A DNA stretch of 64,000 nucleotides, from assembly GCF_014205845.1 (NCBI RefSeq), contig NZ_JACHCR010000008.1, positions 62,001 to 126,000 on the forward strand, given 5' to 3'. A program made the position numbers and the translations under genes. The DNA comes from Mucilaginibacter cryoferens. Lineage in GTDB: Bacteria > Bacteroidota > Bacteroidia > Sphingobacteriales > Sphingobacteriaceae. Positions 1 through 64,000 of this stretch are shown here, piece by piece. Below the pieces are notes generated by a model. That model was not told the DNA's origin. It saw only the letters and a list, made by a program, of their open reading frames with translations, and did not search any database. Each line of letters opens with the position of its first letter. Position 1 is the first letter of the stretch.

Positions 1-600
1 CACGCCGTTTACGGGCTGGTAGCTGATCAAATCAAACTCCTGTGTTTTAGAGCCTACAAAAGAGAACGTGATAATAGTTTTATCGGTTGTTTTAAGATTG
101 ATGGAAAATTTACCATTAACATCAGATTGTGTACCCAGCTGGGTGCCTTTTACCTTTACACTTACACCGGGGAGGGTGAGGCCTTTGTCGTCGGTAACGG
201 TTCCTTGTACAATTTTTTGAGGAGGCGGGGCCTGTACCTGTTCTTTTTTTGTGGCCGCCGGTACTGGTTTTTCAACGGCCACTTTTTCTATAACAATAAG
301 TTGGTCGCGTAGTACATAGTGCAGATTTTTGCCTTTTAAAAGGTATGTAAAAACATCCTTTAAAGTAGCGTTGTCAAAATCAACAGTAACCAGTTCCTGG
401 TCATTTAAAAGACTGTTGCTGTAAAAAACTGTTAAGCCTGTTTGTTTTTTGATAGATTGAAACACCTCGGCTACTGTAATATTAGCCTTTTTGAGTGTTA
501 CAGGGGCGGGGTTTTGCGTTTGCGCGTAAGATAATTGCGCCCCCCATAAAAAAATAAAAACAGACAGTAGCAGCCGCCGGTAAAATAAAATTTTCTCCAT
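1..600 (-). CDS. SusC/RagA-type TonB-dependent receptor, N-terminal part (truncated by window edge)
   Basis: I translated 200 codons from the ATG at 598-600; the gene runs off the window. The N-terminus has a signal peptide (hydrophobic run ending near YAQ, about residue 27). An STN (secretin/TonB short N-terminal) domain follows at about residues 40-100, with the usual KANITVAEVFQSIKKQTG start. A carboxypeptidase-regulatory-like beta-sandwich begins near residue 125 (VQGTVTDDKGLTLPGVSVKV). This is the signalling-receptor architecture of SusC proteins that import glycans or other large ligands through the outer membrane. The STN domain normally contacts a FecR anti-sigma factor in the periplasm, and FecR and sigma genes lie immediately upstream. 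The barrel and plug are outside the window, so the substrate cannot be judged. Confidence 0.93.
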   Translation of the reverse strand, partial: MEKILFYRRLLLSVFIFLWGAQLSYAQTQNPAPVTLKKANITVAEVFQSIKKQTGLTVFYSNSLLNDQELVTVDFDNATLKDVFTYLLKGKNLHYVLRDQLIVIEKVAVEKPVPAATKKEQVQAPPPQKIVQGTVTDDKGLTLPGVSVKVKGTQLGTQSDVNGKFSINLKTTDKTIITFSFVGSKTQEFDLISYQPVNGV

Positions 601-730
601 AGTTTATTGGTTTGTAATTGGTTTTTACTAAAGACCTGTTCTGGCAAAAACGGGTGAATGGAAATAAAAAAAGGTTTTGCTAAAACCGATAACTAAAAGA
701 GAAAGAACCAGATGGCAGGTGTTAATCCAT

Positions 731-765
731 AAAAAAACCGGATTCAAAAGAATACCGGTTTTTAT
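731..765 (-). terminator. Rho-independent terminator after fecR
   Basis: A GC-containing stem (AAAACCGG paired with CCGGTTTT, imperfect near the loop) is followed on the minus strand by a run of seven T. It lies between the end of the FecR gene and the receptor start, so the receptor probably has its own promoter. Confidence 0.7.
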
Positions 766-809
766 TAAATGATATATGCTTAGGTGATTTAATGGGAACG
801 GGGATTGGG

Positions 810-1952
810 CTATTTTATGTGTAAAATGTCGTCTTTAACAATGGCTTCTACACCTGCAGATGATTTTAAATTTTGGATAAACACCTGTATCGGCTTATTT
901 TTTTCAATAACGCCGCTAAATGATTCGTTTGCCTTGCCTGCATCGTCAAAAATAACCTTTAAATTAAACCAGCGCTCTAGTACCTCGCTTATATCGCGCA
1001 GCTTTTGGTTATGGAAATAGTACAGCCCATGCATCCAGGCTAATTCTGTAGCAGCATCAAAGGGTTGCTTTAAAAAACCGGTTATGGGGGTGTAAACAGC
1101 CTGGTAGCCGGGTTTTAACAATAGTTTTTGGCTATGCGTATCAGTAGCAGATACACTGCCTTCAATTAGCGATGTTGTAGTTGTGCCCGGGTTGTAAGTG
1201 TTTACGTTAAACTCGGTTCCCAATACCTGTACATTGGTTTGGCTGGTATGTACAATAAACGGGTGTGCGGCATTTTTTGCTACTTTAAAAAACGCTTCGC
1301 CGGTTAAATATACTTCCCTGGTAGCTCCGGTAAACGAAAATGGGAACCGCAGGCTTGATGCCGAATTTAGCCAAACCTGGGTGCCATCTGAGAGGGCTAT
1401 ATGGTAATCCAGTTGCGGCGGCACAATCAGCGTACTCCAGTTTTGGGCTTTTGCATCGGCAAGTTTGTAACTTAAGCCATTAGTCGCCTTCTTTAAATGG
1501 GCAAACGGTGTATTGATAACTCTTTTGGAAGTATCAGAAAGATTGATGTGCTGCCCGTTGGCCATCTGCAATTCGATGGCCGGCTTTTTGGTTTGTTTAA
1601 CAGCTACTGTATTGGCAACAGGCTTTTGTATTGCGTAATAAACCACGGAAAGAGTAATGCATAAAAGAGCGGCAATTGATAACCATTTTATGTAACCTGT
1701 TTGTTGGGTATTAATCGGCTTTACCTTTTTAAGTTTGGGCTCAATTTTATCCCAGGCTTGCTGTTCGTTAAGGTTATTAAAAAATGATTCGGCTTTATTT
1801 GATGTTAATACGGCTTGCATTTCGGCCCAAAGTTTTGCAACATCAGGGTCGTTTTGTATGGCATGTTCAAGTATAGTATCGTCTTCTTCACTTATCGCCC
1901 CCGCAATTTTGTCTATTATTAGCTCCTGAATATAGGTTATATTATATGTCAT
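810..1952 (-). CDS. FecR family anti-sigma factor
   Basis: The 380-residue protein has the standard FecR layout. A short cytoplasmic anti-sigma segment covers residues 1-85, one membrane segment lies at about 88-108 (IKWLSIAALLCITLSVVYYA), and a periplasmic FecR domain at about 185-285 carries the DGTQVWLNSASSLRFP and VYLTGEAFFKVAKN blocks. A C-terminal DUF4974-like domain ends in VEAIVKDDILHIK. It should hold the ECF sigma factor encoded just upstream and release it when the STN domain of the downstream receptor signals. Its start is 35 bases after the sigma gene stop, consistent with one transcript. Family assignment is firm; the inducing ligand is unknown. Confidence 0.95.
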   Translation of the reverse strand: MTYNITYIQELIIDKIAGAISEEDDTILEHAIQNDPDVAKLWAEMQAVLTSNKAESFFNNLNEQQAWDKIEPKLKKVKPINTQQTGYIKWLSIAALLCITLSVVYYAIQKPVANTVAVKQTKKPAIELQMANGQHINLSDTSKRVINTPFAHLKKATNGLSYKLADAKAQNWSTLIVPPQLDYHIALSDGTQVWLNSASSLRFPFSFTGATREVYLTGEAFFKVAKNAAHPFIVHTSQTNVQVLGTEFNVNTYNPGTTTTSLIEGSVSATDTHSQKLLLKPGYQAVYTPITGFLKQPFDAATELAWMHGLYYFHNQKLRDISEVLERWFNLKVIFDDAGKANESFSGVIEKNKPIQVFIQNLKSSAGVEAIVKDDILHIK

Positions 1953-1987
1953 TATATATAAGACCAGATTATGAATAAAAGGGTGAA

Positions 1988-2518
1988 CTATTTTGCGTTT
2001 TTTAATCCCTCGCGCAAGATTTTAATAGCCAGCTTTAAATGTGTTTTTAAAGAGTTGATGCTAATCCCCATTTCATATGCAGCCTGTTTGTATTTTTTAT
2101 TCTGGTAATGTACTAAGGTAACGGCTTGTAAGCGTTGTACAGATAGATCTGCCAGTATTTTTCCGGTATAAATTTCCTGTACCTCTTCTATTTCTTCTTC
2201 TATCTCGCTAAGTGTGTATTGGTAGTCGGTTAGTTTTTTTTGGACGCTTGTTTCTTTTTCAACCCTTTTTAAACACCTGTTGCGGATGGCTGTTTTTAAA
2301 TAAGCATTTAACGACGAATTTATGTTTTTATACAATTGCTTTTCCCAAAAATCCATTAAAAGTGCCTGTACAGTATCTTCGGCCTCCATTTCATCGCGCA
2401 GGATATAAAATGCAGCTACATTTAGCACCTTGTAATACTTTTTAAAAAGCGCTTTAAAAGCCTCCTGGTTACCCTGTGCTAATTGTTCAACAATTTGCTT
2501 GTCATCCAAAATTTTCAT
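1988..2518 (-). CDS. ECF RNA polymerase sigma factor (FecI-like)
   Basis: Sigma-70 region 2 (AFKALFKKYYKVLNVAAFYI...DTVQALLMDFWEK) and region 4 (YKQAAYEMGISINSLKTHLKLAIKILRE, a helix-turn-helix) are both present with no region 3, as in ECF factors. I chose the ATG at 2516-2518 (MKILDDKQIVEQ), giving 176 residues. In-frame ATGs at 2560 and 2548 would add up to 14 residues that do not resemble the family. The partner is the FecR protein encoded next to it, and the expected target is the promoter of the SusC-type receptor at the window start. The start codon choice is the least certain point. Confidence 0.93.
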   Translation of the reverse strand: MKILDDKQIVEQLAQGNQEAFKALFKKYYKVLNVAAFYILRDEMEAEDTVQALLMDFWEKQLYKNINSSLNAYLKTAIRNRCLKRVEKETSVQKKLTDYQYTLSEIEEEIEEVQEIYTGKILADLSVQRLQAVTLVHYQNKKYKQAAYEMGISINSLKTHLKLAIKILREGLKNAK

Positions 2519-2560
2519 GAAGTGTACTATAATTGGTTTATATCGCATAGACTTAGGCAT

Positions 2561-3064
2561 CTAGCGAAAGCTAATGTATAGCATTTTTATTGTCAAAACA
2601 ACAATTAAAACAAATTATGAAAAAAAAGACTTTCGCTATCGATTGCATTGTATAATTATGCGAAAACGAAGTATTATTTTTATGATTTTAATAAATTAAT
2701 GATTGTTAATATCGCACTTAATATTGCAGGAGAGGAAAATACACTTGCCTTTGCTATCTTTTTTCTTTCGGGAATAGGCTGGGGTGTGGAAATGGGATAT
2801 TGCATTGTAAAGCAAGGTTTTAATTTGAAATTGCGGTAGTGTAGTTACCAAATCCGCTCGCAAAAAATAGAAAAACCTACTTAAATTAATTTAAATAGAT
2901 TTTTTTGTGCACCCGCTAATACACTCTACGAACCACTTTATAGAATAGCTCAAAAAAGTCGCCGATTTTTCAAGTTTGGCCTAATGATAATTGAAAGTAT
3001 TTTGAGATCGCTTCAAATAAACTGTCTCTTTTTGTATATTATAATACGTTAAAAAAATAAATTG
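2561..3064. other. AT-rich intergenic region
   Basis: About 500 bases separate the divergent sigma and TetR genes. The sequence is very AT-rich. An open frame at 2648-2839 has no family resemblance and odd composition, and I do not support it as a gene. Short inverted words TAGCGAAAG (from 2562) and CTTTCGCTA (ending 2638) flank the region nearest the sigma gene. I recognise nothing else. Confidence 0.5.
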
Positions 3065-3112
3065 AAATAAATTCTAAATTGAATGAATAATCATTTAATT
3101 TAGAATTTATTT
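3065..3112. promoter_or_regulatory. 48-bp palindrome, probable TetR operator
   Basis: Arms 3065-3080 (AAATAAATTCTAAATT) and 3097-3112 are perfect 16-bp inverted copies. The inner 16 bases continue the symmetry except for two mismatched pairs (3081/3096 and 3087/3090). The site ends 5 bases before the ATG of the TetR gene at 3118, which suggests autorepression. The symmetry is read directly; binding is inferred. Confidence 0.75.
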
Positions 3113-3117
3113 TAGTT

Positions 3118-3729
3118 ATGCGTACAAGGGATAGTAATAAAGAGCAGTTAATAAAGCAGAAAACTATAGAAACCATTGTAAAACAAGGTTTGGATGGCTT
3201 TACAATCAACAAATTAGCTAAGGCTTGCGGTATCTCCGTAGGTACACCTTATGTGTATTTTAAAGACAAAGACGATCTTATTTTGAAGATCGTATTAGAA
3301 GAAGGGGCGAGGATGGAAGAGGCTATGAATAAAGGTTTCGATCCTGAGGCTGCACTGGAAGAGGGCTTGCGGATACAATGGCGAAACAGGTTTGATTATA
3401 TGATGGAGAACCCCTTACTGGGACAATTCTTTGATCAGATCAGCAGCTCAAGTTACCATCAACAATTTCTGGAGATGTTCGCAAGTGATACAAACCCCTT
3501 CCTGAGTAAATTTAAAGATCATATGGGAAGATTCATCCGTAATAACGTAAAGCGCGGAGAGATGGAGGACCTGCCAGTCGATGTTTACTGGTCGATTGCT
3601 TTTGGTCCATTATATATATTGATGCGCTTTCACCAGCAGGGACGTAGTATAACCGGTGTTCCGTTCCAGATCAGCGAAGAATTGGTGTGGGCAGCTTTTA
3701 AACGTGTAATAAAGGCGCTAAAGAATTAA
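3118..3729 (+). CDS. TetR/AcrR family transcriptional regulator
   Basis: The 203-residue protein starts with a TetR DNA-binding domain at residues 7-55. Its helix-turn-helix reads FTINKLAKACGISVGTPYVYFKDKDDLI. A long helical ligand-binding region of no recognisable specificity follows (residues 60-203, with a C-terminal TetR_C-like fold implied by length). The downstream SASA-domain esterase starts 35 bases after the stop, so the two probably share a transcript. The near-perfect 48-bp palindrome ending 5 bases before the start is the likely operator. Ligand unknown; a sugar ester or related compound would fit the neighbour, but that is inference. Confidence 0.92.
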   Translation: MRTRDSNKEQLIKQKTIETIVKQGLDGFTINKLAKACGISVGTPYVYFKDKDDLILKIVLEEGARMEEAMNKGFDPEAALEEGLRIQWRNRFDYMMENPLLGQFFDQISSSSYHQQFLEMFASDTNPFLSKFKDHMGRFIRNNVKRGEMEDLPVDVYWSIAFGPLYILMRFHQQGRSITGVPFQISEELVWAAFKRVIKALKN

Positions 3730-3764
3730 CCCTATTCATTTACAAACCGAACAAATAAAATTAT

Positions 3765-4613
3765 ATGATACATTCTTTTTTGATGGTAGGGCAATCAAAT
3801 ATGGCCGGGCGAGGATACTTGAAAGATGTTAAACAAATCTACGACGAACAGATCAAAATGCTGGTGAACGGCCGCTGGCAAACGATGATAGAACCGATAA
3901 ACTTTGACCGGCCGACTTCCGGTATAGGACTAGCCGCGTCTTTCGCAGGTGCTTGGAGATTAAAAAACGAGCAGGATCAGATCGGCCTAATTCCATGTGC
4001 AGACGGAGGCACCAGTCTGAACGACTGGGAAGTTGGAGGCGTGCTTTTTGAGAGTGCTGTATTCCAGGCAAAACTGGCGCAGCGGACCAGTAAGCTAAGC
4101 GGAATTTTATGGCACCAGGGAGAAAATGACAGTTTTGGAGGGTTATCCGCTCTTTATTACGATAAGCTGAATGTTATCGTTGATGCTTTCAGACATGAGC
4201 TGGACGCCCCGGACATTTCTTTTATTGCAGGTGGTATCGGTGATTTTTTAAGCGGCGGTAGGTATGGTAAATATTTTACAGAGTACAACGAGGTAAACCA
4301 GGCACTTAAGAAATTTGCAGAAACGAAGGCGGATTGCTATTACGTAACGGCAGCAGGCTTGACAGCTAATGCAGATGGATTACATTTCGACGCAATATCA
4401 CAACGCAAGTTTGGAATCCGATATTTCCAATCGTTCCTTGAAAGGAAGAGTATTTTGGCGCCGCTTGCAGGTGAAAAAGGAATGATAAATATTATAGAGA
4501 ATAGACCATTGGCAAAAAACGAAAAGGCAGCCTTATTAGAGATCAGTTTTGCAAGTGGAGAACTCTTATTGAGCGAATTTGAAGAAAGGTTGTCGATACT
4601 TAATAGTCATTAA
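3765..4613 (+). CDS. SASA-domain (CE6-like) carbohydrate acetylesterase, cytoplasmic
   Basis: The 282-residue protein is an SGNH-type esterase of the sialic-acid-specific acetylesterase/CE6 group. The nucleophile block GQSNMAGRG is at residues 9-17, the PCADGGTSLNDW block follows, then GILWHQGENDS (about residues 113-123), and the catalytic Asp-His pair is in ADGLHFD (about 206-212). It would remove acetyl groups from sugars such as acetylated xylan or sialic acid. Unlike most CE6 enzymes of this phylum it has no signal peptide or lipobox: the catalytic block starts at residue 9. It should therefore act in the cytosol on an imported or metabolic ester. It probably shares a transcript with the upstream TetR gene. 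Exact substrate unknown. Confidence 0.85.
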   Translation: MIHSFLMVGQSNMAGRGYLKDVKQIYDEQIKMLVNGRWQTMIEPINFDRPTSGIGLAASFAGAWRLKNEQDQIGLIPCADGGTSLNDWEVGGVLFESAVFQAKLAQRTSKLSGILWHQGENDSFGGLSALYYDKLNVIVDAFRHELDAPDISFIAGGIGDFLSGGRYGKYFTEYNEVNQALKKFAETKADCYYVTAAGLTANADGLHFDAISQRKFGIRYFQSFLERKSILAPLAGEKGMINIIENRPLAKNEKAALLEISFASGELLLSEFEERLSILNSH

Positions 4614-4798
4614 ATCGTTCGTTTTACTTGCAAGGGGTTATAAAGAAAAACCGGAGGAGCCTCGAACTGAAAAATTACTGTTGAAGTGATTCCAATAACA
4701 TATATTCTAAATTCATGCTGAAAACTACAGAAAAGTTCGAACTATGTTTCGTTGTCCTGAAACTGAATTTAACCTAATGTAAATTAAATTGTTAGCAC

Positions 4799-4835
4799 AA
4801 AAAAAGCAGGCAACCATTGGTTGCCTGCTTTTTTT
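4799..4835 (-). terminator. Terminator of the tRNA-Arg gene
   Basis: A near-perfect stem AAGCAGGCAACC / GGTTGCCTGCTT with a 3-base loop is flanked by A and T runs, so it can act on both strands. On the minus strand it directly follows the tRNA. Confidence 0.9.
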
Positions 4836-4836
4836 G

Positions 4837-4908
4837 TGCTCCCGACGAGATTCGAACTCATATCGATGGTACCGGAAACCATAATTCTATCCATTGAACT
4901 ACGGGAGC
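4837..4908 (-). tRNA. tRNA-Arg (anticodon CCG)
   Basis: Read on the minus strand, the 72 bases fold as a standard cloverleaf. The acceptor stem is GCTCCCG/CGGGAGC (7 perfect pairs), the D-arm is GTTC/GAAT, and the anticodon stem is ATGGT/ACCAT with loop TTCCGGT, giving anticodon CCG (codon CGG, Arg). The variable loop is 4 bases and the T-loop is TTCGAAT. The discriminator base is A and no CCA is encoded. A strong terminator follows at once. Confidence 0.95.
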
Positions 4909-5022
4909 AATGTTGCGCAAATATATAAAATTGATTTAAACCACCGGCGATTTTTCGTTTTGCTTTTTGTTTGTTAAAAAAGGCCTTTTTTTTGGGGTAG
5001 TAACGATTATTTGCAACAGTAC

Positions 5023-6285
5023 CTATCCGCCTAAAACCTCCAATACAGCTTGTGCCTTCAATAAACATTCATCATATTCTTTCTCTGCATTGGCATGGTA
5101 GGTAATGGCGCTGCCTGCATGAAAGGATAGGTAGCCCTTAGCTTCGTTATACAATAACGACCGGATAACCACATTAAAGTCAAAGTCGTCATCGGGGCCG
5201 AAATAGCCAACCGCGCCAGAATAAACACCCCGCTTGCTGCGTTCATATTGTTCCATCAGCTGCATGGCACTAATTTTGGGAGCCCCTGTCATGCTGCCCA
5301 TAGGGAACGTGTTTTTGATGGCCTCTACTGTAGTTATATCCTCCCTTAGTTCGCATACAACTGTCGAGATCATCTGGTGTACATGGCGAAAGCTATGTAT
5401 GCCAAAAAGCTCCTCCGTTTTAACCGTTCCCTGTTTGGCCGATCGGGTGAGATCGTTTCTAACCAGGTCAACTATCATTACATTTTCTTGCAGTTCTTTG
5501 GGGTGGTTGCGTAATTCCTGCTTCACCAGTTCGTCGGCGCTTGCATCATCGTTTCTTTTGGCTGTGCCTTTTATAGGCTGAGAGATTAGTTTATTACTCC
5601 GTTTAGCCAAAAAACGCTCGGGGGATGCGCCCAGTATATAATTATTCTGCCACTTAAAAAAAGTGGAGAATGGGTTAGGGGATACATTGTTGAGTTGTAA
5701 AAAAATGGCCAATGGGTTTATCTCCACCTCTTCGGCATAAAACTCCTGGCAAAAGTTGGTTACGTAGATATCGCCGCGGGTAATATGTTCCTGTATCAAT
5801 TGCACGGTATCAATATACTCCTGCCGGCTAAACCTGCTTTTAAGGCTTACCGGGTGAGTGCTTAAACCTGTATTTAGTTGCTGTTGATGTATCAGGTTTA
5901 ATGTTTGCTGCGCATCATCGCTAATGATCTCTGCTTTATCCCCTTTAATAATGATGAGATGTTTGGGGGCAAAAAAATACAGATCAGGAAAGTGAAGGTT
6001 ATCGGGGTTTTGAGATGTAGTGTTTTCAATTTCATTCTTCAAATCATACCCTAAAAAACCACTAAGCCAGCCGGGATTATTTTTACGGAACGTGTCCAGA
6101 TCGGCGAAGGCGTGGCCGGTGTAAGCAGTTATTTCTGCTTTTACTCCAACAGCTATCAGTGTGTCAAATTTGCTGTAAGGGTCATCAAAGCCATTAGAAT
6201 CCAGGTAGCATACCGAGTTAAAGGCCGATGCCCATTGAAGTGCTTTATGTTTGAAAATTTGCAGATTATCTACCTGTACTATCAC
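5023..6285 (-). CDS. pabB: Aminodeoxychorismate synthase component I
   Basis: The 420-residue chorismate-binding enzyme has the conserved C-terminal blocks of the anthranilate synthase I/PabB family: ILGASPERFLAK, QPIKGTAKRN, NVMIVDLVRNDL, FPMGSMTGAPKISAMQLMEQYE, and a final GSAITYHANAEKEYDECLLKA. It makes 4-amino-4-deoxychorismate for folate synthesis, with glutamine amidotransferase PabA supplying ammonia; no pabA is nearby. The KGTAKRN block fits PabB rather than anthranilate synthase (TrpE). The start is GTG at 6285, four bases after a TATTTTTG box (6290-6297), so the mRNA may be leaderless. A pabC-like gene lies at 24310. Confidence 0.9.
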   Translation of the reverse strand: MIVQVDNLQIFKHKALQWASAFNSVCYLDSNGFDDPYSKFDTLIAVGVKAEITAYTGHAFADLDTFRKNNPGWLSGFLGYDLKNEIENTTSQNPDNLHFPDLYFFAPKHLIIIKGDKAEIISDDAQQTLNLIHQQQLNTGLSTHPVSLKSRFSRQEYIDTVQLIQEHITRGDIYVTNFCQEFYAEEVEINPLAIFLQLNNVSPNPFSTFFKWQNNYILGASPERFLAKRSNKLISQPIKGTAKRNDDASADELVKQELRNHPKELQENVMIVDLVRNDLTRSAKQGTVKTEELFGIHSFRHVHQMISTVVCELREDITTVEAIKNTFPMGSMTGAPKISAMQLMEQYERSKRGVYSGAVGYFGPDDDFDFNVVIRSLLYNEAKGYLSFHAGSAITYHANAEKEYDECLLKAQAVLEVLGG

Positions 6286-6289
6286 GCTG

Positions 6290-6297
6290 CAAAAATA
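6290..6297 (-). promoter_or_regulatory. TAnnTTTG -7 box of pabB
   Basis: TATTTTTG on the minus strand matches the Bacteroidota -7 consensus exactly and lies four bases before the GTG start. No clear -33 TTTG was identified. Confidence 0.5.
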
Positions 6298-6307
6298 ACC
6301 AAGTAAA

Positions 6308-6339
6308 TGAAAAAAGGCCGGATGGCCGGCCTTTTTTCA
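6308..6339 (-). terminator. Bidirectional terminator after purA
   Basis: A 14-bp perfect stem TGAAAAAAGGCCGG/CCGGCCTTTTTTCA with loop ATGG lies between the purA stop and the pabB start. The T run follows the stem on both strands. Confidence 0.9.
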
Positions 6340-6374
6340 TTATTATCAATGCATGTGCATGCATTACATCATTT

Positions 6375-7658
<1,284 letters not shown>

Positions 7659-7696
7659 TTATTTTGTATATATAAGTATTGAATATTTTTGAGTGA

Positions 7697-7981
7697 TTAA
7701 GCACCGTAATAATCAGCCAATTGTGCTGGCGAATGCTTTTTTATGGGATAAGTGAGATCTTGTAATTTAAATATATGGCAACAAAAATTAACTTCTTTAA
7801 GCCCAGGCTTTTTAGTGTTGATAATTGTTTTGCCGGCATAAAATCTCGTGATAGAACGGAAATTTTCTAATGAACCACTATTAATAACAGATTCTTTTAC
7901 AAATAAAGCATTTTTCTCATAGTCGATAGTTTCCATATCCACATCCCAAAATGCCTGTTTGCTTAAAATAGGTTTGTTCAT
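7697..7981 (-). CDS. Small DUF6922-like protein
   Basis: I chose the ATG at 7979-7981, giving 94 residues (MNKPILSKQAFWDVDMETID). The longer frame from 8017 would overlap fur and adds an unlike tail. The N-terminal pattern 'LSKQAFWDVDMETIDYEKN..FVKESVINSGSLENFRSI' resembles the short domain now called DUF6922 (recalled, not searched). In other genomes that domain often sits beside nucleotidyltransferase-type toxin genes. No such partner is present here. The start is four bases after the fur stop, so it is translationally linked to fur, with purA 44 bases downstream. Function unknown. Confidence 0.6.
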   Translation of the reverse strand: MNKPILSKQAFWDVDMETIDYEKNALFVKESVINSGSLENFRSITRFYAGKTIINTKKPGLKEVNFCCHIFKLQDLTYPIKKHSPAQLADYYGA

Positions 7982-7985
7982 GTTT

Positions 7986-8456
7986 TTATGCTCTTCTGTC
8001 GCAATTGCCACCATCACGTAACTTGGTGCAGTTACCGTAAAGGTTTAAAGAGTGGTGCTTAATTTCGAATTTAAGGATATCGCCCATCATGCTCTGAATC
8101 TGCTGAATCCGTGGATCGCAAAATTCAACTACCTTGCCGCAGTCGATACAAATGATGTGATCGTGTTGTTTATAACCGTAAGATTTCTCAAACTGGGCCA
8201 TGTTTTTACCAAACTGATGTTTGGTAACCAAATCGCACGATACCAGTAACTCCAGTGTATTGTACACCGTGGCGCGACTAACACGGTATTTTTTATTTTT
8301 CATGTGGATGTATAACGATTCCACATCAAAGTGATCTGTACGCGAGTAAATTTCTTCGAGTATAGCAAAACGTTCTGGTGTTTTGCGCAGGTTTTTATTT
8401 TCGAGGTAGGCCTCAAAAATTTTTTTAACCAATGCTATAGTATCCTGTTGGGGCAT
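7986..8456 (-). CDS. Fur/PerR family metal-dependent repressor
   Basis: The 156-residue protein has the Fur winged helix at about residues 10-85 ([15 protein letters not shown], then [14 protein letters not shown]). A C-terminal dimerisation and metal domain starts with [17 protein letters not shown], supplying the HxH metal ligands and one CxxC. The usual second structural CxxC is not seen; the tail instead has cysteines eight residues apart ([12 protein letters not shown]). It should sense iron or peroxide; I cannot choose Fur or PerR from the motif. It lies between rel/spoT and purA on the same strand and probably starts the fur-DUF6922-purA operon. Confidence 0.9.
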
Positions 8457-8500
8457 AATAGTCTGTTAAGCAGGCAAAGTTATTAATAATTTAGTTTATT

Positions 8501-8600
8501 AGGTTGATTGAGTTGATTAAGTTGGATTGGGTTGATTAAGTGAGTGGTTGATTGAGTTGAGTTTCGAGACCTATTTAACCTAATCCAACTCAATCAACCA
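8501..8600. repeat. Iterated-word repeat with inverted arm
   Basis: The word GTTGATTGAG or GTTGATTAAG recurs at least four times from 8501 to 8560. The copy TGGTTGATTGAGTTG (8545-8559) is exactly inverted at 8586-8600, giving a 15-bp hairpin. It fills the gap between rel/spoT and fur. It belongs with the word-hairpins at 24144, 37452, 45019 and 50252. Confidence 0.7.
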
Positions 8601-8607
8601 TTCTTCC

Positions 8608-10830
8608 TCAAGACGCTTTTTCAATCACCGAATCAAACCTGTTTACAGCGGTAACACCTTTTATCAGTTTTATCTTTTTGATCAGGTTTTCCAGGTGATC
8701 GGTATCATTCACATATACCATTATCGATCCTTCGAAAATACCATTGTCGCTATCAACCGTAATAGAGCGGATATTCACCTTAAAGTCGGTTGATATAACG
8801 GTGGTAAGCTTGTTTATCAAACCAACCTCATCAATACCGGTTATTCTTAAGCCCGTTAAAAATGCAAGTTCCTGCTGGTTGGTCCAGCGGGCTTTTACAA
8901 TGCGGTAACCATAATTGGCCATCAGTTTTGCAGCATTAGGGCAGTTGGTGCGATGTATTTTTATGCCGTCGCTAACGGTAACAAAGCCGAAAACATCATC
9001 ACCGGGGATAGGGTTACAGCAATTGGCCAGTTTATAGTCAATCTTCTGCATATCCTCACCAATCAAAAGCATATCGGCATCTTTCGATTTTAGGTTGCGG
9101 ATAAGGCTTTGCACCTGTTCCTGCTCTATTTTATCCTGGGGTTTGTTATCAACAATTTTTTCTGATGCCTGGTATTCTTTCAGGTCTTTCATATCTATAA
9201 CACCTTTGGCAATGTTATAAAACAGATCCTGGGTTGATTGCAGCTTGAAAAAGTAACTTAGCTTTTGCAGGTTTTCGGAGTTATAGGTGATCTTTAGCGA
9301 TTTCATTTTGCGCTCTAAAATCTCCTTACCGTCCTCGGCAATTTTGCGTTTCTCTTCTTTTAAGGCCGATTTAATTTTGGCTTTGGCCTTTGCAGTAACC
9401 ACAAAGTTAAGCCAATCTTCTTTAGGCGTTTGTTTGCCCGATGTTATGATCTCTACCTGGTCGCCGTTTTGCAGTTTGTAACTCAGTGGTACCAGTTTAT
9501 GGTTCACCTTGGCGCCAATACAGCTGGCACCCACATCGGTATGTATCTCAAATGCAAAATCAAGGGCGGTAGCGTTCAATGGCAACTGGATCAACGCACC
9601 TTTTGGCGTAAAAATGAAGATCTCATCGCTGAACAAATTCATTTTAAAATCGTCAATAAAATCCAGCGCGTTGGTATCCGGGTTCTTCAGCATGTCCCTT
9701 ACCTTTTGCACCCATTGATCGAGGCCGCTATCTGTTGATGATTCTTTGTATTTCCAATGTGCGGCAAAGCCTTTTTCGGCAATTTCGTTCATTCGTTTGG
9801 TACGTATCTGCACTTCAACCCATTGCCCGCGCGGGCCCATCACGGTAGTGTGTAATGATTCGTAACCATTTGCCTTCGGCGATGAGATCCAGTCGCGTAA
9901 CCTATCGGGGTTAGGGCGGTATTGATCGGTTACTATACTGTAAGCTTTCCAGCAATCGGCCTTTTCCTGGTCTGGCGCGCTATCTAAAATTATCCTGATG
10001 GCAAAAAGATCGTATACCTCTTCAAAAGGGATCGATTTTTTCTTCATTTTATTCCAGATGGAATGGATAGATTTTGGACGGCCGAACAAATCTGCATGAA
10101 TCTCCTGGGCTTGTAATGCCTTGTTAACCGGCTCGATAAAATCGCGGATAAACCTTTCGCGTTCTGCTTTCTTCTCGTTCAGTTTTCTTTTAATGAACTG
10201 GTAAGTTTCGCGCTCCATGTATTTCATGGATAGATCTTCCAATTCAGACTTTATGGCATATAACCCCAGCCTGTGTGCCAATGGGGCATACAGATATACA
10301 GTTTCTGACGATAGTTTAAGCTGCTTGTCGCGCGGCATAAACTCCATGGTGCGCATGTTGTGCAGCCTATCGGCCAGTTTAATAAGTATCACCCGCACAT
10401 CATCGGCCAGGGTGAGCAGCATTTTGCGGAAGTTTTCGGCCTGTAACGAGCTGTTGGTATCAAACACGCCCGATATTTTGGTTAAGCCATCAATAATTTT
10501 GGCCACTTTTTTACCAAACTCCATTTCAATCTCATCCAGCGTCATGTTGGTATCTTCAACCACATCATGCAGCAGGGCACACACTATTGATGTGGTACCC
10601 AAGCCAATTTCTTCGGCGGCTATCTGGGCAACGGCAATAGGGTGGTATATGTAGGGCTCGCCGCTTTTACGGCGCATATCTTTATGGCTCTCCAAAGCCA
10701 TATCAAAAGCCTTGCGTATCATGCGTTTATCGCCCTTTTGCAGGGTAGATTTACAGGCACGCAGCAAAGCACGGTATCTTTTTAAGATTTCATTCTTCTC
10801 AGCTTCCAGATCAATCTCTATCTCTTTCAT
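8608..10830 (-). CDS. Bifunctional (p)ppGpp synthetase/hydrolase
   Basis: From the ATG at 10828-10830 the protein is 740 residues, a normal Rel/SpoT length; 25 residues upstream of it are unlike the family. The domains in order are an HD hydrolase (ALLHDVVEDT near residue 86), the RelA/SpoT synthetase domain (RLHNMRTMEFMP, GLYAIKSELEDLSMKY, SSPKANGYESLHTTVMGP), TGS (FTPKGALIQLPLNATALDFA), a conserved zinc-finger-like CCNPIPGDDVFGF block, and a C-terminal ACT domain. Intact HD residues point to both making and degrading the alarmone. It heads the block containing fur and purA; (p)ppGpp is known to inhibit purine synthesis, but a link here is only contextual. Confidence 0.97.
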   Translation of the reverse strand: MKEIEIDLEAEKNEILKRYRALLRACKSTLQKGDKRMIRKAFDMALESHKDMRRKSGEPYIYHPIAVAQIAAEEIGLGTTSIVCALLHDVVEDTNMTLDEIEMEFGKKVAKIIDGLTKISGVFDTNSSLQAENFRKMLLTLADDVRVILIKLADRLHNMRTMEFMPRDKQLKLSSETVYLYAPLAHRLGLYAIKSELEDLSMKYMERETYQFIKRKLNEKKAERERFIRDFIEPVNKALQAQEIHADLFGRPKSIHSIWNKMKKKSIPFEEVYDLFAIRIILDSAPDQEKADCWKAYSIVTDQYRPNPDRLRDWISSPKANGYESLHTTVMGPRGQWVEVQIRTKRMNEIAEKGFAAHWKYKESSTDSGLDQWVQKVRDMLKNPDTNALDFIDDFKMNLFSDEIFIFTPKGALIQLPLNATALDFAFEIHTDVGASCIGAKVNHKLVPLSYKLQNGDQVEIITSGKQTPKEDWLNFVVTAKAKAKIKSALKEEKRKIAEDGKEILERKMKSLKITYNSENLQKLSYFFKLQSTQDLFYNIAKGVIDMKDLKEYQASEKIVDNKPQDKIEQEQVQSLIRNLKSKDADMLLIGEDMQKIDYKLANCCNPIPGDDVFGFVTVSDGIKIHRTNCPNAAKLMANYGYRIVKARWTNQQELAFLTGLRITGIDEVGLINKLTTVISTDFKVNIRSITVDSDNGIFEGSIMVYVNDTDHLENLIKKIKLIKGVTAVNRFDSVIEKAS

Positions 10831-10915
10831 ATATAATATAGGCGGCATAATTAAAATAAACTTGTAATGAAAAATATTATTACAGATTATTTTATAATAC
10901 CACAAAAATTTCCTT

Positions 10916-10923
10916 TAAATTTG
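10916..10923 (+). promoter_or_regulatory. TAnnTTTG -7 box before the DUF4294 gene
   Basis: TAAATTTG matches the Bacteroidota -7 consensus and lies 14 bases upstream of the ATG at 10938, in the divergent gap with rel/spoT. Confidence 0.5.
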
Positions 10924-10937
10924 TTTTAAGTAAAAAT

Positions 10938-11552
10938 ATGAAATTTATTGGTTTTCTGTTTATGTTTTGTTGCATAATGGGTAATGTAAAAGCCCAGGAA
11001 AGTAAACCTGCGCCTATGGTTTTAGGCAAAAATGATACCATAAGAGTTGCCGTTACAGAAGTTGACGGTGAGCTGATACCGTGGATTGTAAACCCGGTAG
11101 TGAAAATTATAGATACCCGTATTTTTGCCAGTGATGCCGATAGAGATAACTTTCGCCGGTTAAGGTATAATGTGCTTAAGGTTTACCCTTATGCCCGTTT
11201 TGCAGGCCAAAGGTATGCCAAACTACAGCGCGACCTTGCCCTTACGGGGGATAAGAAAAAGCAAAAGGTGCTGATTGGTAATTGCGAAAATGAAATTAAA
11301 ACATTGTTTGAAAAGGAAATAAAAAATCTGACCATTACACAGGGAGAGGTTTTAATAAAACTGATTGACCGCGAAACAGGGCAAACCAGTTACACCATGG
11401 TTAAAGAACTTAAAGGTGGTTTTAAAGCATTTATGTTTCAATCTGTAGCCAGCATATTTGGCCACAACCTGAAAGAAACTTACGACCCTGAAGTGCAGAG
11501 AGATATCGAGGCTATACTTACCCAGGCCGGATACAATTCCACTAACTACTAA
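10938..11552 (+). CDS. DUF4294 domain protein, secreted
   Basis: The 204-residue protein starts with a signal peptide (KFIGFLFMFCCIMGNVKAQ). The remainder matches the Bacteroidota-specific DUF4294 family: RIFASDADRDNFRRLRYNVLKVYPYA, then RYAKLQRDLALTGDKKKQK, and the C-terminal FGHNLKETYDPEVQRDIEAIL block. The biochemical role of the family is unknown. It is the first gene of a compact run with glutathione peroxidase (two bases later) and bshB1, which suggests an envelope or redox setting without proving it. Confidence 0.88.
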   Translation: MKFIGFLFMFCCIMGNVKAQESKPAPMVLGKNDTIRVAVTEVDGELIPWIVNPVVKIIDTRIFASDADRDNFRRLRYNVLKVYPYARFAGQRYAKLQRDLALTGDKKKQKVLIGNCENEIKTLFEKEIKNLTITQGEVLIKLIDRETGQTSYTMVKELKGGFKAFMFQSVASIFGHNLKETYDPEVQRDIEAILTQAGYNSTNY

Positions 11553-11554
11553 TA

Positions 11555-12055
11555 ATGGATAACACAAGCGTCTACAAGTTTAACCTTCAAAAGTTAAACG
11601 GTGATGATATCAGTCTGTCGGCCTATAAAAATAAAGTACTTTTGATAGTCAACACGGCCTCCCAGTGCGGTTTTACCGCCCAGCTTAAAGATTTGGTAGA
11701 ATTAAAGAACCAGTTTAAAGATACCGATTTTGAGATTCTCGCTTTCCCCTCCAATGATTTTGGCGGACAAGAGCCTTTGGAAGGTGCGGCTATAGCGGCC
11801 TTTTGCGAAAACGTTGGTGCAAACTACCCGGTGTTTGATAAAATAAGGGTACGTGGTGCTTTCGCGCATCCTTTATATCAGTTTTTTGCCGATAAGAAGG
11901 AAAACGGCAAGTTAAAATCTGTACCAAGGTGGAATTTTCATAAGTTTTTGATTGACAGGGAAGGGCATGTTACCGATTTTTATTACCCTTTTACCAAACC
12001 AACATCCTCCAAGATCAGGAAAAGGATAGAGCGCCTTTTATCAGCGGCTCATTAA
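11555..12055 (+). CDS. Glutathione peroxidase-family thiol peroxidase
   Basis: The 166-residue protein has the GPx thioredoxin fold. The catalytic cysteine is C38 in NTASQCGFT (Cys, not selenocysteine), the second signature is FPSNDFGGQEP, and the conserved Trp-Asn is in VPRWNFHKFLID. It reduces hydroperoxides; Cys-type bacterial members usually take electrons from thioredoxin or another low-molecular-weight thiol. The gene starts two bases after the DUF4294 stop. The bacillithiol deacetylase gene follows 13 bases later, so the three are probably cotranscribed and a thiol redox context is plausible. Confidence 0.95.
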   Translation: MDNTSVYKFNLQKLNGDDISLSAYKNKVLLIVNTASQCGFTAQLKDLVELKNQFKDTDFEILAFPSNDFGGQEPLEGAAIAAFCENVGANYPVFDKIRVRGAFAHPLYQFFADKKENGKLKSVPRWNFHKFLIDREGHVTDFYYPFTKPTSSKIRKRIERLLSAAH

Positions 12056-12068
12056 CACAAGCACATCA

Positions 12069-12788
12069 ATGAAATTAGATATTTTAGTTTTGTCGGTACA
12101 TCCCGATGACGCCGAGCTTGGTTGCTCGGGCACTATTTTAAAACATATTGCCCTGGGGCATAAAGTAGGCATTGTTGACCTTACCCGCGGCGAATTAGGT
12201 ACCCGTGGTTCGGCAGAGATACGGGAGCAGGAAGCTATGGCAGCAGCCGAAATATTGGGGATTGCGGTACGGGATAACCTGACCATTCCGGATGGTTTTT
12301 TTGAAAACACCAGGGAATATCAATTAAAGGTGATTGCCGCTATTCGTAAGTATCAGCCTAAAATTGTAATAACAAATGCCTATCATGACAGGCATCCCGA
12401 TCATGGCCGGGCTAACGAATTGGTAGAGGCATCGGCATTTTTATCCGGCCTGCGCAAAATAGAAACCTCCGAAAATGGCGAATTGCAACAAGCATGGCGA
12501 CCAGACCTGGTATTGCATTTTATACAGGATAACTATATTAAACCGGATATTTTAATTGATGTTACCGATTACTGGGATAAAAAAATAGAGAGCGTTTATG
12601 CGTACGGTTCGCAGTTTTTTAACCCCGATTGGGAAAATGAACCTCAAACCTATATCTCTACTCCAGAGTTTATTAATGTAGTTGCGGCGCGTGCCAGCGA
12701 ATTTGGTAAAAGCATAGGGGTTAAATATGCCGAAGGTTATACAAGTAGAAAAATTTTAGGGGTGGATAATTTATTTTCTTTAAAATAA
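12069..12788 (+). CDS. bshB1: Bacillithiol biosynthesis deacetylase BshB1
   Basis: The 239-residue protein is a LmbE/PIG-L-type zinc deacetylase. The metal and catalytic motif is VHPDDAELGCSGT near residue 10, then DLTRGELGTRGSAEIREQEA, and YHDRHPDHGRANELVEASAFLSGL supplying further zinc ligands. It removes acetyl from GlcNAc-malate in bacillithiol synthesis. The TRGELGTRG block and length match BshB1 rather than mycothiol enzymes. It closes the DUF4294-GPx-BshB1 run and ends at a strong terminator. Confidence 0.93.
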   Translation: MKLDILVLSVHPDDAELGCSGTILKHIALGHKVGIVDLTRGELGTRGSAEIREQEAMAAAEILGIAVRDNLTIPDGFFENTREYQLKVIAAIRKYQPKIVITNAYHDRHPDHGRANELVEASAFLSGLRKIETSENGELQQAWRPDLVLHFIQDNYIKPDILIDVTDYWDKKIESVYAYGSQFFNPDWENEPQTYISTPEFINVVAARASEFGKSIGVKYAEGYTSRKILGVDNLFSLK

Positions 12789-12808
12789 TATATTATTTAA
12801 CTGAGAAT

Positions 12809-12850
12809 AAAATAAGCCACTGCTTCCATTATGAAGCAGTGGCTTATTTT
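12809..12850. terminator. Bidirectional terminator after bshB1
   Basis: A perfect 18-bp stem (AAAATAAGCCACTGCTTC and its complement) with a 6-base loop carries T-rich flanks on both strands. It separates bshB1 from the convergent gene ending at 12870 and can serve both. Confidence 0.9.
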
Positions 12851-12869
12851 ATAATATTAGTTGAAATGT

Positions 12870-13307
12870 TTAAGCTTTAATATATTCAAAGCGATTGTTT
12901 TCGTTACTTCTTTCTCTTCTTAATTTGTTTTCGTTGGCAAGCTTTAAAAGGATGCCAGATAACTCAGATGTTTTAAAATCAGAGTCGAACTGATCTTTAC
13001 AATAGTTGGCTATTGATGAGATAGAACGCTGAATATCAAAAAAATCTGTGCTCAGTAGTTGATTTAATATTTTAGTAGCACCTGGTTTTTTACGACCGCT
13101 GGCACCAAAATTTTCATCATCTGAGCGTATTTTACGGCCTTTTTTGCTGAAAATCTCAGATCCGTCGGCATCGGCTTTTTCCGACTCAAGCATAACATCG
13201 AGTAGTCTTTCAATGATTCTTACCTGTACTGCTTCTGATTGAAATGAGTTAACAACTTCGGCTACTTCAACAAGTTGTTTCTTTAATTTTTCTATGTGCT
13301 TGCTCAT
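12870..13307 (-). CDS. Uncharacterised helical protein with winged-helix-like tail
   Basis: I do not recognise the 145-residue family. Residues 1-45 look like a coiled coil or helical hairpin (HIEKLKKQLVEVAEVV...IIERLLDVMLE). A polar, Lys/Gly-rich linker spans residues 45-75 (SKKGRKIRSDD...SGRKKPGATK). The C-terminal 65 residues (FKTSELSGILLKLANENKLRRE near the end) look like a small helix-turn-helix or winged-helix module with a basic wing. A DNA-binding role is possible but is only an impression from composition. It is monocistronic, convergent with bshB1 and isolated from lat by about 200 bases. Confidence 0.7.
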   Translation of the reverse strand: MSKHIEKLKKQLVEVAEVVNSFQSEAVQVRIIERLLDVMLESEKADADGSEIFSKKGRKIRSDDENFGASGRKKPGATKILNQLLSTDFFDIQRSISSIANYCKDQFDSDFKTSELSGILLKLANENKLRRERSNENNRFEYIKA

Positions 13308-13506
13308 GATGAATTAGATTTTAACCTAGCAGGGATGGTACAAATCTAAAAGGAATAATAATTAAAAATATCGCCTATTTTGGTAAAAAAATAGTATATA
13401 TTAACAGTTTAGCCCATTTAGAGCTATCACCGAGTTAAACATATATTAAATATTAAACTACCTGTTCTGTAGGTTAAGTTGCTTGCTTGTTGTGTATTAC
13501 TATTTA

Positions 13507-14838
13507 TTATAACGTTTTAGCTATTTTTTCGAGCATCTCCAGCCCCGTATCAATATGGCTTTGCTCAATAATAAGTGCAGGCCTAAACCTGATACTCTTT
13601 TCGCCGCAACCTAAATACATGATATTATTATCTAATCCCTTGTTAATGAATGTATCACGTTTATTTTTATCCGGAAAATCAAAAGCGGTAAGGAGGCCTT
13701 TACCACGTACATTACTAATAATAGGCATCTGCGACGAGAGCTCGCTGAGTTGATTTTGCAAATATTCGCCCATTTGAGCGGCGTTTTGGCATAAATTATC
13801 CTCTTCTATTACCTCCATAATTTTTGATGAGCGTACCATATCAACCAAACTGCCACCCCAGGTAGAGTTTATGCGTGACGAAACCCTGAACACGTTGTTC
13901 TCCACCTCGTCAACCCGGTTGCTGCATAATATGCCGCATACCTGCATCTTTTTACCAAAGGCTAAAATATCGGGCCTGGCTTTTTCTCCAAAATGCTCAT
14001 GGCACCAGAATTTACCCGTTAGGCCAACGCCGGTTTGTACTTCATCATATATCAGCATGGCTTCATATTCGTCGGCCAGCTCGCGTAGTTTTTCTAAAAA
14101 TTCTTTGCGTATATGGTTATCACCACCTTCAGACTGTATGGGTTCAATAATAATGGCGCAAACATCATCCTTATTATCTTCAAAAGCTTTCCTTATCTGG
14201 GCTACAGATAATTGTTCCCGCTGCAACAGGTCGTCGTGGTTGCTATCGCTATACGGAAAATTCATATAAGGTACCGATACTCTTGGCCAGTCAAATTTGG
14301 CAAACCATTTGGTTTTGTTGGGTACAGTATTGGTAAGGCTAAGCGTGTAGCCCGAGCGGCCATGAAACGCGTGCTCAAAATGGATCACCTTAAACCCCCG
14401 CTCTTTAGTATAGCCTTTGGCAAAGTTTTTCTGCACCTTCCAGTCCATCGCGGTTTTAAGCGCGTTTTCGATAGCCAACGAACCGCCCGCTATAAAAAAC
14501 GCGTGCGGCAGATAGTCGGGAATACCCACGCGCGAAAAAGTTTCCAGAAATTCGGCATACTGGGTTGTATAAATATCGGAATTTGATGGATTGGTTAAAG
14601 CCGCGAGCATCAGGTTTTTTTTAAACTCTTCGTCATTTACCATTTTGGGGTGATTGTAGCCCAATGGAACCGATGCGAAACAGGTGAAAAAATCGAGCAG
14701 CGTACGATCGTTCTTCGAATCGTAAATATAAACGCCCTTACTTTTTTCCATATCAAAAGTGAGATCGAAACCATCGGCAAGTACGTGCTTCTGTAACGAA
14801 GCCTGCACATTCTGGGGTGAAACAAGTAGGTTGTACAT
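13507..14838 (-). CDS. lat: L-lysine 6-transaminase
   Basis: The 443-residue class-III aminotransferase matches the LAT subgroup in length and motifs: FTCFASVPLGYNHP, FIAGGSLAIENALK, HFEHAFHGRSGYTLSLTNT, EPIQSEGGDNHIR, YDEVQTGVGLTGKFW, and the PLP lysine in LAFGKKMQVCG. It moves the epsilon-amino group of lysine to 2-oxoglutarate, giving piperideine-6-carboxylate/aminoadipate semialdehyde. An aminoadipate semialdehyde dehydrogenase gene, the usual next step, is not in the neighbourhood. The gene is monocistronic with a TAGATTTG box 17 bases upstream. Confidence 0.93.
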   Translation of the reverse strand: MYNLLVSPQNVQASLQKHVLADGFDLTFDMEKSKGVYIYDSKNDRTLLDFFTCFASVPLGYNHPKMVNDEEFKKNLMLAALTNPSNSDIYTTQYAEFLETFSRVGIPDYLPHAFFIAGGSLAIENALKTAMDWKVQKNFAKGYTKERGFKVIHFEHAFHGRSGYTLSLTNTVPNKTKWFAKFDWPRVSVPYMNFPYSDSNHDDLLQREQLSVAQIRKAFEDNKDDVCAIIIEPIQSEGGDNHIRKEFLEKLRELADEYEAMLIYDEVQTGVGLTGKFWCHEHFGEKARPDILAFGKKMQVCGILCSNRVDEVENNVFRVSSRINSTWGGSLVDMVRSSKIMEVIEEDNLCQNAAQMGEYLQNQLSELSSQMPIISNVRGKGLLTAFDFPDKNKRDTFINKGLDNNIMYLGCGEKSIRFRPALIIEQSHIDTGLEMLEKIAKTL

Positions 14839-14855
14839 ATCAATTTGGGTTTACA

Positions 14856-14863
14856 CAAATCTA
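14856..14863 (-). promoter_or_regulatory. TAnnTTTG -7 box of lat
   Basis: TAGATTTG on the minus strand lies 17 bases upstream of the lat ATG and matches the consensus exactly. Confidence 0.55.
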
Positions 14864-14913
14864 CTAAAAAGCCCTCAAAAACAAAATTTAGGCGGTTTTT
14901 GAACCGATTAGTA

Positions 14914-14948
14914 AAAAAGTAACTTTAAATTGTTTAAAGTTACTTTTT
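14914..14948. promoter_or_regulatory. 16-bp hairpin in a divergent gap
   Basis: AAAAAGTAACTTTAAA (14914-14929) pairs perfectly with 14933-14948 across a 3-base loop. It looks like a terminator, yet it lies upstream of lat and far upstream of the sensor kinase, so no visible gene ends into it. The rest of the 14864-15319 gap is AT-rich and otherwise featureless to me. Confidence 0.6.
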
Positions 14949-15319
14949 GTACCAAAGGCCAAAATAGTATAGTAGCAGATGTACAAATTTTAGATATGTA
15001 AATGTGTAGATGGCGGAATAAATGCGCGTATTTAGGCTTAAATTGAGGAGTGAGATTTGAATGGTAAGATATTACACTCCCTGATTTTTAGATTAAGGCG
15101 GTTATAGAAAAAGATACAGAATGTTGTGTGATTTTGATGCAGAATTTTGGGTATGAGAAATGCACCGTCTTTTTATCCATTTCAATTTAAAATGCAATAA
15201 CTATTAGTTATCGGCTACGTATAAATGAACGGGAGCATTTCCATTTGATTTCATATAGAATTATATTGAAATGTTGTTAAACACCATAACGTGGATAATA
15301 TATCTTACACCAGTTAAAC

Positions 15320-17179
15320 ATGTATTTACCGAAACCCGTTAATTATCTTATTCCGATCCTGTTATTTTGCTTTTGCCATACGCCGGCCCAAAGTCAGTCT
15401 GCCCTGATACAAAAAGAGCAGCGTAGGATGTATTTGATCAAAGACAGCATCGGCCTGGTTAATTGCCTCAACAGGATAGGGATGCTTTACCATCTGAAAA
15501 GCCCCGACAGTTGTTTCTATTACGGTATGAAGGCCAAGGGGATAGCTACCCGACTGCATTATCCAAAGGGCAAAACAGATGCAGATAATGTGATTGCTTC
15601 GGCGCTTTTCTTGAAGGGGTTGTCCAGGGAGTCTTTAGAATTGTTCAGCAAGGTTTTGTTAGGTTACAAACAGCAATCTGACACCGCTAATACAGCCCAG
15701 GCGCTGTTGAACATGGCTACCGTATATGCAAGTATGGCCGATAGCGCAAAGGCTACTGAGCTTAGCCGCCTGGCCATTAAAACCGGCAGTAAGCTGAAAC
15801 AAGACAGCATTATGAGCCTGGTATACGCCAATTATTGCATGATTAATTCCAGGCTTTCGGACGACAGCATTGGGTATTACCTGGATAAAGCACGGGCAAT
15901 TGCTGGCCGGTATAAAGATCAGCGGATGCTGATTCTTATTATACAGCTGCAAGCCAGCTATTTGCTGAATAAGGGCCGTAGGCAAGAGGCCCTGCCACTG
16001 ATTAGCCGCTCACTGTCCGAATCGCGGAAAAACGGGATAGAGTATTTTGAGATCAATTCGTTTGGCCTATATGCCGACTATTATGCAAGCAAACCAGATA
16101 GTGTTCTCGATTATTATAACCGTGCTTACAAGCTGGTAGAGGAAAAGGGCTACGTATTTTTGAAGGTTAAGGTATTAAAAGTGATTTTAACCTATACCGA
16201 GTTGTCTGGCAATAAGGATAAAATCATCAGTGTTCACCGACTATTGGAAGCAGCGTTAGTGGCCGAGAATGACAACCAGAAGAAGTTTATAGCCGACTAC
16301 ATTAAATATAACGCGATACTGGATGATAATACGCTGCTGGAAACCAACAATAAGAGCGATAAAGTTAAAATATGGATGCTGGGCGCGGTATGCGGGATTA
16401 CGTTACTGCTGGTTATTTTTATTTACCGTTTGTACCAAACCTCGCGGCGTTTAAACAGGCAGATTAGCGAACAGAACAACCAGATGCGGCAAACACTGAA
16501 TGCACTGGAGCAGAGCCAGGCAGACAATACCCGCATGATGCAGATAGCGGCCCATGACCTGCGTAACCCTATTGGCGGCATCACCTCTGTGGCTACACTC
16601 ATGCTGGATGAACCAGGTCGGTCGGATGATGACCGGATGATGTTGGAGTTGATCCGCACTTCGGGGCAGAACTCCCTGGAACTGGTGAGTGACCTTTTGC
16701 AGGTGCACACCCATGCAGAAGAAATAAAAAGAGAACCAGTGGATTTAAACCAGATGCTGCATTACTGCGCAGACCTTATGGCGCATAAAGCAGAAGCTAA
16801 AGGGCAGCATATTGATTTACAGGCTGTATCTGTTATTCTATCTGTAAACCGGGAAAAGCTGTGGCGGGTGGTAAGTAACCTGATTGCCAATGCGATTAAG
16901 TTTAGTCCCAGCGGAGCTGTGATAACGGTTCAACTCCTTGAAAACCTTAAAAATGTAACCATTATTGTGGAAGATCACGGCATTGGTGTGCCCGCCGAAA
17001 TGAAGGATAAAATATTTGATATGTTCACCGAAGCCAAAAGACCGGGAACTGCGGGGGAGCAGCCTTTTGGCCTTGGGCTGGCCATTTCAAAACAGATAGT
17101 AGAGGCGCACGGCGGAAGAATTTGGTTTGACAGCAGACCGGGCGACGGAACCACCTTTTTTGTGGAGCTGCCAATATAA
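15320..17179 (+). CDS. TPR-containing sensor histidine kinase
   Basis: The 619-residue protein has a signal peptide (residues 1-25). A periplasmic region of helical TPR-like repeats runs from 45 to 340, and one membrane segment is at about 350-370 (IWMLGAVCGITLLLVIFIYRL). A short coiled coil is followed by the kinase core: HisKA with H412 in QIAAHDLRNPIGG, then HATPase blocks NLIANAIKFSPSG (N box), DHGIGVP (G1) and GLGLAISKQIVEAHGG (G2). It should autophosphorylate in response to a periplasmic signal. No response regulator is adjacent, so it is an orphan unless the lone receiver at 62684 serves it. Confidence 0.93.
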   Translation: MYLPKPVNYLIPILLFCFCHTPAQSQSALIQKEQRRMYLIKDSIGLVNCLNRIGMLYHLKSPDSCFYYGMKAKGIATRLHYPKGKTDADNVIASALFLKGLSRESLELFSKVLLGYKQQSDTANTAQALLNMATVYASMADSAKATELSRLAIKTGSKLKQDSIMSLVYANYCMINSRLSDDSIGYYLDKARAIAGRYKDQRMLILIIQLQASYLLNKGRRQEALPLISRSLSESRKNGIEYFEINSFGLYADYYASKPDSVLDYYNRAYKLVEEKGYVFLKVKVLKVILTYTELSGNKDKIISVHRLLEAALVAENDNQKKFIADYIKYNAILDDNTLLETNNKSDKVKIWMLGAVCGITLLLVIFIYRLYQTSRRLNRQISEQNNQMRQTLNALEQSQADNTRMMQIAAHDLRNPIGGITSVATLMLDEPGRSDDDRMMLELIRTSGQNSLELVSDLLQVHTHAEEIKREPVDLNQMLHYCADLMAHKAEAKGQHIDLQAVSVILSVNREKLWRVVSNLIANAIKFSPSGAVITVQLLENLKNVTIIVEDHGIGVPAEMKDKIFDMFTEAKRPGTAGEQPFGLGLAISKQIVEAHGGRIWFDSRPGDGTTFFVELPI

Positions 17180-17238
17180 CAATTGCATTAATTAAAAAAG
17201 ACAGTCCACCTGGAACTGCTTTAAACGGGTGCCGGTGA

Positions 17239-17547
17239 TTGCCGGTGCAACGGCGCAGGAATTTTAATCCCATAACAAATACGGTAATGTGCTTTGACAA
17301 GGATACAGCCGTGGTAAAGCTTAAATCAAACGTCGTTAATAATATTGCGCAGGCCGATGATGGCCTGATATGGATAGCTACAGACGATGGTGGAATTAAT
17401 GTATGTTTTAGCATCACCTATTTGCTTAGCTGCGGGGATGACACCAAATCACTAAAGCAAAACAGTATAATACTGTATAAAAATTATTGAGGCATTATAT
17501 CGGCCGGAACTTTTAAAGGGGAGGGGATAAAAGTGACCGCGCCACCC
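17239..17547 (+). pseudogene. Decayed fragment of a hybrid two-component (HTCS) beta-propeller
   Basis: The frame contains NFNPITNTVMCFDKD, then VVNNIAQADDGLIWIATDDG, which matches the Reg_prop repeat of HTCS sensors (compare the family pattern 'SNNVVxxIxxDxDGxIWIGTxxGGLN'). A second repeat follows, GDDTKSLKQNSIILYKNY, interrupted by a TGA (17488-17490). In the same frame after the stop comes GIISAGTFKGEG, where the family has DGxIWIGTxxGG. An in-frame stop precedes it and no start or flanking kinase domain exists. It is a relic of about two propeller blades. Confidence 0.65.
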
Positions 17548-17661
17548 AGATCGGGAGTATTTGTTGTTGCCTAGGGTAAAAAATAACCACGTTTTGTGCA
17601 AAATACTATTAACAATTGCATATTAACGCGGCGTATTTTAGGTAAAATATAATTATAGATC

Positions 17662-19821
17662 ATGAAGTGTGTATTGGCCTTTGTTGGCACGTTTTTGTTG
17701 TTGGGTAATGTATCGGCACAAAACAAAAAAGAAATAGCTATTGAGGCTAAAATAAACAGCGTTGTTAAAAAAATGACACTGGAAGAAAAGATAGCCATGC
17801 TGCATGGCAATGCGTTGTTTTCATCAGAAGGAGTGAAACGTTTGGGCATACCCGAACTAACCAGCGATGACGGCCCCCTGGGCGTACGTGAAGAGATCAA
17901 GCGCTTTGATTGGAACTCGGCCAACTGGACAACAGACTCGGCCACTTTTTTGCCAAACGGATCGGCCATTGCGGCCACCTGGAACCCCGATATGGCTAAT
18001 AAATATGGTGTTGTATTGGGGCAGGAATCTAATGCCCGTAAAAAAACGGTGATACTTTCGCCGGCGTTTAATATTTGCCGGATGCCGCTTAACGGGCGTA
18101 CCTATGAGTACTATTCAGAAGATCCGTATTTGAATGCACAGCTGGCTATTCAATCTGTAAAAGGTATTCAAAGCCAGCATGTGGCTGCCTGCGTTAAACA
18201 CTTTGCGGCCAATAACCAGGAGGTTGACAGGGGCGTAATAAACACTATTGTTGATGAACGCACCCTGCGCGAAATTTATTTGCCCGCTTTTAAGGCATCC
18301 ATACAAGAGGGTAATGCCTATACCATTATGTCGGCCTATAACAAAGTAAACGGCTACTGGTGTTCTGAAAACGATTACCTGCTCAATAAAATACTAAAGG
18401 GCGAGTGGGGCTTTAAAGGAGCTGTAATATCAGACTGGGGCGGCACACATCATACTATCGAAGCTGCAAACAATGGCCTTGATATTGAAATGGGCTCAAG
18501 CGGGCCGTACGACCAATGGTATTTTGCCAAACCTTTGCTGGCCGCTGTTAAAGCAGGTAAAGTATCCGAAAAAACTATTAACGAAAAAGTACATCGCATT
18601 TTATGGGTAATGTACCATACTTCACTAAGTGAAAACCATCCAGAAGGTTCTATAGCTACTCCTGCGCATAGTAAAGCTGCTTATGATATCGCTTCAGAAT
18701 CTATCGTGCTGTTAAAAAATGACGCGGGTTTGCTTCCTATAAAAGAAAGGCAGGTTAAAAGCATTGCCGTTATTGGCGATAATGCCACCCGTACCTTTGC
18801 TTCTGGCGGTTACGGTGCAGGTGTAAAAGCTAAATACGAGGTTACTGCCCTGGCAGGTATAAAAGCCAAGTTTGGCCAAACCGCCGATATTAAATTTGCG
18901 CAGGGTTATAAAGCTAACTATTTAGCGGGTAACAGCGATGAAAAAAATGCCGGTTATGACAAGCCCAACCAGGCATTAATTGACGAGGCCGCCGCGCTTG
19001 CCAAAACTACCGATGTAGCTATTTTGTGCATAGGATCTAATCGGGAGTACGAAAGCGAAGCCCACGATCGTAAAACGCTCGAATTGCCTTTTGGCGAGCA
19101 GGCTTTGGTAAATGCTGTTACCGCTGCCAACCCAAACACTATTATTGTGATAATGGCTGGTGCCCCTTATGATTTAAATGAGATCAAAAAATCGGCCCAT
19201 ACGGTTGTATGGTCGTGGTTTAATGGAACCGAAGCTGGTAACGCATTGGCCGATGTATTGGCCGGGGTAATTAACCCATCGGGCAAGCTGCCTTTTACCT
19301 TCCCGGTATCTTTACATGATTCGCCTGCGTTTGCTTTAAACACTTATCCCGGTGAGAACCTTACCACCGAATATAAAGAGGGTATACTGGTAGGCTATCG
19401 CTGGTACGATACCAAAAAAATAGATCCCTTGTATTGCTTTGGTTATGGTTTATCGTACACAAATTTTGCCTATTCGGGTTTATCAACCGATAAAAAAAGC
19501 TACAAACGCGGCGATAAAATTGCCGTAGCTGTAAACGTAAAAAATACCGGCGCTGTAGCAGGTAAAGAAACCATACAGCTATACATAAGCAAAGTAAACT
19601 CTGTTGTATTGAAACCCGAGAAGGAGTTAAAAGGCTTTAAAAAAGTAATGATAGCCGCTGCATCAGTTGCTAAAGTTGCCTTGAACATTAATGTGAACGA
19701 CCTGGCTTACTATGAGGTAAAAACCAGTAAATGGGTTGTTGAACCCGGCGAATATAAATTATTAGCTGCCTCATCTTCAAAAGATATAAGGCAGGTTGCA
19801 AGCTTTAAGGTTGTTAATTAA
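17662..19821 (+). CDS. Secreted GH3 beta-glucosidase
   Basis: The 719-residue protein begins with a signal peptide (CVLAFVGTFLLLGNVSAQ, cleaved near residue 20). The GH3 N-terminal barrel carries LTSDDGPLGVRE, VAACVKHFAANNQEVDRG and the nucleophile D258 in KGAVISDWGGTHH. The second alpha/beta domain (about 350-580) holds the acid/base region around SNREYESEAHDRKTLELP. A fibronectin III-like C-terminal domain follows (NVKNTGAVAGKETIQLY...). It releases terminal sugars from beta-glucosides or related oligosaccharides in the periplasm. A strong terminator follows, so the GH99-like gene downstream is a separate unit. Confidence 0.95.
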   Translation: MKCVLAFVGTFLLLGNVSAQNKKEIAIEAKINSVVKKMTLEEKIAMLHGNALFSSEGVKRLGIPELTSDDGPLGVREEIKRFDWNSANWTTDSATFLPNGSAIAATWNPDMANKYGVVLGQESNARKKTVILSPAFNICRMPLNGRTYEYYSEDPYLNAQLAIQSVKGIQSQHVAACVKHFAANNQEVDRGVINTIVDERTLREIYLPAFKASIQEGNAYTIMSAYNKVNGYWCSENDYLLNKILKGEWGFKGAVISDWGGTHHTIEAANNGLDIEMGSSGPYDQWYFAKPLLAAVKAGKVSEKTINEKVHRILWVMYHTSLSENHPEGSIATPAHSKAAYDIASESIVLLKNDAGLLPIKERQVKSIAVIGDNATRTFASGGYGAGVKAKYEVTALAGIKAKFGQTADIKFAQGYKANYLAGNSDEKNAGYDKPNQALIDEAAALAKTTDVAILCIGSNREYESEAHDRKTLELPFGEQALVNAVTAANPNTIIVIMAGAPYDLNEIKKSAHTVVWSWFNGTEAGNALADVLAGVINPSGKLPFTFPVSLHDSPAFALNTYPGENLTTEYKEGILVGYRWYDTKKIDPLYCFGYGLSYTNFAYSGLSTDKKSYKRGDKIAVAVNVKNTGAVAGKETIQLYISKVNSVVLKPEKELKGFKKVMIAAASVAKVALNINVNDLAYYEVKTSKWVVEPGEYKLLAASSSKDIRQVASFKVVN

Positions 19822-19850
19822 CCCGTTTGTTTGCAAATTAAAATAACTTC

Positions 19851-19904
19851 ATTTTCTTTTTGAATTACACCGCTCCCGTTGAGCGGTGTAATTCAAAAGA
19901 AAAT
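19851..19904 (+). terminator. Long hairpin terminator after the GH3 gene
   Basis: The arms ATTTTCTTTT(T)GAATTACACCGCTC and GAGCGGTGTAATTCAAAAGAAAAT are complementary over 24 pairs with one bulge and a 5-base loop. It lies 30 bases after the stop. Confidence 0.8.
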
Positions 19905-19963
19905 ATTATTGGAGACAATCTTCTCTCTCCGAATCTTTTCCCTCAAAAAAAGATGTTTTTAAT

Positions 19964-20025
19964 GTAGGGGCGCATAATTGCGTCTCCAACCTTACATGTG
20001 ATTAGACGCAATTATGCATCTGTAC
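19964..20025. repeat. Inverted repeat with GCATAATTGCGTC arms
   Basis: GTAGGGGCGCATAATTGCGTC (19964-19984) is repeated inverted at 20005-20025 with three or four differences; each arm is itself partly palindromic (GACGCAATTATGC). It resembles a dispersed intergenic repeat of related soil Bacteroidota (recollection only). It lies in the 534-base gap between the two glycosidase genes. Confidence 0.55.
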
Positions 20026-20355
20026 AGTGGGAATGCTTGTTCCTGTCGCCGCCATTTACCGAAAGGTAGTTTCTTCCTAAAGTATCCCATCATAATACAC
20101 CGCAATAAGTAATGGTAAAATAATATATAATTAACCTTTATGATAATGATTAAGGCTTTATTAATTATTTATTAATCGCCATCTCCTTTATTTACTGCTG
20201 TAACCAATTATATCCGGCGCCGGCCCAAGGTTGCCAGGTATTATAAACCAAACACTATTTGTTATGAAAAATCGCGTTTTTAGGCCGCCATAGGTTTGCT
20301 ATGCCCTTTTTTTTTAATCTAATCAATCAACATAAAACCATCTAAAATTATCAAT
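20026..20355. other. Intergenic region upstream of the GH99-like gene
   Basis: About 330 AT-rich bases. I see no gene, tRNA or clear terminator. It presumably holds the promoter of the lipoprotein gene at 20356, but no convincing TAnnTTTG box was found. Confidence 0.4.
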
Positions 20356-22023
20356 ATGAAAAAGCTATATGCAATCACTTGTATACTTATAATGACTATA
20401 ATAAGCGCCTGCCAAAAAAAGGAGATCATGAATACCTCTTTAAGCACCGCTGGTAATTTATTAAAATTAAAAACAGCGGCATCAGCAACCGGCGATGTTG
20501 TGGGCAAAGTAACCGTGGGTTACCAGAGCTGGTTTGCCGCCATTGGCGATGGTTCGCCTATTAATGCCTGGTGGCATTGGGCGCCAAATTCGGGGCAGGC
20601 GCCGTCTACAGGCAACATCGGCATAAAATCGTGGCCCGATGTACGCGAATATACCACCACTTATCAAACCGGTTTTGCCAATTTAAATAATGGCCAAACG
20701 GCTAATTTGTTCTCGTCATTTACAGATCAAACGGTTAATACACAGTTTTTGTGGATGCAGCAAAACGGTATTGATTGCGCTGCCCTGCAACGCTTTAACC
20801 CAACAGGTGGCGAAGGACCGGTACGCGATGCCATAACCGCCAAAGTAAAAACTGCGGCCGAAACCTACAGCCGCAAATTTTACATTATGTATGATGTAAC
20901 CGGGTGGACAAACATGCAAACCGAAATAAAAACCGACTGGACAAATAAAATGGCGGCCTATACCTCGTCATCGGCCTATGCAAAGCAAAATGGCAAGCCG
21001 GTGGTATGTATCTGGGGGCTGGGCTTTAATGATAGCGACCATCCCTTTTCTGCAGCTGTTTGTTTAGATGTAATTAACTGGTTTAAGAGCCAGGGCTGTT
21101 ATGTTATAGGCGGTGTACCTGCATCATGGCGTGATACCACCAGTACCGATATCAGACCGGGCTTTTTGGCAACTTATAATGCTTTAAACATGATAACGCC
21201 CTGGATGATAGGTAAAATAGGTAGCATAGCCGATGCAAACAGCTTTTATACCGCTCACCAGGCAGGCGATCAAACCTATTGTAACGCTAACGGGATAGAT
21301 TACCAGCCCTGTGTATTACCCGGCGATTTGCAATTACGCCAGCGTGCCCATGGCGATTTAATGTGGACGCAGTTTTATAACCTCATTAAAGGTGGTGCGC
21401 AAGGGCTTTATATCTCTATGTTTGATGAGTATAACGAGGGTAACCAGATTGCCAAAACAACCGAGAACTCATCTTTTGTTCCGGCGGGATCAAACTTTTT
21501 ATCATTAGATGAGGATGGTACCGCCTGCTCATCTGATTACTACCTGCGCTTAACCGGCGACGGCGGTAAAATGCTAAAAGGGCAGATAGGACTTACTGCC
21601 ACCCGGCCTACACAGCCGGTTGTTAGTACCAGTGGCACCGTGCCTTTTGGGCAAACGGTTACCTTTAAAGGCTCCAGCAACAGCTTGTATGTAAGTAGTG
21701 AAAACGGTACACAAGCCATGAATTGTAACCGCACAACTGCTGGTGGCTGGGAGCAGTTTACGGTTGTAAATGCGGGTGGGGGCAAAGTGGCACTGCAAAG
21801 TCAGGGCAAATATGTATCATCAGAAAATGGAACGCAGGCTATTACCTGTAACCGTACTTCTGTTGGTCCGTGGGAGCAATTTGATTGGGTGAGTAATACC
21901 GACGGTACAATTTCGCTGAGAGGCAATAACGGTAAATACATATCATCGGAAAATGGCACCCAGGTCATGACCTGTAATCGCACAACCATAGGCGGCTGGG
22001 AATCTTTTAAAGTGAACCAATAA
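20356..22023 (+). CDS. GH99-like/GH71-like lipoprotein glycosidase with fascin-like C-terminal repeats
   Basis: The 555-residue protein has a lipoprotein signal (lipobox ISAC, Cys19), so it is probably anchored in the outer membrane. Residues 45-400 match the GH71/GH99-like barrel family often labelled xylosidase/arabinosidase: VGYQSWFAAIGDGSPINAWW near the start, FLWMQQNGIDCAALQRF, KFYIMYDVTGW, and YISMFDEYNEGNQIAK with candidate acidic residues. The last 130 residues hold three tandem repeats of 'YVSSENGTQAMTCNRTTxGxWEQF', a fascin-like or actin-cross-linker-like beta-trefoil expected to bind carbohydrate. Substrate unknown; an alpha-mannan or xylan side chain is possible. It lies downstream of the GH3 gene in the same orientation but is transcribed separately. 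Confidence 0.8.
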   Translation: MKKLYAITCILIMTIISACQKKEIMNTSLSTAGNLLKLKTAASATGDVVGKVTVGYQSWFAAIGDGSPINAWWHWAPNSGQAPSTGNIGIKSWPDVREYTTTYQTGFANLNNGQTANLFSSFTDQTVNTQFLWMQQNGIDCAALQRFNPTGGEGPVRDAITAKVKTAAETYSRKFYIMYDVTGWTNMQTEIKTDWTNKMAAYTSSSAYAKQNGKPVVCIWGLGFNDSDHPFSAAVCLDVINWFKSQGCYVIGGVPASWRDTTSTDIRPGFLATYNALNMITPWMIGKIGSIADANSFYTAHQAGDQTYCNANGIDYQPCVLPGDLQLRQRAHGDLMWTQFYNLIKGGAQGLYISMFDEYNEGNQIAKTTENSSFVPAGSNFLSLDEDGTACSSDYYLRLTGDGGKMLKGQIGLTATRPTQPVVSTSGTVPFGQTVTFKGSSNSLYVSSENGTQAMNCNRTTAGGWEQFTVVNAGGGKVALQSQGKYVSSENGTQAITCNRTSVGPWEQFDWVSNTDGTISLRGNNGKYISSENGTQVMTCNRTTIGGWESFKVNQ

Positions 22024-22030
22024 AAACTAC

Positions 22031-22066
22031 AAATCCGCCGGGTATAGTTCCTATCCCGGCGGGTTT
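22031..22066 (+). terminator. Terminator after the GH99-like gene
   Basis: An imperfect stem around CCGCCGGG/CCCGGCGG is followed by TTTATTTTTG; it starts 8 bases after the stop. Confidence 0.8.
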
Positions 22067-22105
22067 ATTTTTGTTGCATCTATAATTTAAAAGTGTTTCT
22101 TCATT

Positions 22106-22152
22106 TGGGTATCAGAAATCTATAACCCCAAAATCTGCACATCTGATATCTA
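22106..22152 (-). repeat. Word-repeat element overlapping a stop codon
   Basis: Read on the minus strand, the TAG stop of the following gene opens TAGATATCAGATGTGCAGAT. This is nearly identical to TAGATATGAGATGTGAGATT, read on the minus strand just before the start at 24310. The two copies differ by one substitution and one inserted base. Confidence 0.55.
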
Positions 22153-23037
22153 AAACCTATCCTTCATCCCCAGCAAGCCCCATATACCACCACTGTGAAT
22201 GGCCAGTATTTTGCTGCCGGGTTTAAAGTAGCCTGTGCTAATAAGGTCGTATAGGCAATACATCATTTTGCCGGTATAAACAGGTTCAATAACTATCCCG
22301 GTGCCGGCAACAAACTGCTTCACGAAAGTGATCAGTTCATCAGTAGCTTTTCCGTATCCGCCAAAATGGTAATTGGTGTGTAAGTTGTATTCGGCGGGGG
22401 CGGTTAAAAAGCGGTCTATCTCGTTCTTTATAAAACTTCCATTTTTAAAAACAGGTACGGCGTTAAATTTTGTTTTAAGCTGATGATGGGTTAAGCCGTT
22501 GATGATGCCCGCTGCGGTTGTTCCGGTGCCACAGGCGCAAAAAATATGATCGTAGGTATCGGTAAGTTCATCTATTAATTCGCTGCATCCCAGGGCGCCT
22601 TCTGCGGATGCACCACCTTCGTCTATAAAAATGGCATTCTCATCATCGCCAAAATAGTGGGCGAAAATAGCGGGTTTATCGCGATAGCTATCCCTGTCTG
22701 TAAATATCAACTGCATGCCATGCAGTTTGCATAAAAAGAGGGTGTTGTTGTCTACTTCTTCGCCGCGCACTATGCCTGTTGATTTAAAGCCGAATTTGGC
22801 AGCAGCAGCTGCCGTAGCTAACAGATGGTTGGAGTATGCACCTCCAAAAGTTACCAGGTGGTTTTTATGCTGATGCTGTGCGTTTTTAAGCAGGTATTTA
22901 AGTTTTCGCCATTTATTGCCCGATATCATGGGGTGAATAAGGTCGTCGCGTTTCAGGTAAACTTTTACGCCATGGGTATCAAATAAAGGGTTTGTAATTT
23001 GATGTACCGGACTAAAAATTTCGAGCTCAATGTTCAT
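22150..23037 (-). CDS. PLP-dependent ACC deaminase/D-cysteine desulfhydrase family protein
   Basis: The 295-residue protein is a fold-type II PLP enzyme. The PLP lysine is in MISGNKWRKLKYLL (about residue 42), TFGGAYSNHLLATAAAAAKFG follows, and the glycine-rich phosphate loop is CGTGTTAAGI. Near relatives are 1-aminocyclopropane-1-carboxylate deaminases and D-cysteine desulfhydrases; sequence alone cannot separate these activities, and Bacteroidota members are usually labelled ACC deaminase/D-cysteine desulfhydrase. It is about 40 residues shorter than classical ACC deaminase. It is divergent from the rluD-type gene and convergent with the GH99-like gene. A role in plant association or cysteine breakdown is speculative. 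Confidence 0.88.
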   Translation of the reverse strand: MNIELEIFSPVHQITNPLFDTHGVKVYLKRDDLIHPMISGNKWRKLKYLLKNAQHQHKNHLVTFGGAYSNHLLATAAAAAKFGFKSTGIVRGEEVDNNTLFLCKLHGMQLIFTDRDSYRDKPAIFAHYFGDDENAIFIDEGGASAEGALGCSELIDELTDTYDHIFCACGTGTTAAGIINGLTHHQLKTKFNAVPVFKNGSFIKNEIDRFLTAPAEYNLHTNYHFGGYGKATDELITFVKQFVAGTGIVIEPVYTGKMMYCLYDLISTGYFKPGSKILAIHSGGIWGLLGMKDRF

Positions 23038-23096
23038 AAAATGACCTGCACTTAATGCTATTGCAATATTACGCTTAACCTACCACAAAAAACGAT

Positions 23097-23104
23097 TACT
23101 TTTG
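23097..23104 (+). promoter_or_regulatory. TAnnTTTG -7 box of the rluD-type gene
   Basis: TACTTTTG ends 7 bases before the ATG at 23112, which would put transcription start at or beside the start codon. No -33 TTTG at the usual spacing was found. Confidence 0.5.
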
Positions 23105-23111
23105 CGCCCAA

Positions 23112-24152
23112 ATGGCATACGAACCCGAGCTGATAGAGCAGGAAGAACAGGATTTATTTGAACACTTACGTATTGTGGTTGATAAAGGTCAATCCCTGCT
23201 GCGTATTGATAAGTTTTTGATGCACAGGGTAGAAAATGCCTCGCGCAACCGCATCCAAAACGCTATTGAGCTAGGTAACGTATTGGTAAACGATAAGCCC
23301 ATTAAAAGCAGCTACCGTGTAAAACCGCTTGATGTGATATCGGTAGTATTGCCGCACCCGCCCCGCGATACCGAAGTTTACCCCGAAAATTTGCCTATCA
23401 ATGTTGTTTATGAGGATGACGATGTGCTGGTGGTTGATAAGGCAGCCGGTATGGTAGTGCACCCCGGTTATAATAATTATACAGGTACATTGGTGAATGC
23501 CCTGGTTTATCACTTTCAGCAATTGCCTACCTTGCCGGGCAACGATGGACGGCCTGGGTTGGTACACCGCATAGATAAAGATACATCGGGATTGTTGCTT
23601 ATCAGCAAAAACGAGCGATCTATGAGTTGGCTGGCTAAACAGTTTTTTGATCATACCATTACCCGTAAATATATGGCCCTGGTTTGGGGCGATTTGCCCG
23701 AAGATGGCACCGTAACCGGCTACATCGGTCGTAGTATTGCCGATAGGCGGGTGATGTCTATTTACGATGACCCGGAGAAAGGCAAATGGTCTGTAACCCA
23801 TTATAAGGTATTAGAGCGTATGGGCTATGTTACACTGATAGAATGCCAGCTGGAAACAGGCCGTACCCACCAGATAAGGGCGCACATGCGCCACATTGGG
23901 CACCCCTTGTTTAGTGATGCTACCTATGGCGGCGATAAAATTTTAAAAGGAACGGTATTTAGCAAATACAAGCAGTTTGTAGAGAATTGCTTTGAGCTGA
24001 TGCCACGCCAGGCCCTGCATGCGCAAACGCTGGGATTTTTACACCCCACCCAGAAAAAGCAAGTGTTGTTTGAATCGCCGCTGCCGCCCGATTTTGAAAG
24101 CGCATTGCTAAAATGGCGTAGATATACTACAGATGTGAGAGACGAGATTTGA
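23112..24152 (+). CDS. RluA/RluD-family 23S rRNA pseudouridine synthase
   Basis: The 346-residue protein has an N-terminal S4 RNA-binding domain (residues 22-80: LRIDKFLMHRVENASRNRIQ, then VNDKPIKSSYRV). The catalytic domain follows, with the aspartate in VHRIDKDTSGLLLISKN (about residue 157). The C-terminal RTHQIRAHMRHIGHPLFSDATYGG and the ARQALHAQTLGF-like block PRQALHAQTLGFLHP match RluD (positions 1911, 1915 and 1917 of E. coli 23S rRNA). The gene ends inside a word-repeat element that contributes its TGA stop codon. Confidence 0.93.
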   Translation: MAYEPELIEQEEQDLFEHLRIVVDKGQSLLRIDKFLMHRVENASRNRIQNAIELGNVLVNDKPIKSSYRVKPLDVISVVLPHPPRDTEVYPENLPINVVYEDDDVLVVDKAAGMVVHPGYNNYTGTLVNALVYHFQQLPTLPGNDGRPGLVHRIDKDTSGLLLISKNERSMSWLAKQFFDHTITRKYMALVWGDLPEDGTVTGYIGRSIADRRVMSIYDDPEKGKWSVTHYKVLERMGYVTLIECQLETGRTHQIRAHMRHIGHPLFSDATYGGDKILKGTVFSKYKQFVENCFELMPRQALHAQTLGFLHPTQKKQVLFESPLPPDFESALLKWRRYTTDVRDEI

Positions 24153-24309
24153 GATATGAGAAAAGGCAAGAGTTAACTTAAACTAAATATGCTCCAATTA
24201 ACATCTCATATCTCAAATATGCTACATAAAACGTTAGATAAGAAAGGCGATAAATAAAAAATGAAATTAACCTGGTCTCACATCTCAAATCTCACATCTC
24301 ATATCTAAA
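24144..24309. repeat. Iterated-word hairpin between rluD and pabC
   Basis: ATTTGAGATATGAGA (24147-24161), which contains the rluD stop, pairs perfectly with 24204-24218. A third tract at 24276-24305 iterates CATCTCAAATCTCACATCTC. Words are variants of GAGATTTGAGATATGAGA. The element runs from the stop of one gene to within a few bases of the next ATG at 24310. Confidence 0.75.
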
Positions 24310-25146
24310 ATGACACCATTGTTTATCAATTTTAACGGACAAATACTTCCTCAAAACACACCGCTGCTCACTGTGGCTAACCGCGCATTTAAGTACGGCG
24401 ATGGTTTGTTTGAGAGTATGCGCCTGATGAAGGGACAGCTTAAGTTTGCCGATTTGCATGCCGACAGGCTGCAGCGCGGTATGAAAGCCCTTAAAATTGA
24501 TGGCTACTCGCAAATGGATACCTGGTTTTTAAAAGAGATGGTAGAAGAGTTGGCCAAACGCAACAAAGTAAAGCACGGGCGCCTGCGTTTAACTGTTTAC
24601 CGCGATGCGGAAGGTTTGTACACCCCGTCGCAAAATAAAATGGGTTATTGCCTGGAGTTAACCGCATCTGAAGAACCACGTTATTTTTTGAACGAGAAGG
24701 GGCTCATTATGGATGTGTTTACCGAGCTGCCCAAGCCGTCCAATTACCTATCCAACATAAAAACCTGCAACTCGCTTATTTATGTGATGGCGGGTATTCA
24801 CAAAACCCAAAACAAACTGGATGATGTGTTTCTGCTGAACCAGAATGGTTTTTTGTGCGAAGCCAGCAGCTCTAATATATTTATCCACTACCAAAATCAC
24901 CTGTATACCCCGGCGTTAAGCGAGGGTTGTGTAGAAGGCGTTATGCGCCAGGTGGTAATTAAGCTTGCCCAGGATAACAACATTGGTATTACCGAAGCCC
25001 AGATAAATCCCGATATTCTTTACGAAGCCGACGAGGTATTTTTAACCAACGCCACCCGCGGCATACAAACTGTAATGGGTTTTGGCGTAAGGCGCTATTT
25101 TAACCGCGTAAGTAAGGTGCTGATGGATGAGTTGAATAAGTTGTAG
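24310..25146 (+). CDS. Class IV aminotransferase, probable aminodeoxychorismate lyase (PabC)
   Basis: The 278-residue fold-type IV PLP enzyme has RAFKYGDGLFESMR near residue 27, RLRLTVYRD, the PLP lysine in NYLSNIKTCNSLIYVMA, EASSSNIFIH, and the final DEVFLTNATRGIQTV. The family includes branched-chain aminotransferase, D-amino-acid transaminase and 4-amino-4-deoxychorismate lyase. Length under 280 and the lone position favour PabC, which makes p-aminobenzoate from the PabB product; a pabB gene is present at 5023. Assignment among class IV activities is tentative. Its leader is the word-repeat element. Confidence 0.8.
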   Translation: MTPLFINFNGQILPQNTPLLTVANRAFKYGDGLFESMRLMKGQLKFADLHADRLQRGMKALKIDGYSQMDTWFLKEMVEELAKRNKVKHGRLRLTVYRDAEGLYTPSQNKMGYCLELTASEEPRYFLNEKGLIMDVFTELPKPSNYLSNIKTCNSLIYVMAGIHKTQNKLDDVFLLNQNGFLCEASSSNIFIHYQNHLYTPALSEGCVEGVMRQVVIKLAQDNNIGITEAQINPDILYEADEVFLTNATRGIQTVMGFGVRRYFNRVSKVLMDELNKL

Positions 25147-25243
25147 CAGAATACCTGTGATCAATCTCTAAAGTCGTGAAAAAGCACTATCGTAGCTTGT
25201 CGGTATAATGAAAAGATAGTTGATCCGGTAAATTAAATTGAGG

Positions 25244-25651
25244 TTACAATTGCTCTTCGTAGATAAAAACGCGATGGGTTTTACGGTCTTCAATAATCCA
25301 ACTATCGTTGCCGGTCTTTGATTTCCATTTGTTAGCATCATGGGGTACCATAAACCATACGGGTGCATCGGTAGGAACTGATAAATTATCGCTTGTTTTA
25401 ATTAGTTGATTTTGTTTAATGAACTTCGTTGTCCAAAGCTGGCTTGGCGCCAATTCTAAATAAGCAATATATTCCCTGGTAAAATGAGAGGACTGCCAAT
25501 ATTTTCCGTGAATGGCAAGCACTTCCTTGCCGGGCTTTTCACCCAACCAAAGCGTGTAAGATTCTTCGGCATCGTTGGATCTCTTCTCCCAACAACCGCT
25601 TAAAATGATGCAGCATACCGTAGATAATAAGAAAATAGGCCCAGGCTTCAT
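25244..25651 (-). CDS. Small uncharacterised lipoprotein
   Basis: The 135-residue protein has a lipoprotein signal: a hydrophobic run (IFLLSTVCCIILSGC) with lipobox LSGC, Cys20. The mature part has aromatic-rich strands (SYTLWLGEKPGKEVLAIHGKYW; APVWFMVPHDANKWKS) and ends with RVFIYEEQL. I do not recognise a family. It would be anchored in the outer or inner membrane facing the periplasm. It follows the DUF3050 gene on the same strand with about 33 bases between, so the two may be cotranscribed. Confidence 0.7.
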   Translation of the reverse strand: MKPGPIFLLSTVCCIILSGCWEKRSNDAEESYTLWLGEKPGKEVLAIHGKYWQSSHFTREYIAYLELAPSQLWTTKFIKQNQLIKTSDNLSVPTDAPVWFMVPHDANKWKSKTGNDSWIIEDRKTHRVFIYEEQL

Positions 25652-25684
25652 TGGATAATATTGATGTTGAAGCCAAATATAAGG

Positions 25685-26482
25685 TTATTCCTCTATAGCC
25701 ACACCAGTTTTAATAGCTGCCAAAATACCGTCCCAAAGCGATATGCGCGCCTGTAGGGCCTCTTTAACTGCAATGGTGGCATCGCTCCATTTGCTGTCGT
25801 CATTGCCACAAAGTTCGGCAGTCATTTCGTAAGCCAGGTTAGAGTGATGGTCGCCGTCAACTTCAATATGGCGTTCCAGGTAATAAAGCAGTATATCAAC
25901 CTTACCTGGCAATTGTTTGTTGATCTCTTTTACAATGCTCACAAACATATCGGGGATCAAATCTTCGCGCCCAAACGTAAATACTGCGGCTTGCACATGG
26001 TTTTTATTGGTGCCGATAACATCAAAGGTATGCAGCATAAAATTGCGTGCAGCCAATGGGATATCAGCAATAATCAAAGCTTCATCAATATGTTTACCAA
26101 AGTTTAGCTCATGAAACAAATTATTGATAGCAATTGCCTGGCTGCCGGCCTGTTGCATAGCGCGCAGATAAAGTTCAAAATGACTGGTGCGATTGCCCTG
26201 CTCATCAATGTCACTTTCTTCGCCGGTTACAATTTCGTTGATGAGGTAGCGGGTATTGGCATTACCGGTTGGCATCCAGGGAGTAACCGTACAGGTAAGT
26301 TTTTGTTGTAACGATTTTAACAGCGACATAAAATCCCAAACTGCAAACACATGATGATCCATAAAAACGGTAAGTTCATCAAGCGAGTTAATGTTTTTAT
26401 AAAGCTCGTGCTTAATCAGTTGCTCACGTAACGGTTGAATCTGGTTTTTTAAAGTAGCTATGCGGTCGCTGTAATTTGCCAT
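25685..26482 (-). CDS. DUF3050 family protein (haem oxygenase-like helical fold)
   Basis: The 265-residue protein matches the DUF3050 family: [18 protein letters not shown] near the start, [20 protein letters not shown], then [23 protein letters not shown], and [20 protein letters not shown]. The C-terminal [17 protein letters not shown] carries conserved histidines and acids. Members have been grouped with the haem-oxygenase-like superfamily of metal-dependent helical proteins; the histidine and glutamate positions here would allow a di-iron site, but activity is not established. A TACTTTTG box lies 26 bases upstream of the start. Confidence 0.85.
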
Positions 26483-26508
26483 TGAGTATCGAAAAAATAT
26501 TGAAACGG

Positions 26509-26516
26509 CAAAAGTA
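26509..26516 (-). promoter_or_regulatory. TAnnTTTG -7 box of the DUF3050 gene
   Basis: TACTTTTG on the minus strand, 26 bases before the ATG, matches the consensus. Confidence 0.5.
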
Positions 26517-26587
26517 AATAATACAGCTGTTAAAAAGCGTTAAGTTGTAATTTTTGACTTTGGGTTGATAAGCGCCCTTTTATTTAA

Positions 26588-26716
26588 ATGCCAGATTTTG
26601 ATAAGCAACAAGACTAAAGCATTCCCGATATTACAAGTATCGCCAACATGGCCAATGAGGCACAACGGTTAAGGGAGAAAATTACCCAGTTGGCCAGGAA
26701 GTATGAAGAAAAATAA
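26588..26716 (+). pseudogene. Small coiled-coil ORF interrupted by an in-frame TAA
   Basis: From the ATG at 26588 the frame reads MPDFDKQQD, then TAA (26615-26617). The same frame continues SIPDITSIANMANEAQRLRE and KITQLARKYEEK to a TAA at 26714. The second part is helical with heptad-like spacing and looks coding. It is either a small gene with a nonsense mutation or a remnant of a longer gene; an internal ATG would give only 22 residues. Confidence 0.4.
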
Positions 26717-26728
26717 TTGTGTAATCTA

Positions 26729-27019
26729 TTAAGCTTTATCTGGGTGTTGCCTGGTATCAAATAATCTCAGAATTATAATTTTGTCGTTCTTTATCCTATA
26801 ATATATTTTTAATCTTTTGTGTGCTACAAAAAAACGCATTTGTTTCTTTGTATTTGAGAGCCTTCCAAGTTCGGGGAAGTTTTGAAGTATCTTAACAAAT
26901 TCTATTGTAAGATCTTTAAAACGAATAGCTGCTGCTGCGCCAAAGTCATGAAAAATGTAGGCGAGAATAATGTCAAAATCAAGTTCAGCCTTCTTTGTGA
27001 AAACTACTTCAAAGGCCAT
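26729..27019 (-). CDS. RelE/ParE family toxin
   Basis: The 96-residue protein has the RelE/ParE pattern: FEVVFTKKAELDFDIILAYI at the start, FPELGRLSNTKKQMRFFVAHKRLKIYYRI in the middle, and KIIILRLFDTRQHPDKA at the end, with basic residues and the C-terminal strand typical of type II toxins. ParE-like members poison gyrase and RelE-like members cut mRNA; the motif here is closer to ParE, with no RelE catalytic set that I can assign. Its first 16 bases overlap the upstream antitoxin-like gene, as usual for translationally coupled pairs. Confidence 0.85.
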   Translation of the reverse strand: MAFEVVFTKKAELDFDIILAYIFHDFGAAAAIRFKDLTIEFVKILQNFPELGRLSNTKKQMRFFVAHKRLKIYYRIKNDKIIILRLFDTRQHPDKA

Positions 27020-27249
27020 TGTTTGTACTTTGCTTCTATAACAGATAGCGGTACCAAATTATTCTCATCCTCACTTGCCTCAAAGGCGTCTAAGAGCTCT
27101 TGTTGCTGTCTTGCAGATAATGATTGCCAATCCGAATTATCAGTATTTACTGATTGACTTATAACGTCATAAAATTGCGACAACAATTCGAGGTCATTTA
27201 TTTGATCTATTAAGCTGTGAAAATCTGATTTTAACTCGGCAAGTTTCAT
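27004..27249 (-). CDS. Antitoxin of the RelE/ParE-type pair
   Basis: The 81-residue acidic protein precedes and overlaps the toxin gene by 16 bases. The sequence is helical (KLAELKSDFHSLIDQINDLE; LSARQQQELLDAFEASEDE) and ends with VIEAKYKQWPLK, which fits the short acidic antitoxins of Bacteroidota that pair with RelE/ParE toxins. No ribbon-helix-helix or HTH motif is obvious, so autoregulation may be weak or unusual. Identification rests mainly on position and size. Confidence 0.75.
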   Translation of the reverse strand: MKLAELKSDFHSLIDQINDLELLSQFYDVISQSVNTDNSDWQSLSARQQQELLDAFEASEDENNLVPLSVIEAKYKQWPLK

Positions 27250-27287
27250 AATATAAATTTAGTAATATAAAAACAGATAATCAATGT

Positions 27288-28205
27288 TTACAATTTCACC
27301 CCCCTTAAAAAATCCTCAATGCCCATCCGTTTCTTACCTTCCAGCTGCACATCTTTTAAACTGATAAAGCCGCCTTTTACCGCAAATTTCAAAAAGGTTT
27401 TGTTATCGGTATCAAAGTCACCGGGTTGTATGGCAGGTTCTTCAATTAACAATTCGGATGCGAATATCTTTAAAATTTTGCCATTCAGGTCGGTATAGGC
27501 TGTGGGTACCGGGCTAAGGCCGCGAATTTTGTTGTAGATAGCGCCGGCGGGTTGATGCCAGTTAATCCGGCAATCTTCTTTAAAAATTTTGGGCGCGTGT
27601 TTAAGTTCCTCGCCGGTTAATAGCTGTACCTGCGGATGCTCGTGGTATCGACCGCTTTCAACGGCTTTTACGGTTTTTACCAATAGGCCGGCACCTTTAT
27701 TCATCAGCCAATCATGTAAATCTCCGGCAGATTCGTGGCCACTAAGGGTTATTTTTTCGGTAAAGAGTACATCACCGGTATCAATTTCGTGTTTCAGAAA
27801 AAAGGTGGTAACGCCACTTTCTTTTTCGCCGTTAATAAGTGCCCAGTTAATGGGGGCAGCGCCACGATATTGTGGTAACAGGGAGGCATGCAGGTTAATG
27901 GTACCCTTTTCTGGCATAGTCCAAACAGCTTCGGGCAGCATCCTAAATGCTACTACCACCTGCAGATCGGCATGCAGGGCTTTCAATTCGGCAATAAACT
28001 CCGGATTTTTTAACTTTTCGGGTTGTAATATTTTTAAGCCATTAGCCGCCGCGTATTGTTTTACTGCCGATTCGTTTAGCTTTTGACCCCTGCCCGCAGG
28101 TTTATCGGGCGCGGTAACAACACCAACAATATCACTGCCGGCTTTTATTAAAGCATCTAAAGATGCCACGGCAAAATCGGGGGTACCCATAAATACAATT
28201 CTCAT
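27288..28205 (-). CDS. fmt: Methionyl-tRNA formyltransferase
   Basis: The 305-residue protein is full length. It starts RIVFMGTPDFAVASLDALI, has the formyl-THF/catalytic block in INLHASLLPQYRGAAPINWALINGE (Asn-His in the HASLLP context), the GVTTFFLKHEIDTGDVL loop, and a C-terminal OB-like domain (IRGLSPVPTAYTDLNGKILKI). It formylates initiator Met-tRNA. It lies 29 bases downstream of the NamZ-like gene on the same strand; a shared transcript is possible. Confidence 0.97.
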   Translation of the reverse strand: MRIVFMGTPDFAVASLDALIKAGSDIVGVVTAPDKPAGRGQKLNESAVKQYAAANGLKILQPEKLKNPEFIAELKALHADLQVVVAFRMLPEAVWTMPEKGTINLHASLLPQYRGAAPINWALINGEKESGVTTFFLKHEIDTGDVLFTEKITLSGHESAGDLHDWLMNKGAGLLVKTVKAVESGRYHEHPQVQLLTGEELKHAPKIFKEDCRINWHQPAGAIYNKIRGLSPVPTAYTDLNGKILKIFASELLIEEPAIQPGDFDTDNKTFLKFAVKGGFISLKDVQLEGKKRMGIEDFLRGVKL

Positions 28206-28234
28206 GTTATATGCTATTTTATTTGCTTCTTTAA

Positions 28235-29479
28235 TTATTGGTACAACAAGTACTTACTTCGTTTGCGTTTAAATTTATCGAGCCCCGGCTGCCAGCTTGC
28301 ACGAATCTCGTCTTCACTTTTACCTGATGTTATTTGCTTTTGCAGCTCCTTACTGCCCGCCAGCTTGGTAAAGTAGGCGTTAAAAAAATGCTCTTTATCG
28401 GGAAATGCTTTGTATAGCTCTATCAGCCAGGCAAGATTTAGATGGCCGAAGCTCCTGATCTGGTCTGTACTATAGCTTTTAAGGTCGATACCAAAACACT
28501 GTTTATCCTTTTGTGGCGGGTTTTCGCTCATCCCGGGAATGCTCAAAGGCGTAAAGGCATAAGTATAAATTCCCTGCAACAATGGATGGCCTAACACCAG
28601 GAACGGGAAATAAGTGCCCCTGCCCAGGCTAAGGGTTGTACCCTCAAACAGGCACACGCTTGGGTATAGTAAAATAGATTGATCGGTATTTAAATTTGGC
28701 GATGGACTTACCGGCAAATTATAAGCCATATCATGTGTGTAGTTGGCAACTTTAATGATCTTTAGCTTACATTTTACACCGTTTTTTAGCCAGTGTTCGC
28801 CATTTATCATTTTAGCATACTCACCAACGGTCATTCCGTGGCTAATGGGGATAGGGTGCATGCCAACAAACGAATGATAGGCAGTATCCAATATAGGGCC
28901 ATCAATAAGGTAACCGTTGGGGTTTGGCCTGTCCAGTATCATCAGTTCTACGTGGTTTTCGGCACAGGCTTCCATTACATAATGCAGAGTAGATATGTAG
29001 GTGTAAAACCTGGTGCCAACATCCTGTATATCAAATATCATTAGGTCAATCCCCTTTAAGTCGGCAGCTGTTGGTTTGTAATGTTTGTTGCCGTATAAAG
29101 AAATTACCGGCAGACCGGTTTTTGCGTCTATGGCATCGTTAACTACAGCTCCGTTACTTGCATTGCCACGGAAGCCATGCTCGGGGCCAAATACTTTTTT
29201 TATGGCTATGCCACGTTTTAAGAGACTATCAACACTGGGCGTAAGGGTTTTACCAATAACTGAAGTTTGATTAACAACCATCCCAATATTTTTTCCCTTA
29301 AGATAATCAATATACAGCGCAATTTGATCGGCCCCGGTAATTATTTCTTCGTCAATTTTTTTTGCGGGTTGGTGCTCTTTTATAAGGCTATCTGCTTTAA
29401 CTGGCGGTTTCGCGGATACTGTATAAACACTTAAGATTGCTATTGCTGCGGTATAAATAAAAACAGGAACTATTTTCAT
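28235..29479 (-). CDS. NamZ-like exo-beta-N-acetylmuramidase (GH171, DUF1343)
   Basis: The 414-residue protein has a signal peptide (PVFIYTAAIAILSVYTVSA). The rest matches the former DUF1343 family: KNIGMVVNQTSVIGKTLTPS, then FGPEHGFRGNASNGAVV, MIFDIQDVGTRFYTYISTLH, ILDRPNPNGYLIDGPILD, and a C-terminal NLNTDQSILLYPSVCLFEGTTLSLGRGT. Characterised NamZ enzymes release terminal MurNAc from peptidoglycan fragments, and the family was defined in part from Bacteroidota. It should act in the periplasm in wall recycling. No MurNAc kinase or etherase gene is adjacent. Confidence 0.9.
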   Translation of the reverse strand: MKIVPVFIYTAAIAILSVYTVSAKPPVKADSLIKEHQPAKKIDEEIITGADQIALYIDYLKGKNIGMVVNQTSVIGKTLTPSVDSLLKRGIAIKKVFGPEHGFRGNASNGAVVNDAIDAKTGLPVISLYGNKHYKPTAADLKGIDLMIFDIQDVGTRFYTYISTLHYVMEACAENHVELMILDRPNPNGYLIDGPILDTAYHSFVGMHPIPISHGMTVGEYAKMINGEHWLKNGVKCKLKIIKVANYTHDMAYNLPVSPSPNLNTDQSILLYPSVCLFEGTTLSLGRGTYFPFLVLGHPLLQGIYTYAFTPLSIPGMSENPPQKDKQCFGIDLKSYSTDQIRSFGHLNLAWLIELYKAFPDKEHFFNAYFTKLAGSKELQKQITSGKSEDEIRASWQPGLDKFKRKRSKYLLYQ

Positions 29480-29564
29480 AAAATATTGTGTTGAAACAAT
29501 TTAAAAAGTAGCAGGTTTAATAGCAAAACCGCATATTTGCGAAGGTACTAAAAATCATTCTGCA

Positions 29565-30785
29565 TTGAGTTTCGCCTCCTTTATATCAGCCCGTATAACA
29601 TTCAAGTCAAAACGTACATTTTCAAAACTGATAGTACGGATTGCCATTATTGGTATTATGCTTGGTTTGGGCGTAATGATATTATCGGTGGCCATAGTAA
29701 AAGGATTTAAACACGAGATTCGCGAAAAAGTTCGTGGCTTTGCCGGCGATATCAGGATCATTAAGTCTGATCTTAATAGCTCGTACGAGAGTTCGCCCAT
29801 TACTTACGATGCCAATTTTGTGAAACGGGCGCTAAAAAACCCGTTGATAACGCATGTAATGCCAAGTGCCACCAAGCCGGGTATTATTAAGGCGAACAAT
29901 GAAATTGAAGGCGTTGTGCTAAAAGGAGTTGATAAAACTTACGATTGGACTTACCTCAAAAAAATGTTGCTGGCCGGTGATGTGATAGATTTTAAAGATT
30001 CTGTTGAAGCCCAAAAAGAGATCATGCTGTCTCAACAAACCGCCAATCGCCTAAAACTGAAGGTAGGCGACAAGATGCTGATGTATTTTGTACAGGAGCC
30101 CTTGCGCAAACGGCAGTTTACAATAAAAGGTATTTTTAGCATTGGGGAAGAAGAGATTGATAAAACCTTTGTAATTGGCGCGCTATCGCTTATAAACCGG
30201 CTTAACGATTGGAAACCCGGCGAAATTGGCGAATATGAAATGCGGGTAGCTGATTTTAACCAGGTGGATGTTGCTGCCGATAGAATTGACGATATGCTGC
30301 CTATTAAGCTAAAATCGCACACCGTGATGGAGGATTACCCCAACATATTTGAGTGGCTTAAATTGTTGGATGTAAACTCGGTAGTAATGCTGGTACTTAT
30401 GGTTATTGTTGCTGTTATAAATATGATATCGGCCTTGCTTATCATGATATTGGAGCGTACCGCCATGATAGGGATGTTTAAAGCCATGGGTGCATCAAAC
30501 TGGAACATTCAGAAAGTGTTTTTATTTAATGCCACCTACCTCATTGGCCTTGGTTTGTTATTGGGCAATATATTTGGCATTGGCATTGGCTTTTTTCAGC
30601 AACAGACCCACTTTTTTAAACTCGACCAGGCATCTTATTATATGACGTTTGTGCCGGTACAATTTAACTTATCGGATATACTGCTGCTCAACCTGGGCAC
30701 CTTGGTAATTTGCTTGTTGGTATTAATTATACCCTCAACGTTGGTGAGTAAAATATCGCCGGTTAAGGCGATAAGGTTTAAGTAA
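29565..30785 (+). CDS. FtsX-like ABC transporter permease (LolC/LolE type)
   Basis: The 406-residue protein starts with TTG at 29565. It has one N-terminal membrane segment (residues 23-45, LIVRIAIIGIMLGLGVMILSV), a large periplasmic MacB-type core domain (45-265), and three C-terminal segments (around 270-300, 320-345 and 370-395) of the FtsX family. That topology matches LolC/LolE or MacB permeases. The ATPase partner is not adjacent. A lipoprotein-release role fits but is not shown. The gene is divergent from the NamZ-like gene and convergent with the porin gene ending at 30790. Confidence 0.85.
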   Translation: MSFASFISARITFKSKRTFSKLIVRIAIIGIMLGLGVMILSVAIVKGFKHEIREKVRGFAGDIRIIKSDLNSSYESSPITYDANFVKRALKNPLITHVMPSATKPGIIKANNEIEGVVLKGVDKTYDWTYLKKMLLAGDVIDFKDSVEAQKEIMLSQQTANRLKLKVGDKMLMYFVQEPLRKRQFTIKGIFSIGEEEIDKTFVIGALSLINRLNDWKPGEIGEYEMRVADFNQVDVAADRIDDMLPIKLKSHTVMEDYPNIFEWLKLLDVNSVVMLVLMVIVAVINMISALLIMILERTAMIGMFKAMGASNWNIQKVFLFNATYLIGLGLLLGNIFGIGIGFFQQQTHFFKLDQASYYMTFVPVQFNLSDILLLNLGTLVICLLVLIIPSTLVSKISPVKAIRFK

Positions 30786-30789
30786 GTAT

Positions 30790-31560
30790 CTAATTTATCC
30801 GGTAGCTCAGGCCTACTCTTAGTAATTCACTATGCACAGAAAGTGGGGTAGAATTGCCCCCTCCGGCATTGGTATCCAACGGAATTGCCGATTGGTAATT
30901 TGTTAAACCATAGGCATAGCTGGCGTTAAGGCCAATACGGCCATAAGTGGCAATAGCTCCTAAGCGCAGACGCACATCTGTAGGTGGTTTGGGTCTGGCA
31001 TAGTCAACGGTATACGTTTTACCGTCATTGCCTTTAACGCTGCCCTTATCTTTGGTATTTAACATAATGCCAATATCCATCCCCGGTAAAATATCTAATT
31101 TAACTTTATGGAGTTGCATGCGATAGCCAATATATGGGTTTAGGTTGATGGTTTGATTTTGCAAGTTAGTATGCCCCTTTACCGGAAAACTGGGATCGGT
31201 ATAAGCAAGCTGATTTTGCAAGCCGTAGTAATATACCAATGGCGTGTATTTATTGATAGTTACCTGGCTGCGTAGTATTTCGTACCCACCCTGCAAGCCA
31301 AATATAAAGCCGCTTTTGGCTACAACCTGCGCCTGGATGCTGCCTCCATAGCTAAAGCCGCTATGATTGCCATAAGGGTTGTTGGTATAGTTGGTATTGT
31401 TATCTGAACTAGACTGTATTACCTGCGATGTTCCGGTTGATGATTTGCCCGCAAAGTTAAATAAACCCGAAGTTGCCTGTACCGATAACTCTACTTTTTG
31501 AGCAAACAAAGGAGAAACGGAAAAGATACATGCTACTAACGCAAGTAACTGTTTTTTCAT
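30790..31560 (-). CDS. Outer-membrane beta-barrel protein (porin family)
   Basis: The 256-residue protein has a signal peptide (KQLLALVACIFSVSPLFAQ). Alternating amphipathic strands with aromatic girdles and a terminal strand ending in aromatic-containing YRIN resemble the PF13568-type small barrels of Bacteroidota. Its ATG overlaps the stop of the preceding gene by four bases (31557-31560), so it is the last member of the sigma/anti-sigma-barrel operon. Its role may be as output or as partner of the large barrel-fused protein; nothing in the sequence decides this. Confidence 0.8.
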   Translation of the reverse strand: MKKQLLALVACIFSVSPLFAQKVELSVQATSGLFNFAGKSSTGTSQVIQSSSDNNTNYTNNPYGNHSGFSYGGSIQAQVVAKSGFIFGLQGGYEILRSQVTINKYTPLVYYYGLQNQLAYTDPSFPVKGHTNLQNQTINLNPYIGYRMQLHKVKLDILPGMDIGIMLNTKDKGSVKGNDGKTYTVDYARPKPPTDVRLRLGAIATYGRIGLNASYAYGLTNYQSAIPLDTNAGGGNSTPLSVHSELLRVGLSYRIN

Positions 31561-33128
31561 TTTTTTAATTTTGTAAAATTAAGTTTCAGGTTGATACCGC
31601 CTGCCCCAAATTTTATCTGTTGCGATCCCAGGCCTTCAAGCGGGTATTTTAAAAATGGTTCAATTACTAAACGGTTGCTTTTGCCCAAAGCGGTGCCAAT
31701 ACCAAAAGAAATGTTAAGTGTTTTGGCAAAATAAAAGCTGTTGAAGCTTTGGCGGTTTGTTTCTTCGGATGTTTGTTGTGTTGAACCTGCCAATAACGAT
31801 GAGTTTGGCGAGCCATAACTTGTTGTATAAGCCTCGTTAATAAAAGTACCAGAACTTAACCCGGCAGAGAAGTAGGCATCTGTTTTTTGCGGATTAAACT
31901 CGTATTTAATGTTAATAGGCACATCTAACCCAACCAAACTGGCATTATAATTTTTAAATACCGGAAACGATGATGCCGGTACAAGCTTGGTATCCTGTGC
32001 GGCTAATGCATAAGATACTGCGCTTACTGCATTTTGAGTTGGTGGTGTATTGCTGTTGTACTTTAACGTGTTTTGTGCCAAAGCTACCCCTGTAGTAAGC
32101 TTAAAGTTTTTACCAAGCCTGATATCGGAACTAAAACCAGCGCCGGCGTTTACCTGGTTGGCGCTTCCTTTGGCATAGTTAAAAAAGGTTGCCGCGTAAA
32201 TGCCAAATTTTACTTTCTTATCATCAATTACCTTATCCTTTTTGGTGTCGTGGAAATTATCGTTGGCAAACATCGTTGCCATAGCATTTGCCGATTTAAC
32301 CGAAGCCGCCGGCTGGTTTGTATTGTTTGGTTTTACTGTATTTGTGGTATTGGTTGCACTTGTAACAGGTGTATTGGCAGCGTATTGCGGGTTGTTATTT
32401 TTAGGTATAATTGCTTTAACGGTATCGCCTCCTTTTACTGCCGAAGCAGCGGAGATAGCCGGTTGTTTGTTTACCGGTTGCTGAGCAATAACCGGGTTAT
32501 TATTACCACCTAAGGTAATATTGGAAGTGTTTGATTTTTGCCCGGTAACCGGTGTATTTACAGCGGGTTTACCTGGCTTGTTGTTTTGAGCAATGACATT
32601 GCTTGTTATGGCTGCAGCATTAACTAAACTATTATTGTTTACAGGTTTTTTAATTGCAGGGCCATTATTTTGTGCTATAGTATTTTGTATGGTTAACGCC
32701 GTATCAACAAGCGAAGTGCCATGTTGATGTTTTTTAGTGGCCGGGAGGGTATTTTTAGCCATACTTTGTTGGGTTGATACAACTGTATCAACCGGGGTGT
32801 TTTTTGCCGTTGGGCCGGGGTTTGCGGCTAATTGTGTGGCGCTATCAACAGAGGTAGCTTTAGTAGTTTTAATTTGTTGTTTTACAGGTTGTATAGCCAC
32901 GTTATTTGTAACAGGCTTTTTATCCAGCATCCACATACCTATACTTAAAAATAGCAACAAACCGGCGGCGGCGCTTGCCCACCAAAGCCAAACCAGCGGA
33001 CGTTTCTTCTCCTCCACCGGAAATTTTTCCCGGAGCAATAACCAGCCTTCATCGGCAGTGGTGTCTTCGTAATTATCAAACACCTCCCTGATGCGGTTCT
33101 TTAAGTCGTTATCCAACTGATCATCCAT
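31557..33128 (-). CDS. Anti-sigma-like protein fused through a long linker to an outer-membrane barrel
   Basis: The 523-residue protein has three parts. Residues 1-42 are a charged cytoplasmic segment typical of anti-sigma N-termini (DLKNRIREVFDNYEDTTADE). One membrane segment lies at about 45-68 with no cleavage site. Residues 71-300 are a low-complexity Asn/Thr/Pro/Ala-rich linker, and residues 305-523 look like an eight-stranded PF13568-type barrel ending GAGGINLKLNFTKL. The gene starts eight bases inside the end of an ECF sigma gene and overlaps a porin gene by four. It could therefore bridge both membranes and hold the sigma factor. The barrel assignment is by pattern, not structure. Confidence 0.75.
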   Translation of the reverse strand: MDDQLDNDLKNRIREVFDNYEDTTADEGWLLLREKFPVEEKKRPLVWLWWASAAAGLLLFLSIGMWMLDKKPVTNNVAIQPVKQQIKTTKATSVDSATQLAANPGPTAKNTPVDTVVSTQQSMAKNTLPATKKHQHGTSLVDTALTIQNTIAQNNGPAIKKPVNNNSLVNAAAITSNVIAQNNKPGKPAVNTPVTGQKSNTSNITLGGNNNPVIAQQPVNKQPAISAASAVKGGDTVKAIIPKNNNPQYAANTPVTSATNTTNTVKPNNTNQPAASVKSANAMATMFANDNFHDTKKDKVIDDKKVKFGIYAATFFNYAKGSANQVNAGAGFSSDIRLGKNFKLTTGVALAQNTLKYNSNTPPTQNAVSAVSYALAAQDTKLVPASSFPVFKNYNASLVGLDVPINIKYEFNPQKTDAYFSAGLSSGTFINEAYTTSYGSPNSSLLAGSTQQTSEETNRQSFNSFYFAKTLNISFGIGTALGKSNRLVIEPFLKYPLEGLGSQQIKFGAGGINLKLNFTKLKK

Positions 33129-33675
33129 GGTTTTGTGTCTCTTGCCTTAATATTTTTCTCAATCGTTCTTTAGCCCGGCTCAAATAAACGCGCGACGAGC
33201 TGGCCGGGATAGCTAACATGTTACCAATTTCATCATGATTATAACCATCTATTTCGTACATATTAAAGATGGTAAGCTGTATGGCAGGCAGCTCACTCAT
33301 CAGTTTCAATATATCCTGTGCATTTAAATTATCAAGTGTGCCTATATTACTGCTAATAGGGGCAGCGTTATCCAACTCAACATTTAACTGAAATTTAAGA
33401 TCCTTGCGGCGGCGGTCGATAGCGGTGTTCACTACAATAGTACGTAGCCAGGCTTTAAAGGGTTTATCTGTATTGTAGTTGTGTACAGCATTAAACACTT
33501 TTATAAATGCATCATTTACAGCTTCTAACGCGTCGTCGCGATTTAAGCTGTAACGCAGGCTTATACCCATGGCATAGCCATAAAACTGCTTATAAAGCAA
33601 TTCCTGGTATTTAAGGTTGCCTGTTTTGCATTGGCTGATGATCTCTTCTTCAGTAATGCCTTTGGGTAGATGCAT
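33121..33675 (-). CDS. ECF RNA polymerase sigma factor
   Basis: The 184-residue protein has sigma region 2 (LLYKQFYGYAMGISLRYSLN, DDALEAVNDAFIKVFNAVHN, KPFKAWLRTIVVNTAIDRRR) and region 4 (LPAIQLTIFNMYEIDGYNHD, EIGNMLAIPASSSRVYLSRA). Its 3' end overlaps the next gene by eight bases, so sigma and membrane partner are translationally coupled. That coupling is the usual arrangement for an ECF sigma and its cognate anti-sigma. Target promoters are unknown; autoregulation of this operon is the simple expectation. Confidence 0.93.
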   Translation of the reverse strand: MHLPKGITEEEIISQCKTGNLKYQELLYKQFYGYAMGISLRYSLNRDDALEAVNDAFIKVFNAVHNYNTDKPFKAWLRTIVVNTAIDRRRKDLKFQLNVELDNAAPISSNIGTLDNLNAQDILKLMSELPAIQLTIFNMYEIDGYNHDEIGNMLAIPASSSRVYLSRAKERLRKILRQETQNHG

Positions 33676-33828
33676 TAAGTATATTTAATTCCGCTTAAAT
33701 ATTGTGTTGGTTTCTATGTATTTACGCAGTAAGTAACCTTATTGATACAAATAACAAAAAGATTTTTTTACTATTTGTGTCATACCGCGTTAATAGTTGT
33801 GGCTAACCATTAAATTGATGCATTAGCG

Positions 33829-33870
33829 ACTGAATAGCCGTCGCTAAAATAAAAGCGACGGCTATTCAGT
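33829..33870. terminator. 17-bp hairpin without a T run
   Basis: ACTGAATAGCCGTCGCT (33829-33845) pairs perfectly with 33854-33870 over an 8-base loop. It lies 17 bases beyond the stop of the minus-strand lipoprotein gene, where a terminator is expected, but no T tract follows on either strand. Confidence 0.6.
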
Positions 33871-33886
33871 TAAAAACAATAATAAA

Positions 33887-34333
33887 TTAGTTTGCCGTTT
33901 TTACAAGATCATAGCGCCCCACAGTATCCGGATTTGTGGCCGATGTAGCACGCAGCATTTTAAAGTTTAAACCATCATAAATATACTGATAAACGCCTGC
34001 AAGGTGTTTTTTAGGATACGGGCCTACAGAGCTAAAAGTGCTATCGTTAAATTGAATGTAGTTACCATCGTAAGCAAAGGTACCGTGGCTGCCGGCATGG
34101 ATCTTTGTAGTATCGGCCAATACTTTAAAATGATAATCGGAGGTCATTTTTAATATGATCGAATCTTTTAACGTATCATAAGCACCAATTGAGTTTTTTG
34201 TAAGTAACCTAAACTTTCCATTAAATGTTCCGGATGGAGCAATTACTGTAGCGGGAATGCCTGAGTTTTTTGCGCAGGAGGCAACTAATGCAAGTAATAG
34301 TAGTGGTAATAAGTAAAATAAATTACGTTTCAT
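33887..34333 (-). CDS. Small lipocalin-like lipoprotein
   Basis: The 148-residue protein has a lipoprotein signal with lipobox VASC (Cys20). The mature part is strand-rich with the pattern GTFNGKFRLLTKNSIGAYDTLKD, SDYHFKVLADTT, HGTFAYDGNYIQFNDSTF and HLAGVYQYIYDGLNFKMLR, which resembles small lipocalin-like beta-barrels common in Bacteroidota. No ligand or partner is apparent. It is transcribed alone, 211 bases from the ECF sigma gene on the same strand. Confidence 0.75.
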   Translation of the reverse strand: MKRNLFYLLPLLLLALVASCAKNSGIPATVIAPSGTFNGKFRLLTKNSIGAYDTLKDSIILKMTSDYHFKVLADTTKIHAGSHGTFAYDGNYIQFNDSTFSSVGPYPKKHLAGVYQYIYDGLNFKMLRATSATNPDTVGRYDLVKTAN

Positions 34334-34398
34334 AATCTTTGTTATTTGTAGCCATTACGAGTATAAAGATACAAATGCAACACCCGATTAGCAGATTT

Positions 34399-35202
34399 TT
34401 ATAATTTCTTTGCTTCGTTCCAAAAAATATCCATTTCGGCAAGGCTCATATCCTGCAATTGTTTGCCTTGTTCCTTTGCCTTAAGCTCCAGGTATTGAAA
34501 ACGTTTAATGAACTTTTTGTTGGTTTTTTCGAGTGCGTTTTCTGGATTGATATTTATAAAGCGGGCGTAGTTGATAAGCGAAAACAGCAGATCGCCAAAT
34601 TCGCCTTCGGCTTTTTCATGGTCGATAGTGGTTTCGTCTTCGGCGTTAAACTCGTTTTTAAACTCTTGCAGTTCTTCCTCAACCTTTGCCCAAACCTGGT
34701 TTTTCTCTTCCCAGTCGAAACCCACACCCCGGGCTTTTTCCTGTATGCGCGACGCCTTTACCAATGCCGGTAATGACGATGGCACGCCACCCAAAACAGA
34801 TTTATTACCTTCTCTGAGTTTTATCTGCTCCCAGTTGCGTTTTACATCCTCTTCGTTCTGCACTTCAACATCGCCATAAATATGCGGGTGGCGATTGATC
34901 AGCTTATCGCAAACACTGTTTAAAACATCGGTGATGGTAAAATCATTGGTTTCTGATGCTATTTTGGAGTAAAAAACCAGGTGCAGCATAATATCACCTA
35001 ATTCCTTTTTTATCTCCTGCACATCATCGCCCAAAATGGCATCACTCAGTTCATAAGTTTCTTCAATGGTGAGGTGCCTGAGGCTTTCCAGTGTTTGCTT
35101 TTTATCCCATGGGCAGTTGGCCCGCAGGTCGTCCATAATAATAAGCAGGCGTTGAAAGGCAATAGATGAGGTGGGTGCTGTTTCGGGGGCTTTTAAAGGC
35201 AT
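34399..35202 (-). CDS. mazG: Nucleoside triphosphate pyrophosphohydrolase
   Basis: The 267-residue protein is full-length MazG with two all-alpha pyrophosphatase repeats. The first has LRANCPWDKKQTLESLRHLT, then EETYELSDAILGDDVQEIKK and ELGDIMLHLVFYSKIA. The second has EEELQEFKNEFN and EGEFGDLLFSLINYARF. The EExxE..ExxD metal motifs are intact in both. It hydrolyses NTPs to NMP and pyrophosphate, cleaning abnormal nucleotides. It is 52 bases downstream of mnmD on the same strand. Confidence 0.96.
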   Translation of the reverse strand: MPLKAPETAPTSSIAFQRLLIIMDDLRANCPWDKKQTLESLRHLTIEETYELSDAILGDDVQEIKKELGDIMLHLVFYSKIASETNDFTITDVLNSVCDKLINRHPHIYGDVEVQNEEDVKRNWEQIKLREGNKSVLGGVPSSLPALVKASRIQEKARGVGFDWEEKNQVWAKVEEELQEFKNEFNAEDETTIDHEKAEGEFGDLLFSLINYARFININPENALEKTNKKFIKRFQYLELKAKEQGKQLQDMSLAEMDIFWNEAKKL

Positions 35203-35254
35203 ATTTATTTGCTAAGTGTTTGTGCAAAGGTATAATAACATGTTTAATGCAAAC

Positions 35255-35989
35255 TTATGGGGCGGTAATTTTAGTGGCCCTTAACATTTCTCTTTTGCCC
35301 GCCGCTCCGGGTATTTTTTCAATTTTAAAATCGAGTGCTTTCAGCATCCGTTTAAGATTGCCGGTTATGGCATAGGTAACAAATATGCCGCCTGGTTTTA
35401 CAAAGGCCGCAACCCTGCTTATGGCTTCCTGTTCCCACATCTCGGGTTGGCGCGATGCGGCAAAGGCATCAAAGTAAACAATATCGTATTGCCGGGGTGC
35501 TTTAAAGGCCTGGAGTTTGCAGTTAGCAATTTGTAACAGGGTGTATGTATTGAGTGTAACCTGGCTTAATAACGCGTTGGGATATTGGGTAATATAGGTT
35601 TTCCAAAGTTCAGATGAGGTATATTCCTCATACCCCGTCTGGCTCATTATTTCCGGGGTTAGCGGATATGCCTCTATGCCTGTATAGTTAAGGCTAACTT
35701 GCCTATCGACGCATACATCGGCACTCAGTAAAAAATTAAGGCCTGTGCCAAAACCAACTTCCAGTATACTTACTTCGGTTGTATTTGTGTTGGCCAGAAA
35801 AAAGTTAAGGCCGGCATTAACAAAAACATGCTTACTCTCCTGCAAAGCGCCGTTACGCGAGTGATACAGTTCTCCAACTTCTGCATTATAAATGGTTTTT
35901 GAGCCATCGGCAGTAGTTACTATAGATAGCTCATAGGGCTTGCCGCCCACTGCTTCGGCATTTACGGGTGCATCATTATTCATGAACAA
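35255..35989 (-). CDS. mnmD: tRNA (mnm5s2U34)-methyltransferase MnmD
   Basis: The 244-residue protein matches the methyltransferase half of bifunctional MnmC as a free-standing enzyme: GELYHSRNGALQESKHVFV, then ILEVGFGTGLNFLLS (SAM loop), and YDIVYFDAFAASRQPEMW. The FAD-dependent half is absent. It performs the last methylation of mnm5s2U34 in tRNA. Its start overlaps the end of the CstB-like gene by 14 bases, so translation may be coupled; both concern sulfur, since the tRNA base carries a thiol, but the link is contextual. Confidence 0.88.
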   Translation of the reverse strand: MFMNNDAPVNAEAVGGKPYELSIVTTADGSKTIYNAEVGELYHSRNGALQESKHVFVNAGLNFFLANTNTTEVSILEVGFGTGLNFLLSADVCVDRQVSLNYTGIEAYPLTPEIMSQTGYEEYTSSELWKTYITQYPNALLSQVTLNTYTLLQIANCKLQAFKAPRQYDIVYFDAFAASRQPEMWEQEAISRVAAFVKPGGIFVTYAITGNLKRMLKALDFKIEKIPGAAGKREMLRATKITAP

Positions 35990-37319
35990 AATATTCCTTT
36001 ATAACTTCGCCCAGATCATAAACCGGTACAGTTTTTATTTGAGCTGCTACTATACTGGTTGCGGCTGCCGAACGGTAGCCTGCCGCGCAATGAATTACAA
36101 TAGGCTTTTCAGTTGGTATTTCATTTATACGTTCGCGTAGTTGGGGCAGGGGTATACTAATGGCAGTTTTAAATACTTTACCTTCGTTTACTTCGCCCTG
36201 GTTACGTACATCTATAATGGTATAGTTATCTGCGTTGGCGTTAAAATCTTCCAGGTACAGATCTGGTAATCTTTCGGTGGCGTTTGAGGGAGATTGCAGG
36301 GTTGCTGCAATATTGTTTTCGTACCCTATTTTAGCGGCCTTTTCAATCAGTATTTTAGTGGTTGCCGCGTTTTCGGCAATCAGATAAAATTGTTCGGTTG
36401 GTTGTAGGATGCTACCTAACCAGGTTTCAAATTTTTCGCCATCCTGCAGGTTAATAGCACCTTTAAGGTGACCCGATCTGAACATATTTTTAGGGCGACT
36501 ATCAATTATGGTTATTCCATCAACTAACTGAATGTTGGCTTCAATTTTAGTAACCTCATCTACACTTTGCTGAAACGCAGGTGCTCCCGTTTTGTTCAAC
36601 TCCACATCGTACTCAAAGTATTTGGGTGTAAAGGGCTGATCGGTGGTTAAGGTTTTAACAAAGGTTAACTCGTCCATCAATTGCAGCGCATAGTTTTCCA
36701 ACAGCTCGCGGCCTATGGTGCTTTGCAGATCGGGACTTATATTTTTGCCGCATAACGAACCTGGGCCATGCGCAGGGTATACCACAACGCTCTTTGGTAA
36801 GGTCATTAATTTATGGCGGGTGCTCTGGTACATTTGTTTGGCCAGTTCTTCTTTTTTCGCAGTAATATTACCCACATTTTCCCGCAGGTCCGGGCGGCCA
36901 ACGTCGCCCACAAATAATGTATCGCCGGTAAAAATAGCAGTTTCTTTACCTTCTTCATCCTTGAGCAAAATACAGATTGAATCTGGCGAATGGCCAGGGG
37001 TATTGATGGCTTTTAACTTAATATCATTCAGTTGAATAATGTCGCCATCATCGAAGGTTTCGTGAGGGTAAGTGGCACCGGTAAGCTTGCTGCAATAAAT
37101 TACCGCGCCGGTAGCCTTGTGAATTTCGAGGTGCGAGCTTATGAAATCGGCATGAGGGTGTGTTTCTATAACGCCCACAATATTGGCATCGTGCTGCGCT
37201 GCCAAATCGTAATATGGTTGCGGGTTACGTGCCGGATCAATAACGATCATTTTACCTGTGCGGATAATGGCATAAGATGCATGTGCCAAACCTTTATCGT
37301 AGAATTGCTGGATAATCAT
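35976..37319 (-). CDS. CstB-like persulfide dioxygenase with two rhodanese domains
   Basis: From ATG 37317-37319 the protein is 447 residues; four residues upstream are unlike the family. An N-terminal metallo-beta-lactamase domain (residues 1-240) carries THPHADFISSH, TPGHSPDSI, FTGDTLFVGDVGRPDL and VVYPAHGPGSLCG. A rhodanese-like domain follows (about 255-340) whose active-site cysteine position is not Cys (FYLIAEN). A second rhodanese (about 355-447) has the active Cys in VIHCAAGYRSAAAT. This matches CstB, which oxidises persulfide and forms thiosulfate in sulfide detoxification. Substrate not proven here. Confidence 0.9.
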   Translation of the reverse strand: MIIQQFYDKGLAHASYAIIRTGKMIVIDPARNPQPYYDLAAQHDANIVGVIETHPHADFISSHLEIHKATGAVIYCSKLTGATYPHETFDDGDIIQLNDIKLKAINTPGHSPDSICILLKDEEGKETAIFTGDTLFVGDVGRPDLRENVGNITAKKEELAKQMYQSTRHKLMTLPKSVVVYPAHGPGSLCGKNISPDLQSTIGRELLENYALQLMDELTFVKTLTTDQPFTPKYFEYDVELNKTGAPAFQQSVDEVTKIEANIQLVDGITIIDSRPKNMFRSGHLKGAINLQDGEKFETWLGSILQPTEQFYLIAENAATTKILIEKAAKIGYENNIAATLQSPSNATERLPDLYLEDFNANADNYTIIDVRNQGEVNEGKVFKTAISIPLPQLRERINEIPTEKPIVIHCAAGYRSAAATSIVAAQIKTVPVYDLGEVIKEYFVHE

Positions 37320-37412
37320 ATTCGGCTGCAAAGATAGCAGTTTGAGAGAAATGTTTTAACGGCCAAATGTTGAAGCGTTGTAAAAGTATCAGGATTTTAA
37401 CTGTATAAAACA

Positions 37413-37441
37413 ACAGAGCCCGGTTATTTGCCAGGCTCTGT
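37413..37441. terminator. Hairpin terminator between the MBL and M13 genes
   Basis: ACAGAGCC (37413-37420) pairs with GGCTCTGT (37434-37441). TCGTTTT follows on the plus strand and a weaker T run on the minus. Confidence 0.6.
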
Positions 37442-37451
37442 CGTTTTATCA

Positions 37452-37506
37452 AACGCAAGTGAAAACTCTTGTCTTGCTACTTGATACTAAATACTTGCTA
37501 CTTGAA
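37452..37506. repeat. CTTGCTACTTGA word repeat after pepO
   Basis: Variants of CTTGCTACTTGATACT recur two to three times just past the stop of the M13 peptidase gene (CTTGCTACTTGATACTAAAT, then ACTTGCTACTTGA). No strong inverted arm is seen. It shares the iterated-word style of the elements at 24144 and 45019. Confidence 0.55.
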
Positions 37507-37510
37507 GAAT

Positions 37511-39583
37511 CTACCAGATCTTAGTTCTATCCTCTGGCTTCTTGTACATTTTATCGCCTGGTTTTATGTTGAATGCTTTGTACCAGGCATCAATATTGGT
37601 AAGCGGCGCGTTGGTGCGGTATTGCTCTGGCGAGTGCGGATCTGTAAGGATACGCTGCGCTGCTGCCTCTGGGCGTTGCGAACCGCGCCATACCTGTGCC
37701 CACGACAAGAAGAAACGCTGATCGGGTGTAAAACCATCAATGCTTGTAGTTGATTGGCCTTGTTTGGTTTTTTTGAATGCTTCGTAAGCAATGTTTAAGC
37801 CACCCAAATCGGCAAGATTTTCGCCAAGGGTAAGCTTGCCGTTTACGTGCAAGGTATCTAATACGGTAAAGCCATTGTACTGGTTTACAACCTGGTCTGC
37901 GCGTACTTTAAATTTATCGGCATCGCTTTTGGTCCACCAGTCGCGCAGTGTACCATCGGCATCATACTGGCGACCCTGATCATCAAAGCCGTGGGTCATT
38001 TCGTGACCTATTACCGCGCCAATACCGCCATAGTTTACGGCGTCATCGGCCTTAAAATCAAAGAAAGGGAATTGCAAAATACCCGCAGGGAATACAATTT
38101 CGTTATTGGTTGGGTTGTAGTAGGCATTAACTGTTGGCGGTGTCATGCCCCAGCGGGTTTTATCAACAGGTTTGCCCAGCTGGCTTACGTTGAAGTTGTA
38201 ACGCCATACGGCTACACTACGCAGGTTGCCAATATAATCGTCGCGGTTAATCACTATGCCCTGGTATTTTTCCCAATTATCCGGGTAGCCAATTTTTACG
38301 GTAAACGCGTTAAGCTTTTTAAGGGCGCGCTCCTTGGTTTCGGGACTCATCCACTCTAAGCGTTTAATGCGGTCGCCCAGGGTTATTTTAAGGTTATTTA
38401 CCAGGCCAACCATGTATTGCTTGGCGGCAGGAGTAAAATATTTTTCAACAAACAGCTGGCCCAGCAGCTCGCCCAGGTTGCCATCAACCAGGTTGCTCAT
38501 ACGCTCGTTGCGCGGCGTTTGTACTTTTTGGCCGCTTAAAGCACTGCTATAAGTAAACCCCGCTTTTACAAAAGGCGAGCTTAACGATGATGACGATCCC
38601 CTTAACACCCCCCATTTAAGGTATATCTTCCAGTTTTCTACAGGAGTAACGGCCAGTAACGAGTCGGCAGTTTTAAAAAATAATGGCTGGCCAACCAATA
38701 TGCTATCCTGACCGCCTGCTTTTAGCTTAGGCAATAAGGTGGTCCAGTTTAAGTGTGGGGTAACCTTATCAAAATCGGCTACCAGAAATTTGTTGTACGT
38801 AACATGCGGATCGCGCATGGCTACACGGCTTAACTGGGCTTTTGCCAAAATGCTTTCGAGGGTATAGGCTATGGATGCGTTTTTGGCGGCATCGTCTGCA
38901 TTGCTTCCCGTTAGGGTAAACAGGCTAACCATAAGTTCGTTAAGCGCGTTTTGTGCTTTTTTTGAGCGGGCATCGTTTTTTAAATAGTAATCTCTATCGG
39001 GCAGGGTTGTGCCACCCTGGCTAAGGCCCACAATGTATTTATTTACGTTTTTATCATCCTGGTCAACTCCAAACCTAAATAGCGGCGAACTTTCGCCGTT
39101 AACACGTTCGGCTATCATTTCGTTAATAACGCCGTTAAGGTCGGTAATTTTATCAATGCGTTCCAGGTCGGGTTTAATAGCATCGTATCCGCGTTTTTCT
39201 ATGGCTATGCTATCCATACCGCTGGCATATAAATCGCCAACACGTTGTTTAAGGCTGCCTTTTGGTTGTGTTGCAGATGTTTGGCTAACCTCATTCAATA
39301 AGCCTAAAAGCTTATCGGTATTTTCCTGGTGTAGAATATTGAAACTGCCCCAGCGGGTTTCTTTGTTGGGTATAGCGTTTTGTTTTATCCAATTACCATT
39401 GGCATAATCAAAAAAATCGTCGCCGGGCTTAATGGCGGTATCCATATTGGCAGGATCGATAAACTTTTTGGGTACGGTTGCTTTGTGTTTTGGCTTTGGC
39501 GATTTGATGCCGCCATACGCGAAAGCATTGGCCGATAGGCTTAGTGCGCCCATCAACATAAATGAGGAGAACTTTAATTTCAT
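37511..39583 (-). CDS. pepO: M13 family metallopeptidase (neprilysin/PepO type)
   Basis: The 690-residue protein has a signal peptide (SFMLMGALSLSANAFA) and the M13 N-terminal domain (DFFDYANGNWIKQNAIPNKE near residue 56). The catalytic domain has zinc ligands in IGHEMTHGFDDQG (HExxH), the third ligand region ENLADLGGLNIAYEA, and substrate-binding NAYYNPTNNEIVFPAGIL. The end carries RTNAPLTNIDAWYKAF. It degrades peptides in the periplasm. It has its own terminator region and word-repeat downstream. Confidence 0.96.
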   Translation of the reverse strand: MKLKFSSFMLMGALSLSANAFAYGGIKSPKPKHKATVPKKFIDPANMDTAIKPGDDFFDYANGNWIKQNAIPNKETRWGSFNILHQENTDKLLGLLNEVSQTSATQPKGSLKQRVGDLYASGMDSIAIEKRGYDAIKPDLERIDKITDLNGVINEMIAERVNGESSPLFRFGVDQDDKNVNKYIVGLSQGGTTLPDRDYYLKNDARSKKAQNALNELMVSLFTLTGSNADDAAKNASIAYTLESILAKAQLSRVAMRDPHVTYNKFLVADFDKVTPHLNWTTLLPKLKAGGQDSILVGQPLFFKTADSLLAVTPVENWKIYLKWGVLRGSSSSLSSPFVKAGFTYSSALSGQKVQTPRNERMSNLVDGNLGELLGQLFVEKYFTPAAKQYMVGLVNNLKITLGDRIKRLEWMSPETKERALKKLNAFTVKIGYPDNWEKYQGIVINRDDYIGNLRSVAVWRYNFNVSQLGKPVDKTRWGMTPPTVNAYYNPTNNEIVFPAGILQFPFFDFKADDAVNYGGIGAVIGHEMTHGFDDQGRQYDADGTLRDWWTKSDADKFKVRADQVVNQYNGFTVLDTLHVNGKLTLGENLADLGGLNIAYEAFKKTKQGQSTTSIDGFTPDQRFFLSWAQVWRGSQRPEAAAQRILTDPHSPEQYRTNAPLTNIDAWYKAFNIKPGDKMYKKPEDRTKIW

Positions 39584-39964
39584 GTCAGTTACTTAAAAAT
39601 TAAAGTTAAGGAATTATAGCAGAAACAAAAAAGCCGGTGGAGTAAGGGCTTAGCGGTTAAACCAGTTTATTACAAAACTAAGCTTAGACCTTTTTAAAAT
39701 ATCGAGCCAAAAGCGGTGTATATGCATTGATTTGATGGCTATTAAGGTATTAGAGATATTATAACTTTTTAATTGTAAAAATATTGTTAGCCACTTCAAA
39801 ATGGAGTAACCTCTACTTGCTATTAGCAAAAAATACCCTGGATAATTATTTCCCGTGGCAAATTTTAAAAAGCAGGCGCAAAGCGCAGTGCAAATATGAG
39901 ACCAAAAAGAAAATAAAAACTCCATCTCTCTTGCAGAGGGGTTTGGGGTGAGGTTGATTTTCCT
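39584..39964. other. Intergenic region with C-rich dispersed repeat
   Basis: The gap is AT-rich. At 39921-39955 the sequence, read on the minus strand, is CAACCTCACCCCAAACCCCT followed by CTGCAAGAGAGATGGA, a copy of the CCTCACCC...CTCT element also found at 58276-58310. An open frame at 39650-39925 overlaps this repeat and does not look like a real protein. Confidence 0.5.
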
Positions 39965-39972
39965 TATTTTTG
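39965..39972 (+). promoter_or_regulatory. TAnnTTTG -7 box of valS
   Basis: TATTTTTG ends six bases before the valS ATG at 39979, which predicts a leaderless or nearly leaderless mRNA. Confidence 0.55.
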
Positions 39973-39978
39973 CGCGTT

Positions 39979-42666
39979 ATGAGTATTGCTAAAACATATC
40001 TACCCAAAGAAACCGAGGATAAATGGTACAGTTATTGGTTAAAGCACGATTTTTTTAAGTCGGTGCCCGATGAGCGTGAGCCCTATACTATAGTCATTCC
40101 GCCGCCAAACGTTACCGGAGTTTTACATATGGGGCATATGCTTAACAATACCATACAGGATGTATTGGTACGCCGTGCCCGTATGAAAGGTAAAAACGCA
40201 TGCTGGGTACCCGGTACAGACCATGCCAGTATTGCTACCGAGGCCAAAGTTGTGGCTATGCTTAAAGAGCGTGGCATCAGCAAAAAAGACCTTACCCGTC
40301 CCGAGTTTTTAACTTACGCCTGGGAGTGGAAAGAAAAATATGGGGGCATCATCCTGGATCAGCTTAAAAAATTAGGTGCATCATGCGATTGGGATCGTAC
40401 CAAATTTACTATGGACCCGGATATGTCTGAAGCGGTAATAGATACCTTTGTGCATCTGTACAAAAAAGGCCTGATCTATCGCGGCGTACGCATGGTAAAT
40501 TGGGACCCGCAAGGTAAAACCGCAGTTAGCGATGAGGAAGTTATCCGGAAGGAAGTAAATCAGAAATTGTATTACATTAAGTATGAAGTCGTTTCGGACT
40601 TAGTTAGTAAAGCGACGTACCATGAAGCATCTTCAACTGAGTATCTTACAATAGCGACTACTCGACCTGAAACTATCATGGCCGATGCCGCTATTTGTAT
40701 TAATCCCAATGATGAACGATACAATCACCTTCGCGGGAAAAATGTATACATTCCGTTAATTCATCGCACTATCCCGGTTATACTGGACGAGTATGTTACC
40801 ATGGATTTTGGTACCGGCTGTTTAAAGGTTACGCCAGCGCACGATTTAAATGACTACGAACTTGGCCAAAAGCATAAGCTGCCGGTTATTGATATTTTAA
40901 ACGATGATGGTACGCTAAACGACAAAGCGCAGATTTTGGTGGGCGAAGACCGTTTTGCTGCCCGTAAAAAAATTGCTGTTTTATTGGAAGAGGCCGGCGC
41001 TTTGGCAAAGGTGGAGGATTATAAATCGCAAGTTGGTTTTTCTGAACGTACAGATGCGGTTATTGAGCCCAAACTATCTATGCAATGGTTTTGCAAAATG
41101 GGAGAAATGGCTAAGCCGGCATTAGATTACGTACTTAACGGCGAGGTTAAACTAATACCAGAGAAATTTGTAAATACCTATCGCCACTGGATGGAGAACG
41201 TTAGGGATTGGAATATTAGCCGCCAGTTGTGGTGGGGGCAACAGATTCCGGCCTGGTATTTACCAAACGGCGAATTTGTTATTGGTAAAACTGTAGAAGA
41301 AGCATTAGCAGAAGCCCAAATTAAAGACCCGGCATTCACCATTGATGATTTAACGCAAGACCCAGATGTGGTTGATACCTGGTTTTCATCGTGGTTATGG
41401 CCAATATCTGTATTTAACGGATTTAAAGACCCTGATAATGCCGACATCAATTACTATTACCCAACTAACGACCTGGTAACAGCGCCGGAGATTTTATTTT
41501 TCTGGGTAGCGAGGATGATAATGGCAGGGCACGAGTTTAAGGGCGCGGCTCCGTTTAAAAACGTTTATCTTACTGGTATAGTACGCGATAAACTGGGCCG
41601 TAAAATGTCCAAATCGCTAGGCAACTCGCCAGATCCATTAGATCTGATCGAACAATACGGTGCCGATGGCGTACGTGTAGGTATGCTGTTATGCTCGCCT
41701 GCCGGTAATGATCTGATGTTTGATGTAAGCTACTGTGAGCAGGGACGTAATTTTGCCAACAAAATATGGAATGCTTTTAAGCTGATAAAAGGCTGGGAGG
41801 TTGATGATAAGCGTGAAAATCCAAATAGTATAGCTATTGAATGGTTTGAGAGTCGCTTTAACCAGGCGTTGGTAGAAATTGAAGACAACTTTACGCAATA
41901 CCGCCTGTCTGAGGCCCTTATGGCTACTTATAAGCTAGTTTGGGACGATTTTTGCGCATGGTACCTGGAGATGATAAAGCCACCTTATCATCACCCGGCA
42001 AATGGCGAGCCTTACCAGGACCCAATTGACGGCGCAACTTACAGAGCAACCATAAAGTTTTTTGAAAATATATTGAAAGTGCTGCATCCTTTTATGCCTT
42101 TTTTAACCGAAGAGTTATGGCACGATGAATTGTTTGGCCAACGTGTAGAAAAGGATTGTTGTATTGTTGCTCAATTGCCAAATATTGGGGAAATAAATAC
42201 ACAGCTATTAGCTGAAGTTGAGATCGTTAAAATAATTCTTACTCAAATCAGGAATATTCGTAACACAAAACAACTATCACCTAAGGAAGCGCTGGAGCTT
42301 TCTTATAAGTCAAACTCGGGCATAAATTACCTCAAATACCAGGCTATTATAGCTAAATTGGGTAATATTAGCCAATTTGCTGCGGTTGCCGATAAGGTGG
42401 CAGGTGCGGTTAACTTTATTGCCTCTACCGACGAATTTTTTATTCCTTTAAGCCAAAGCCTCGATCCGGCTGCCGAGCGTGCCAGACTTGAAAAGGAGCG
42501 GGATTATCTTTTAGGTTTTCTTAAATCTGTTAACGCAAAGCTTAATAATGAGCGCTTTATGGCCAATGCCAAGCCCGAAGTTATAGAAGTAGAACAGCGT
42601 AAAAGAGCCGATGCTGAAGCCAAGCTAAGCATCATCCAACAAAACCTCGAAGATTTGGCTGACTAA
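39979..42666 (+). CDS. valS: Valyl-tRNA synthetase
   Basis: From ATG 39979 the protein is 895 residues; a TTG three codons earlier is less likely. Class I synthetase signatures are present: HIGH-type GVLHMGHMLNNT near residue 50, the editing CP1 domain (TIATTRPETIMADAAICINP), KMSKS loop in KLGRKMSKSLGNSPDP, an anticodon-binding helical domain, and a C-terminal coiled-coil arm (residues 830-895). It charges tRNA-Val. Terminal length is normal, and nothing is missing. Confidence 0.98.
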   Translation: MSIAKTYLPKETEDKWYSYWLKHDFFKSVPDEREPYTIVIPPPNVTGVLHMGHMLNNTIQDVLVRRARMKGKNACWVPGTDHASIATEAKVVAMLKERGISKKDLTRPEFLTYAWEWKEKYGGIILDQLKKLGASCDWDRTKFTMDPDMSEAVIDTFVHLYKKGLIYRGVRMVNWDPQGKTAVSDEEVIRKEVNQKLYYIKYEVVSDLVSKATYHEASSTEYLTIATTRPETIMADAAICINPNDERYNHLRGKNVYIPLIHRTIPVILDEYVTMDFGTGCLKVTPAHDLNDYELGQKHKLPVIDILNDDGTLNDKAQILVGEDRFAARKKIAVLLEEAGALAKVEDYKSQVGFSERTDAVIEPKLSMQWFCKMGEMAKPALDYVLNGEVKLIPEKFVNTYRHWMENVRDWNISRQLWWGQQIPAWYLPNGEFVIGKTVEEALAEAQIKDPAFTIDDLTQDPDVVDTWFSSWLWPISVFNGFKDPDNADINYYYPTNDLVTAPEILFFWVARMIMAGHEFKGAAPFKNVYLTGIVRDKLGRKMSKSLGNSPDPLDLIEQYGADGVRVGMLLCSPAGNDLMFDVSYCEQGRNFANKIWNAFKLIKGWEVDDKRENPNSIAIEWFESRFNQALVEIEDNFTQYRLSEALMATYKLVWDDFCAWYLEMIKPPYHHPANGEPYQDPIDGATYRATIKFFENILKVLHPFMPFLTEELWHDELFGQRVEKDCCIVAQLPNIGEINTQLLAEVEIVKIILTQIRNIRNTKQLSPKEALELSYKSNSGINYLKYQAIIAKLGNISQFAAVADKVAGAVNFIASTDEFFIPLSQSLDPAAERARLEKERDYLLGFLKSVNAKLNNERFMANAKPEVIEVEQRKRADAEAKLSIIQQNLEDLAD

Positions 42667-42763
42667 TTGCAGGGTTACACATCTGTGAACAGCAAAATGT
42701 AAAAGAGACTATTAACGTTGTTAGTAGCTGCCAAAGCATTTTGCGTTCACAAGTGTTTTAACC

Positions 42764-44569
42764 ATGAGTAAAGAGGTAAGTTTTTTTAACTTTTCGATAG
42801 CTAAAATTTTATCAAAGGAGCAGTCTTTTCTTGATCAGGCCCGTATTAGATTGCTTTTTTTTGGTTTTCCGTTGGTTTTTATAGCCTTGGGTACCATATT
42901 TCTAAGTGTTTATTCTCAGGGACAAATGATGCTGGCCTATACCGCTGCCGTATTAATGGCTTGCGTTGTTGTGCTGTTTAAATTTTTAACCTACAAACCC
43001 AACTGGCAATTAATTTCGCATCTGTTACTTAGTGCCGGTACTCTGGTTAATGCCAGCATAGTTTATGTTACTGTGCAAAATGTTAATATAGTTACTGTAC
43101 AGGTAGTTATATTGGTTATAGTTTTTAGCTACTATATGCTTGGGCAAACGGGCGGGTTGGTATACTCTCTGTTAAATACCGTTCCTATACTGGTGTTCAT
43201 GATCATTGAGTTTACCAAAGGGTATGTGATTAATGTTAAGCCGGATAAGATAGATCAATCAACCATCATCATTACGCTTTTTGCCAATTTTATACTGCTC
43301 ATATTTATTCACAGCCATTTTTATAACGCTTTTTTAAAAAATATCAGGCAGCTTAAAGATAGTGGCGAAGATCAGGAGGCACTAAACGCCATGCTGGGTA
43401 AGGCTATTGAAAAGGCCGAGAAATCAACCCATGCTAAATCGGAGTTTTTGTCTACTATGTCGCACGAGATTCGTACGCCGTTAAACGCGGTGATAGGGAT
43501 GAGCAACCTGTTGATAATGAATAATCCCAGGGTGGACCAGAAGGAGAATCTGGAGATACTAAAGTTTTCTGCAAACAACTTGCTGGCAATAGTTAACGAT
43601 GTGCTCGATTTTAACAAAATAGAATCGGGTAAAGTTGTTTTCGAAAACATCCGTTTTAACCTGGTAGAACTGATGGACAATATATGCGGCGCGCAAATGC
43701 TTAAAGCCCTGGAGAAAGGCCTGCTTTTTAAGCTGGATGTAGATAGTTCATTAAATGACAAAGTTATTTTTGGCGATCCTACACGCGTTACCCAAATTAT
43801 TTATAACCTGGTTAGTAACGCCATAAAGTTTACCCCAAAAGGGAGGATATTGGTTAGGGTTACTTGTTTTGAAGACAGGCACAATACCGTTACTGTTAAG
43901 TTTTCGATAAAAGATTCGGGTATTGGTATTGAGGAGCATAACCTCAGTAGTATATTTGAACCCTTTACGCAAGAATCATTAACCACTACCCGTCAATACG
44001 GTGGCACAGGTCTGGGGCTTGCTATTGTAAAGCGATTGCTGGATTTACAGGGCCTGCACATGGATGTAGCCAGTAAAATAGGAGAGGGTTCTGAGTTTAC
44101 TTTTGCTATGGAGTTTCCGGTATCAACAGAAATACTTGTCGAAAAGGCAGTTGTTCCGTTAGTGAAAACCCCAGCAGAAACCGGCAATATGCCTGCTATT
44201 AGGGTACTTATAGCCGAAGATAACATGGTGAACGTAATGCTGATGAAGAAATTGTTATCTAAATGGAACATTGTGCCCTCCATTGCCGAAAACGGCTTAC
44301 GCGCCGTTGAATTACTACAATATGGCAATTTTGATATTGTATTAATGGATTTGCAAATGCCGGTGATGAACGGCCTTGATGCCACTATAGAGATCAGAAA
44401 AATGGCCGACCCTAAAAAGTCGTGCATTCCTATAATCGCGCTCACCGCTTCGGCTTTGCTTGATATTAAGGAACAAATTTTTGAGGCCGGTATGAATGAT
44501 TATATATCAAAACCATTTAAGCCTGATGAGTTGCTGGAAAAAATTCAGCAGTTGGTACAGGTTGCTTAA
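42764..44569 (+). CDS. Membrane hybrid histidine kinase with receiver domain
   Basis: The 601-residue protein has about six membrane segments in residues 28-185 and no signal peptide. A short coiled coil precedes HisKA with H234 in LSTMSHEIRTPLNAVIG. HATPase blocks follow: NLVSNAIKFTPKG, DSGIGIEE and GGTGLGLAIVKRLLD. A C-terminal receiver domain (about 480-600) has VLIAEDNMVNVMLMKKLL and phospho-acceptor Asp in DIVLMDLQMPVMNG. It should relay phosphate internally to a partner. No cognate output gene is next to it. Its last four bases overlap the convergent nuclease gene. Confidence 0.94.
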   Translation: MSKEVSFFNFSIAKILSKEQSFLDQARIRLLFFGFPLVFIALGTIFLSVYSQGQMMLAYTAAVLMACVVVLFKFLTYKPNWQLISHLLLSAGTLVNASIVYVTVQNVNIVTVQVVILVIVFSYYMLGQTGGLVYSLLNTVPILVFMIIEFTKGYVINVKPDKIDQSTIIITLFANFILLIFIHSHFYNAFLKNIRQLKDSGEDQEALNAMLGKAIEKAEKSTHAKSEFLSTMSHEIRTPLNAVIGMSNLLIMNNPRVDQKENLEILKFSANNLLAIVNDVLDFNKIESGKVVFENIRFNLVELMDNICGAQMLKALEKGLLFKLDVDSSLNDKVIFGDPTRVTQIIYNLVSNAIKFTPKGRILVRVTCFEDRHNTVTVKFSIKDSGIGIEEHNLSSIFEPFTQESLTTTRQYGGTGLGLAIVKRLLDLQGLHMDVASKIGEGSEFTFAMEFPVSTEILVEKAVVPLVKTPAETGNMPAIRVLIAEDNMVNVMLMKKLLSKWNIVPSIAENGLRAVELLQYGNFDIVLMDLQMPVMNGLDATIEIRKMADPKKSCIPIIALTASALLDIKEQIFEAGMNDYISKPFKPDELLEKIQQLVQVA

Positions 44570-45024
44570 ACCGGTTTGCTGTAAACCGGCAGATCTTCAA
44601 TAAACCGGTATGCCCTTTTTTCCTGGTCTATTGTACAATAGTAATGTTGTAGGCCATTGGTTACTGCCAGTAAACTTACCTTATGTACCATGTTATAACG
44701 CGCTATCTGATCGAAGGTTTTTTGATCGATGGTAACCGATGGGGCTTTACATTCTACAATTAGTATTCGTTTGCCATCACTGTTAAATACCACAATATCC
44801 GTTCGTTTTTGCAGTCCGTTGAGCTTAAGGCCCCCTTCGAGCCTGATGAGCGACCGTGGGTAATTTTTTTGCCTTATAAGGTATTGTACAAAATGTTGCC
44901 TTACCCATTCCTCGGGTGTAATAATGATGCTTTTCTTGCGTATTTCATCAAATAAGGATAGCTGCCCGTTCTCGTCGCTTATTTTAAAAGGATATGGGGG
45001 CAGATTGAGGGGAGGTAAAGTCAA
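44566..45024 (-). CDS. HsdR_N-like PD-(D/E)XK nuclease domain protein
   Basis: The 152-residue protein starts with TTG at 45024 (MTLPPLNLPPYPFKIS). It carries the type I restriction HsdR N-terminal-like nuclease fold: EEWVRQHFVQYLIRQKNYPR, then RTDIVVFNSDGKRILIVECKAP, which holds the D...ExK catalytic pattern. No helicase, methylase or specificity subunit is nearby, so it is not part of a type I restriction system here. In Bacteroidota this single-domain gene is often found next to holA (recollection), as it is here in divergent orientation; its real role, perhaps in DNA repair, is unknown. Confidence 0.85.
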   Translation of the reverse strand: MTLPPLNLPPYPFKISDENGQLSLFDEIRKKSIIITPEEWVRQHFVQYLIRQKNYPRSLIRLEGGLKLNGLQKRTDIVVFNSDGKRILIVECKAPSVTIDQKTFDQIARYNMVHKVSLLAVTNGLQHYYCTIDQEKRAYRFIEDLPVYSKPV

Positions 45025-45193
45025 AATTCAAAATTAAAAAGTCAAAAATAGGAAGTAAAGCGGATAAGCCTGATGTATTTCTGATATTACTTTCCACATT
45101 ATAGATAATAGAGCAGTATTACCGAGTTGAATTTTTAATTTTGACTGTATGTCCAAAAAGTCATTTTTGACTTTTGACTTTTTAATTTTGACT
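45019..45193. repeat. Iterated-word hairpin between nuclease gene and holA
   Basis: AGTCAAAATTCAAAATTAAA (45019 on) continues as AAGTCAAAA. It is inverted at 45129-45193 as multiple copies of TTTTGACTTTT and TTTTTAATTTTGAC. The element spans the whole gap and includes the TTG start of the nuclease gene; holA starts 8 bases after it. Confidence 0.7.
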
Positions 45194-45200
45194 TAAAAGA

Positions 45201-46223
45201 ATGACCGCAGCAGAGATATTAAAGGATATTAAGAACCGAAAATACAAACCCCTGTACCTGCTGCATGGCGAGGAACCCTATTTTATAGATCTGGTGAGCA
45301 ACCATATAGAGCATCACTTGTTATCTGATGCCGAAAAGAGCTTTAATCAAACGGTGGTGTATGGTAAAGATACCGAAATGATGGCCGTACTTAACGCTGC
45401 CAAACGTTATCCCATGATGGCCGATTACCAGGTAGTGCTGGTAAAAGAAGCTCAGGATATGAAATGGGGCAAAGATGATGACAGCAAAAAAGGGATAGAT
45501 CCACTGTTGAGTTACCTGGAAAAACCATTAGCAAGCACCATTTTGGTATTTTGCTACAAATATGGCAAGTTTGATAAACGCAAAAAAACATACAAGGCAA
45601 TTGAAAAAAACGGGCTCATTTTTGAGTCGGCTCCTATGTATGATAGTAAGATACCTGCCTGGATAGAAGGCTTTATAAGCGATAAGGGTTATAAAATAAA
45701 CCAGCAGGCATCGGCCATGTTAGCCGAGTACCTGGGCAACGATCTGTCTAAAATTGCCAACGAACTTGAAAAACTGATGCTGAATATAACCGCTGGGCAA
45801 GAGATAACGCTGAAGCTGGTGCAGGACAACATTGGTATAAGCAAAGAGTATAACGTGTTTGAGCTGCAAACCGCGCTGGGCAAAAAGGATGCTTTTAAGG
45901 TAAACCAGATCATAAATTATTTTGAAGCAAACCCCAAGGCTAATCCAATTGTACTGGTATTGGGTAACCTCAATAACTTTTTTAGCAAGGTGTTGGCCTA
46001 TCATTACGTAAAAGATAAGTCGCCGCAGAATGTGGCCCGGGAGATAGGTGTAAACCCTTATTTTGTGAAAGATTATGAATTGGCTGGCCGTAGTTATAAT
46101 TATCCAAAAACCATGCAGATCATCAGTTACCTGCGCGAGTACGATCTGAAAAGTAAAGGTGTAGAATCAACCGCACCGCATGGCGAATTGATGAAAGAAC
46201 TGATGTTTAAAATACTTCACTAA
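45201..46223 (+). CDS. holA: DNA polymerase III subunit delta
   Basis: The 340-residue protein matches HolA: PLYLLHGEEPYFIDLVSNHI near the start, YPMMADYQVVLVKEAQDM, IPAWIEGFISDKGYKINQQA, AMLAEYLGNDLSKIANELEK, and a C-terminal helical domain (NPIVLVLGNLNNFFSKVLAY; NPYFVKDYELAGRSY). It is the clamp-loader wrench that opens the sliding clamp. It has the usual length for Bacteroidota. The leader is a word-repeat element. Confidence 0.95.
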   Translation: MTAAEILKDIKNRKYKPLYLLHGEEPYFIDLVSNHIEHHLLSDAEKSFNQTVVYGKDTEMMAVLNAAKRYPMMADYQVVLVKEAQDMKWGKDDDSKKGIDPLLSYLEKPLASTILVFCYKYGKFDKRKKTYKAIEKNGLIFESAPMYDSKIPAWIEGFISDKGYKINQQASAMLAEYLGNDLSKIANELEKLMLNITAGQEITLKLVQDNIGISKEYNVFELQTALGKKDAFKVNQIINYFEANPKANPIVLVLGNLNNFFSKVLAYHYVKDKSPQNVAREIGVNPYFVKDYELAGRSYNYPKTMQIISYLREYDLKSKGVESTAPHGELMKELMFKILH

Positions 46224-46385
46224 GCCTCCGGCATCTCAAATTATAATTTAATAGCAGGTTATTTAAGTAACATTTTTGTTAGGTGTATCACTTCGGCGCG
46301 TTTATCCGTAACTCCGACATTTTATCTAAAAATGCCCCATACGCTATAATTTAGAGGTTTTAACCTGTTTCTGATTTTCTGGTCC

Positions 46386-46415
46386 TTACAATGTAAAGAA
46401 GTATTTACATTGTAA
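46386..46415. promoter_or_regulatory. 12-bp inverted repeat upstream of cysC
   Basis: TTACAATGTAAA (46386-46397) is perfectly inverted at 46404-46415 with loop GAAGTA. Each arm is nearly palindromic itself (TTACAATGTAA), so it may be two operator half-sites rather than a terminator; no T run follows. It lies about 95 bases before cysC. Confidence 0.55.
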
Positions 46416-46510
46416 TAAAATTAACCGGTAATTTAATTTCTTATGTTCACTTAACCAAAGCAACCTGCAGCGTTTTTGGAATGCGGTTATAAAACATAAA
46501 TTATTAAAAT

Positions 46511-47071
46511 ATGATACTTCTATTCTGCGGATTATCAGGCGCCGGTAAAACAACATTGGCCAAAAAAGTTGCTGCTGAGCTAATAGAACTTGGCATAAGA
46601 GCCGAAATAATTGATGGCGATGAATATCGCAATGAAATTTGCCGCGACCTTGGCTTTAGCAAAGCCGATAGGTACGAAAACATTCGACGCCTGGGTTTTG
46701 TGGCCAGCAGATTTTCGGCACATGGTGTTGTTACTATTGTGAGCGCCATAAACCCATACGAAGAAATGCGCCGCGAACTGGTTGAAAAGTATGAGCACGT
46801 AAATATTGTACATATTGATTGCCCTGTTAAGCAGCTCATCAGCCGCGATACCAAAGGACTTTATAAAAAAGCTTTTTTGCCAGATGGGCATCCCGATAAA
46901 CTAACTAACCTAACAGGCATCAATGCGCAATTTGATGTGCCTTACGCTCCCGACCTATATATTAACACCAGCGAAAATACGGTGCAGGAAAGTGCTGCCT
47001 CTCTGTTGTATTTTATCCTTAATAATCTTCATCCTACCGAGAAAGTTAGGGATAAGGTAGCATTTAAATAA
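46511..47071 (+). CDS. cysC: Adenylyl-sulfate (APS) kinase
   Basis: The 186-residue P-loop kinase has Walker A GLSGAGKT at residues 7-14, then IDGDEYRNEICRDLGFSKAD with RYENIRRLGFVA matching the APS-binding region of CysC, VVTIVSAINPYEEMRREL, and DTKGLYKKAF. It phosphorylates APS to PAPS. No ATP sulfurylase gene is adjacent. The downstream sulfotransferase begins 36 bases after the stop, so the two probably make and use PAPS in one short operon. It is slightly shorter than typical 200-residue CysC. Confidence 0.92.
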   Translation: MILLFCGLSGAGKTTLAKKVAAELIELGIRAEIIDGDEYRNEICRDLGFSKADRYENIRRLGFVASRFSAHGVVTIVSAINPYEEMRRELVEKYEHVNIVHIDCPVKQLISRDTKGLYKKAFLPDGHPDKLTNLTGINAQFDVPYAPDLYINTSENTVQESAASLLYFILNNLHPTEKVRDKVAFK

Positions 47072-47107
47072 AAAAAACAGATTTAGAGGCTTGCTTTAAC
47101 GCTGCTT

Positions 47108-47932
47108 ATGCAAAAAAGAACACTAATTATTGCCGGCATGCATCGCTCCGGCACCTCGTTAATTGCAAATTGGCTTACCAAATGTGGTTTGCAAATTGGC
47201 GAAAGATTGGTAAGCCCCAATCATGGTAATGTTGAGGGGCATTTTGAGGATGTTGAGTTTTTAAAAATGCACGAGGAAATTCTCGAAAACCGTCATCTTC
47301 CTAATTCGGGCTTAACAGATGCGCATGTTGATTGCGTTTCTATTTATGAAAAAGAAAAGATTAAAAGCATTATTAAAATAAAACAGCAGCTATATGACCA
47401 ATGGGGGTGGAAAGATCCCCGTACCTGTCTTTTTCTTGATACCTACAAAGAGTTGATACCTGATGCCTGTTATCTCATCATACTGCGCGATTTTCAGTCT
47501 GTAATCAGTTCGTTACTGCGGCGGGAGTTTAAATATGTAGACAATAGGTACATGGCCCGCAAATATTTTTCGAGACTGGTTTGGCAGAAATTCAGGCGGA
47601 TACGAAAGCAGTTTGCGTTTTATCATGCCAATACAGAGGAGTTTTTAAAAATTTGGATAAGCTATAATCAGGATATTTTACAATGCATCAGAAAATTGGA
47701 CAGCGATGCTTTTAGAGTAGTTAATTATTCGATGTTAAGCCTGGAGGATACAGAGGTATTTTCGCATCTGCAAAACAACTGGGGTTTTTCCTTAAAGTAT
47801 TCGAGGTTTAAAGATGTATTTAATGAAAATCTGATAGGTGCGGATATTGATATTGAGCCTTATGTTGCCGATAAGGCCCTGTTAACAACCGCCAGCCAAT
47901 TGCAGAAAGAGTTGGAGGTGTATATGAAATAA
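47108..47932 (+). CDS. PAPS-dependent sulfotransferase family protein
   Basis: The 274-residue protein has the 5'-phosphosulfate loop in IAGMHRSGTSLIANWL (residues 8-23), then GNVEGHFEDVEFLKMHEEIL, KDPRTCLFLDTYKEL, and YLIILRDFQSVISSLLRRE, the 3'-phosphate block. This fits the sulfotransferase superfamily. There is no signal peptide or membrane anchor, so it is cytosolic. The target is unknown: a lipid, an exopolysaccharide precursor or a small molecule are all possible. It follows cysC by 36 bases, and no other tailoring gene lies next to it. Confidence 0.85.
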   Translation: MQKRTLIIAGMHRSGTSLIANWLTKCGLQIGERLVSPNHGNVEGHFEDVEFLKMHEEILENRHLPNSGLTDAHVDCVSIYEKEKIKSIIKIKQQLYDQWGWKDPRTCLFLDTYKELIPDACYLIILRDFQSVISSLLRREFKYVDNRYMARKYFSRLVWQKFRRIRKQFAFYHANTEEFLKIWISYNQDILQCIRKLDSDAFRVVNYSMLSLEDTEVFSHLQNNWGFSLKYSRFKDVFNENLIGADIDIEPYVADKALLTTASQLQKELEVYMK

Positions 47933-48032
47933 GTCTGACCTTTTATGGCCGGACTTATTTTTAAGCAATAATATACCTTTAACACCACCAATTTGGGATG
48001 CCCGTTTAGCGCTATTGTAATAACCCAGTAGC

Positions 48033-48383
48033 TTATTCTTTAACGTCTACCGGTTTTTTTGTGCTGGTTTTAACCGCTTTAACCACCGGGGCTTTATCTG
48101 CTGTCGGTTTAACTGCCGGTAACACGGGTGCTTTAGCTTCTGTAACAACAGCTTTTGTTTTCTTTGCTTCCTCGGCCGGGGCTTCTTTTTTGTCGCCTAT
48201 TTTAGCAATAAGTATTTTGGCTAAGTTTTTAGCCGCCTTTTCAATGGCTTTGTTCACCTTTTTTAAATCAGGTTCAATTTCGCTAACGATAGCTTTTATT
48301 TGAATGCTTAACTTATCGTTTAATTGTTTTTTTAGGGCTTTACGAGCCTCTTTTGCTACTGATTTAGTTGTTTTATCTTTCAT
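48033..48383 (-). CDS. Histone H1-like Lys/Ala/Pro-rich protein
   Basis: The 116-residue protein has an N-terminal helical half (residues 1-66, KEARKALKKQLNDKLSIQIK, then DLKKVNKAIEKAAKNLAKIL) and a Lys/Ala/Pro/Val-rich tail with no fixed fold (AEEAKKTKAVVTEAKAPVLP; KAPVVKAVKTSTKKPVD). The tail resembles eukaryotic H1 and bacterial H1-like nucleoid proteins. It may bind nucleic acid, though it lacks the AAKK pentamer array of the chlamydial proteins. It has an independent promoter (TACCTTTG at 48430-48437) and no operon partner. Confidence 0.7.
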   Translation of the reverse strand: MKDKTTKSVAKEARKALKKQLNDKLSIQIKAIVSEIEPDLKKVNKAIEKAAKNLAKILIAKIGDKKEAPAEEAKKTKAVVTEAKAPVLPAVKPTADKAPVVKAVKTSTKKPVDVKE

Positions 48384-48758
48384 ATAAACAGATGTGAAAA
48401 TTCAGGTTGAGTTTGAATTTATTTCGGCACAAAGGTAAGTTAACAAAAAACTATTTTAATATTATGTTTATGTTAATAAACATAGCCAATGTTAACTTAT
48501 TGTTAAGCGTTTGAAAAGTACTACTGGGCTCATTTTTAGCTTTTTAAGTGTAGCTAAATAATATTGGGCCCTATTTATAATTTTTATCCTTTTTTTTCAA
48601 AATAAGTTTGAAGCCTTTTTGTATAACGGGTACAGTCGTATTTTGTTTTTGGTGTGCCATATTACCGGGTTTATTTTGCATTAATGTTTTAAAGCTGTGA
48701 TTTTTTGAAAGCGCTCAGGTTATTCATAACTTAGCAGGCTTAGATACTTCCTCATCAA
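48384..48758. other. Divergent AT-rich gap
   Basis: The gap holds a minus-strand TACCTTTG box (48430-48437) 46 bases before the H1-like gene and a short hairpin TATGTTTA/TAAACATA (48463-48470 and 48477-48484). I see no gene in the remainder. Confidence 0.5.
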
Positions 48759-49229
48759 ATGATCAAAGATTTAAACTCATTAAACCAGGTTGCCCAATTT
48801 CACAGCACCTTTAAACATCCTATTATTGCCAATCCGCAGATTCCGTCAAAAGAGCGCTGTCAGTTACGCATTGAGCTTTTGGCCGAAGAATTGAAAGAGT
48901 TGCAGGAAGCTGTGAACGACAATAACCTGGTAGAGGTTGCCGATGCCCTGTGCGATTTGCAATATGTGCTATCTGGCGCTGTATTGGAGTTTGGCCTTGG
49001 CGAAAAATTTAAAGAACTGTTTGATGAAGTGCACCGCTCAAACATGAGCAAGGCTTGTAAAACAGTAGAGGAAGCCAACCAAACTATTGAGCATTACCGC
49101 GGTACAGCAGGTACCGAAGCGCACTATAAAGAGATTGACGGCCTGTTTTTGGTTTACCGTACTGCCGATAATAAAACATTAAAATCAATCAATTACTCGC
49201 CGGCCAATTTAGGTGGTATTGTAGGATAG
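48759..49229 (+). CDS. MazG-like all-alpha NTP pyrophosphohydrolase
   Basis: The 156-residue protein carries one all-alpha pyrophosphohydrolase unit: RCQLRIELLAEELKELQEAV (EExxE) and VEVADALCDLQYVLSGAVLE (ExxD) form the Mg binding set, and a conserved LFDEVHRSNMSK segment follows. This is the phosphoribosyl-ATP-pyrophosphohydrolase-like/MazG-like subgroup, distinct from the two-domain MazG at 34399. It hydrolyses a nucleoside triphosphate, identity unknown. rlmF follows 58 bases later on the same strand. Confidence 0.88.
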   Translation: MIKDLNSLNQVAQFHSTFKHPIIANPQIPSKERCQLRIELLAEELKELQEAVNDNNLVEVADALCDLQYVLSGAVLEFGLGEKFKELFDEVHRSNMSKACKTVEEANQTIEHYRGTAGTEAHYKEIDGLFLVYRTADNKTLKSINYSPANLGGIVG

Positions 49230-49287
49230 ATAGCTAAAAGCCCAAGGTTAACAACTAAAAATAAATTAATAACTAAATAAAAATAAC

Positions 49288-50247
49288 TTGCCCGAATCAG
49301 CCCCAAACCAACCCGAAGTAAAAGAATTTATGCACCCGCGTAACCGCCACCGCGAGGGTTATGATTTTAAGGCACTGATGAGGGCTGCTCCAAAATTGCG
49401 CCCGTTTGTAACTGTAAATAAGTACGATAATCAAACCATTAACTTCGCTAATCCCGAGGCGGTTAAATTGCTTAATAAAGCATTGTTAAAGCATCATTAT
49501 GGTATTGGCTTTTGGGACATTCCGGATAGCTATTTGTGCCCGCCAATTCCCGGTAGGGCAGATTATATACATTACGCGGCCGATTTATTAGCTACGGCTA
49601 ATGAGGGTGTTATTCGTAAAGGTAAAAAAGTACGGGTACTGGATATTGGGGTAGGGGCCAATTGTGTATATCCTATAATAGGTCACCAGGAATACGGCTG
49701 GAGCTTTGTTGGTGTTGATATTGACGAAGAGGCCCTGCAATCGGCCGAGGAAATCATCAATAAAAACGATGAACTAAAAAACGCTGTTGAGCTTAGGCTA
49801 CAAAAGCACAAAGCCGATATTTTTACATTTGCCATTAAGCCCGGCGAGCAGTTTGATCTTACTATTTGTAACCCGCCATTCCACGCCTCCATAAAAGAAG
49901 CGGCAGAAGGCTCTAAACGTAAATGGAACAACCTGGGGCTAAAAACGGGTAAAGAGGAGCCTGTGCTTAACTTTGGTGGTCAAAATACCGAGTTATGGTA
50001 CCCCGGTGGCGAGGCCGCGTTTTTAAAACAGATGGCTACCCAAAGCACCCGCGTTGCTAAGCAATGCCTGTGGTTTACTACCTTGGTATCAAAAAAAGAA
50101 AACCTGCGTATTTTATATAATGCCCTGCAAAAGGCCGGCGCTGTAGAAGTGCAAACCATCAATATGTCGCAAGGGCAAAAGGTGAGCCGTATTATGGCAT
50201 GGACTTTCTTTTCGGCAGATGAGCAAAAAGATTGGGTAAAAAAATAA
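49288..50247 (+). CDS. rlmF: 23S rRNA (adenine1618-N6)-methyltransferase
   Basis: The 319-residue protein is RlmF. MHPRNRHREGYDFKALMRAA at the start is diagnostic, with VLDIGVGANCVYPIIG (SAM site), the catalytic NPPFHASIKEA loop, and FTTLVSKKENLRILYNALQK. The start is uncertain: TTG at 49288 gives a 14-residue Pro/Glu-rich tail seen in other members, while ATG 49330 starts at MHPRNRH. I use 49288 because related proteins often carry such a tail. It methylates A1618 of 23S rRNA. The 3' end runs into a 28-bp perfect hairpin. Confidence 0.92.
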   Translation: MPESAPNQPEVKEFMHPRNRHREGYDFKALMRAAPKLRPFVTVNKYDNQTINFANPEAVKLLNKALLKHHYGIGFWDIPDSYLCPPIPGRADYIHYAADLLATANEGVIRKGKKVRVLDIGVGANCVYPIIGHQEYGWSFVGVDIDEEALQSAEEIINKNDELKNAVELRLQKHKADIFTFAIKPGEQFDLTICNPPFHASIKEAAEGSKRKWNNLGLKTGKEEPVLNFGGQNTELWYPGGEAAFLKQMATQSTRVAKQCLWFTTLVSKKENLRILYNALQKAGAVEVQTINMSQGQKVSRIMAWTFFSADEQKDWVKK

Positions 50248-50251
50248 TTGG

Positions 50252-50319
50252 CTGAATCAGAATTAATGAATTAACAGAATATCATTTAAATTTCTGTTAA
50301 TTCATTAATTCTGATTCAG
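50252..50319. repeat. 28-bp perfect hairpin between convergent genes
   Basis: CTGAATCAGAATTAATGAAT continues to AACAGAA at 50279 and is exactly inverted at 50292-50319 with a 12-base loop. It fills the 79-base gap between rlmF and the DUF5009-type gene. There is no T tract. It fits the word-hairpin group because it iterates AATTAATGAATTAA-like words. Confidence 0.8.
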
Positions 50320-50326
50320 ACCTATG

Positions 50327-51478
50327 TTAAACGCGTAAAAACGTTTTCTTCTGATACAGGTAATACAGAAACACCCATTTTACCATTACAAAGGTAATAG
50401 CCAGTATTACAGCATTAAACGGATCGCCAACTAGCACACCAAGCCAGCCAAAAAAGGCATTGTTGGTAAAGCCCCATTTAATGAAATGCCCCGAGATATA
50501 AATGAGTATGGAGTTCATACCTATAACCCGGAAATAAAAAGCCCATTTCTGATAGCCCAGCACATCAATAACATAGTAAAAGAATGCCATCAGCAATAAG
50601 CTTAAGCCGCCTACCTGCATCACAAACGAGCTGGTCCACAGGTTTTTGTTGATAGGGAAATCTAAATTCCAGACCTGGGCAATGATGAGAAAGATAGCTC
50701 CTGTTATGGCCAGTATAGCTACTTTTTTCAGTTGCGGCAATCCCGTTTTTTTCAATATCTGCCCGGTTATTATACCCAGTAGTCCGGTACTGATGGCCGG
50801 AATGGTAGAAAATAAACCTTCGGGATCATGAATGCCCAGGTATAATTTGCCCGGTAATATCACCCTATCCATATATGATGCAAAATTGCCCTGCATGGTT
50901 AAATCGCCATGCGGATAGCCGGGGGCCGACGTAAATTTTAGTAATAACCAGTAACCGATAATAAAAAACCAAAACCAGATCATTTGCGCCCGCTCGCTGC
51001 TATACAGGTAAATGATATTGGCAAACATATAAGCAATACCAATACGGCCCAATACACTTGCAAAACGGATCTCTTTAAGCGGCATAATGGTTAAGCCATT
51101 ATTTACTATGAGGCCCAATATTACCAATATAATTGCCCGCTTTACAACCCGCAGCACCAATTGCTGCCTGCTTTTACCTTTCTCTAATTCGCGGCCAACA
51201 GAGAATGGGGTTGATACACCGGCCATGAAAAGGAATAACGGAAATATAAGATCGTACAGGTGAAAACCATTCCAGTCGGGGTGAGTAAACTGGTTAGATA
51301 GCGCAGCCCAAAATGGCGATTTGGTAGCCTTTGCCATCGTGTGGAAAATCTCTTCGCCGCCCATAATCCAAAACATATCAAACCCACGCAAGGCATCTAA
51401 CGAAAATAATCGGGTAGGGGCCGAGTTGATACTATCGGGCGCAGTATCGCCGGTAATGGTTTTTGCTATAGCAGCCAT
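50327..51478 (-). CDS. DUF5009/heparan-alpha-glucosaminide acetyltransferase-like membrane protein
   Basis: The 383-residue protein has about ten membrane segments. The N-terminal FSLDALRGFDMFWIMGGEEI, FHLYDLIFPLFLFMAGVSTP, and VKRAIILVILGLIVNNGL blocks match the DUF5009/NagX family related to human HGSNAT. Such proteins are proposed to transfer acetyl groups across the membrane to sugars such as glucosamine. The RGFD motif with a nearby His is conserved. No neighbouring sugar pathway helps to define the acceptor. It is convergent with rlmF. Confidence 0.88.
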   Translation of the reverse strand: MAAIAKTITGDTAPDSINSAPTRLFSLDALRGFDMFWIMGGEEIFHTMAKATKSPFWAALSNQFTHPDWNGFHLYDLIFPLFLFMAGVSTPFSVGRELEKGKSRQQLVLRVVKRAIILVILGLIVNNGLTIMPLKEIRFASVLGRIGIAYMFANIIYLYSSERAQMIWFWFFIIGYWLLLKFTSAPGYPHGDLTMQGNFASYMDRVILPGKLYLGIHDPEGLFSTIPAISTGLLGIITGQILKKTGLPQLKKVAILAITGAIFLIIAQVWNLDFPINKNLWTSSFVMQVGGLSLLLMAFFYYVIDVLGYQKWAFYFRVIGMNSILIYISGHFIKWGFTNNAFFGWLGVLVGDPFNAVILAITFVMVKWVFLYYLYQKKTFLRV

Positions 51479-51659
51479 GGTTTAAAAGGGTTTATGGTGA
51501 CGAACTAAAGATATAAAAAGAACAAACTAATTAAAATATATTTCTTAATAAGTGCACTTCTTAAATTTGTTATAAAAGATTACGAAAGTCATTAGTTGAC
51601 CAATTGAAATAAATTTACCCGAGATAATTCTATCTTGATTCTAATCTCTTAACTCTGAG

Positions 51660-52307
51660 TTATTCTAAAATCTCAGCTATTTCATCGAACCCTTTTTCCC
51701 GGGCCAGGTCGGCGGGTAGTTTGCCACCTTCCATGCGGGTGTTTATTTCGGCGCCATTTTCGAGTAGTAATATCAGCAATTCGAGATTGCCATTTTGGGC
51801 GGCTGCATGTAGTGGGGTTGCGCCAGCCTGTTGTTTTATATTGATGAGCGAACCATTGTCTACCAGCATCCGGGCTATCTGGGTATAATTACCGGCGCAG
51901 GCCGAGTGTAACGGATATACATGAAAGCCGTTGTTTGATGGTATGTTTACATCGGCACCTTTTAAAACCAGGTACCGCGCCACATCATGGTGGCCAAAAT
52001 AACAAGCCAGGCCAAGCGGCGTAAAACCGTCCTGTGCATAATCATTAAGAGAGTTGGGACTGGCGTATATCAGGTTGGCAATAATATCCAGCTTACCGGC
52101 TGCTGCGGCCTCAAATATAGTGAGCTCGCCGGTGTATTTCAACAACAGGTCTGTAACCGTTGGCTTTTTGTAATAGCATGAAAGCATCAGCGGCGAAACT
52201 CCGTGACTGGTAGGGGTAACCGCCAGTTTTGGGTGCTGCTCAAGCAAAGCCTCCAATTGGGTTACATCGGCGGCAGTAATATATTCCTCCAGCTTTTCTA
52301 TGCTCAT
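51660..52307 (-). CDS. Ankyrin repeat protein
   Basis: The 215-residue protein consists of about five ankyrin repeats, clearest in DGFTPLGLACYFGHHDVARY, NGFHVYPLHSACAGNYTQIA and AGATPLHAAAQNGNLELLIL. There is no signal peptide or catalytic domain, so it is a cytosolic protein-protein adaptor. Partners are unknown. Neither neighbour suggests a role, and it is transcribed alone. Confidence 0.9.
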   Translation of the reverse strand: MSIEKLEEYITAADVTQLEALLEQHPKLAVTPTSHGVSPLMLSCYYKKPTVTDLLLKYTGELTIFEAAAAGKLDIIANLIYASPNSLNDYAQDGFTPLGLACYFGHHDVARYLVLKGADVNIPSNNGFHVYPLHSACAGNYTQIARMLVDNGSLINIKQQAGATPLHAAAQNGNLELLILLLENGAEINTRMEGGKLPADLAREKGFDEIAEILE

Positions 52308-52515
52308 TTATTAACGGTTAAATAGGGCTAGGGTTAAGTTTTAAGGGTAAAGTAAACCTTGTTACTCAATTATACTAAAAAAATAAAAATACGCCTAACT
52401 ATTTGTTTAATCTGTTAACTTTATACATCAACAGTTAGCATTTTTTGGTGATTGGTGAGGGTAGATAAAATTTTATATGTTGTTTTTGTAAAGTTTACAT
52501 AGGTGAAATTTTATG

Positions 52516-52523
52516 TAAGTTTG
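52516..52523 (+). promoter_or_regulatory. TAnnTTTG -7 box of ftsK
   Basis: TAAGTTTG lies 23 bases before the ATG and matches the consensus; a TTTG at 52485-52488 is spaced too far for a classical -33. Confidence 0.5.
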
Positions 52524-52546
52524 CAGTTAAAGGATGTTACATCAGG

Positions 52547-55120
52547 ATGCCGGTAAAAGGAAATCAGTTTAAATCAAATAGTTTTAAGGACGATAATCAG
52601 CCCCGCCAAACCAATGGTAAAGTTGAAAAGGAACGGGTAATAAAAAAAGTACTGCCCAAAATGCCCCGTTTCGATATGGAAAACGGGCGTGGGGTAAAAA
52701 TAGCGGGCTTATTTTCGCTTTTGTTGGCCATTTATTTTCTTATCGCCTTTACCTCCTACCTGTTTACCTGGCAGGAAGATCAAAGTTATATATCATCAAC
52801 CAATGGTGGTTGGCACAACCTGGCTACCGGTAAAACCATACAAGAAATTTCTGACGCCAACACACCGCTTGTTGCCCAAAACTGGTTGGGCAAATTTGGC
52901 GCGTTGCTTAGCAATCAATTTATTTACGAGTGGTTTGGGGTAGCATCATTTTTGTTTGTGTTTGTTTTTTTTGTGTTGGGTTACCGCCTGCTTTTTAAAG
53001 TAAGGTTATTCTCGCTAACAAAAACAATCGCTTACTCTATTTTTTGCATCGTATTTACATCTACAGCAATAGGATATTTCCATGCGTTTATTATCGATTA
53101 TCCTCACTTTTTGGAAGGTGGTTTTGGTTTTTGGAGTAACCGTTTGCTCGATGCGCAGATAGGCCCGGCGGGTACCGTTGGTTTACTTGTTTTTGCGGCG
53201 CTTACTGTGTTGGTTATTGCTTACAATATCGATTTTAAAATACCATCCCGTAAGGGAAAAGCAGTAACACCAATGGCTGTAGACGATATAACGCCCGAGC
53301 CTGTGGACATCATTGACGAAGACTTAGATATTCCCTTAGAGTGGCCCCGCGGAAACAGGGCTAAAGATAACTTTGTGCCTCCTGTAAATTTTGAAAAGCC
53401 CGAGCCGCTGAAACAGCAACCGTTGGTACAAACCCCGATTTATCATGAACCTGTTGTTTTAATGCCAACCAATACCGCCAAAAGCGAGCCGGAGGAAGAA
53501 ACAGAGATTCCACTTACTATTGACGTAAACCGCCCGCTGCCAGAGTTGAGCGTTGAAAAAGCTGATGATGTAAAAGCCCAGGAACTAATAAATAAGTTTG
53601 GTATTTACGACCACCGGCTTGATCTTGCTACCTATAAATTCCCCCATCTCGATCTGTTAGAGAACCACGGTTCGGCTAAAATTTCTGTTAATGCCGAAGA
53701 GTTGGAAGCCAACAAAAACAAAATTGTTGAAACGCTTAACCATTACAATATCGAGATTGATAAGATAAAGGCCACCATTGGGCCAACGGTTACCCTTTAC
53801 GAAATTATTCCGGCACCGGGAGTGCGCATCTCCAAGATAAAAAATCTGGAGGATGATATTGCGCTGAGTTTGGCTGCTCTGGGTATCCGTATTATAGCGC
53901 CAATGCCCGGTAAGGGAACTATCGGTATTGAGGTGCCAAATTCGAGCCCTGAAATGGTTTCAATGCGTTCGATATTGATGACCGAAAAGTTTCAGAACAC
54001 AACGATGGACCTGCCTATTGCTTTAGGTAAAACCATATCCAACGAGGTGTTTATTGCCGATTTGGCCAAAATGCCCCACCTTTTGGTTGCGGGTGCAACA
54101 GGCCAGGGTAAATCTGTTGGTATTAACGCCATATTGGTATCGCTGCTATTTAAAAAACATCCTGCCGAACTAAAATTTGTACTGGTTGACCCTAAAAAGG
54201 TGGAGCTCACACTTTTCCGTAAGATAGAAAGGCACTTTTTGGCTAAGTTACCCGATGAGGCCGATGCCATTATTACCGATACCAAGAAGGTGGTAAATAC
54301 CCTTAACTCGCTTTGTATTGAGATGGATCAGCGTTACGATCTGTTGAAAGACGCGCAGGTACGTAACCTTAAAGAGTACAATGCCAAATACGTTAACCGC
54401 AAGATAAGTGATCCGGAAAAACACCGCTACCTGCCATTCATTGTACTGGTAATTGATGAGTTTGCCGATTTAATGATGACCGCCGGTAAAGAGGTAGAAG
54501 TACCCATAGCACGTATTGCCCAGCTGGCCCGTGCGGTAGGTATTCACCTGGTTATTGCTACACAAAGGCCGTCGGTAAATATTATTACAGGTACTATTAA
54601 GGCCAACTTCCCATCCAGGCTGGCGTTTAGGGTACTATCTAAAATAGATTCGCGTACCATATTGGATGCCGGTGGTGCCGATCAGTTGATCGGTCGTGGA
54701 GATATGCTGTTCTCTACCGGCAGCGACCTTATTCGTTTGCAATGCGCATTTGTGGATACACCGGAAGTTGAGGCGATATCAGATTTTATTGGTAATCAAA
54801 AAGGCTATCCTACGGCCATGTTATTGCCGGAGTATGTTGGTGAAGGCGAAACCAGCAGTGCCAAGGAGTACGACCCGGATGACCGCGACCCGATGTTTGA
54901 GGATGCCGCCCGTTTAATAGTATTGCATCAGCAGGGTTCAACCTCGCTCATTCAGCGTAAAATGAAACTGGGATACAACCGCGCAGGACGTATTATAGAT
55001 CAGTTGGAAGCCGCAGGTATAGTTGGCGCGTTTGAAGGCAGCAAGGCCCGCGATGTGCTTTATCCCGACGAATACAGCCTGGAACGTTACCTCGAAACAC
55101 TTCAAAAACCTAAAGATTAA
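52547..55120 (+). CDS. ftsK: DNA translocase FtsK/SpoIIIE
   Basis: The 857-residue protein has an N-terminal membrane domain with four segments (from about residue 50 to 230), a variable linker, the alpha domain, the RecA-like beta domain with Walker A GATGQGKS (residues 516-523) and Walker B FIVLVIDEFADLMM, and a C-terminal gamma winged helix (STSLIQRKMKLGYNRAGRII). It pumps chromosome dimers apart at division. Length is typical. lolA follows 69 bases later in the same orientation. Confidence 0.98.
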   Translation: MPVKGNQFKSNSFKDDNQPRQTNGKVEKERVIKKVLPKMPRFDMENGRGVKIAGLFSLLLAIYFLIAFTSYLFTWQEDQSYISSTNGGWHNLATGKTIQEISDANTPLVAQNWLGKFGALLSNQFIYEWFGVASFLFVFVFFVLGYRLLFKVRLFSLTKTIAYSIFCIVFTSTAIGYFHAFIIDYPHFLEGGFGFWSNRLLDAQIGPAGTVGLLVFAALTVLVIAYNIDFKIPSRKGKAVTPMAVDDITPEPVDIIDEDLDIPLEWPRGNRAKDNFVPPVNFEKPEPLKQQPLVQTPIYHEPVVLMPTNTAKSEPEEETEIPLTIDVNRPLPELSVEKADDVKAQELINKFGIYDHRLDLATYKFPHLDLLENHGSAKISVNAEELEANKNKIVETLNHYNIEIDKIKATIGPTVTLYEIIPAPGVRISKIKNLEDDIALSLAALGIRIIAPMPGKGTIGIEVPNSSPEMVSMRSILMTEKFQNTTMDLPIALGKTISNEVFIADLAKMPHLLVAGATGQGKSVGINAILVSLLFKKHPAELKFVLVDPKKVELTLFRKIERHFLAKLPDEADAIITDTKKVVNTLNSLCIEMDQRYDLLKDAQVRNLKEYNAKYVNRKISDPEKHRYLPFIVLVIDEFADLMMTAGKEVEVPIARIAQLARAVGIHLVIATQRPSVNIITGTIKANFPSRLAFRVLSKIDSRTILDAGGADQLIGRGDMLFSTGSDLIRLQCAFVDTPEVEAISDFIGNQKGYPTAMLLPEYVGEGETSSAKEYDPDDRDPMFEDAARLIVLHQQGSTSLIQRKMKLGYNRAGRIIDQLEAAGIVGAFEGSKARDVLYPDEYSLERYLETLQKPKD

Positions 55121-55189
55121 ACCAAATACAATAAATACGCTCCAAACCAATAACTATTAAGCGATATAGTTGTTGACGATAAAACAAAC

Positions 55190-55867
55190 ATGAAAAAAAC
55201 AATCTTATACACCCTTTTAGCACTAAGCAGTTATACAAGTGCTTTTGCCCAGAAAGATGCACAAGCCAAAGCTATTTTAAATCAGGTAAGCCTTAAATAC
55301 AGATCATACGATGCTATTAAAACCGACTTTACCTTTACGCTGGACAACCAGCAGGCCGGTGTTAAAGAAACCCAGACAGGTACTTTGATATCAAAAGCCA
55401 AAGCCGGTAAATATAAAGTTACCCTGTACAGTTCTGCAGCAGCAAAAGATGTGGATAAAGAGATCATAAGCGATGGTAAAAGCCAGTGGACCTACCTTAA
55501 AAAAGATAAAGAGGTACAGGTTGGCGATGCCGGTAAAGGTGGCGATGGTTTAAGTAACCCATCGCAAATTTTTACTTTGTATGAGCATGGATACAAATAT
55601 TTGTACAGCGGCGAGCAGAAGGTAAACGGCAAAATTTGCCAGATTATAGACCTTACGCCCGAAAGCGAAAAACAAGCCATCTTTAAAGTTCGCCTGTTGA
55701 TTGATAAGGCAAAGAAACAGGTATACAGCGCCCTTTTATTTGATAAAAACGGCAATAAGTATAACTACACCGTAGGCAACTTTGTGGGTAATGCCCCCGT
55801 TGCAGATGCCGTATTTGCCTGGGACGCTAAAGCTCACCCTGGTGTTGAGGTTGTGGATTTGAGGTAA
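55190..55867 (+). CDS. LolA-family outer-membrane lipoprotein carrier protein
   Basis: The 225-residue protein has a signal peptide (ILYTLLALSSYTSAFAQ). It has the LolA pattern: AKAILNQVSLKYRSYDAIKT, then DFTFTLDNQQAG, SDGKSQWTYLKKDKEVQVGD, and the C-terminal strand FAWDAKAHPGVEVVDLR. It would carry lipoproteins across the periplasm to the outer membrane. It follows ftsK with a 69-base gap, an order common in Bacteroidota, and ends at a strong terminator. Confidence 0.92.
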   Translation: MKKTILYTLLALSSYTSAFAQKDAQAKAILNQVSLKYRSYDAIKTDFTFTLDNQQAGVKETQTGTLISKAKAGKYKVTLYSSAAAKDVDKEIISDGKSQWTYLKKDKEVQVGDAGKGGDGLSNPSQIFTLYEHGYKYLYSGEQKVNGKICQIIDLTPESEKQAIFKVRLLIDKAKKQVYSALLFDKNGNKYNYTVGNFVGNAPVADAVFAWDAKAHPGVEVVDLR

Positions 55868-55892
55868 TATATTTGAATTTTAGATATTAAAG

Positions 55893-55922
55893 AGCGATGA
55901 GTTAAACTCGTCGCTTTTTTTG
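55893..55922 (+). terminator. Terminator after lolA
   Basis: AGCGATGAG/CTCGTCGCT stem (one wobble) with a 5-base loop is followed by TTTTTTTG. Confidence 0.85.
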
Positions 55923-56037
55923 TTTTACATGTTCAAGGATAAGGTTAGGCCTTCGAGAATCGAAAGCTCCATAACCATTTTTAATTCCCTCGGGAGTTAT
56001 CCCCGAAGAAGGAATTGCACCTCCGTCACTATTTTTC

Positions 56038-56574
56038 TCACCTCAACTCTTCCAGCTTCCGCAATATAGCCTCCAGTCTTTCCTCTACGGTAGTGTCACC
56101 TTCAATAACTAATAAAGGTTTTTTAAGGCCTTGCATCCAGTTTTGGTGTGCATGCAGGTTACGCCCGTTTGTAATGTTGTCATCATAGCCTGAGGCCCAT
56201 TCAATGAACGCCAGATGCTGTTTGTTACGTTCGGCATCGGTGTATATAATGTTGCCGTAGCGTTCAATTTCACGTTTTTTTAGGCGGTCAATCCTTATTT
56301 CCCTGGGTAGGTATAAAAATACAGAGAGGTCAAAATTCCAGTTGTTGTTCCAGTTAATGACCGAGCCACCTAATATCCAGTTAGTGTGTACAGCTGTATG
56401 TTGATTGATAAGGGTATTGCGTTCGTTTGCCGGGCGTCTGTCTGTAAATGGAGGATCTGTTGGCAGCCAGAAATATTTATCGCTATCAAAATAGGGGTAC
56501 TTGAGTTTTTTAGCAAGGGTATTACCAAGCGTAGTTACCCCCGAGCTTGATGCTCCAAAAATATTGATATGCAT
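56038..56574 (-). CDS. Adenylate kinase-like P-loop protein
   Basis: The 178-residue protein has a modified P-loop, GASSSGVTTLG, near residue 6, followed by DSDKYFWLPTDPPFTDRRP, which matches a subgroup of AAA/adenylate-kinase-like proteins. The LIDDL-type lid carries DRLKKREIERYG, and WILGGSVINW is characteristic. The canonical GxxxxGK[ST] lysine position reads Val-Thr-Thr here, so NTP binding may be altered. Substrate unknown. It is the last gene of the minus-strand run after DUF1456 and the helicase but with a gap of 94 bases. Confidence 0.75.
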   Translation of the reverse strand: MHINIFGASSSGVTTLGNTLAKKLKYPYFDSDKYFWLPTDPPFTDRRPANERNTLINQHTAVHTNWILGGSVINWNNNWNFDLSVFLYLPREIRIDRLKKREIERYGNIIYTDAERNKQHLAFIEWASGYDDNITNGRNLHAHQNWMQGLKKPLLVIEGDTTVEERLEAILRKLEELR

Positions 56575-56667
56575 TTAGGAATTGTTTATTTAGCAGCCAA
56601 TCTGCTTTGGTAAACGAAGTTGGCTGTGAGGGCACAGCCAACAGAAATGAACAGCGTGTTAACGCAC

Positions 56668-56934
56668 TTATTTTTTCTCTTCTTTATTTTCCTCTGTTTT
56701 TGGTGCTCTTTTATCAGGCATTGGGCCGCGTTTGTAAATGATAAGGCCATTCAGAAAATTACGCAGAATCTGGTCGCCGCAAGGTTTAAAGTTGGGATGA
56801 TCATCGTTACGGAAAATGGCGCCCAATTCGGTTTTGGTAATACGGAAATTGGCCAGCTCCAATACTTTTACAATATCATCATCGGTAAACTTCATAGCTA
56901 CCCGCAGCTTTTTCATGATATCATTATTGCTCAT
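56668..56934 (-). CDS. Single-repeat DUF1456 protein
   Basis: The 88-residue protein matches one DUF1456 unit: NNDIMKKLRVAMKFTDDDIV, KVLELANFRITKTELGAIFR and LRNFLNGLIIYKRG. The E. coli homologue YehS has two such units in about 156 residues, so this is a half-length form that may dimerise. It ends in a Lys/Glu-rich tail. It starts 15 bases after the helicase gene and is probably cotranscribed with it, suggesting an RNA- or ribosome-related role, which is inference only. Confidence 0.85.
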   Translation of the reverse strand: MSNNDIMKKLRVAMKFTDDDIVKVLELANFRITKTELGAIFRNDDHPNFKPCGDQILRNFLNGLIIYKRGPMPDKRAPKTEENKEEKK

Positions 56935-56949
56935 GCTATCGGTATTTAA

Positions 56950-58251
56950 TTATATGGAAATATCTATTTTAACTTTTTTGTTCTTTATTTTCTCGCCTTT
57001 TATCTGCTGTACAACCTTTTCTATTTTGTTGCGCTTTACAGCGGCGTAAGAGGTGTAATCCAATACCTCTATTAAACCTACGTCTTCTTTATCAAGGCCA
57101 CCTTTTTTAAGCAGCAGGCCAACAATATCTATTTTATTTACCTTATCCTTTTTACCGGCGGCTACATACAGCGTTGCCCATGGCGATGGTTGGGGTACTA
57201 TTGGTTCGGCAGGCAGCTCCTCAATTTCTGGCATCTCTTTTAAGTACGATGGCTTTTCGTCTGGTGCAAGTATCAGGTACGATGTGCCTTTTGCATGCAT
57301 ACGGGCTGTACGGCCATTGCGGTGCAGGTAAGCTTCCTCGTTATGTGGCAACTGGTAATGCACCACGTGCTCAATCTCGGGGATGTCTAATCCACGGGAG
57401 GCCAGGTCTGTGGTGATGAGCAAACGGTGACTGCCGTTTCTAAATTTAAGCAATGCCCGTTCCCGGTCGTCCTGCTCCATACCGCCGTGAAAAATATCGT
57501 GGGGTAAGCCCCGGTCATATAATAAGTCGCTGATGCGTTCAACGGCTTCGCGGTGGTTACAAAAAACAAGGGTTGCGTTATCGCCTATTTTACATATTAA
57601 TGCAAATAAAGCATCCAGTTTATCTGCTGCTTCGGCAATTACAGCTTTTTGTTTGATGTCGGGTTTATTGGTGGCATTGGTAAGGTAATCCAGCTCCATC
57701 GGCCTAACCATTCCGGTAAATGATGGAATTTCGTCCATTTTGGTAGCAGATGTAAGTATCCGCTTTTTAATATTTGGCATTTGTTTAATGATAAAAGCCA
57801 TATCTTCCTGAAAACCAAATTCAAGGGCTTTATCAAACTCGTCCAATATCAGGGTGTGAATAGTATCGGTACTAAAACTATGCCTACGCAGGTGATGCGC
57901 TATGCGGCCCGGTGTGCCTATCAGCACAGCTGGCGGTTGCGAAAGATTATTACGCTCAATTTTTACCGGGTGGCCGCCATAGCAGCAGTTTACCTTAAAA
58001 CCGCTACCAATGGTGCGAAAAACCTGCTCTATCTGTAAGGCCAGCTCGCGCGATGGTACCATAATGAGCGCCTGCACAGTTGGGATGCCGGCATCAAGCA
58101 AGCTTAGTAAGGGCAACAAAAATCCCAGCGTTTTACCAGAGCCGGTTGGCGATAGCAGTATCACATCGCTTTTTTTGGCTGCGCTGATGGCGGCCTCCTG
58201 CATTTGGTTAAGGGTATTTATTTTGAGATTTTCGAGCGCTTGCTTTATCAT
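56950..58251 (-). CDS. DbpA-type DEAD-box RNA helicase with DEFD motif
   Basis: The 433-residue helicase has motif I SPTGSGKT (residues 34-41), PSRELA, TPGRIAHHLRRH, motif II with LDEFDKALE (DEFD in place of DEAD), motif III SAT, and HRNGRTARM. The C-terminal 70 residues (ATLYVAAGKKDKVNKIDIVG, VLDYTSYAAVKRNKIEKVV) match the DbpA RNA-binding domain that docks on hairpin 92 of 23S rRNA. It probably acts in large-subunit assembly. The DEFD variant is a substitution of Ala by Phe in a normally strict motif. Confidence 0.93.
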   Translation of the reverse strand: MIKQALENLKINTLNQMQEAAISAAKKSDVILLSPTGSGKTLGFLLPLLSLLDAGIPTVQALIMVPSRELALQIEQVFRTIGSGFKVNCCYGGHPVKIERNNLSQPPAVLIGTPGRIAHHLRRHSFSTDTIHTLILDEFDKALEFGFQEDMAFIIKQMPNIKKRILTSATKMDEIPSFTGMVRPMELDYLTNATNKPDIKQKAVIAEAADKLDALFALICKIGDNATLVFCNHREAVERISDLLYDRGLPHDIFHGGMEQDDRERALLKFRNGSHRLLITTDLASRGLDIPEIEHVVHYQLPHNEEAYLHRNGRTARMHAKGTSYLILAPDEKPSYLKEMPEIEELPAEPIVPQPSPWATLYVAAGKKDKVNKIDIVGLLLKKGGLDKEDVGLIEVLDYTSYAAVKRNKIEKVVQQIKGEKIKNKKVKIDISI

Positions 58252-58275
58252 TGTGAGGGCAAAGATAAGGTAAAA

Positions 58276-58310
58276 GCCTCACCCGGGCCCTCTCCAATGC
58301 AGAGGGAGGC
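58276..58310. repeat. C-rich dispersed repeat, second copy
   Basis: GCCTCACCCGGGCCCTCTCC continues to AATGCAGAGGGAGGC. GCCTC and CCCTCT are mirrored by AGAGGG and GAGGC as nested hairpins. It shares the CCTCACCC..CTCT core with the element at 39921-39955. Confidence 0.55.
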
Positions 58311-58369
58311 ATAAATAGTTTAATATTTAATGCTAAACCATCTCCCAACAACAGGATTTAGGCAGGGGT

Positions 58370-58666
58370 TTATCCAATCCTGTTTTCGTCAAGTTCTCTG
58401 TCTTCGGCTTCTGGCCCCTGGTAGTTTTTAATAAATCCGGCAATTTCCTCGGCTTGCTGGTGGGTGAGGTCGCCCATGCCGCTGTATTCCCATTGGTTCA
58501 TATCGTCGTCAAAAACTATATCGCCCAAATCTATTTCGCCTTCACTTAAGGCAAAAACCCCGGTGGCGTATAAATTGCCGCCTGGTATAGTTTGGTTTAC
58601 AGGCGTAATGATGATAATTCGGTCACCATCTTCTGTATATAAATTATAATTTGCGGGCTTTATCAT
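58370..58666 (-). CDS. Uncharacterised small acidic protein
   Basis: The 98-residue protein is acidic and has no signal peptide. It starts IKPANYNLYTEDGDRIIIIT and contains FALSEGEIDLGDIVFDDDMN, then THQQAEEIAGFIKNYQG. Strands in the first half and a helix near the end suggest a small folded cytosolic domain. I do not recognise a family. It is monocistronic with 61 bases to the truC-like gene upstream on the same strand. Confidence 0.65.
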   Translation of the reverse strand: MIKPANYNLYTEDGDRIIIITPVNQTIPGGNLYATGVFALSEGEIDLGDIVFDDDMNQWEYSGMGDLTHQQAEEIAGFIKNYQGPEAEDRELDENRIG

Positions 58667-58727
58667 GTTAGCAGTATTTGCATAACCTATACAAATGCGG
58701 GACGCTTTTGTTTACTTATTAAACGCT

Positions 58728-59405
58728 TTACCAGCCCATTAATTGCATAACCCGTGTAAATTCGGGCTGTAAACCGGCATCAATACTAATGCTTTGGTCG
58801 GTTATGGGGTGGGTAAATTGCAGGCGCGCGGCATGCAGCAACATGGTGTTCATATCCCAGGTTTCGGTAAAAAATTTGTTTTGCTTATTGCAGCCATGAG
58901 TGCGGTCGCCAATAATGGGATGAAATATATGGGCAAAGTGCTTGCGAAGCTGGTGCATGCGCCCGGTAGTTGGTATTGCTTCAACCAACGAATACCTGGA
59001 AGTTTGGTGTGCGCCAAAAGCAACATTCAATTCGGTTCGTTTTAAGGTAGTGTAAGCTGTAAAGGCATCTTGTAAAGTGCCGTTCTCTTTGCGTAAGGGA
59101 TAATCTATATCCTCGGCGTCGGCCGTATGCCCGCGTACTATGGCCAGGTATTTTTTATGCACCCGGTTTTCCATAAAAGCTTGCTGCATGGCTATCTCTA
59201 CCTGTTTTTCGAGGGCGAAAAGTAGGATACCACCAGTTTTTCTATCAATACGATGTACCGGGTTAACCTTCTGGCCTATCTGATCGCGAAGCATTTGCAA
59301 TGCAAATTCGGTAGCCTCGGCAGCAATGGGCGACCGGTGTACCAGTAAACCATGTGGTTTATTAATAGCTATCAGGTGCTCGTCCCGGTATATGATCTCT
59401 AACAT
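58728..59405 (-). CDS. TruC-type tRNA pseudouridine synthase
   Basis: The 225-residue protein is a short RluA-family member without an S4 domain: EIIYRDEHLIAINKPHGLLV, the catalytic aspartate in NPVHRIDRKTGGILLFALEK (about residue 55), and TTGRMHQLRKHFAHIFHPIIGDRTHG near the end. Length and block match TruC, which modifies U65 of tRNA-Ile/Asp. The second RluA-family gene in this window is at 23112 and is RluD-like. Confidence 0.88.
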   Translation of the reverse strand: MLEIIYRDEHLIAINKPHGLLVHRSPIAAEATEFALQMLRDQIGQKVNPVHRIDRKTGGILLFALEKQVEIAMQQAFMENRVHKKYLAIVRGHTADAEDIDYPLRKENGTLQDAFTAYTTLKRTELNVAFGAHQTSRYSLVEAIPTTGRMHQLRKHFAHIFHPIIGDRTHGCNKQNKFFTETWDMNTMLLHAARLQFTHPITDQSISIDAGLQPEFTRVMQLMGW

Positions 59406-59531
59406 TCGGCGAAGTTACGGATAGATATGGTATTTGAGATATGGTACAAGCGTAGTGTGTTTCACTGCGTTTAATAAGGGTAGAAGACGCGGTTTTTTAA
59501 TGATGACACAAAGATGAATATCGCCTGTTGT

Positions 59532-59558
59532 AAAAATATACCGATTGGTATATTTTTG
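59532..59558. promoter_or_regulatory. TetR operator and -7 box before the SDR gene
   Basis: AAAAATATACC (59532-59542) and its inverse at 59547-59557 are perfect 11-bp arms around GATT. The -7 box TATTTTTG (59551-59558) lies inside the right arm, so binding would block the polymerase. The core ATACC-N4-GGTAT recurs at 60350 and 61963. Confidence 0.8.
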
Positions 59559-59591
59559 TACTGTTGAAATTATCCATTCAACATAAGCAAA

Positions 59592-60332
59592 ATGAAAACT
59601 TCAAAAAATACCATACTCATCACTGGCGGCAGCGCCGGAATAGGGTTTGAGCTGGCAAAAAAATTATCGGTAAATAACCATGTGATTATTATTGGCCGTA
59701 ACCAGGATCGTTTACAAAGGGCCGCCGGCCAATTACAAAATGTAAGCGCTATTACTGCCGATGTATCAAACGCTGCTGATGTGGATGCACTTGTGGATCA
59801 GTTAACCAGCAATTTTCCGGAATTGAACATCGTGATCAATAACGCGGGTGCTGCCAATTTAAACAACCTGCTTACCGATACCAATACTTTTGAAAAGGCA
59901 AGCGAAGAGATGCTTACCAATTACCTTTCCATCATCCGTCTTAACGAAAAGCTATTGCCATCACTTAAAAAACAAGCTGATGCGGCTATTGTAAATGTAT
60001 CGTCGGTTGTGGCATTTGCCCCAAGCACGCGTTTGGCTACTTACGGCGCTACCAAAGCCGCTTTACATGCTTATACCCGGGCGTTGCGGTTAGCATTGAT
60101 CGAAACAAGTGTAAAAGTTTTTGAGTTAATGCCCCCCTTGGTTGATACCGAGTTTTCGGCAGAGATTGGCGGTAAAAACGGAATCCCGGCTGCGCAGGTT
60201 GCCGATGAATTTGTGGCCGCGCTGGAGTCTGATACTTACGAGATCCGCGTAGCCAATACCGAGCAGTTTTACAGATTATATCTTTCAAATCCCGACGAAG
60301 CTTTGAGGGTAATGAATTTACCAAGGGACTAA
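59592..60332 (+). CDS. Short-chain dehydrogenase/reductase (DltE-like)
   Basis: The 246-residue SDR has the NAD(P) loop TGGSAGIGFELAKKL (about residues 11-25), NNAGAAN, a catalytic Ser in VNVSSVVAFAPSTRL, and Tyr-x-x-x-Lys in LATYGATKAALHA. Later residues (KVFELMPPLVDTEF) match DltE-like bacterial SDRs. Substrate unknown, probably a carbonyl compound. It is the first gene of the TetR-controlled unit with the DHA2 pump and regulator; co-regulation with the pump suggests reduction of a toxic carbonyl, but that is inference. Confidence 0.9.
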   Translation: MKTSKNTILITGGSAGIGFELAKKLSVNNHVIIIGRNQDRLQRAAGQLQNVSAITADVSNAADVDALVDQLTSNFPELNIVINNAGAANLNNLLTDTNTFEKASEEMLTNYLSIIRLNEKLLPSLKKQADAAIVNVSSVVAFAPSTRLATYGATKAALHAYTRALRLALIETSVKVFELMPPLVDTEFSAEIGGKNGIPAAQVADEFVAALESDTYEIRVANTEQFYRLYLSNPDEALRVMNLPRD

Positions 60333-60349
60333 TACAATAAAAAAATTTA

Positions 60350-60381
60350 TTCAATAATATATCAATCGGTATATTATTGAA
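60350..60381. promoter_or_regulatory. TetR operator before the DHA2 pump gene
   Basis: TTCAATAATATA (60350-60361) pairs perfectly with 60370-60381. The core is ATATC-AATC-GGTAT, one base from the other two operators. TATTATTG at 60372-60379, one mismatch from TAnnTTTG, overlaps it. The pump start is 60399. Confidence 0.75.
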
Positions 60382-60398
60382 TATTGAAGACTACACCG

Positions 60399-61940
60399 AT
60401 GAAAAAAAGCATCCTGATCATTACCGTAATTACAGCCGCGATGATGGAATTGATAGATACCTCCATTGTAAATGTGGCCTTATCGCACATGAGCGGTAAC
60501 CTGGGCTCTACGCTCGAAGATACATCCTGGGTAATTACGGCCTATGCTATAGCCAACATCATTATTATACCCATGACCAGCTTTTTAACCACCAGGCTGG
60601 GCCGTAGAAATTATTATATAGGATCTATCATCGCATTTACCTTCTTCTCGGCCATGTGCGGGCTGGCATCCAATATCTGGACGTTGATATTATTCCGCTT
60701 TTTGCAAGGGATGGGGGGAGGGGCGCTGTTGTCGGTATCGCAGGCCATTGTTTTTGAGGTATATGGCAAAGCCCGCGCCGGTATTGCCAGCGCGCTGTTT
60801 GGTGTAGGTGTATTTTTAGGGCCAACAATTGGCCCAACGTTGGGTGGTTTTATTACCGAAAATTACTCCTGGCCATGGATCTTTTATATCAACATTCCCA
60901 TAGGTATAGCGGTTGCGGTATCAAGTATATTGCTGGTTACCGAGCCCGAAATAAAGGTTATACCCAAAGCTGTAGACTGGTGGGGCATTCTGCTGTTAGT
61001 TATTGGTATAGGGTCACTCCAAACCGTATTGGAACGCGGCGAAACGGACGACTGGTTTTCGGCCAATTATATTATCGCTTTATCTGTAATAGCTGTATTT
61101 AGTATTTTTACCTTCATCTGGTGGGAGCTTACCATCTCTAATCCTGTTATTGACTTGCGGGTATTAAAAAGTAAATCGCTGGCGGTGGCGGCTATTCTTA
61201 CGGCTGTTACGGGAGTAGGGATGTTCACTTCGGTTTTTCTTACGCCTGTGCTGGCGCAACGGGTATTGCTGTTTCCGCCAACTATTACGGGGCTTACATT
61301 GTTGCCCGGTGCTATACTGGCTATTTTCGGACTGTTATTTTCGGCTACTTTACTAAAAAGGGGAGTATCGCCATTAATAATTATAACTACCGGGTTTATC
61401 TTGTTTATGATATTTAGCTACCGGATGGCGGGGCTTAACCTGGATGCAACTCCCGGTAACCTGGCCGGAATATTGATATTCAGAGCTATGGGGCTTGCTT
61501 TTTTAACCGTGCCTTTAACAGCGTTGGCGGTATCAGGCCTCGAAGCCAAAGATGTGCCGCAGGGCTCGGCATTAAATAATATGATGCGACAGTTGGGCGG
61601 GTCGTTCGGTATAGCTATGATCAATACCTATGTAGCGCATCGTTTTGGTTTGCACCGTAATGATCTGATATCTAATATCAGCGTTTATAACCCGCAGGCT
61701 ACGCAACGGATACATAACCTAACACAGTATTTTTCGAACAAAGGAAGTTCGCTGTTTGATGCGCAAAAAAAAGCGATGGGCTTGATCAATAGCGGAATAG
61801 ACAGGCAGTCATTTTTGTTAAGTTATATGGATGCCTACCTGTTTGTTGGCTTACTGTTTTTGTTGGCTATGCCATTGTTGTTTTTGGTTGTAAACCGTAA
61901 AAAACAGGTTGGCCCGGTGGTATTGGTGAGCGATCACTGA
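60399..61940 (+). CDS. DHA2 family drug:proton antiporter (EmrB/QacA type)
   Basis: From ATG 60399 the protein is 513 residues with about 14 membrane segments, the DHA2 number. It has the motif D-like LIDTSIVNVALSHM in the first segment, the RLGRRNYYI loop between segments 2 and 3 (motif A), the antiporter motif C GPTIGPTLGGFI in segment 5, and a typical C-terminal 3-helix bundle. It should export a drug or toxic metabolite in exchange for protons. No membrane-fusion partner gene is adjacent. A TTG five codons upstream is less likely. Its own TetR operator precedes it. Confidence 0.94.
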   Translation: MKKSILIITVITAAMMELIDTSIVNVALSHMSGNLGSTLEDTSWVITAYAIANIIIIPMTSFLTTRLGRRNYYIGSIIAFTFFSAMCGLASNIWTLILFRFLQGMGGGALLSVSQAIVFEVYGKARAGIASALFGVGVFLGPTIGPTLGGFITENYSWPWIFYINIPIGIAVAVSSILLVTEPEIKVIPKAVDWWGILLLVIGIGSLQTVLERGETDDWFSANYIIALSVIAVFSIFTFIWWELTISNPVIDLRVLKSKSLAVAAILTAVTGVGMFTSVFLTPVLAQRVLLFPPTITGLTLLPGAILAIFGLLFSATLLKRGVSPLIIITTGFILFMIFSYRMAGLNLDATPGNLAGILIFRAMGLAFLTVPLTALAVSGLEAKDVPQGSALNNMMRQLGGSFGIAMINTYVAHRFGLHRNDLISNISVYNPQATQRIHNLTQYFSNKGSSLFDAQKKAMGLINSGIDRQSFLLSYMDAYLFVGLLFLLAMPLLFLVVNRKKQVGPVVLVSDH

Positions 61941-61962
61941 TATCCAAAATTATAACAATCAA

Positions 61963-61981
61963 ATACCAGTTGGTATATTTG
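61963..61981. promoter_or_regulatory. TetR operator and -7 box before the tetR gene
   Basis: ATACCA (61963-61968) pairs with TGGTAT (61971-61976). The core ATACC-AGTT-GGTAT matches the other two sites in spacing. TATATTTG (61974-61981) is an exact -7 box overlapping it and ending only four bases before the ATG. Confidence 0.8.
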
Positions 61982-61985
61982 CAAT

Positions 61986-62600
61986 ATGGAAAAGGAATTA
62001 TCAAAGGCAGAACGCACCCGCCGGTTTATTTTGGAAACTACGGCTCCTATTTTTAATAAGAAAGGTTATGCAGGTACTTCGCTATCAGATTTAACCGAGG
62101 CTACCGGCCTTACCAAGGGAAGCATTTATGGTAACTTTGCCAATAAAGAGGAAGTAGCGGCTGCGGCTTTCGATTATAATTCGGGTATGATCAGGAAACA
62201 GATCCAGGATAGGGTTCAAAAGGCCATTACCTATTATGATAAGTTGCTGGTATATGCCCAGGTATATCACAGTTTTACCCGTACAGCCACTTTTCCGGCG
62301 GGTGGTTGCCCTATATTAAATACCGCTGTTGATGCCGATGATACCAATCCTTTGTTAAAGGAGAAAGCCGCTCACGCTGTTTTACGTTGGAAAAAATCAA
62401 TAGAAAACCTTATACAATCCGGAATTGAAGCGGGAGAATTTAGGGCCGATGTGGATATAAACGGTACAGCTCTTTCTATGATAGCCCTCATTGAAGGCGG
62501 TATTATGATAGCCAAGGTAACCAACACACCAGCTAATCTTGATGCGGTTTTAAAAACTGTTGATGCCCTGGTTACTGCGTTAAAGCCTGTACAGCAGTAA
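61986..62600 (+). CDS. TetR/AcrR family regulator of the SDR and pump genes
   Basis: The 204-residue protein has a TetR HTH at residues 8-55 (RTRRFILETTAPIFNKKGYA; TSLSDLTEATGLTKGSIYGN). The ligand domain carries FPAGGCPILNTAVDADD, which is typical of the YxaF/LmrA-like group. The three palindromes in front of this gene, the pump and the SDR share one core, so autorepression and control of both others is very likely. Inducer unknown. The TATATTTG box ends four bases before the ATG. Confidence 0.93.
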   Translation: MEKELSKAERTRRFILETTAPIFNKKGYAGTSLSDLTEATGLTKGSIYGNFANKEEVAAAAFDYNSGMIRKQIQDRVQKAITYYDKLLVYAQVYHSFTRTATFPAGGCPILNTAVDADDTNPLLKEKAAHAVLRWKKSIENLIQSGIEAGEFRADVDINGTALSMIALIEGGIMIAKVTNTPANLDAVLKTVDALVTALKPVQQ

Positions 62601-62683
62601 CTCAAATATTACAATAGGATGTTGTGAAGGTTGAAAACAAATGATCGTTGCGGTACGTTAGGAAGGGTACCAATTATATAAAA

Positions 62684-63073
62684 ATGTCTAGAAAGATCTT
62701 GATACTCGACGATAGCGAAGATATCCTTGAGGTGATGAAAGAGGTGCTCGAAATGGCGGGTTATGAGGTTAAAACTTTAAACTATACCGATGATATCTGT
62801 AAGTCGGTTATGACGTTTAACGCCGATTTGGTGATCCTGGATTATATTCTTTTCGGTATAAATGGCGGCGAGCTTTGCCATATACTCAAAACAAGCGCGG
62901 TTACAGCCCATATACCGGTAATTATGGTTTCGGCGTATCCTCGTGTGCTCGAATCATTGGGCAGTTATGGTTCAGATGCTTTTGTAGCCAAGCCTTTTAA
63001 TCTTACCGATATTGTTGATACGGTAAAGGAATGCTTTTTAAAAGCAGGCGATATTGAACATGCCGATTATTAG
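62684..63073 (+). CDS. Single-domain response regulator
   Basis: From ATG 62684 the protein is 129 residues of receiver domain only: KILILDDSEDILEVMKEVLE (acidic pair), phospho-acceptor Asp in ADLVILDYILFGINGGEL, IPVIMVSAYPR and AFVAKPFNLTDI (Lys). There is no output domain, as in CheY-like shuttle proteins. No kinase is adjacent; the TPR sensor kinase at 15320 and the hybrid kinase at 42764 are possible partners by absence only. An upstream TTG frame from 62648 adds unlike residues. Confidence 0.9.
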   Translation: MSRKILILDDSEDILEVMKEVLEMAGYEVKTLNYTDDICKSVMTFNADLVILDYILFGINGGELCHILKTSAVTAHIPVIMVSAYPRVLESLGSYGSDAFVAKPFNLTDIVDTVKECFLKAGDIEHADY

Positions 63074-63245
63074 GCATTTTTTAATCAGTGCCGGAAAGCT
63101 TACATGCCCCGTTGTTTATTAACATTGTTACATGGATGTAGTCATTTAATCCATTGATTTATATGTTTTAATTTTATAATATTGTAATGTATATACAATA
63201 GCACATTTGTTGTTGTAAACATATAGCAATTATAAAATTTAAGCG

Positions 63246-64000
63246 ATGGAGTTTTTTAATACCGTACTTAACCTTTTTAAAGGTTTTTTTGGCTGGGGTA
63301 GCTGGGTGAGTTTAACAGATATCATCAAAACCGGCGATTATAGCAAGCTGCTTACTTATCAGGGTTTCCAGGCAATGCTGTTTCCAATTTTGCCTTTTTT
63401 ACTGTTGCTGGAAATTATTCGCGGGGCTTTTTATAAGCGTTTTAAGGTTATCAATTATAAACTGTCGTTTTTCTCCTTCGTTTTTAATTCTTTTATCGGC
63501 AGGTATATCTCTATAGCCATGGTGGTATTGTGCATTGGTTTGTTTGAGAAGCATGCCTTTTTTAAAACCACATTTACCTGGTACTGGTTTATTTATGGCT
63601 ATATAGTTTGGGAGTTTTCTCACTTTTTGTACCATTACTTTGGTCACAAAGTAAGGCTGTTCTGGTGCCTGCACTCTACCCACCACGCGCCAGAGAGTAT
63701 GAATCTGGCCATTAGCAACGCACATTTCTTTTTGGAAGCGCCTTATGCCGATTTTATCCGCACTACGGTTTGTATTTTATTAGGTGTTAGTCCGCTGATG
63801 CTGGGTGTAATTATGTTTATAGATGGCTTTTGGGGCACGTTTATCCATATTGGCGAAAACGTGATGAAAGATGCCCGGCTTGGCTTTTTAAATAATATTA
63901 TCCTTACCCCCTCGCACCATCGGGTGCACCATGCCCGTAATATAAAGTATATGGATACCAATTTTTGTAACCTGTTGCCCATTTGGGACAGGGTATTTGG
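63246..64000 (+). CDS. Sterol desaturase-family membrane di-iron enzyme (truncated by window edge)
   Basis: I translated 251 codons from the ATG at 63246; the gene runs off the window. About four membrane segments are visible (around residues 45-60, 85-100, 115-130 and 185-205). Three histidine boxes, HFLYHYFGHK (near 127), HSTHHAPE (near 145) and HHRVHHARN (near 227), match the fatty acid hydroxylase/sterol desaturase family. These enzymes hydroxylate or desaturate lipids using a membrane di-iron centre. Bacteroidota members are often of unknown substrate; hydroxylation of fatty acids or carotenoids is possible. Confidence 0.92.
   Translation, partial: MEFFNTVLNLFKGFFGWGSWVSLTDIIKTGDYSKLLTYQGFQAMLFPILPFLLLLEIIRGAFYKRFKVINYKLSFFSFVFNSFIGRYISIAMVVLCIGLFEKHAFFKTTFTWYWFIYGYIVWEFSHFLYHYFGHKVRLFWCLHSTHHAPESMNLAISNAHFFLEAPYADFIRTTVCILLGVSPLMLGVIMFIDGFWGTFIHIGENVMKDARLGFLNNIILTPSHHRVHHARNIKYMDTNFCNLLPIWDRVF

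Follow-up and report, generated by a model that had tools for sequence, protein, structure and literature searches.

The analysed stretch of Mucilaginibacter cryoferens DNA (64,000 nucleotides; hereafter the window) encodes a single protein that would connect an outer-membrane barrel to a cytosolic ECF sigma factor. Our reading, to which we give a probability of roughly 86%, is that this protein is a Dma-type anti-sigma factor that spans both membranes, holds its sigma factor and is signalled through the outer-membrane barrel. The architecture, gene order, conservation, N-terminal homology and sigma factor grouping described here were established by computation. Three overlapping genes lie on the minus strand, and the ORF list agrees with the earlier note on this point: an ECF sigma factor gene (33121..33675; 184 aa, with Pfam Sigma70_r2 and Sigma70_r4_2), the gene of the fusion protein (31557..33128; 523 aa), which overlaps the sigma gene by 8 bases, and a second outer-membrane barrel gene (30790..31560; 256 aa), which overlaps the end of the fusion gene by four bases (TCAT/ATGA), again as first described.

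The fusion protein, whose parts are all given here in minus-strand coordinates, begins with a putative cytoplasmic sigma-binding domain (residues 1–44; 32997..33128), delimited by AlphaFold, homology and alignment, in which AlphaFold places two helices (3–18 and 24–35). The single membrane segment proposed earlier is recovered by AlphaFold and sequence alike as one hydrophobic helix at 44/45–68, the computed inner-membrane helix (residues 45–68; 32925..32996). It leads into a predicted disordered periplasmic tether (residues 69–304; 32217..32924), where pLDDT stays below 50 over residues 70–281. The description of this tether as Asn/Thr/Pro-rich holds for Asn (14.5%) and Thr (12.8%); Pro, at only 8.1%, falls below Ala (13.2%) and Lys (10.2%). 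The C-terminal barrel (residues 305–523; 31560..32216) has ten strand segments within 306–518, eight of them long, in an AlphaFold model that is weak overall (mean pLDDT 50.5, pTM 0.36; pLDDT 41 to 86 across ten-residue blocks of the barrel). The domain matches closed eight-stranded barrels in Foldseek, with VIA-align giving a second look at Foldseek's own matches. The C terminus is thus predicted to be the outer-membrane-type barrel that had been suspected, not a soluble fold, and is probably closed because the structures it matches are. A short helix before the barrel (residues 282–291; 32256..32285), SMxxMFAxD-like in the majority of sequences, is conserved within the otherwise sequence-free tether.

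The fusion protein has no match in Pfam or NCBIfam (E ≤ 1) or among PDB sequences. The PF13568 (OMP_b-brl_2) profile likewise does not match it, and matches 11 of the 32 aligned fusion proteins at E ≤ 0.01 (best 2.6e-6). In FecA–FecR-type systems, an ECF sigma factor answers to an event at the outer membrane by way of an inner-membrane anti-sigma protein. There the receptor and the anti-sigma factor are separate and the receptor is TonB-dependent, whereas the window has a single chain whose barrel is small and which lacks a FecR domain (Pfam/NCBIfam, E ≤ 1). A search for a TonB-dependent receptor near the fusion found no ORF longer than 523 aa overlapping 28500–37500, and an ORF of 523 aa is too short to encode one.

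At least 634 proteins, the window's own included, were retrieved at E ≤ 1e-3 in a homologue search that scored 7998 candidates, and most, not all, of the best 120 of those 634 by BLASTP cover nearly the whole query. Across 31 homologues hand-picked from these best 120, mean identity to the window protein reaches 78% for the cytoplasmic part and drops to 20% for the tether, with 65% for the membrane helix and 66% for the barrel. At the sequence level, this pattern fits two functional ends with a spacer between them. Tether length, at 153–257 aa across 32 sequences (the window's included), fits selection on span, given how freely the tether sequence varies.

The family profile matches 50 of 296 Bacteroidota genomes and 30 of 139 genera, with some matches lying in short frames. 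Besides the window's own, 29 phylum loci were compared, one per genome and three of them from Mucilaginibacter. An ECF gene lies directly upstream of the family member in all 29 (gap −49 to +7). The frame that follows it encodes 408–621 aa in 28 of them, the exception being one of 263 aa; a membrane helix was called in 25 of the 28 longer proteins. Within Mucilaginibacter, which we take to belong to the family Sphingobacteriaceae, the protein is present in 104 of 120 genomes, and in 88 of the 96 of good quality. A fusion of this kind appears to recur beside ECF genes well beyond the window, which the earlier note had proposed to check, and the arrangement is not chance. In the window's own genome, 18 sigma factor matches were found at E ≤ 1e-5, and the 11 examined with their neighbours yielded three fusions and one split system. 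Apart from the window's, the fusions are L060 (1300–3335 of contig C17; 452 aa) and L063 (2992–5255 of contig C2; 560 aa), each with an ECF gene. L063 was not accepted as a homologue of the window protein, being unclear at either end (E 0.001 or worse), so that what groups it with the others is its architecture, its gene order and the sigma factor tree.

We then compared the window protein with its Bacteroides counterparts, whose loci were fetched via a bait protein; the window sigma factor then served as query against the genomes of 4 of the 53 loci. It has three matches at E ≤ 1e-10 in B. fragilis, two of which precede fusions (420 and 361 aa). Behind the 361-aa fusion lie genes for a DUF4943 (E 4.5e-72) and a DUF4858 protein (E 1.6e-59), and we labelled its set Dma2-type because this is the gene order stated for dma2 in the accessible text of PMC13088901; "Dma1/Reo-like", for the 420-aa set, is a label assigned in this analysis. 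Compared with one another, these sets align along their length (E 2.6e-33). Against the Dma1/Reo-like set, the N-terminal ~70 residues of the window protein give an hhalign E of 7.9e-9 directly and 2.7e-13 with intermediates; against the Dma2-type set, the corresponding values are 2.1e-4 directly and 3.2e-10 with phylum intermediates. The best direct control among seven, L068, which we labelled FecR-like, reached 1.7e-6 through the membrane helix only. Another control, L064 (short, anti-sigma-like, with a single membrane helix), reached 3.6e-7 with intermediates alone and 1.8e-6 with both sets. The N-terminal link to the Dma2-type set needs intermediates, as its direct E of 2.1e-4 is no better than the controls. 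The window barrel matches the phylum-fusion barrels at E 8.5e-39 and shows no direct match to the two Bacteroides barrel sets (E 0.19 and 0.032). The phylum-fusion barrels in turn match the Bacteroides barrels at E 8e-9 and 2e-8, against 1e-6 at best for six unrelated barrels of the own genome. Hence the window barrel is recognisably related to that of Dma only through intermediates.

The sigma factors group in a similar manner. A tree of 48 sigma factors places those of 29 fusions and 8 Bacteroides pairs on one side of a branch with 99/97 support, with seven of nine controls beyond it; L064 and an orphan sigma factor, L062, lie inside. Support is 96/79 for a narrower group (40 rows, L062 among them) and only 39/56 for the 29 fusion-associated sigma factors as one clade. 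The tree tool warns of long branches among the control sigma factors. Left out were L051 and L058, in which the sigma frame is cut by the locus end, and L139, in which the match lies inside a 542-aa frame; the L060 sigma factor was trimmed to 190 residues. In this tree, the window sigma factor groups with B. fragilis-type sigma factors. The orphan L062 (1082–1648; contig C50 of the own genome) is a same-group sigma factor with no adjacent anti-sigma gene, followed by a converging gene near the contig end.

N-terminal and membrane-helix homology to Dma/Reo-type proteins, together with a sigma factor that clusters with theirs in the tree, supports a sigma-holding role. Joined with the predicted barrel, these results uphold the proposal that one protein could carry an outer-membrane barrel and hold a sigma factor in the cytosol. 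They also bear on the reading that the protein is no anti-sigma factor at all and is simply an outer-membrane protein co-transcribed with an ECF gene. We regard this as very improbable: although the fusion protein contains no Pfam or NCBIfam anti-sigma domain, its N terminus is homologous to Bacteroides Dma/Reo-type proteins, the ECF gene is linked in 29 of 29 loci, and an uncleaved-looking helix follows the conserved, charged 44-residue part.

A design of this kind has been described in gut Bacteroides. In the accessible text of PMC13088901, the Dma family has an anti-sigma domain, a membrane helix, a long disordered tether and a C-terminal barrel, lies beside ECF21 sigma genes and is said to occur only in Bacteroidota. 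As far as Dma1, Dma2, Dma3 and the Das sigma factors (ECF21) of Bacteroides thetaiotaomicron are described there, the window protein has the same order of parts and the same place behind an ECF gene. The B. fragilis counterpart of Dma2 is related to it in the N-terminal segment and has a related sigma factor, and the B. thetaiotaomicron Dma proteins are likened to the window protein by description. The accessible portion of PMC9308784 describes a P. vulgatus anti-sigma factor that has a C-terminal barrel and is predicted to reach across the periplasm, and that of PMC13114119 names the pair EcfO–Reo, with Reo spanning all five compartments. EcfO–Reo of Bacteroides fragilis and Phocaeicola vulgatus is likewise, in what these sources make accessible, a periplasm-spanning anti-sigma factor with a C-terminal outer-membrane barrel and a paired ECF gene; oxygen, antibacterial toxins and outer-membrane stress are named there as inducers or likely signals (PMC9308784, PMC13114119). 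The one-protein span reading is correct and, in the accessible parts of this literature, already published for Bacteroides and Phocaeicola. Dma was described from Bacteroides, whereas the window member comes from Mucilaginibacter, outside the gut Bacteroides, so that a signalling design of gut Bacteroides is extended to another genus, in which 120 genomes were examined. A search of the literature on Mucilaginibacter anti-sigma factors and outer-membrane proteins found no paper, in a coverage that most subscription journals fall outside. Two features that we did not meet in the accessible Dma/Reo literature may be new: a second barrel linked to the fusion, and fused and split forms existing side by side.

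In the mechanism that we infer, residues 1–44 would hold the sigma factor at the inner membrane, where residues 45–68 would anchor the protein. Residues 69–304 would run through the periplasm as a disordered tether, and residues 305–523 would be inserted in the outer membrane as a barrel. A ligand at the barrel, or a disturbance of the barrel or its assembly, would then be relayed along the tether to the inner membrane and free the sigma factor, which would act on its own operon and on envelope genes.

The split forms show an alternative layout of the same parts. In the own genome (contig C5), L061 (764–2897) encodes an ECF sigma factor, a 251-aa anti-sigma-like protein with a membrane helix and tether and no barrel, and a 272-aa PF13568 barrel with a signal-peptide-like start. 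By eye, a stretch near the end of the 251-aa protein resembles the SMxxMFAxD-like helix. We examined 21 regions in which the family match lies in frames of 230–397 aa, five shorter frames being left out. Eight (L145–L149, L155, L156, L165) have an ECF gene, a 236–265-aa protein and an exported-looking protein of 270–371 aa. Three (L152, L153, L159) have an ECF gene, a 229–245-aa protein and an exported-looking protein of a different kind, and five (L151, L160, L161, L162, L164) look FecR-like from their lengths and the order of their genes. In L150 and L163 the script picked up no frame downstream, and in L154, L157 and L158 no ECF gene. As in L061, the exported protein matches PF13568 (E ≤ 0.01) in three of the eight split regions (L155, L156 and L165, the last below the curated cut-off); the exported proteins of L145–L149 have no PF13568 match at that threshold, and a barrel is only presumed there.

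If these split sets do work in this way, the tip of the tether and the barrel would have to meet non-covalently. Because split versions exist, the wider family may be able to do without the covalent link, and the fusion itself might normally be cut near the membrane helix to give a free barrel and a short inner-membrane anti-sigma factor. The split version in the own genome and the similar sets in eight regions of other genomes speak for such cleavage, as does a Ser-Ile-Gly triplet inside the membrane helix. By eye, however, this small-X-small triplet is buried in the hydrophobic core and followed by Met-Trp-Met-Leu, and the helix has no polar c-region; a search for cysteine in the fusion protein found none, and therefore no lipobox. 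Ordinary signal-peptide cleavage consequently looks unlikely from the sequence, in line with the uncleaved segment first proposed. The tether also keeps its length despite its free sequence, and published relatives are described, in the accessible texts, as spanning both membranes (PMC13088901, PMC13114119). We therefore consider routine cleavage improbable.

A further reading keeps the anti-sigma function and makes the barrel merely an anchor or structural link, the signal being sensed either by the tether or at the inner membrane by intramembrane proteolysis of the kind known from RseA. This is a variant of our best explanation, so the odds of the two overlap, and we hold it unlikely while giving it appreciable weight. 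Split relatives do keep the anti-sigma part and tether without a barrel, yet in the fusions barrel and membrane helix are conserved to the same degree (66% and 65% identity). For the published relatives, the accessible texts propose that outer-membrane stress or unknown substrates are sensed and name no ligand (PMC13088901, PMC9308784, PMC13114119), which also favours an anchoring barrel. For a protein signalled through its outer-membrane barrel, the fused and split forms and the linked second barrel offer a natural comparison that could help to reveal what the outer-membrane end senses.

The second barrel gene takes the place of the DUF4943 and DUF4858 genes that follow dma2. Its 256-aa product has no Pfam match at E ≤ 1, matches the NF049866 outer-membrane barrel model below cut-off and carries, by eye, an N-terminal signal-peptide-like segment. 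Compared with the fusion barrel by hhalign (E 0.1), it is not recognisable as a copy. The gene lies directly behind the fusion gene in about a third of the genus, and two genomes (G357 and G410) have two tandem copies there. A second, separately exported barrel would probably act as a partner or output at the outer membrane. More doubtfully, we suggest that Mucilaginibacter uses a three-gene surface-signalling unit with the second barrel as a dedicated gate or ligand partner, and that Bacteroidota move between fused and split forms.

Upstream of the sigma gene lies a promoter-like element, GTATCA-N16-CGTAA (33722..33748, minus strand), a candidate ECF promoter through which the operon may be autoregulated. 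The window and 19 of 20 genus relatives carry it without mismatch, and the remaining relative, L181, with one; these 20 are high-scoring and chosen from the 104, and as close kin they make this conservation weak as evidence. None of 50 other sigma genes, including L031–L033 and the Bacteroides pairs, has the exact element within 300 bases upstream, where 12 of the upstream regions hold fewer than 250 bases and 6 no more than 2. The best near-matches in nine of the 50 have 3–4 mismatches, as in most shuffles, and L031, L032 and L033 are at chance level; the element is therefore a feature of nearer relatives only. Across the own genome, GTATCA-N15–17-GCGTAA occurs at 9 sites against 2 for a reversed control pattern, and only two of the nine, those of the window operon and L199, are free of larger frames and have an ORF of 80 aa or more starting no further than 200 bases downstream. 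As a marker of a wider regulon the element was rejected, being not clearly above chance genome-wide outside the window operon. Within the window, sites that match GTATCA-N16-CGTAA with up to two mismatches number 32 against 17.2 expected, a count reached in 1 of 100 shuffles. A second exact element (46285–46311, plus strand) is intergenic, about 200 bases before an ORF at 46511. Further upstream of the sigma gene, on the same strand, is a 148-aa lipoprotein-like gene (33887–34333), and in several relatives the end of this gene, followed by a GC-rich inverted repeat with a T-run, is seen by eye upstream of the sigma gene.
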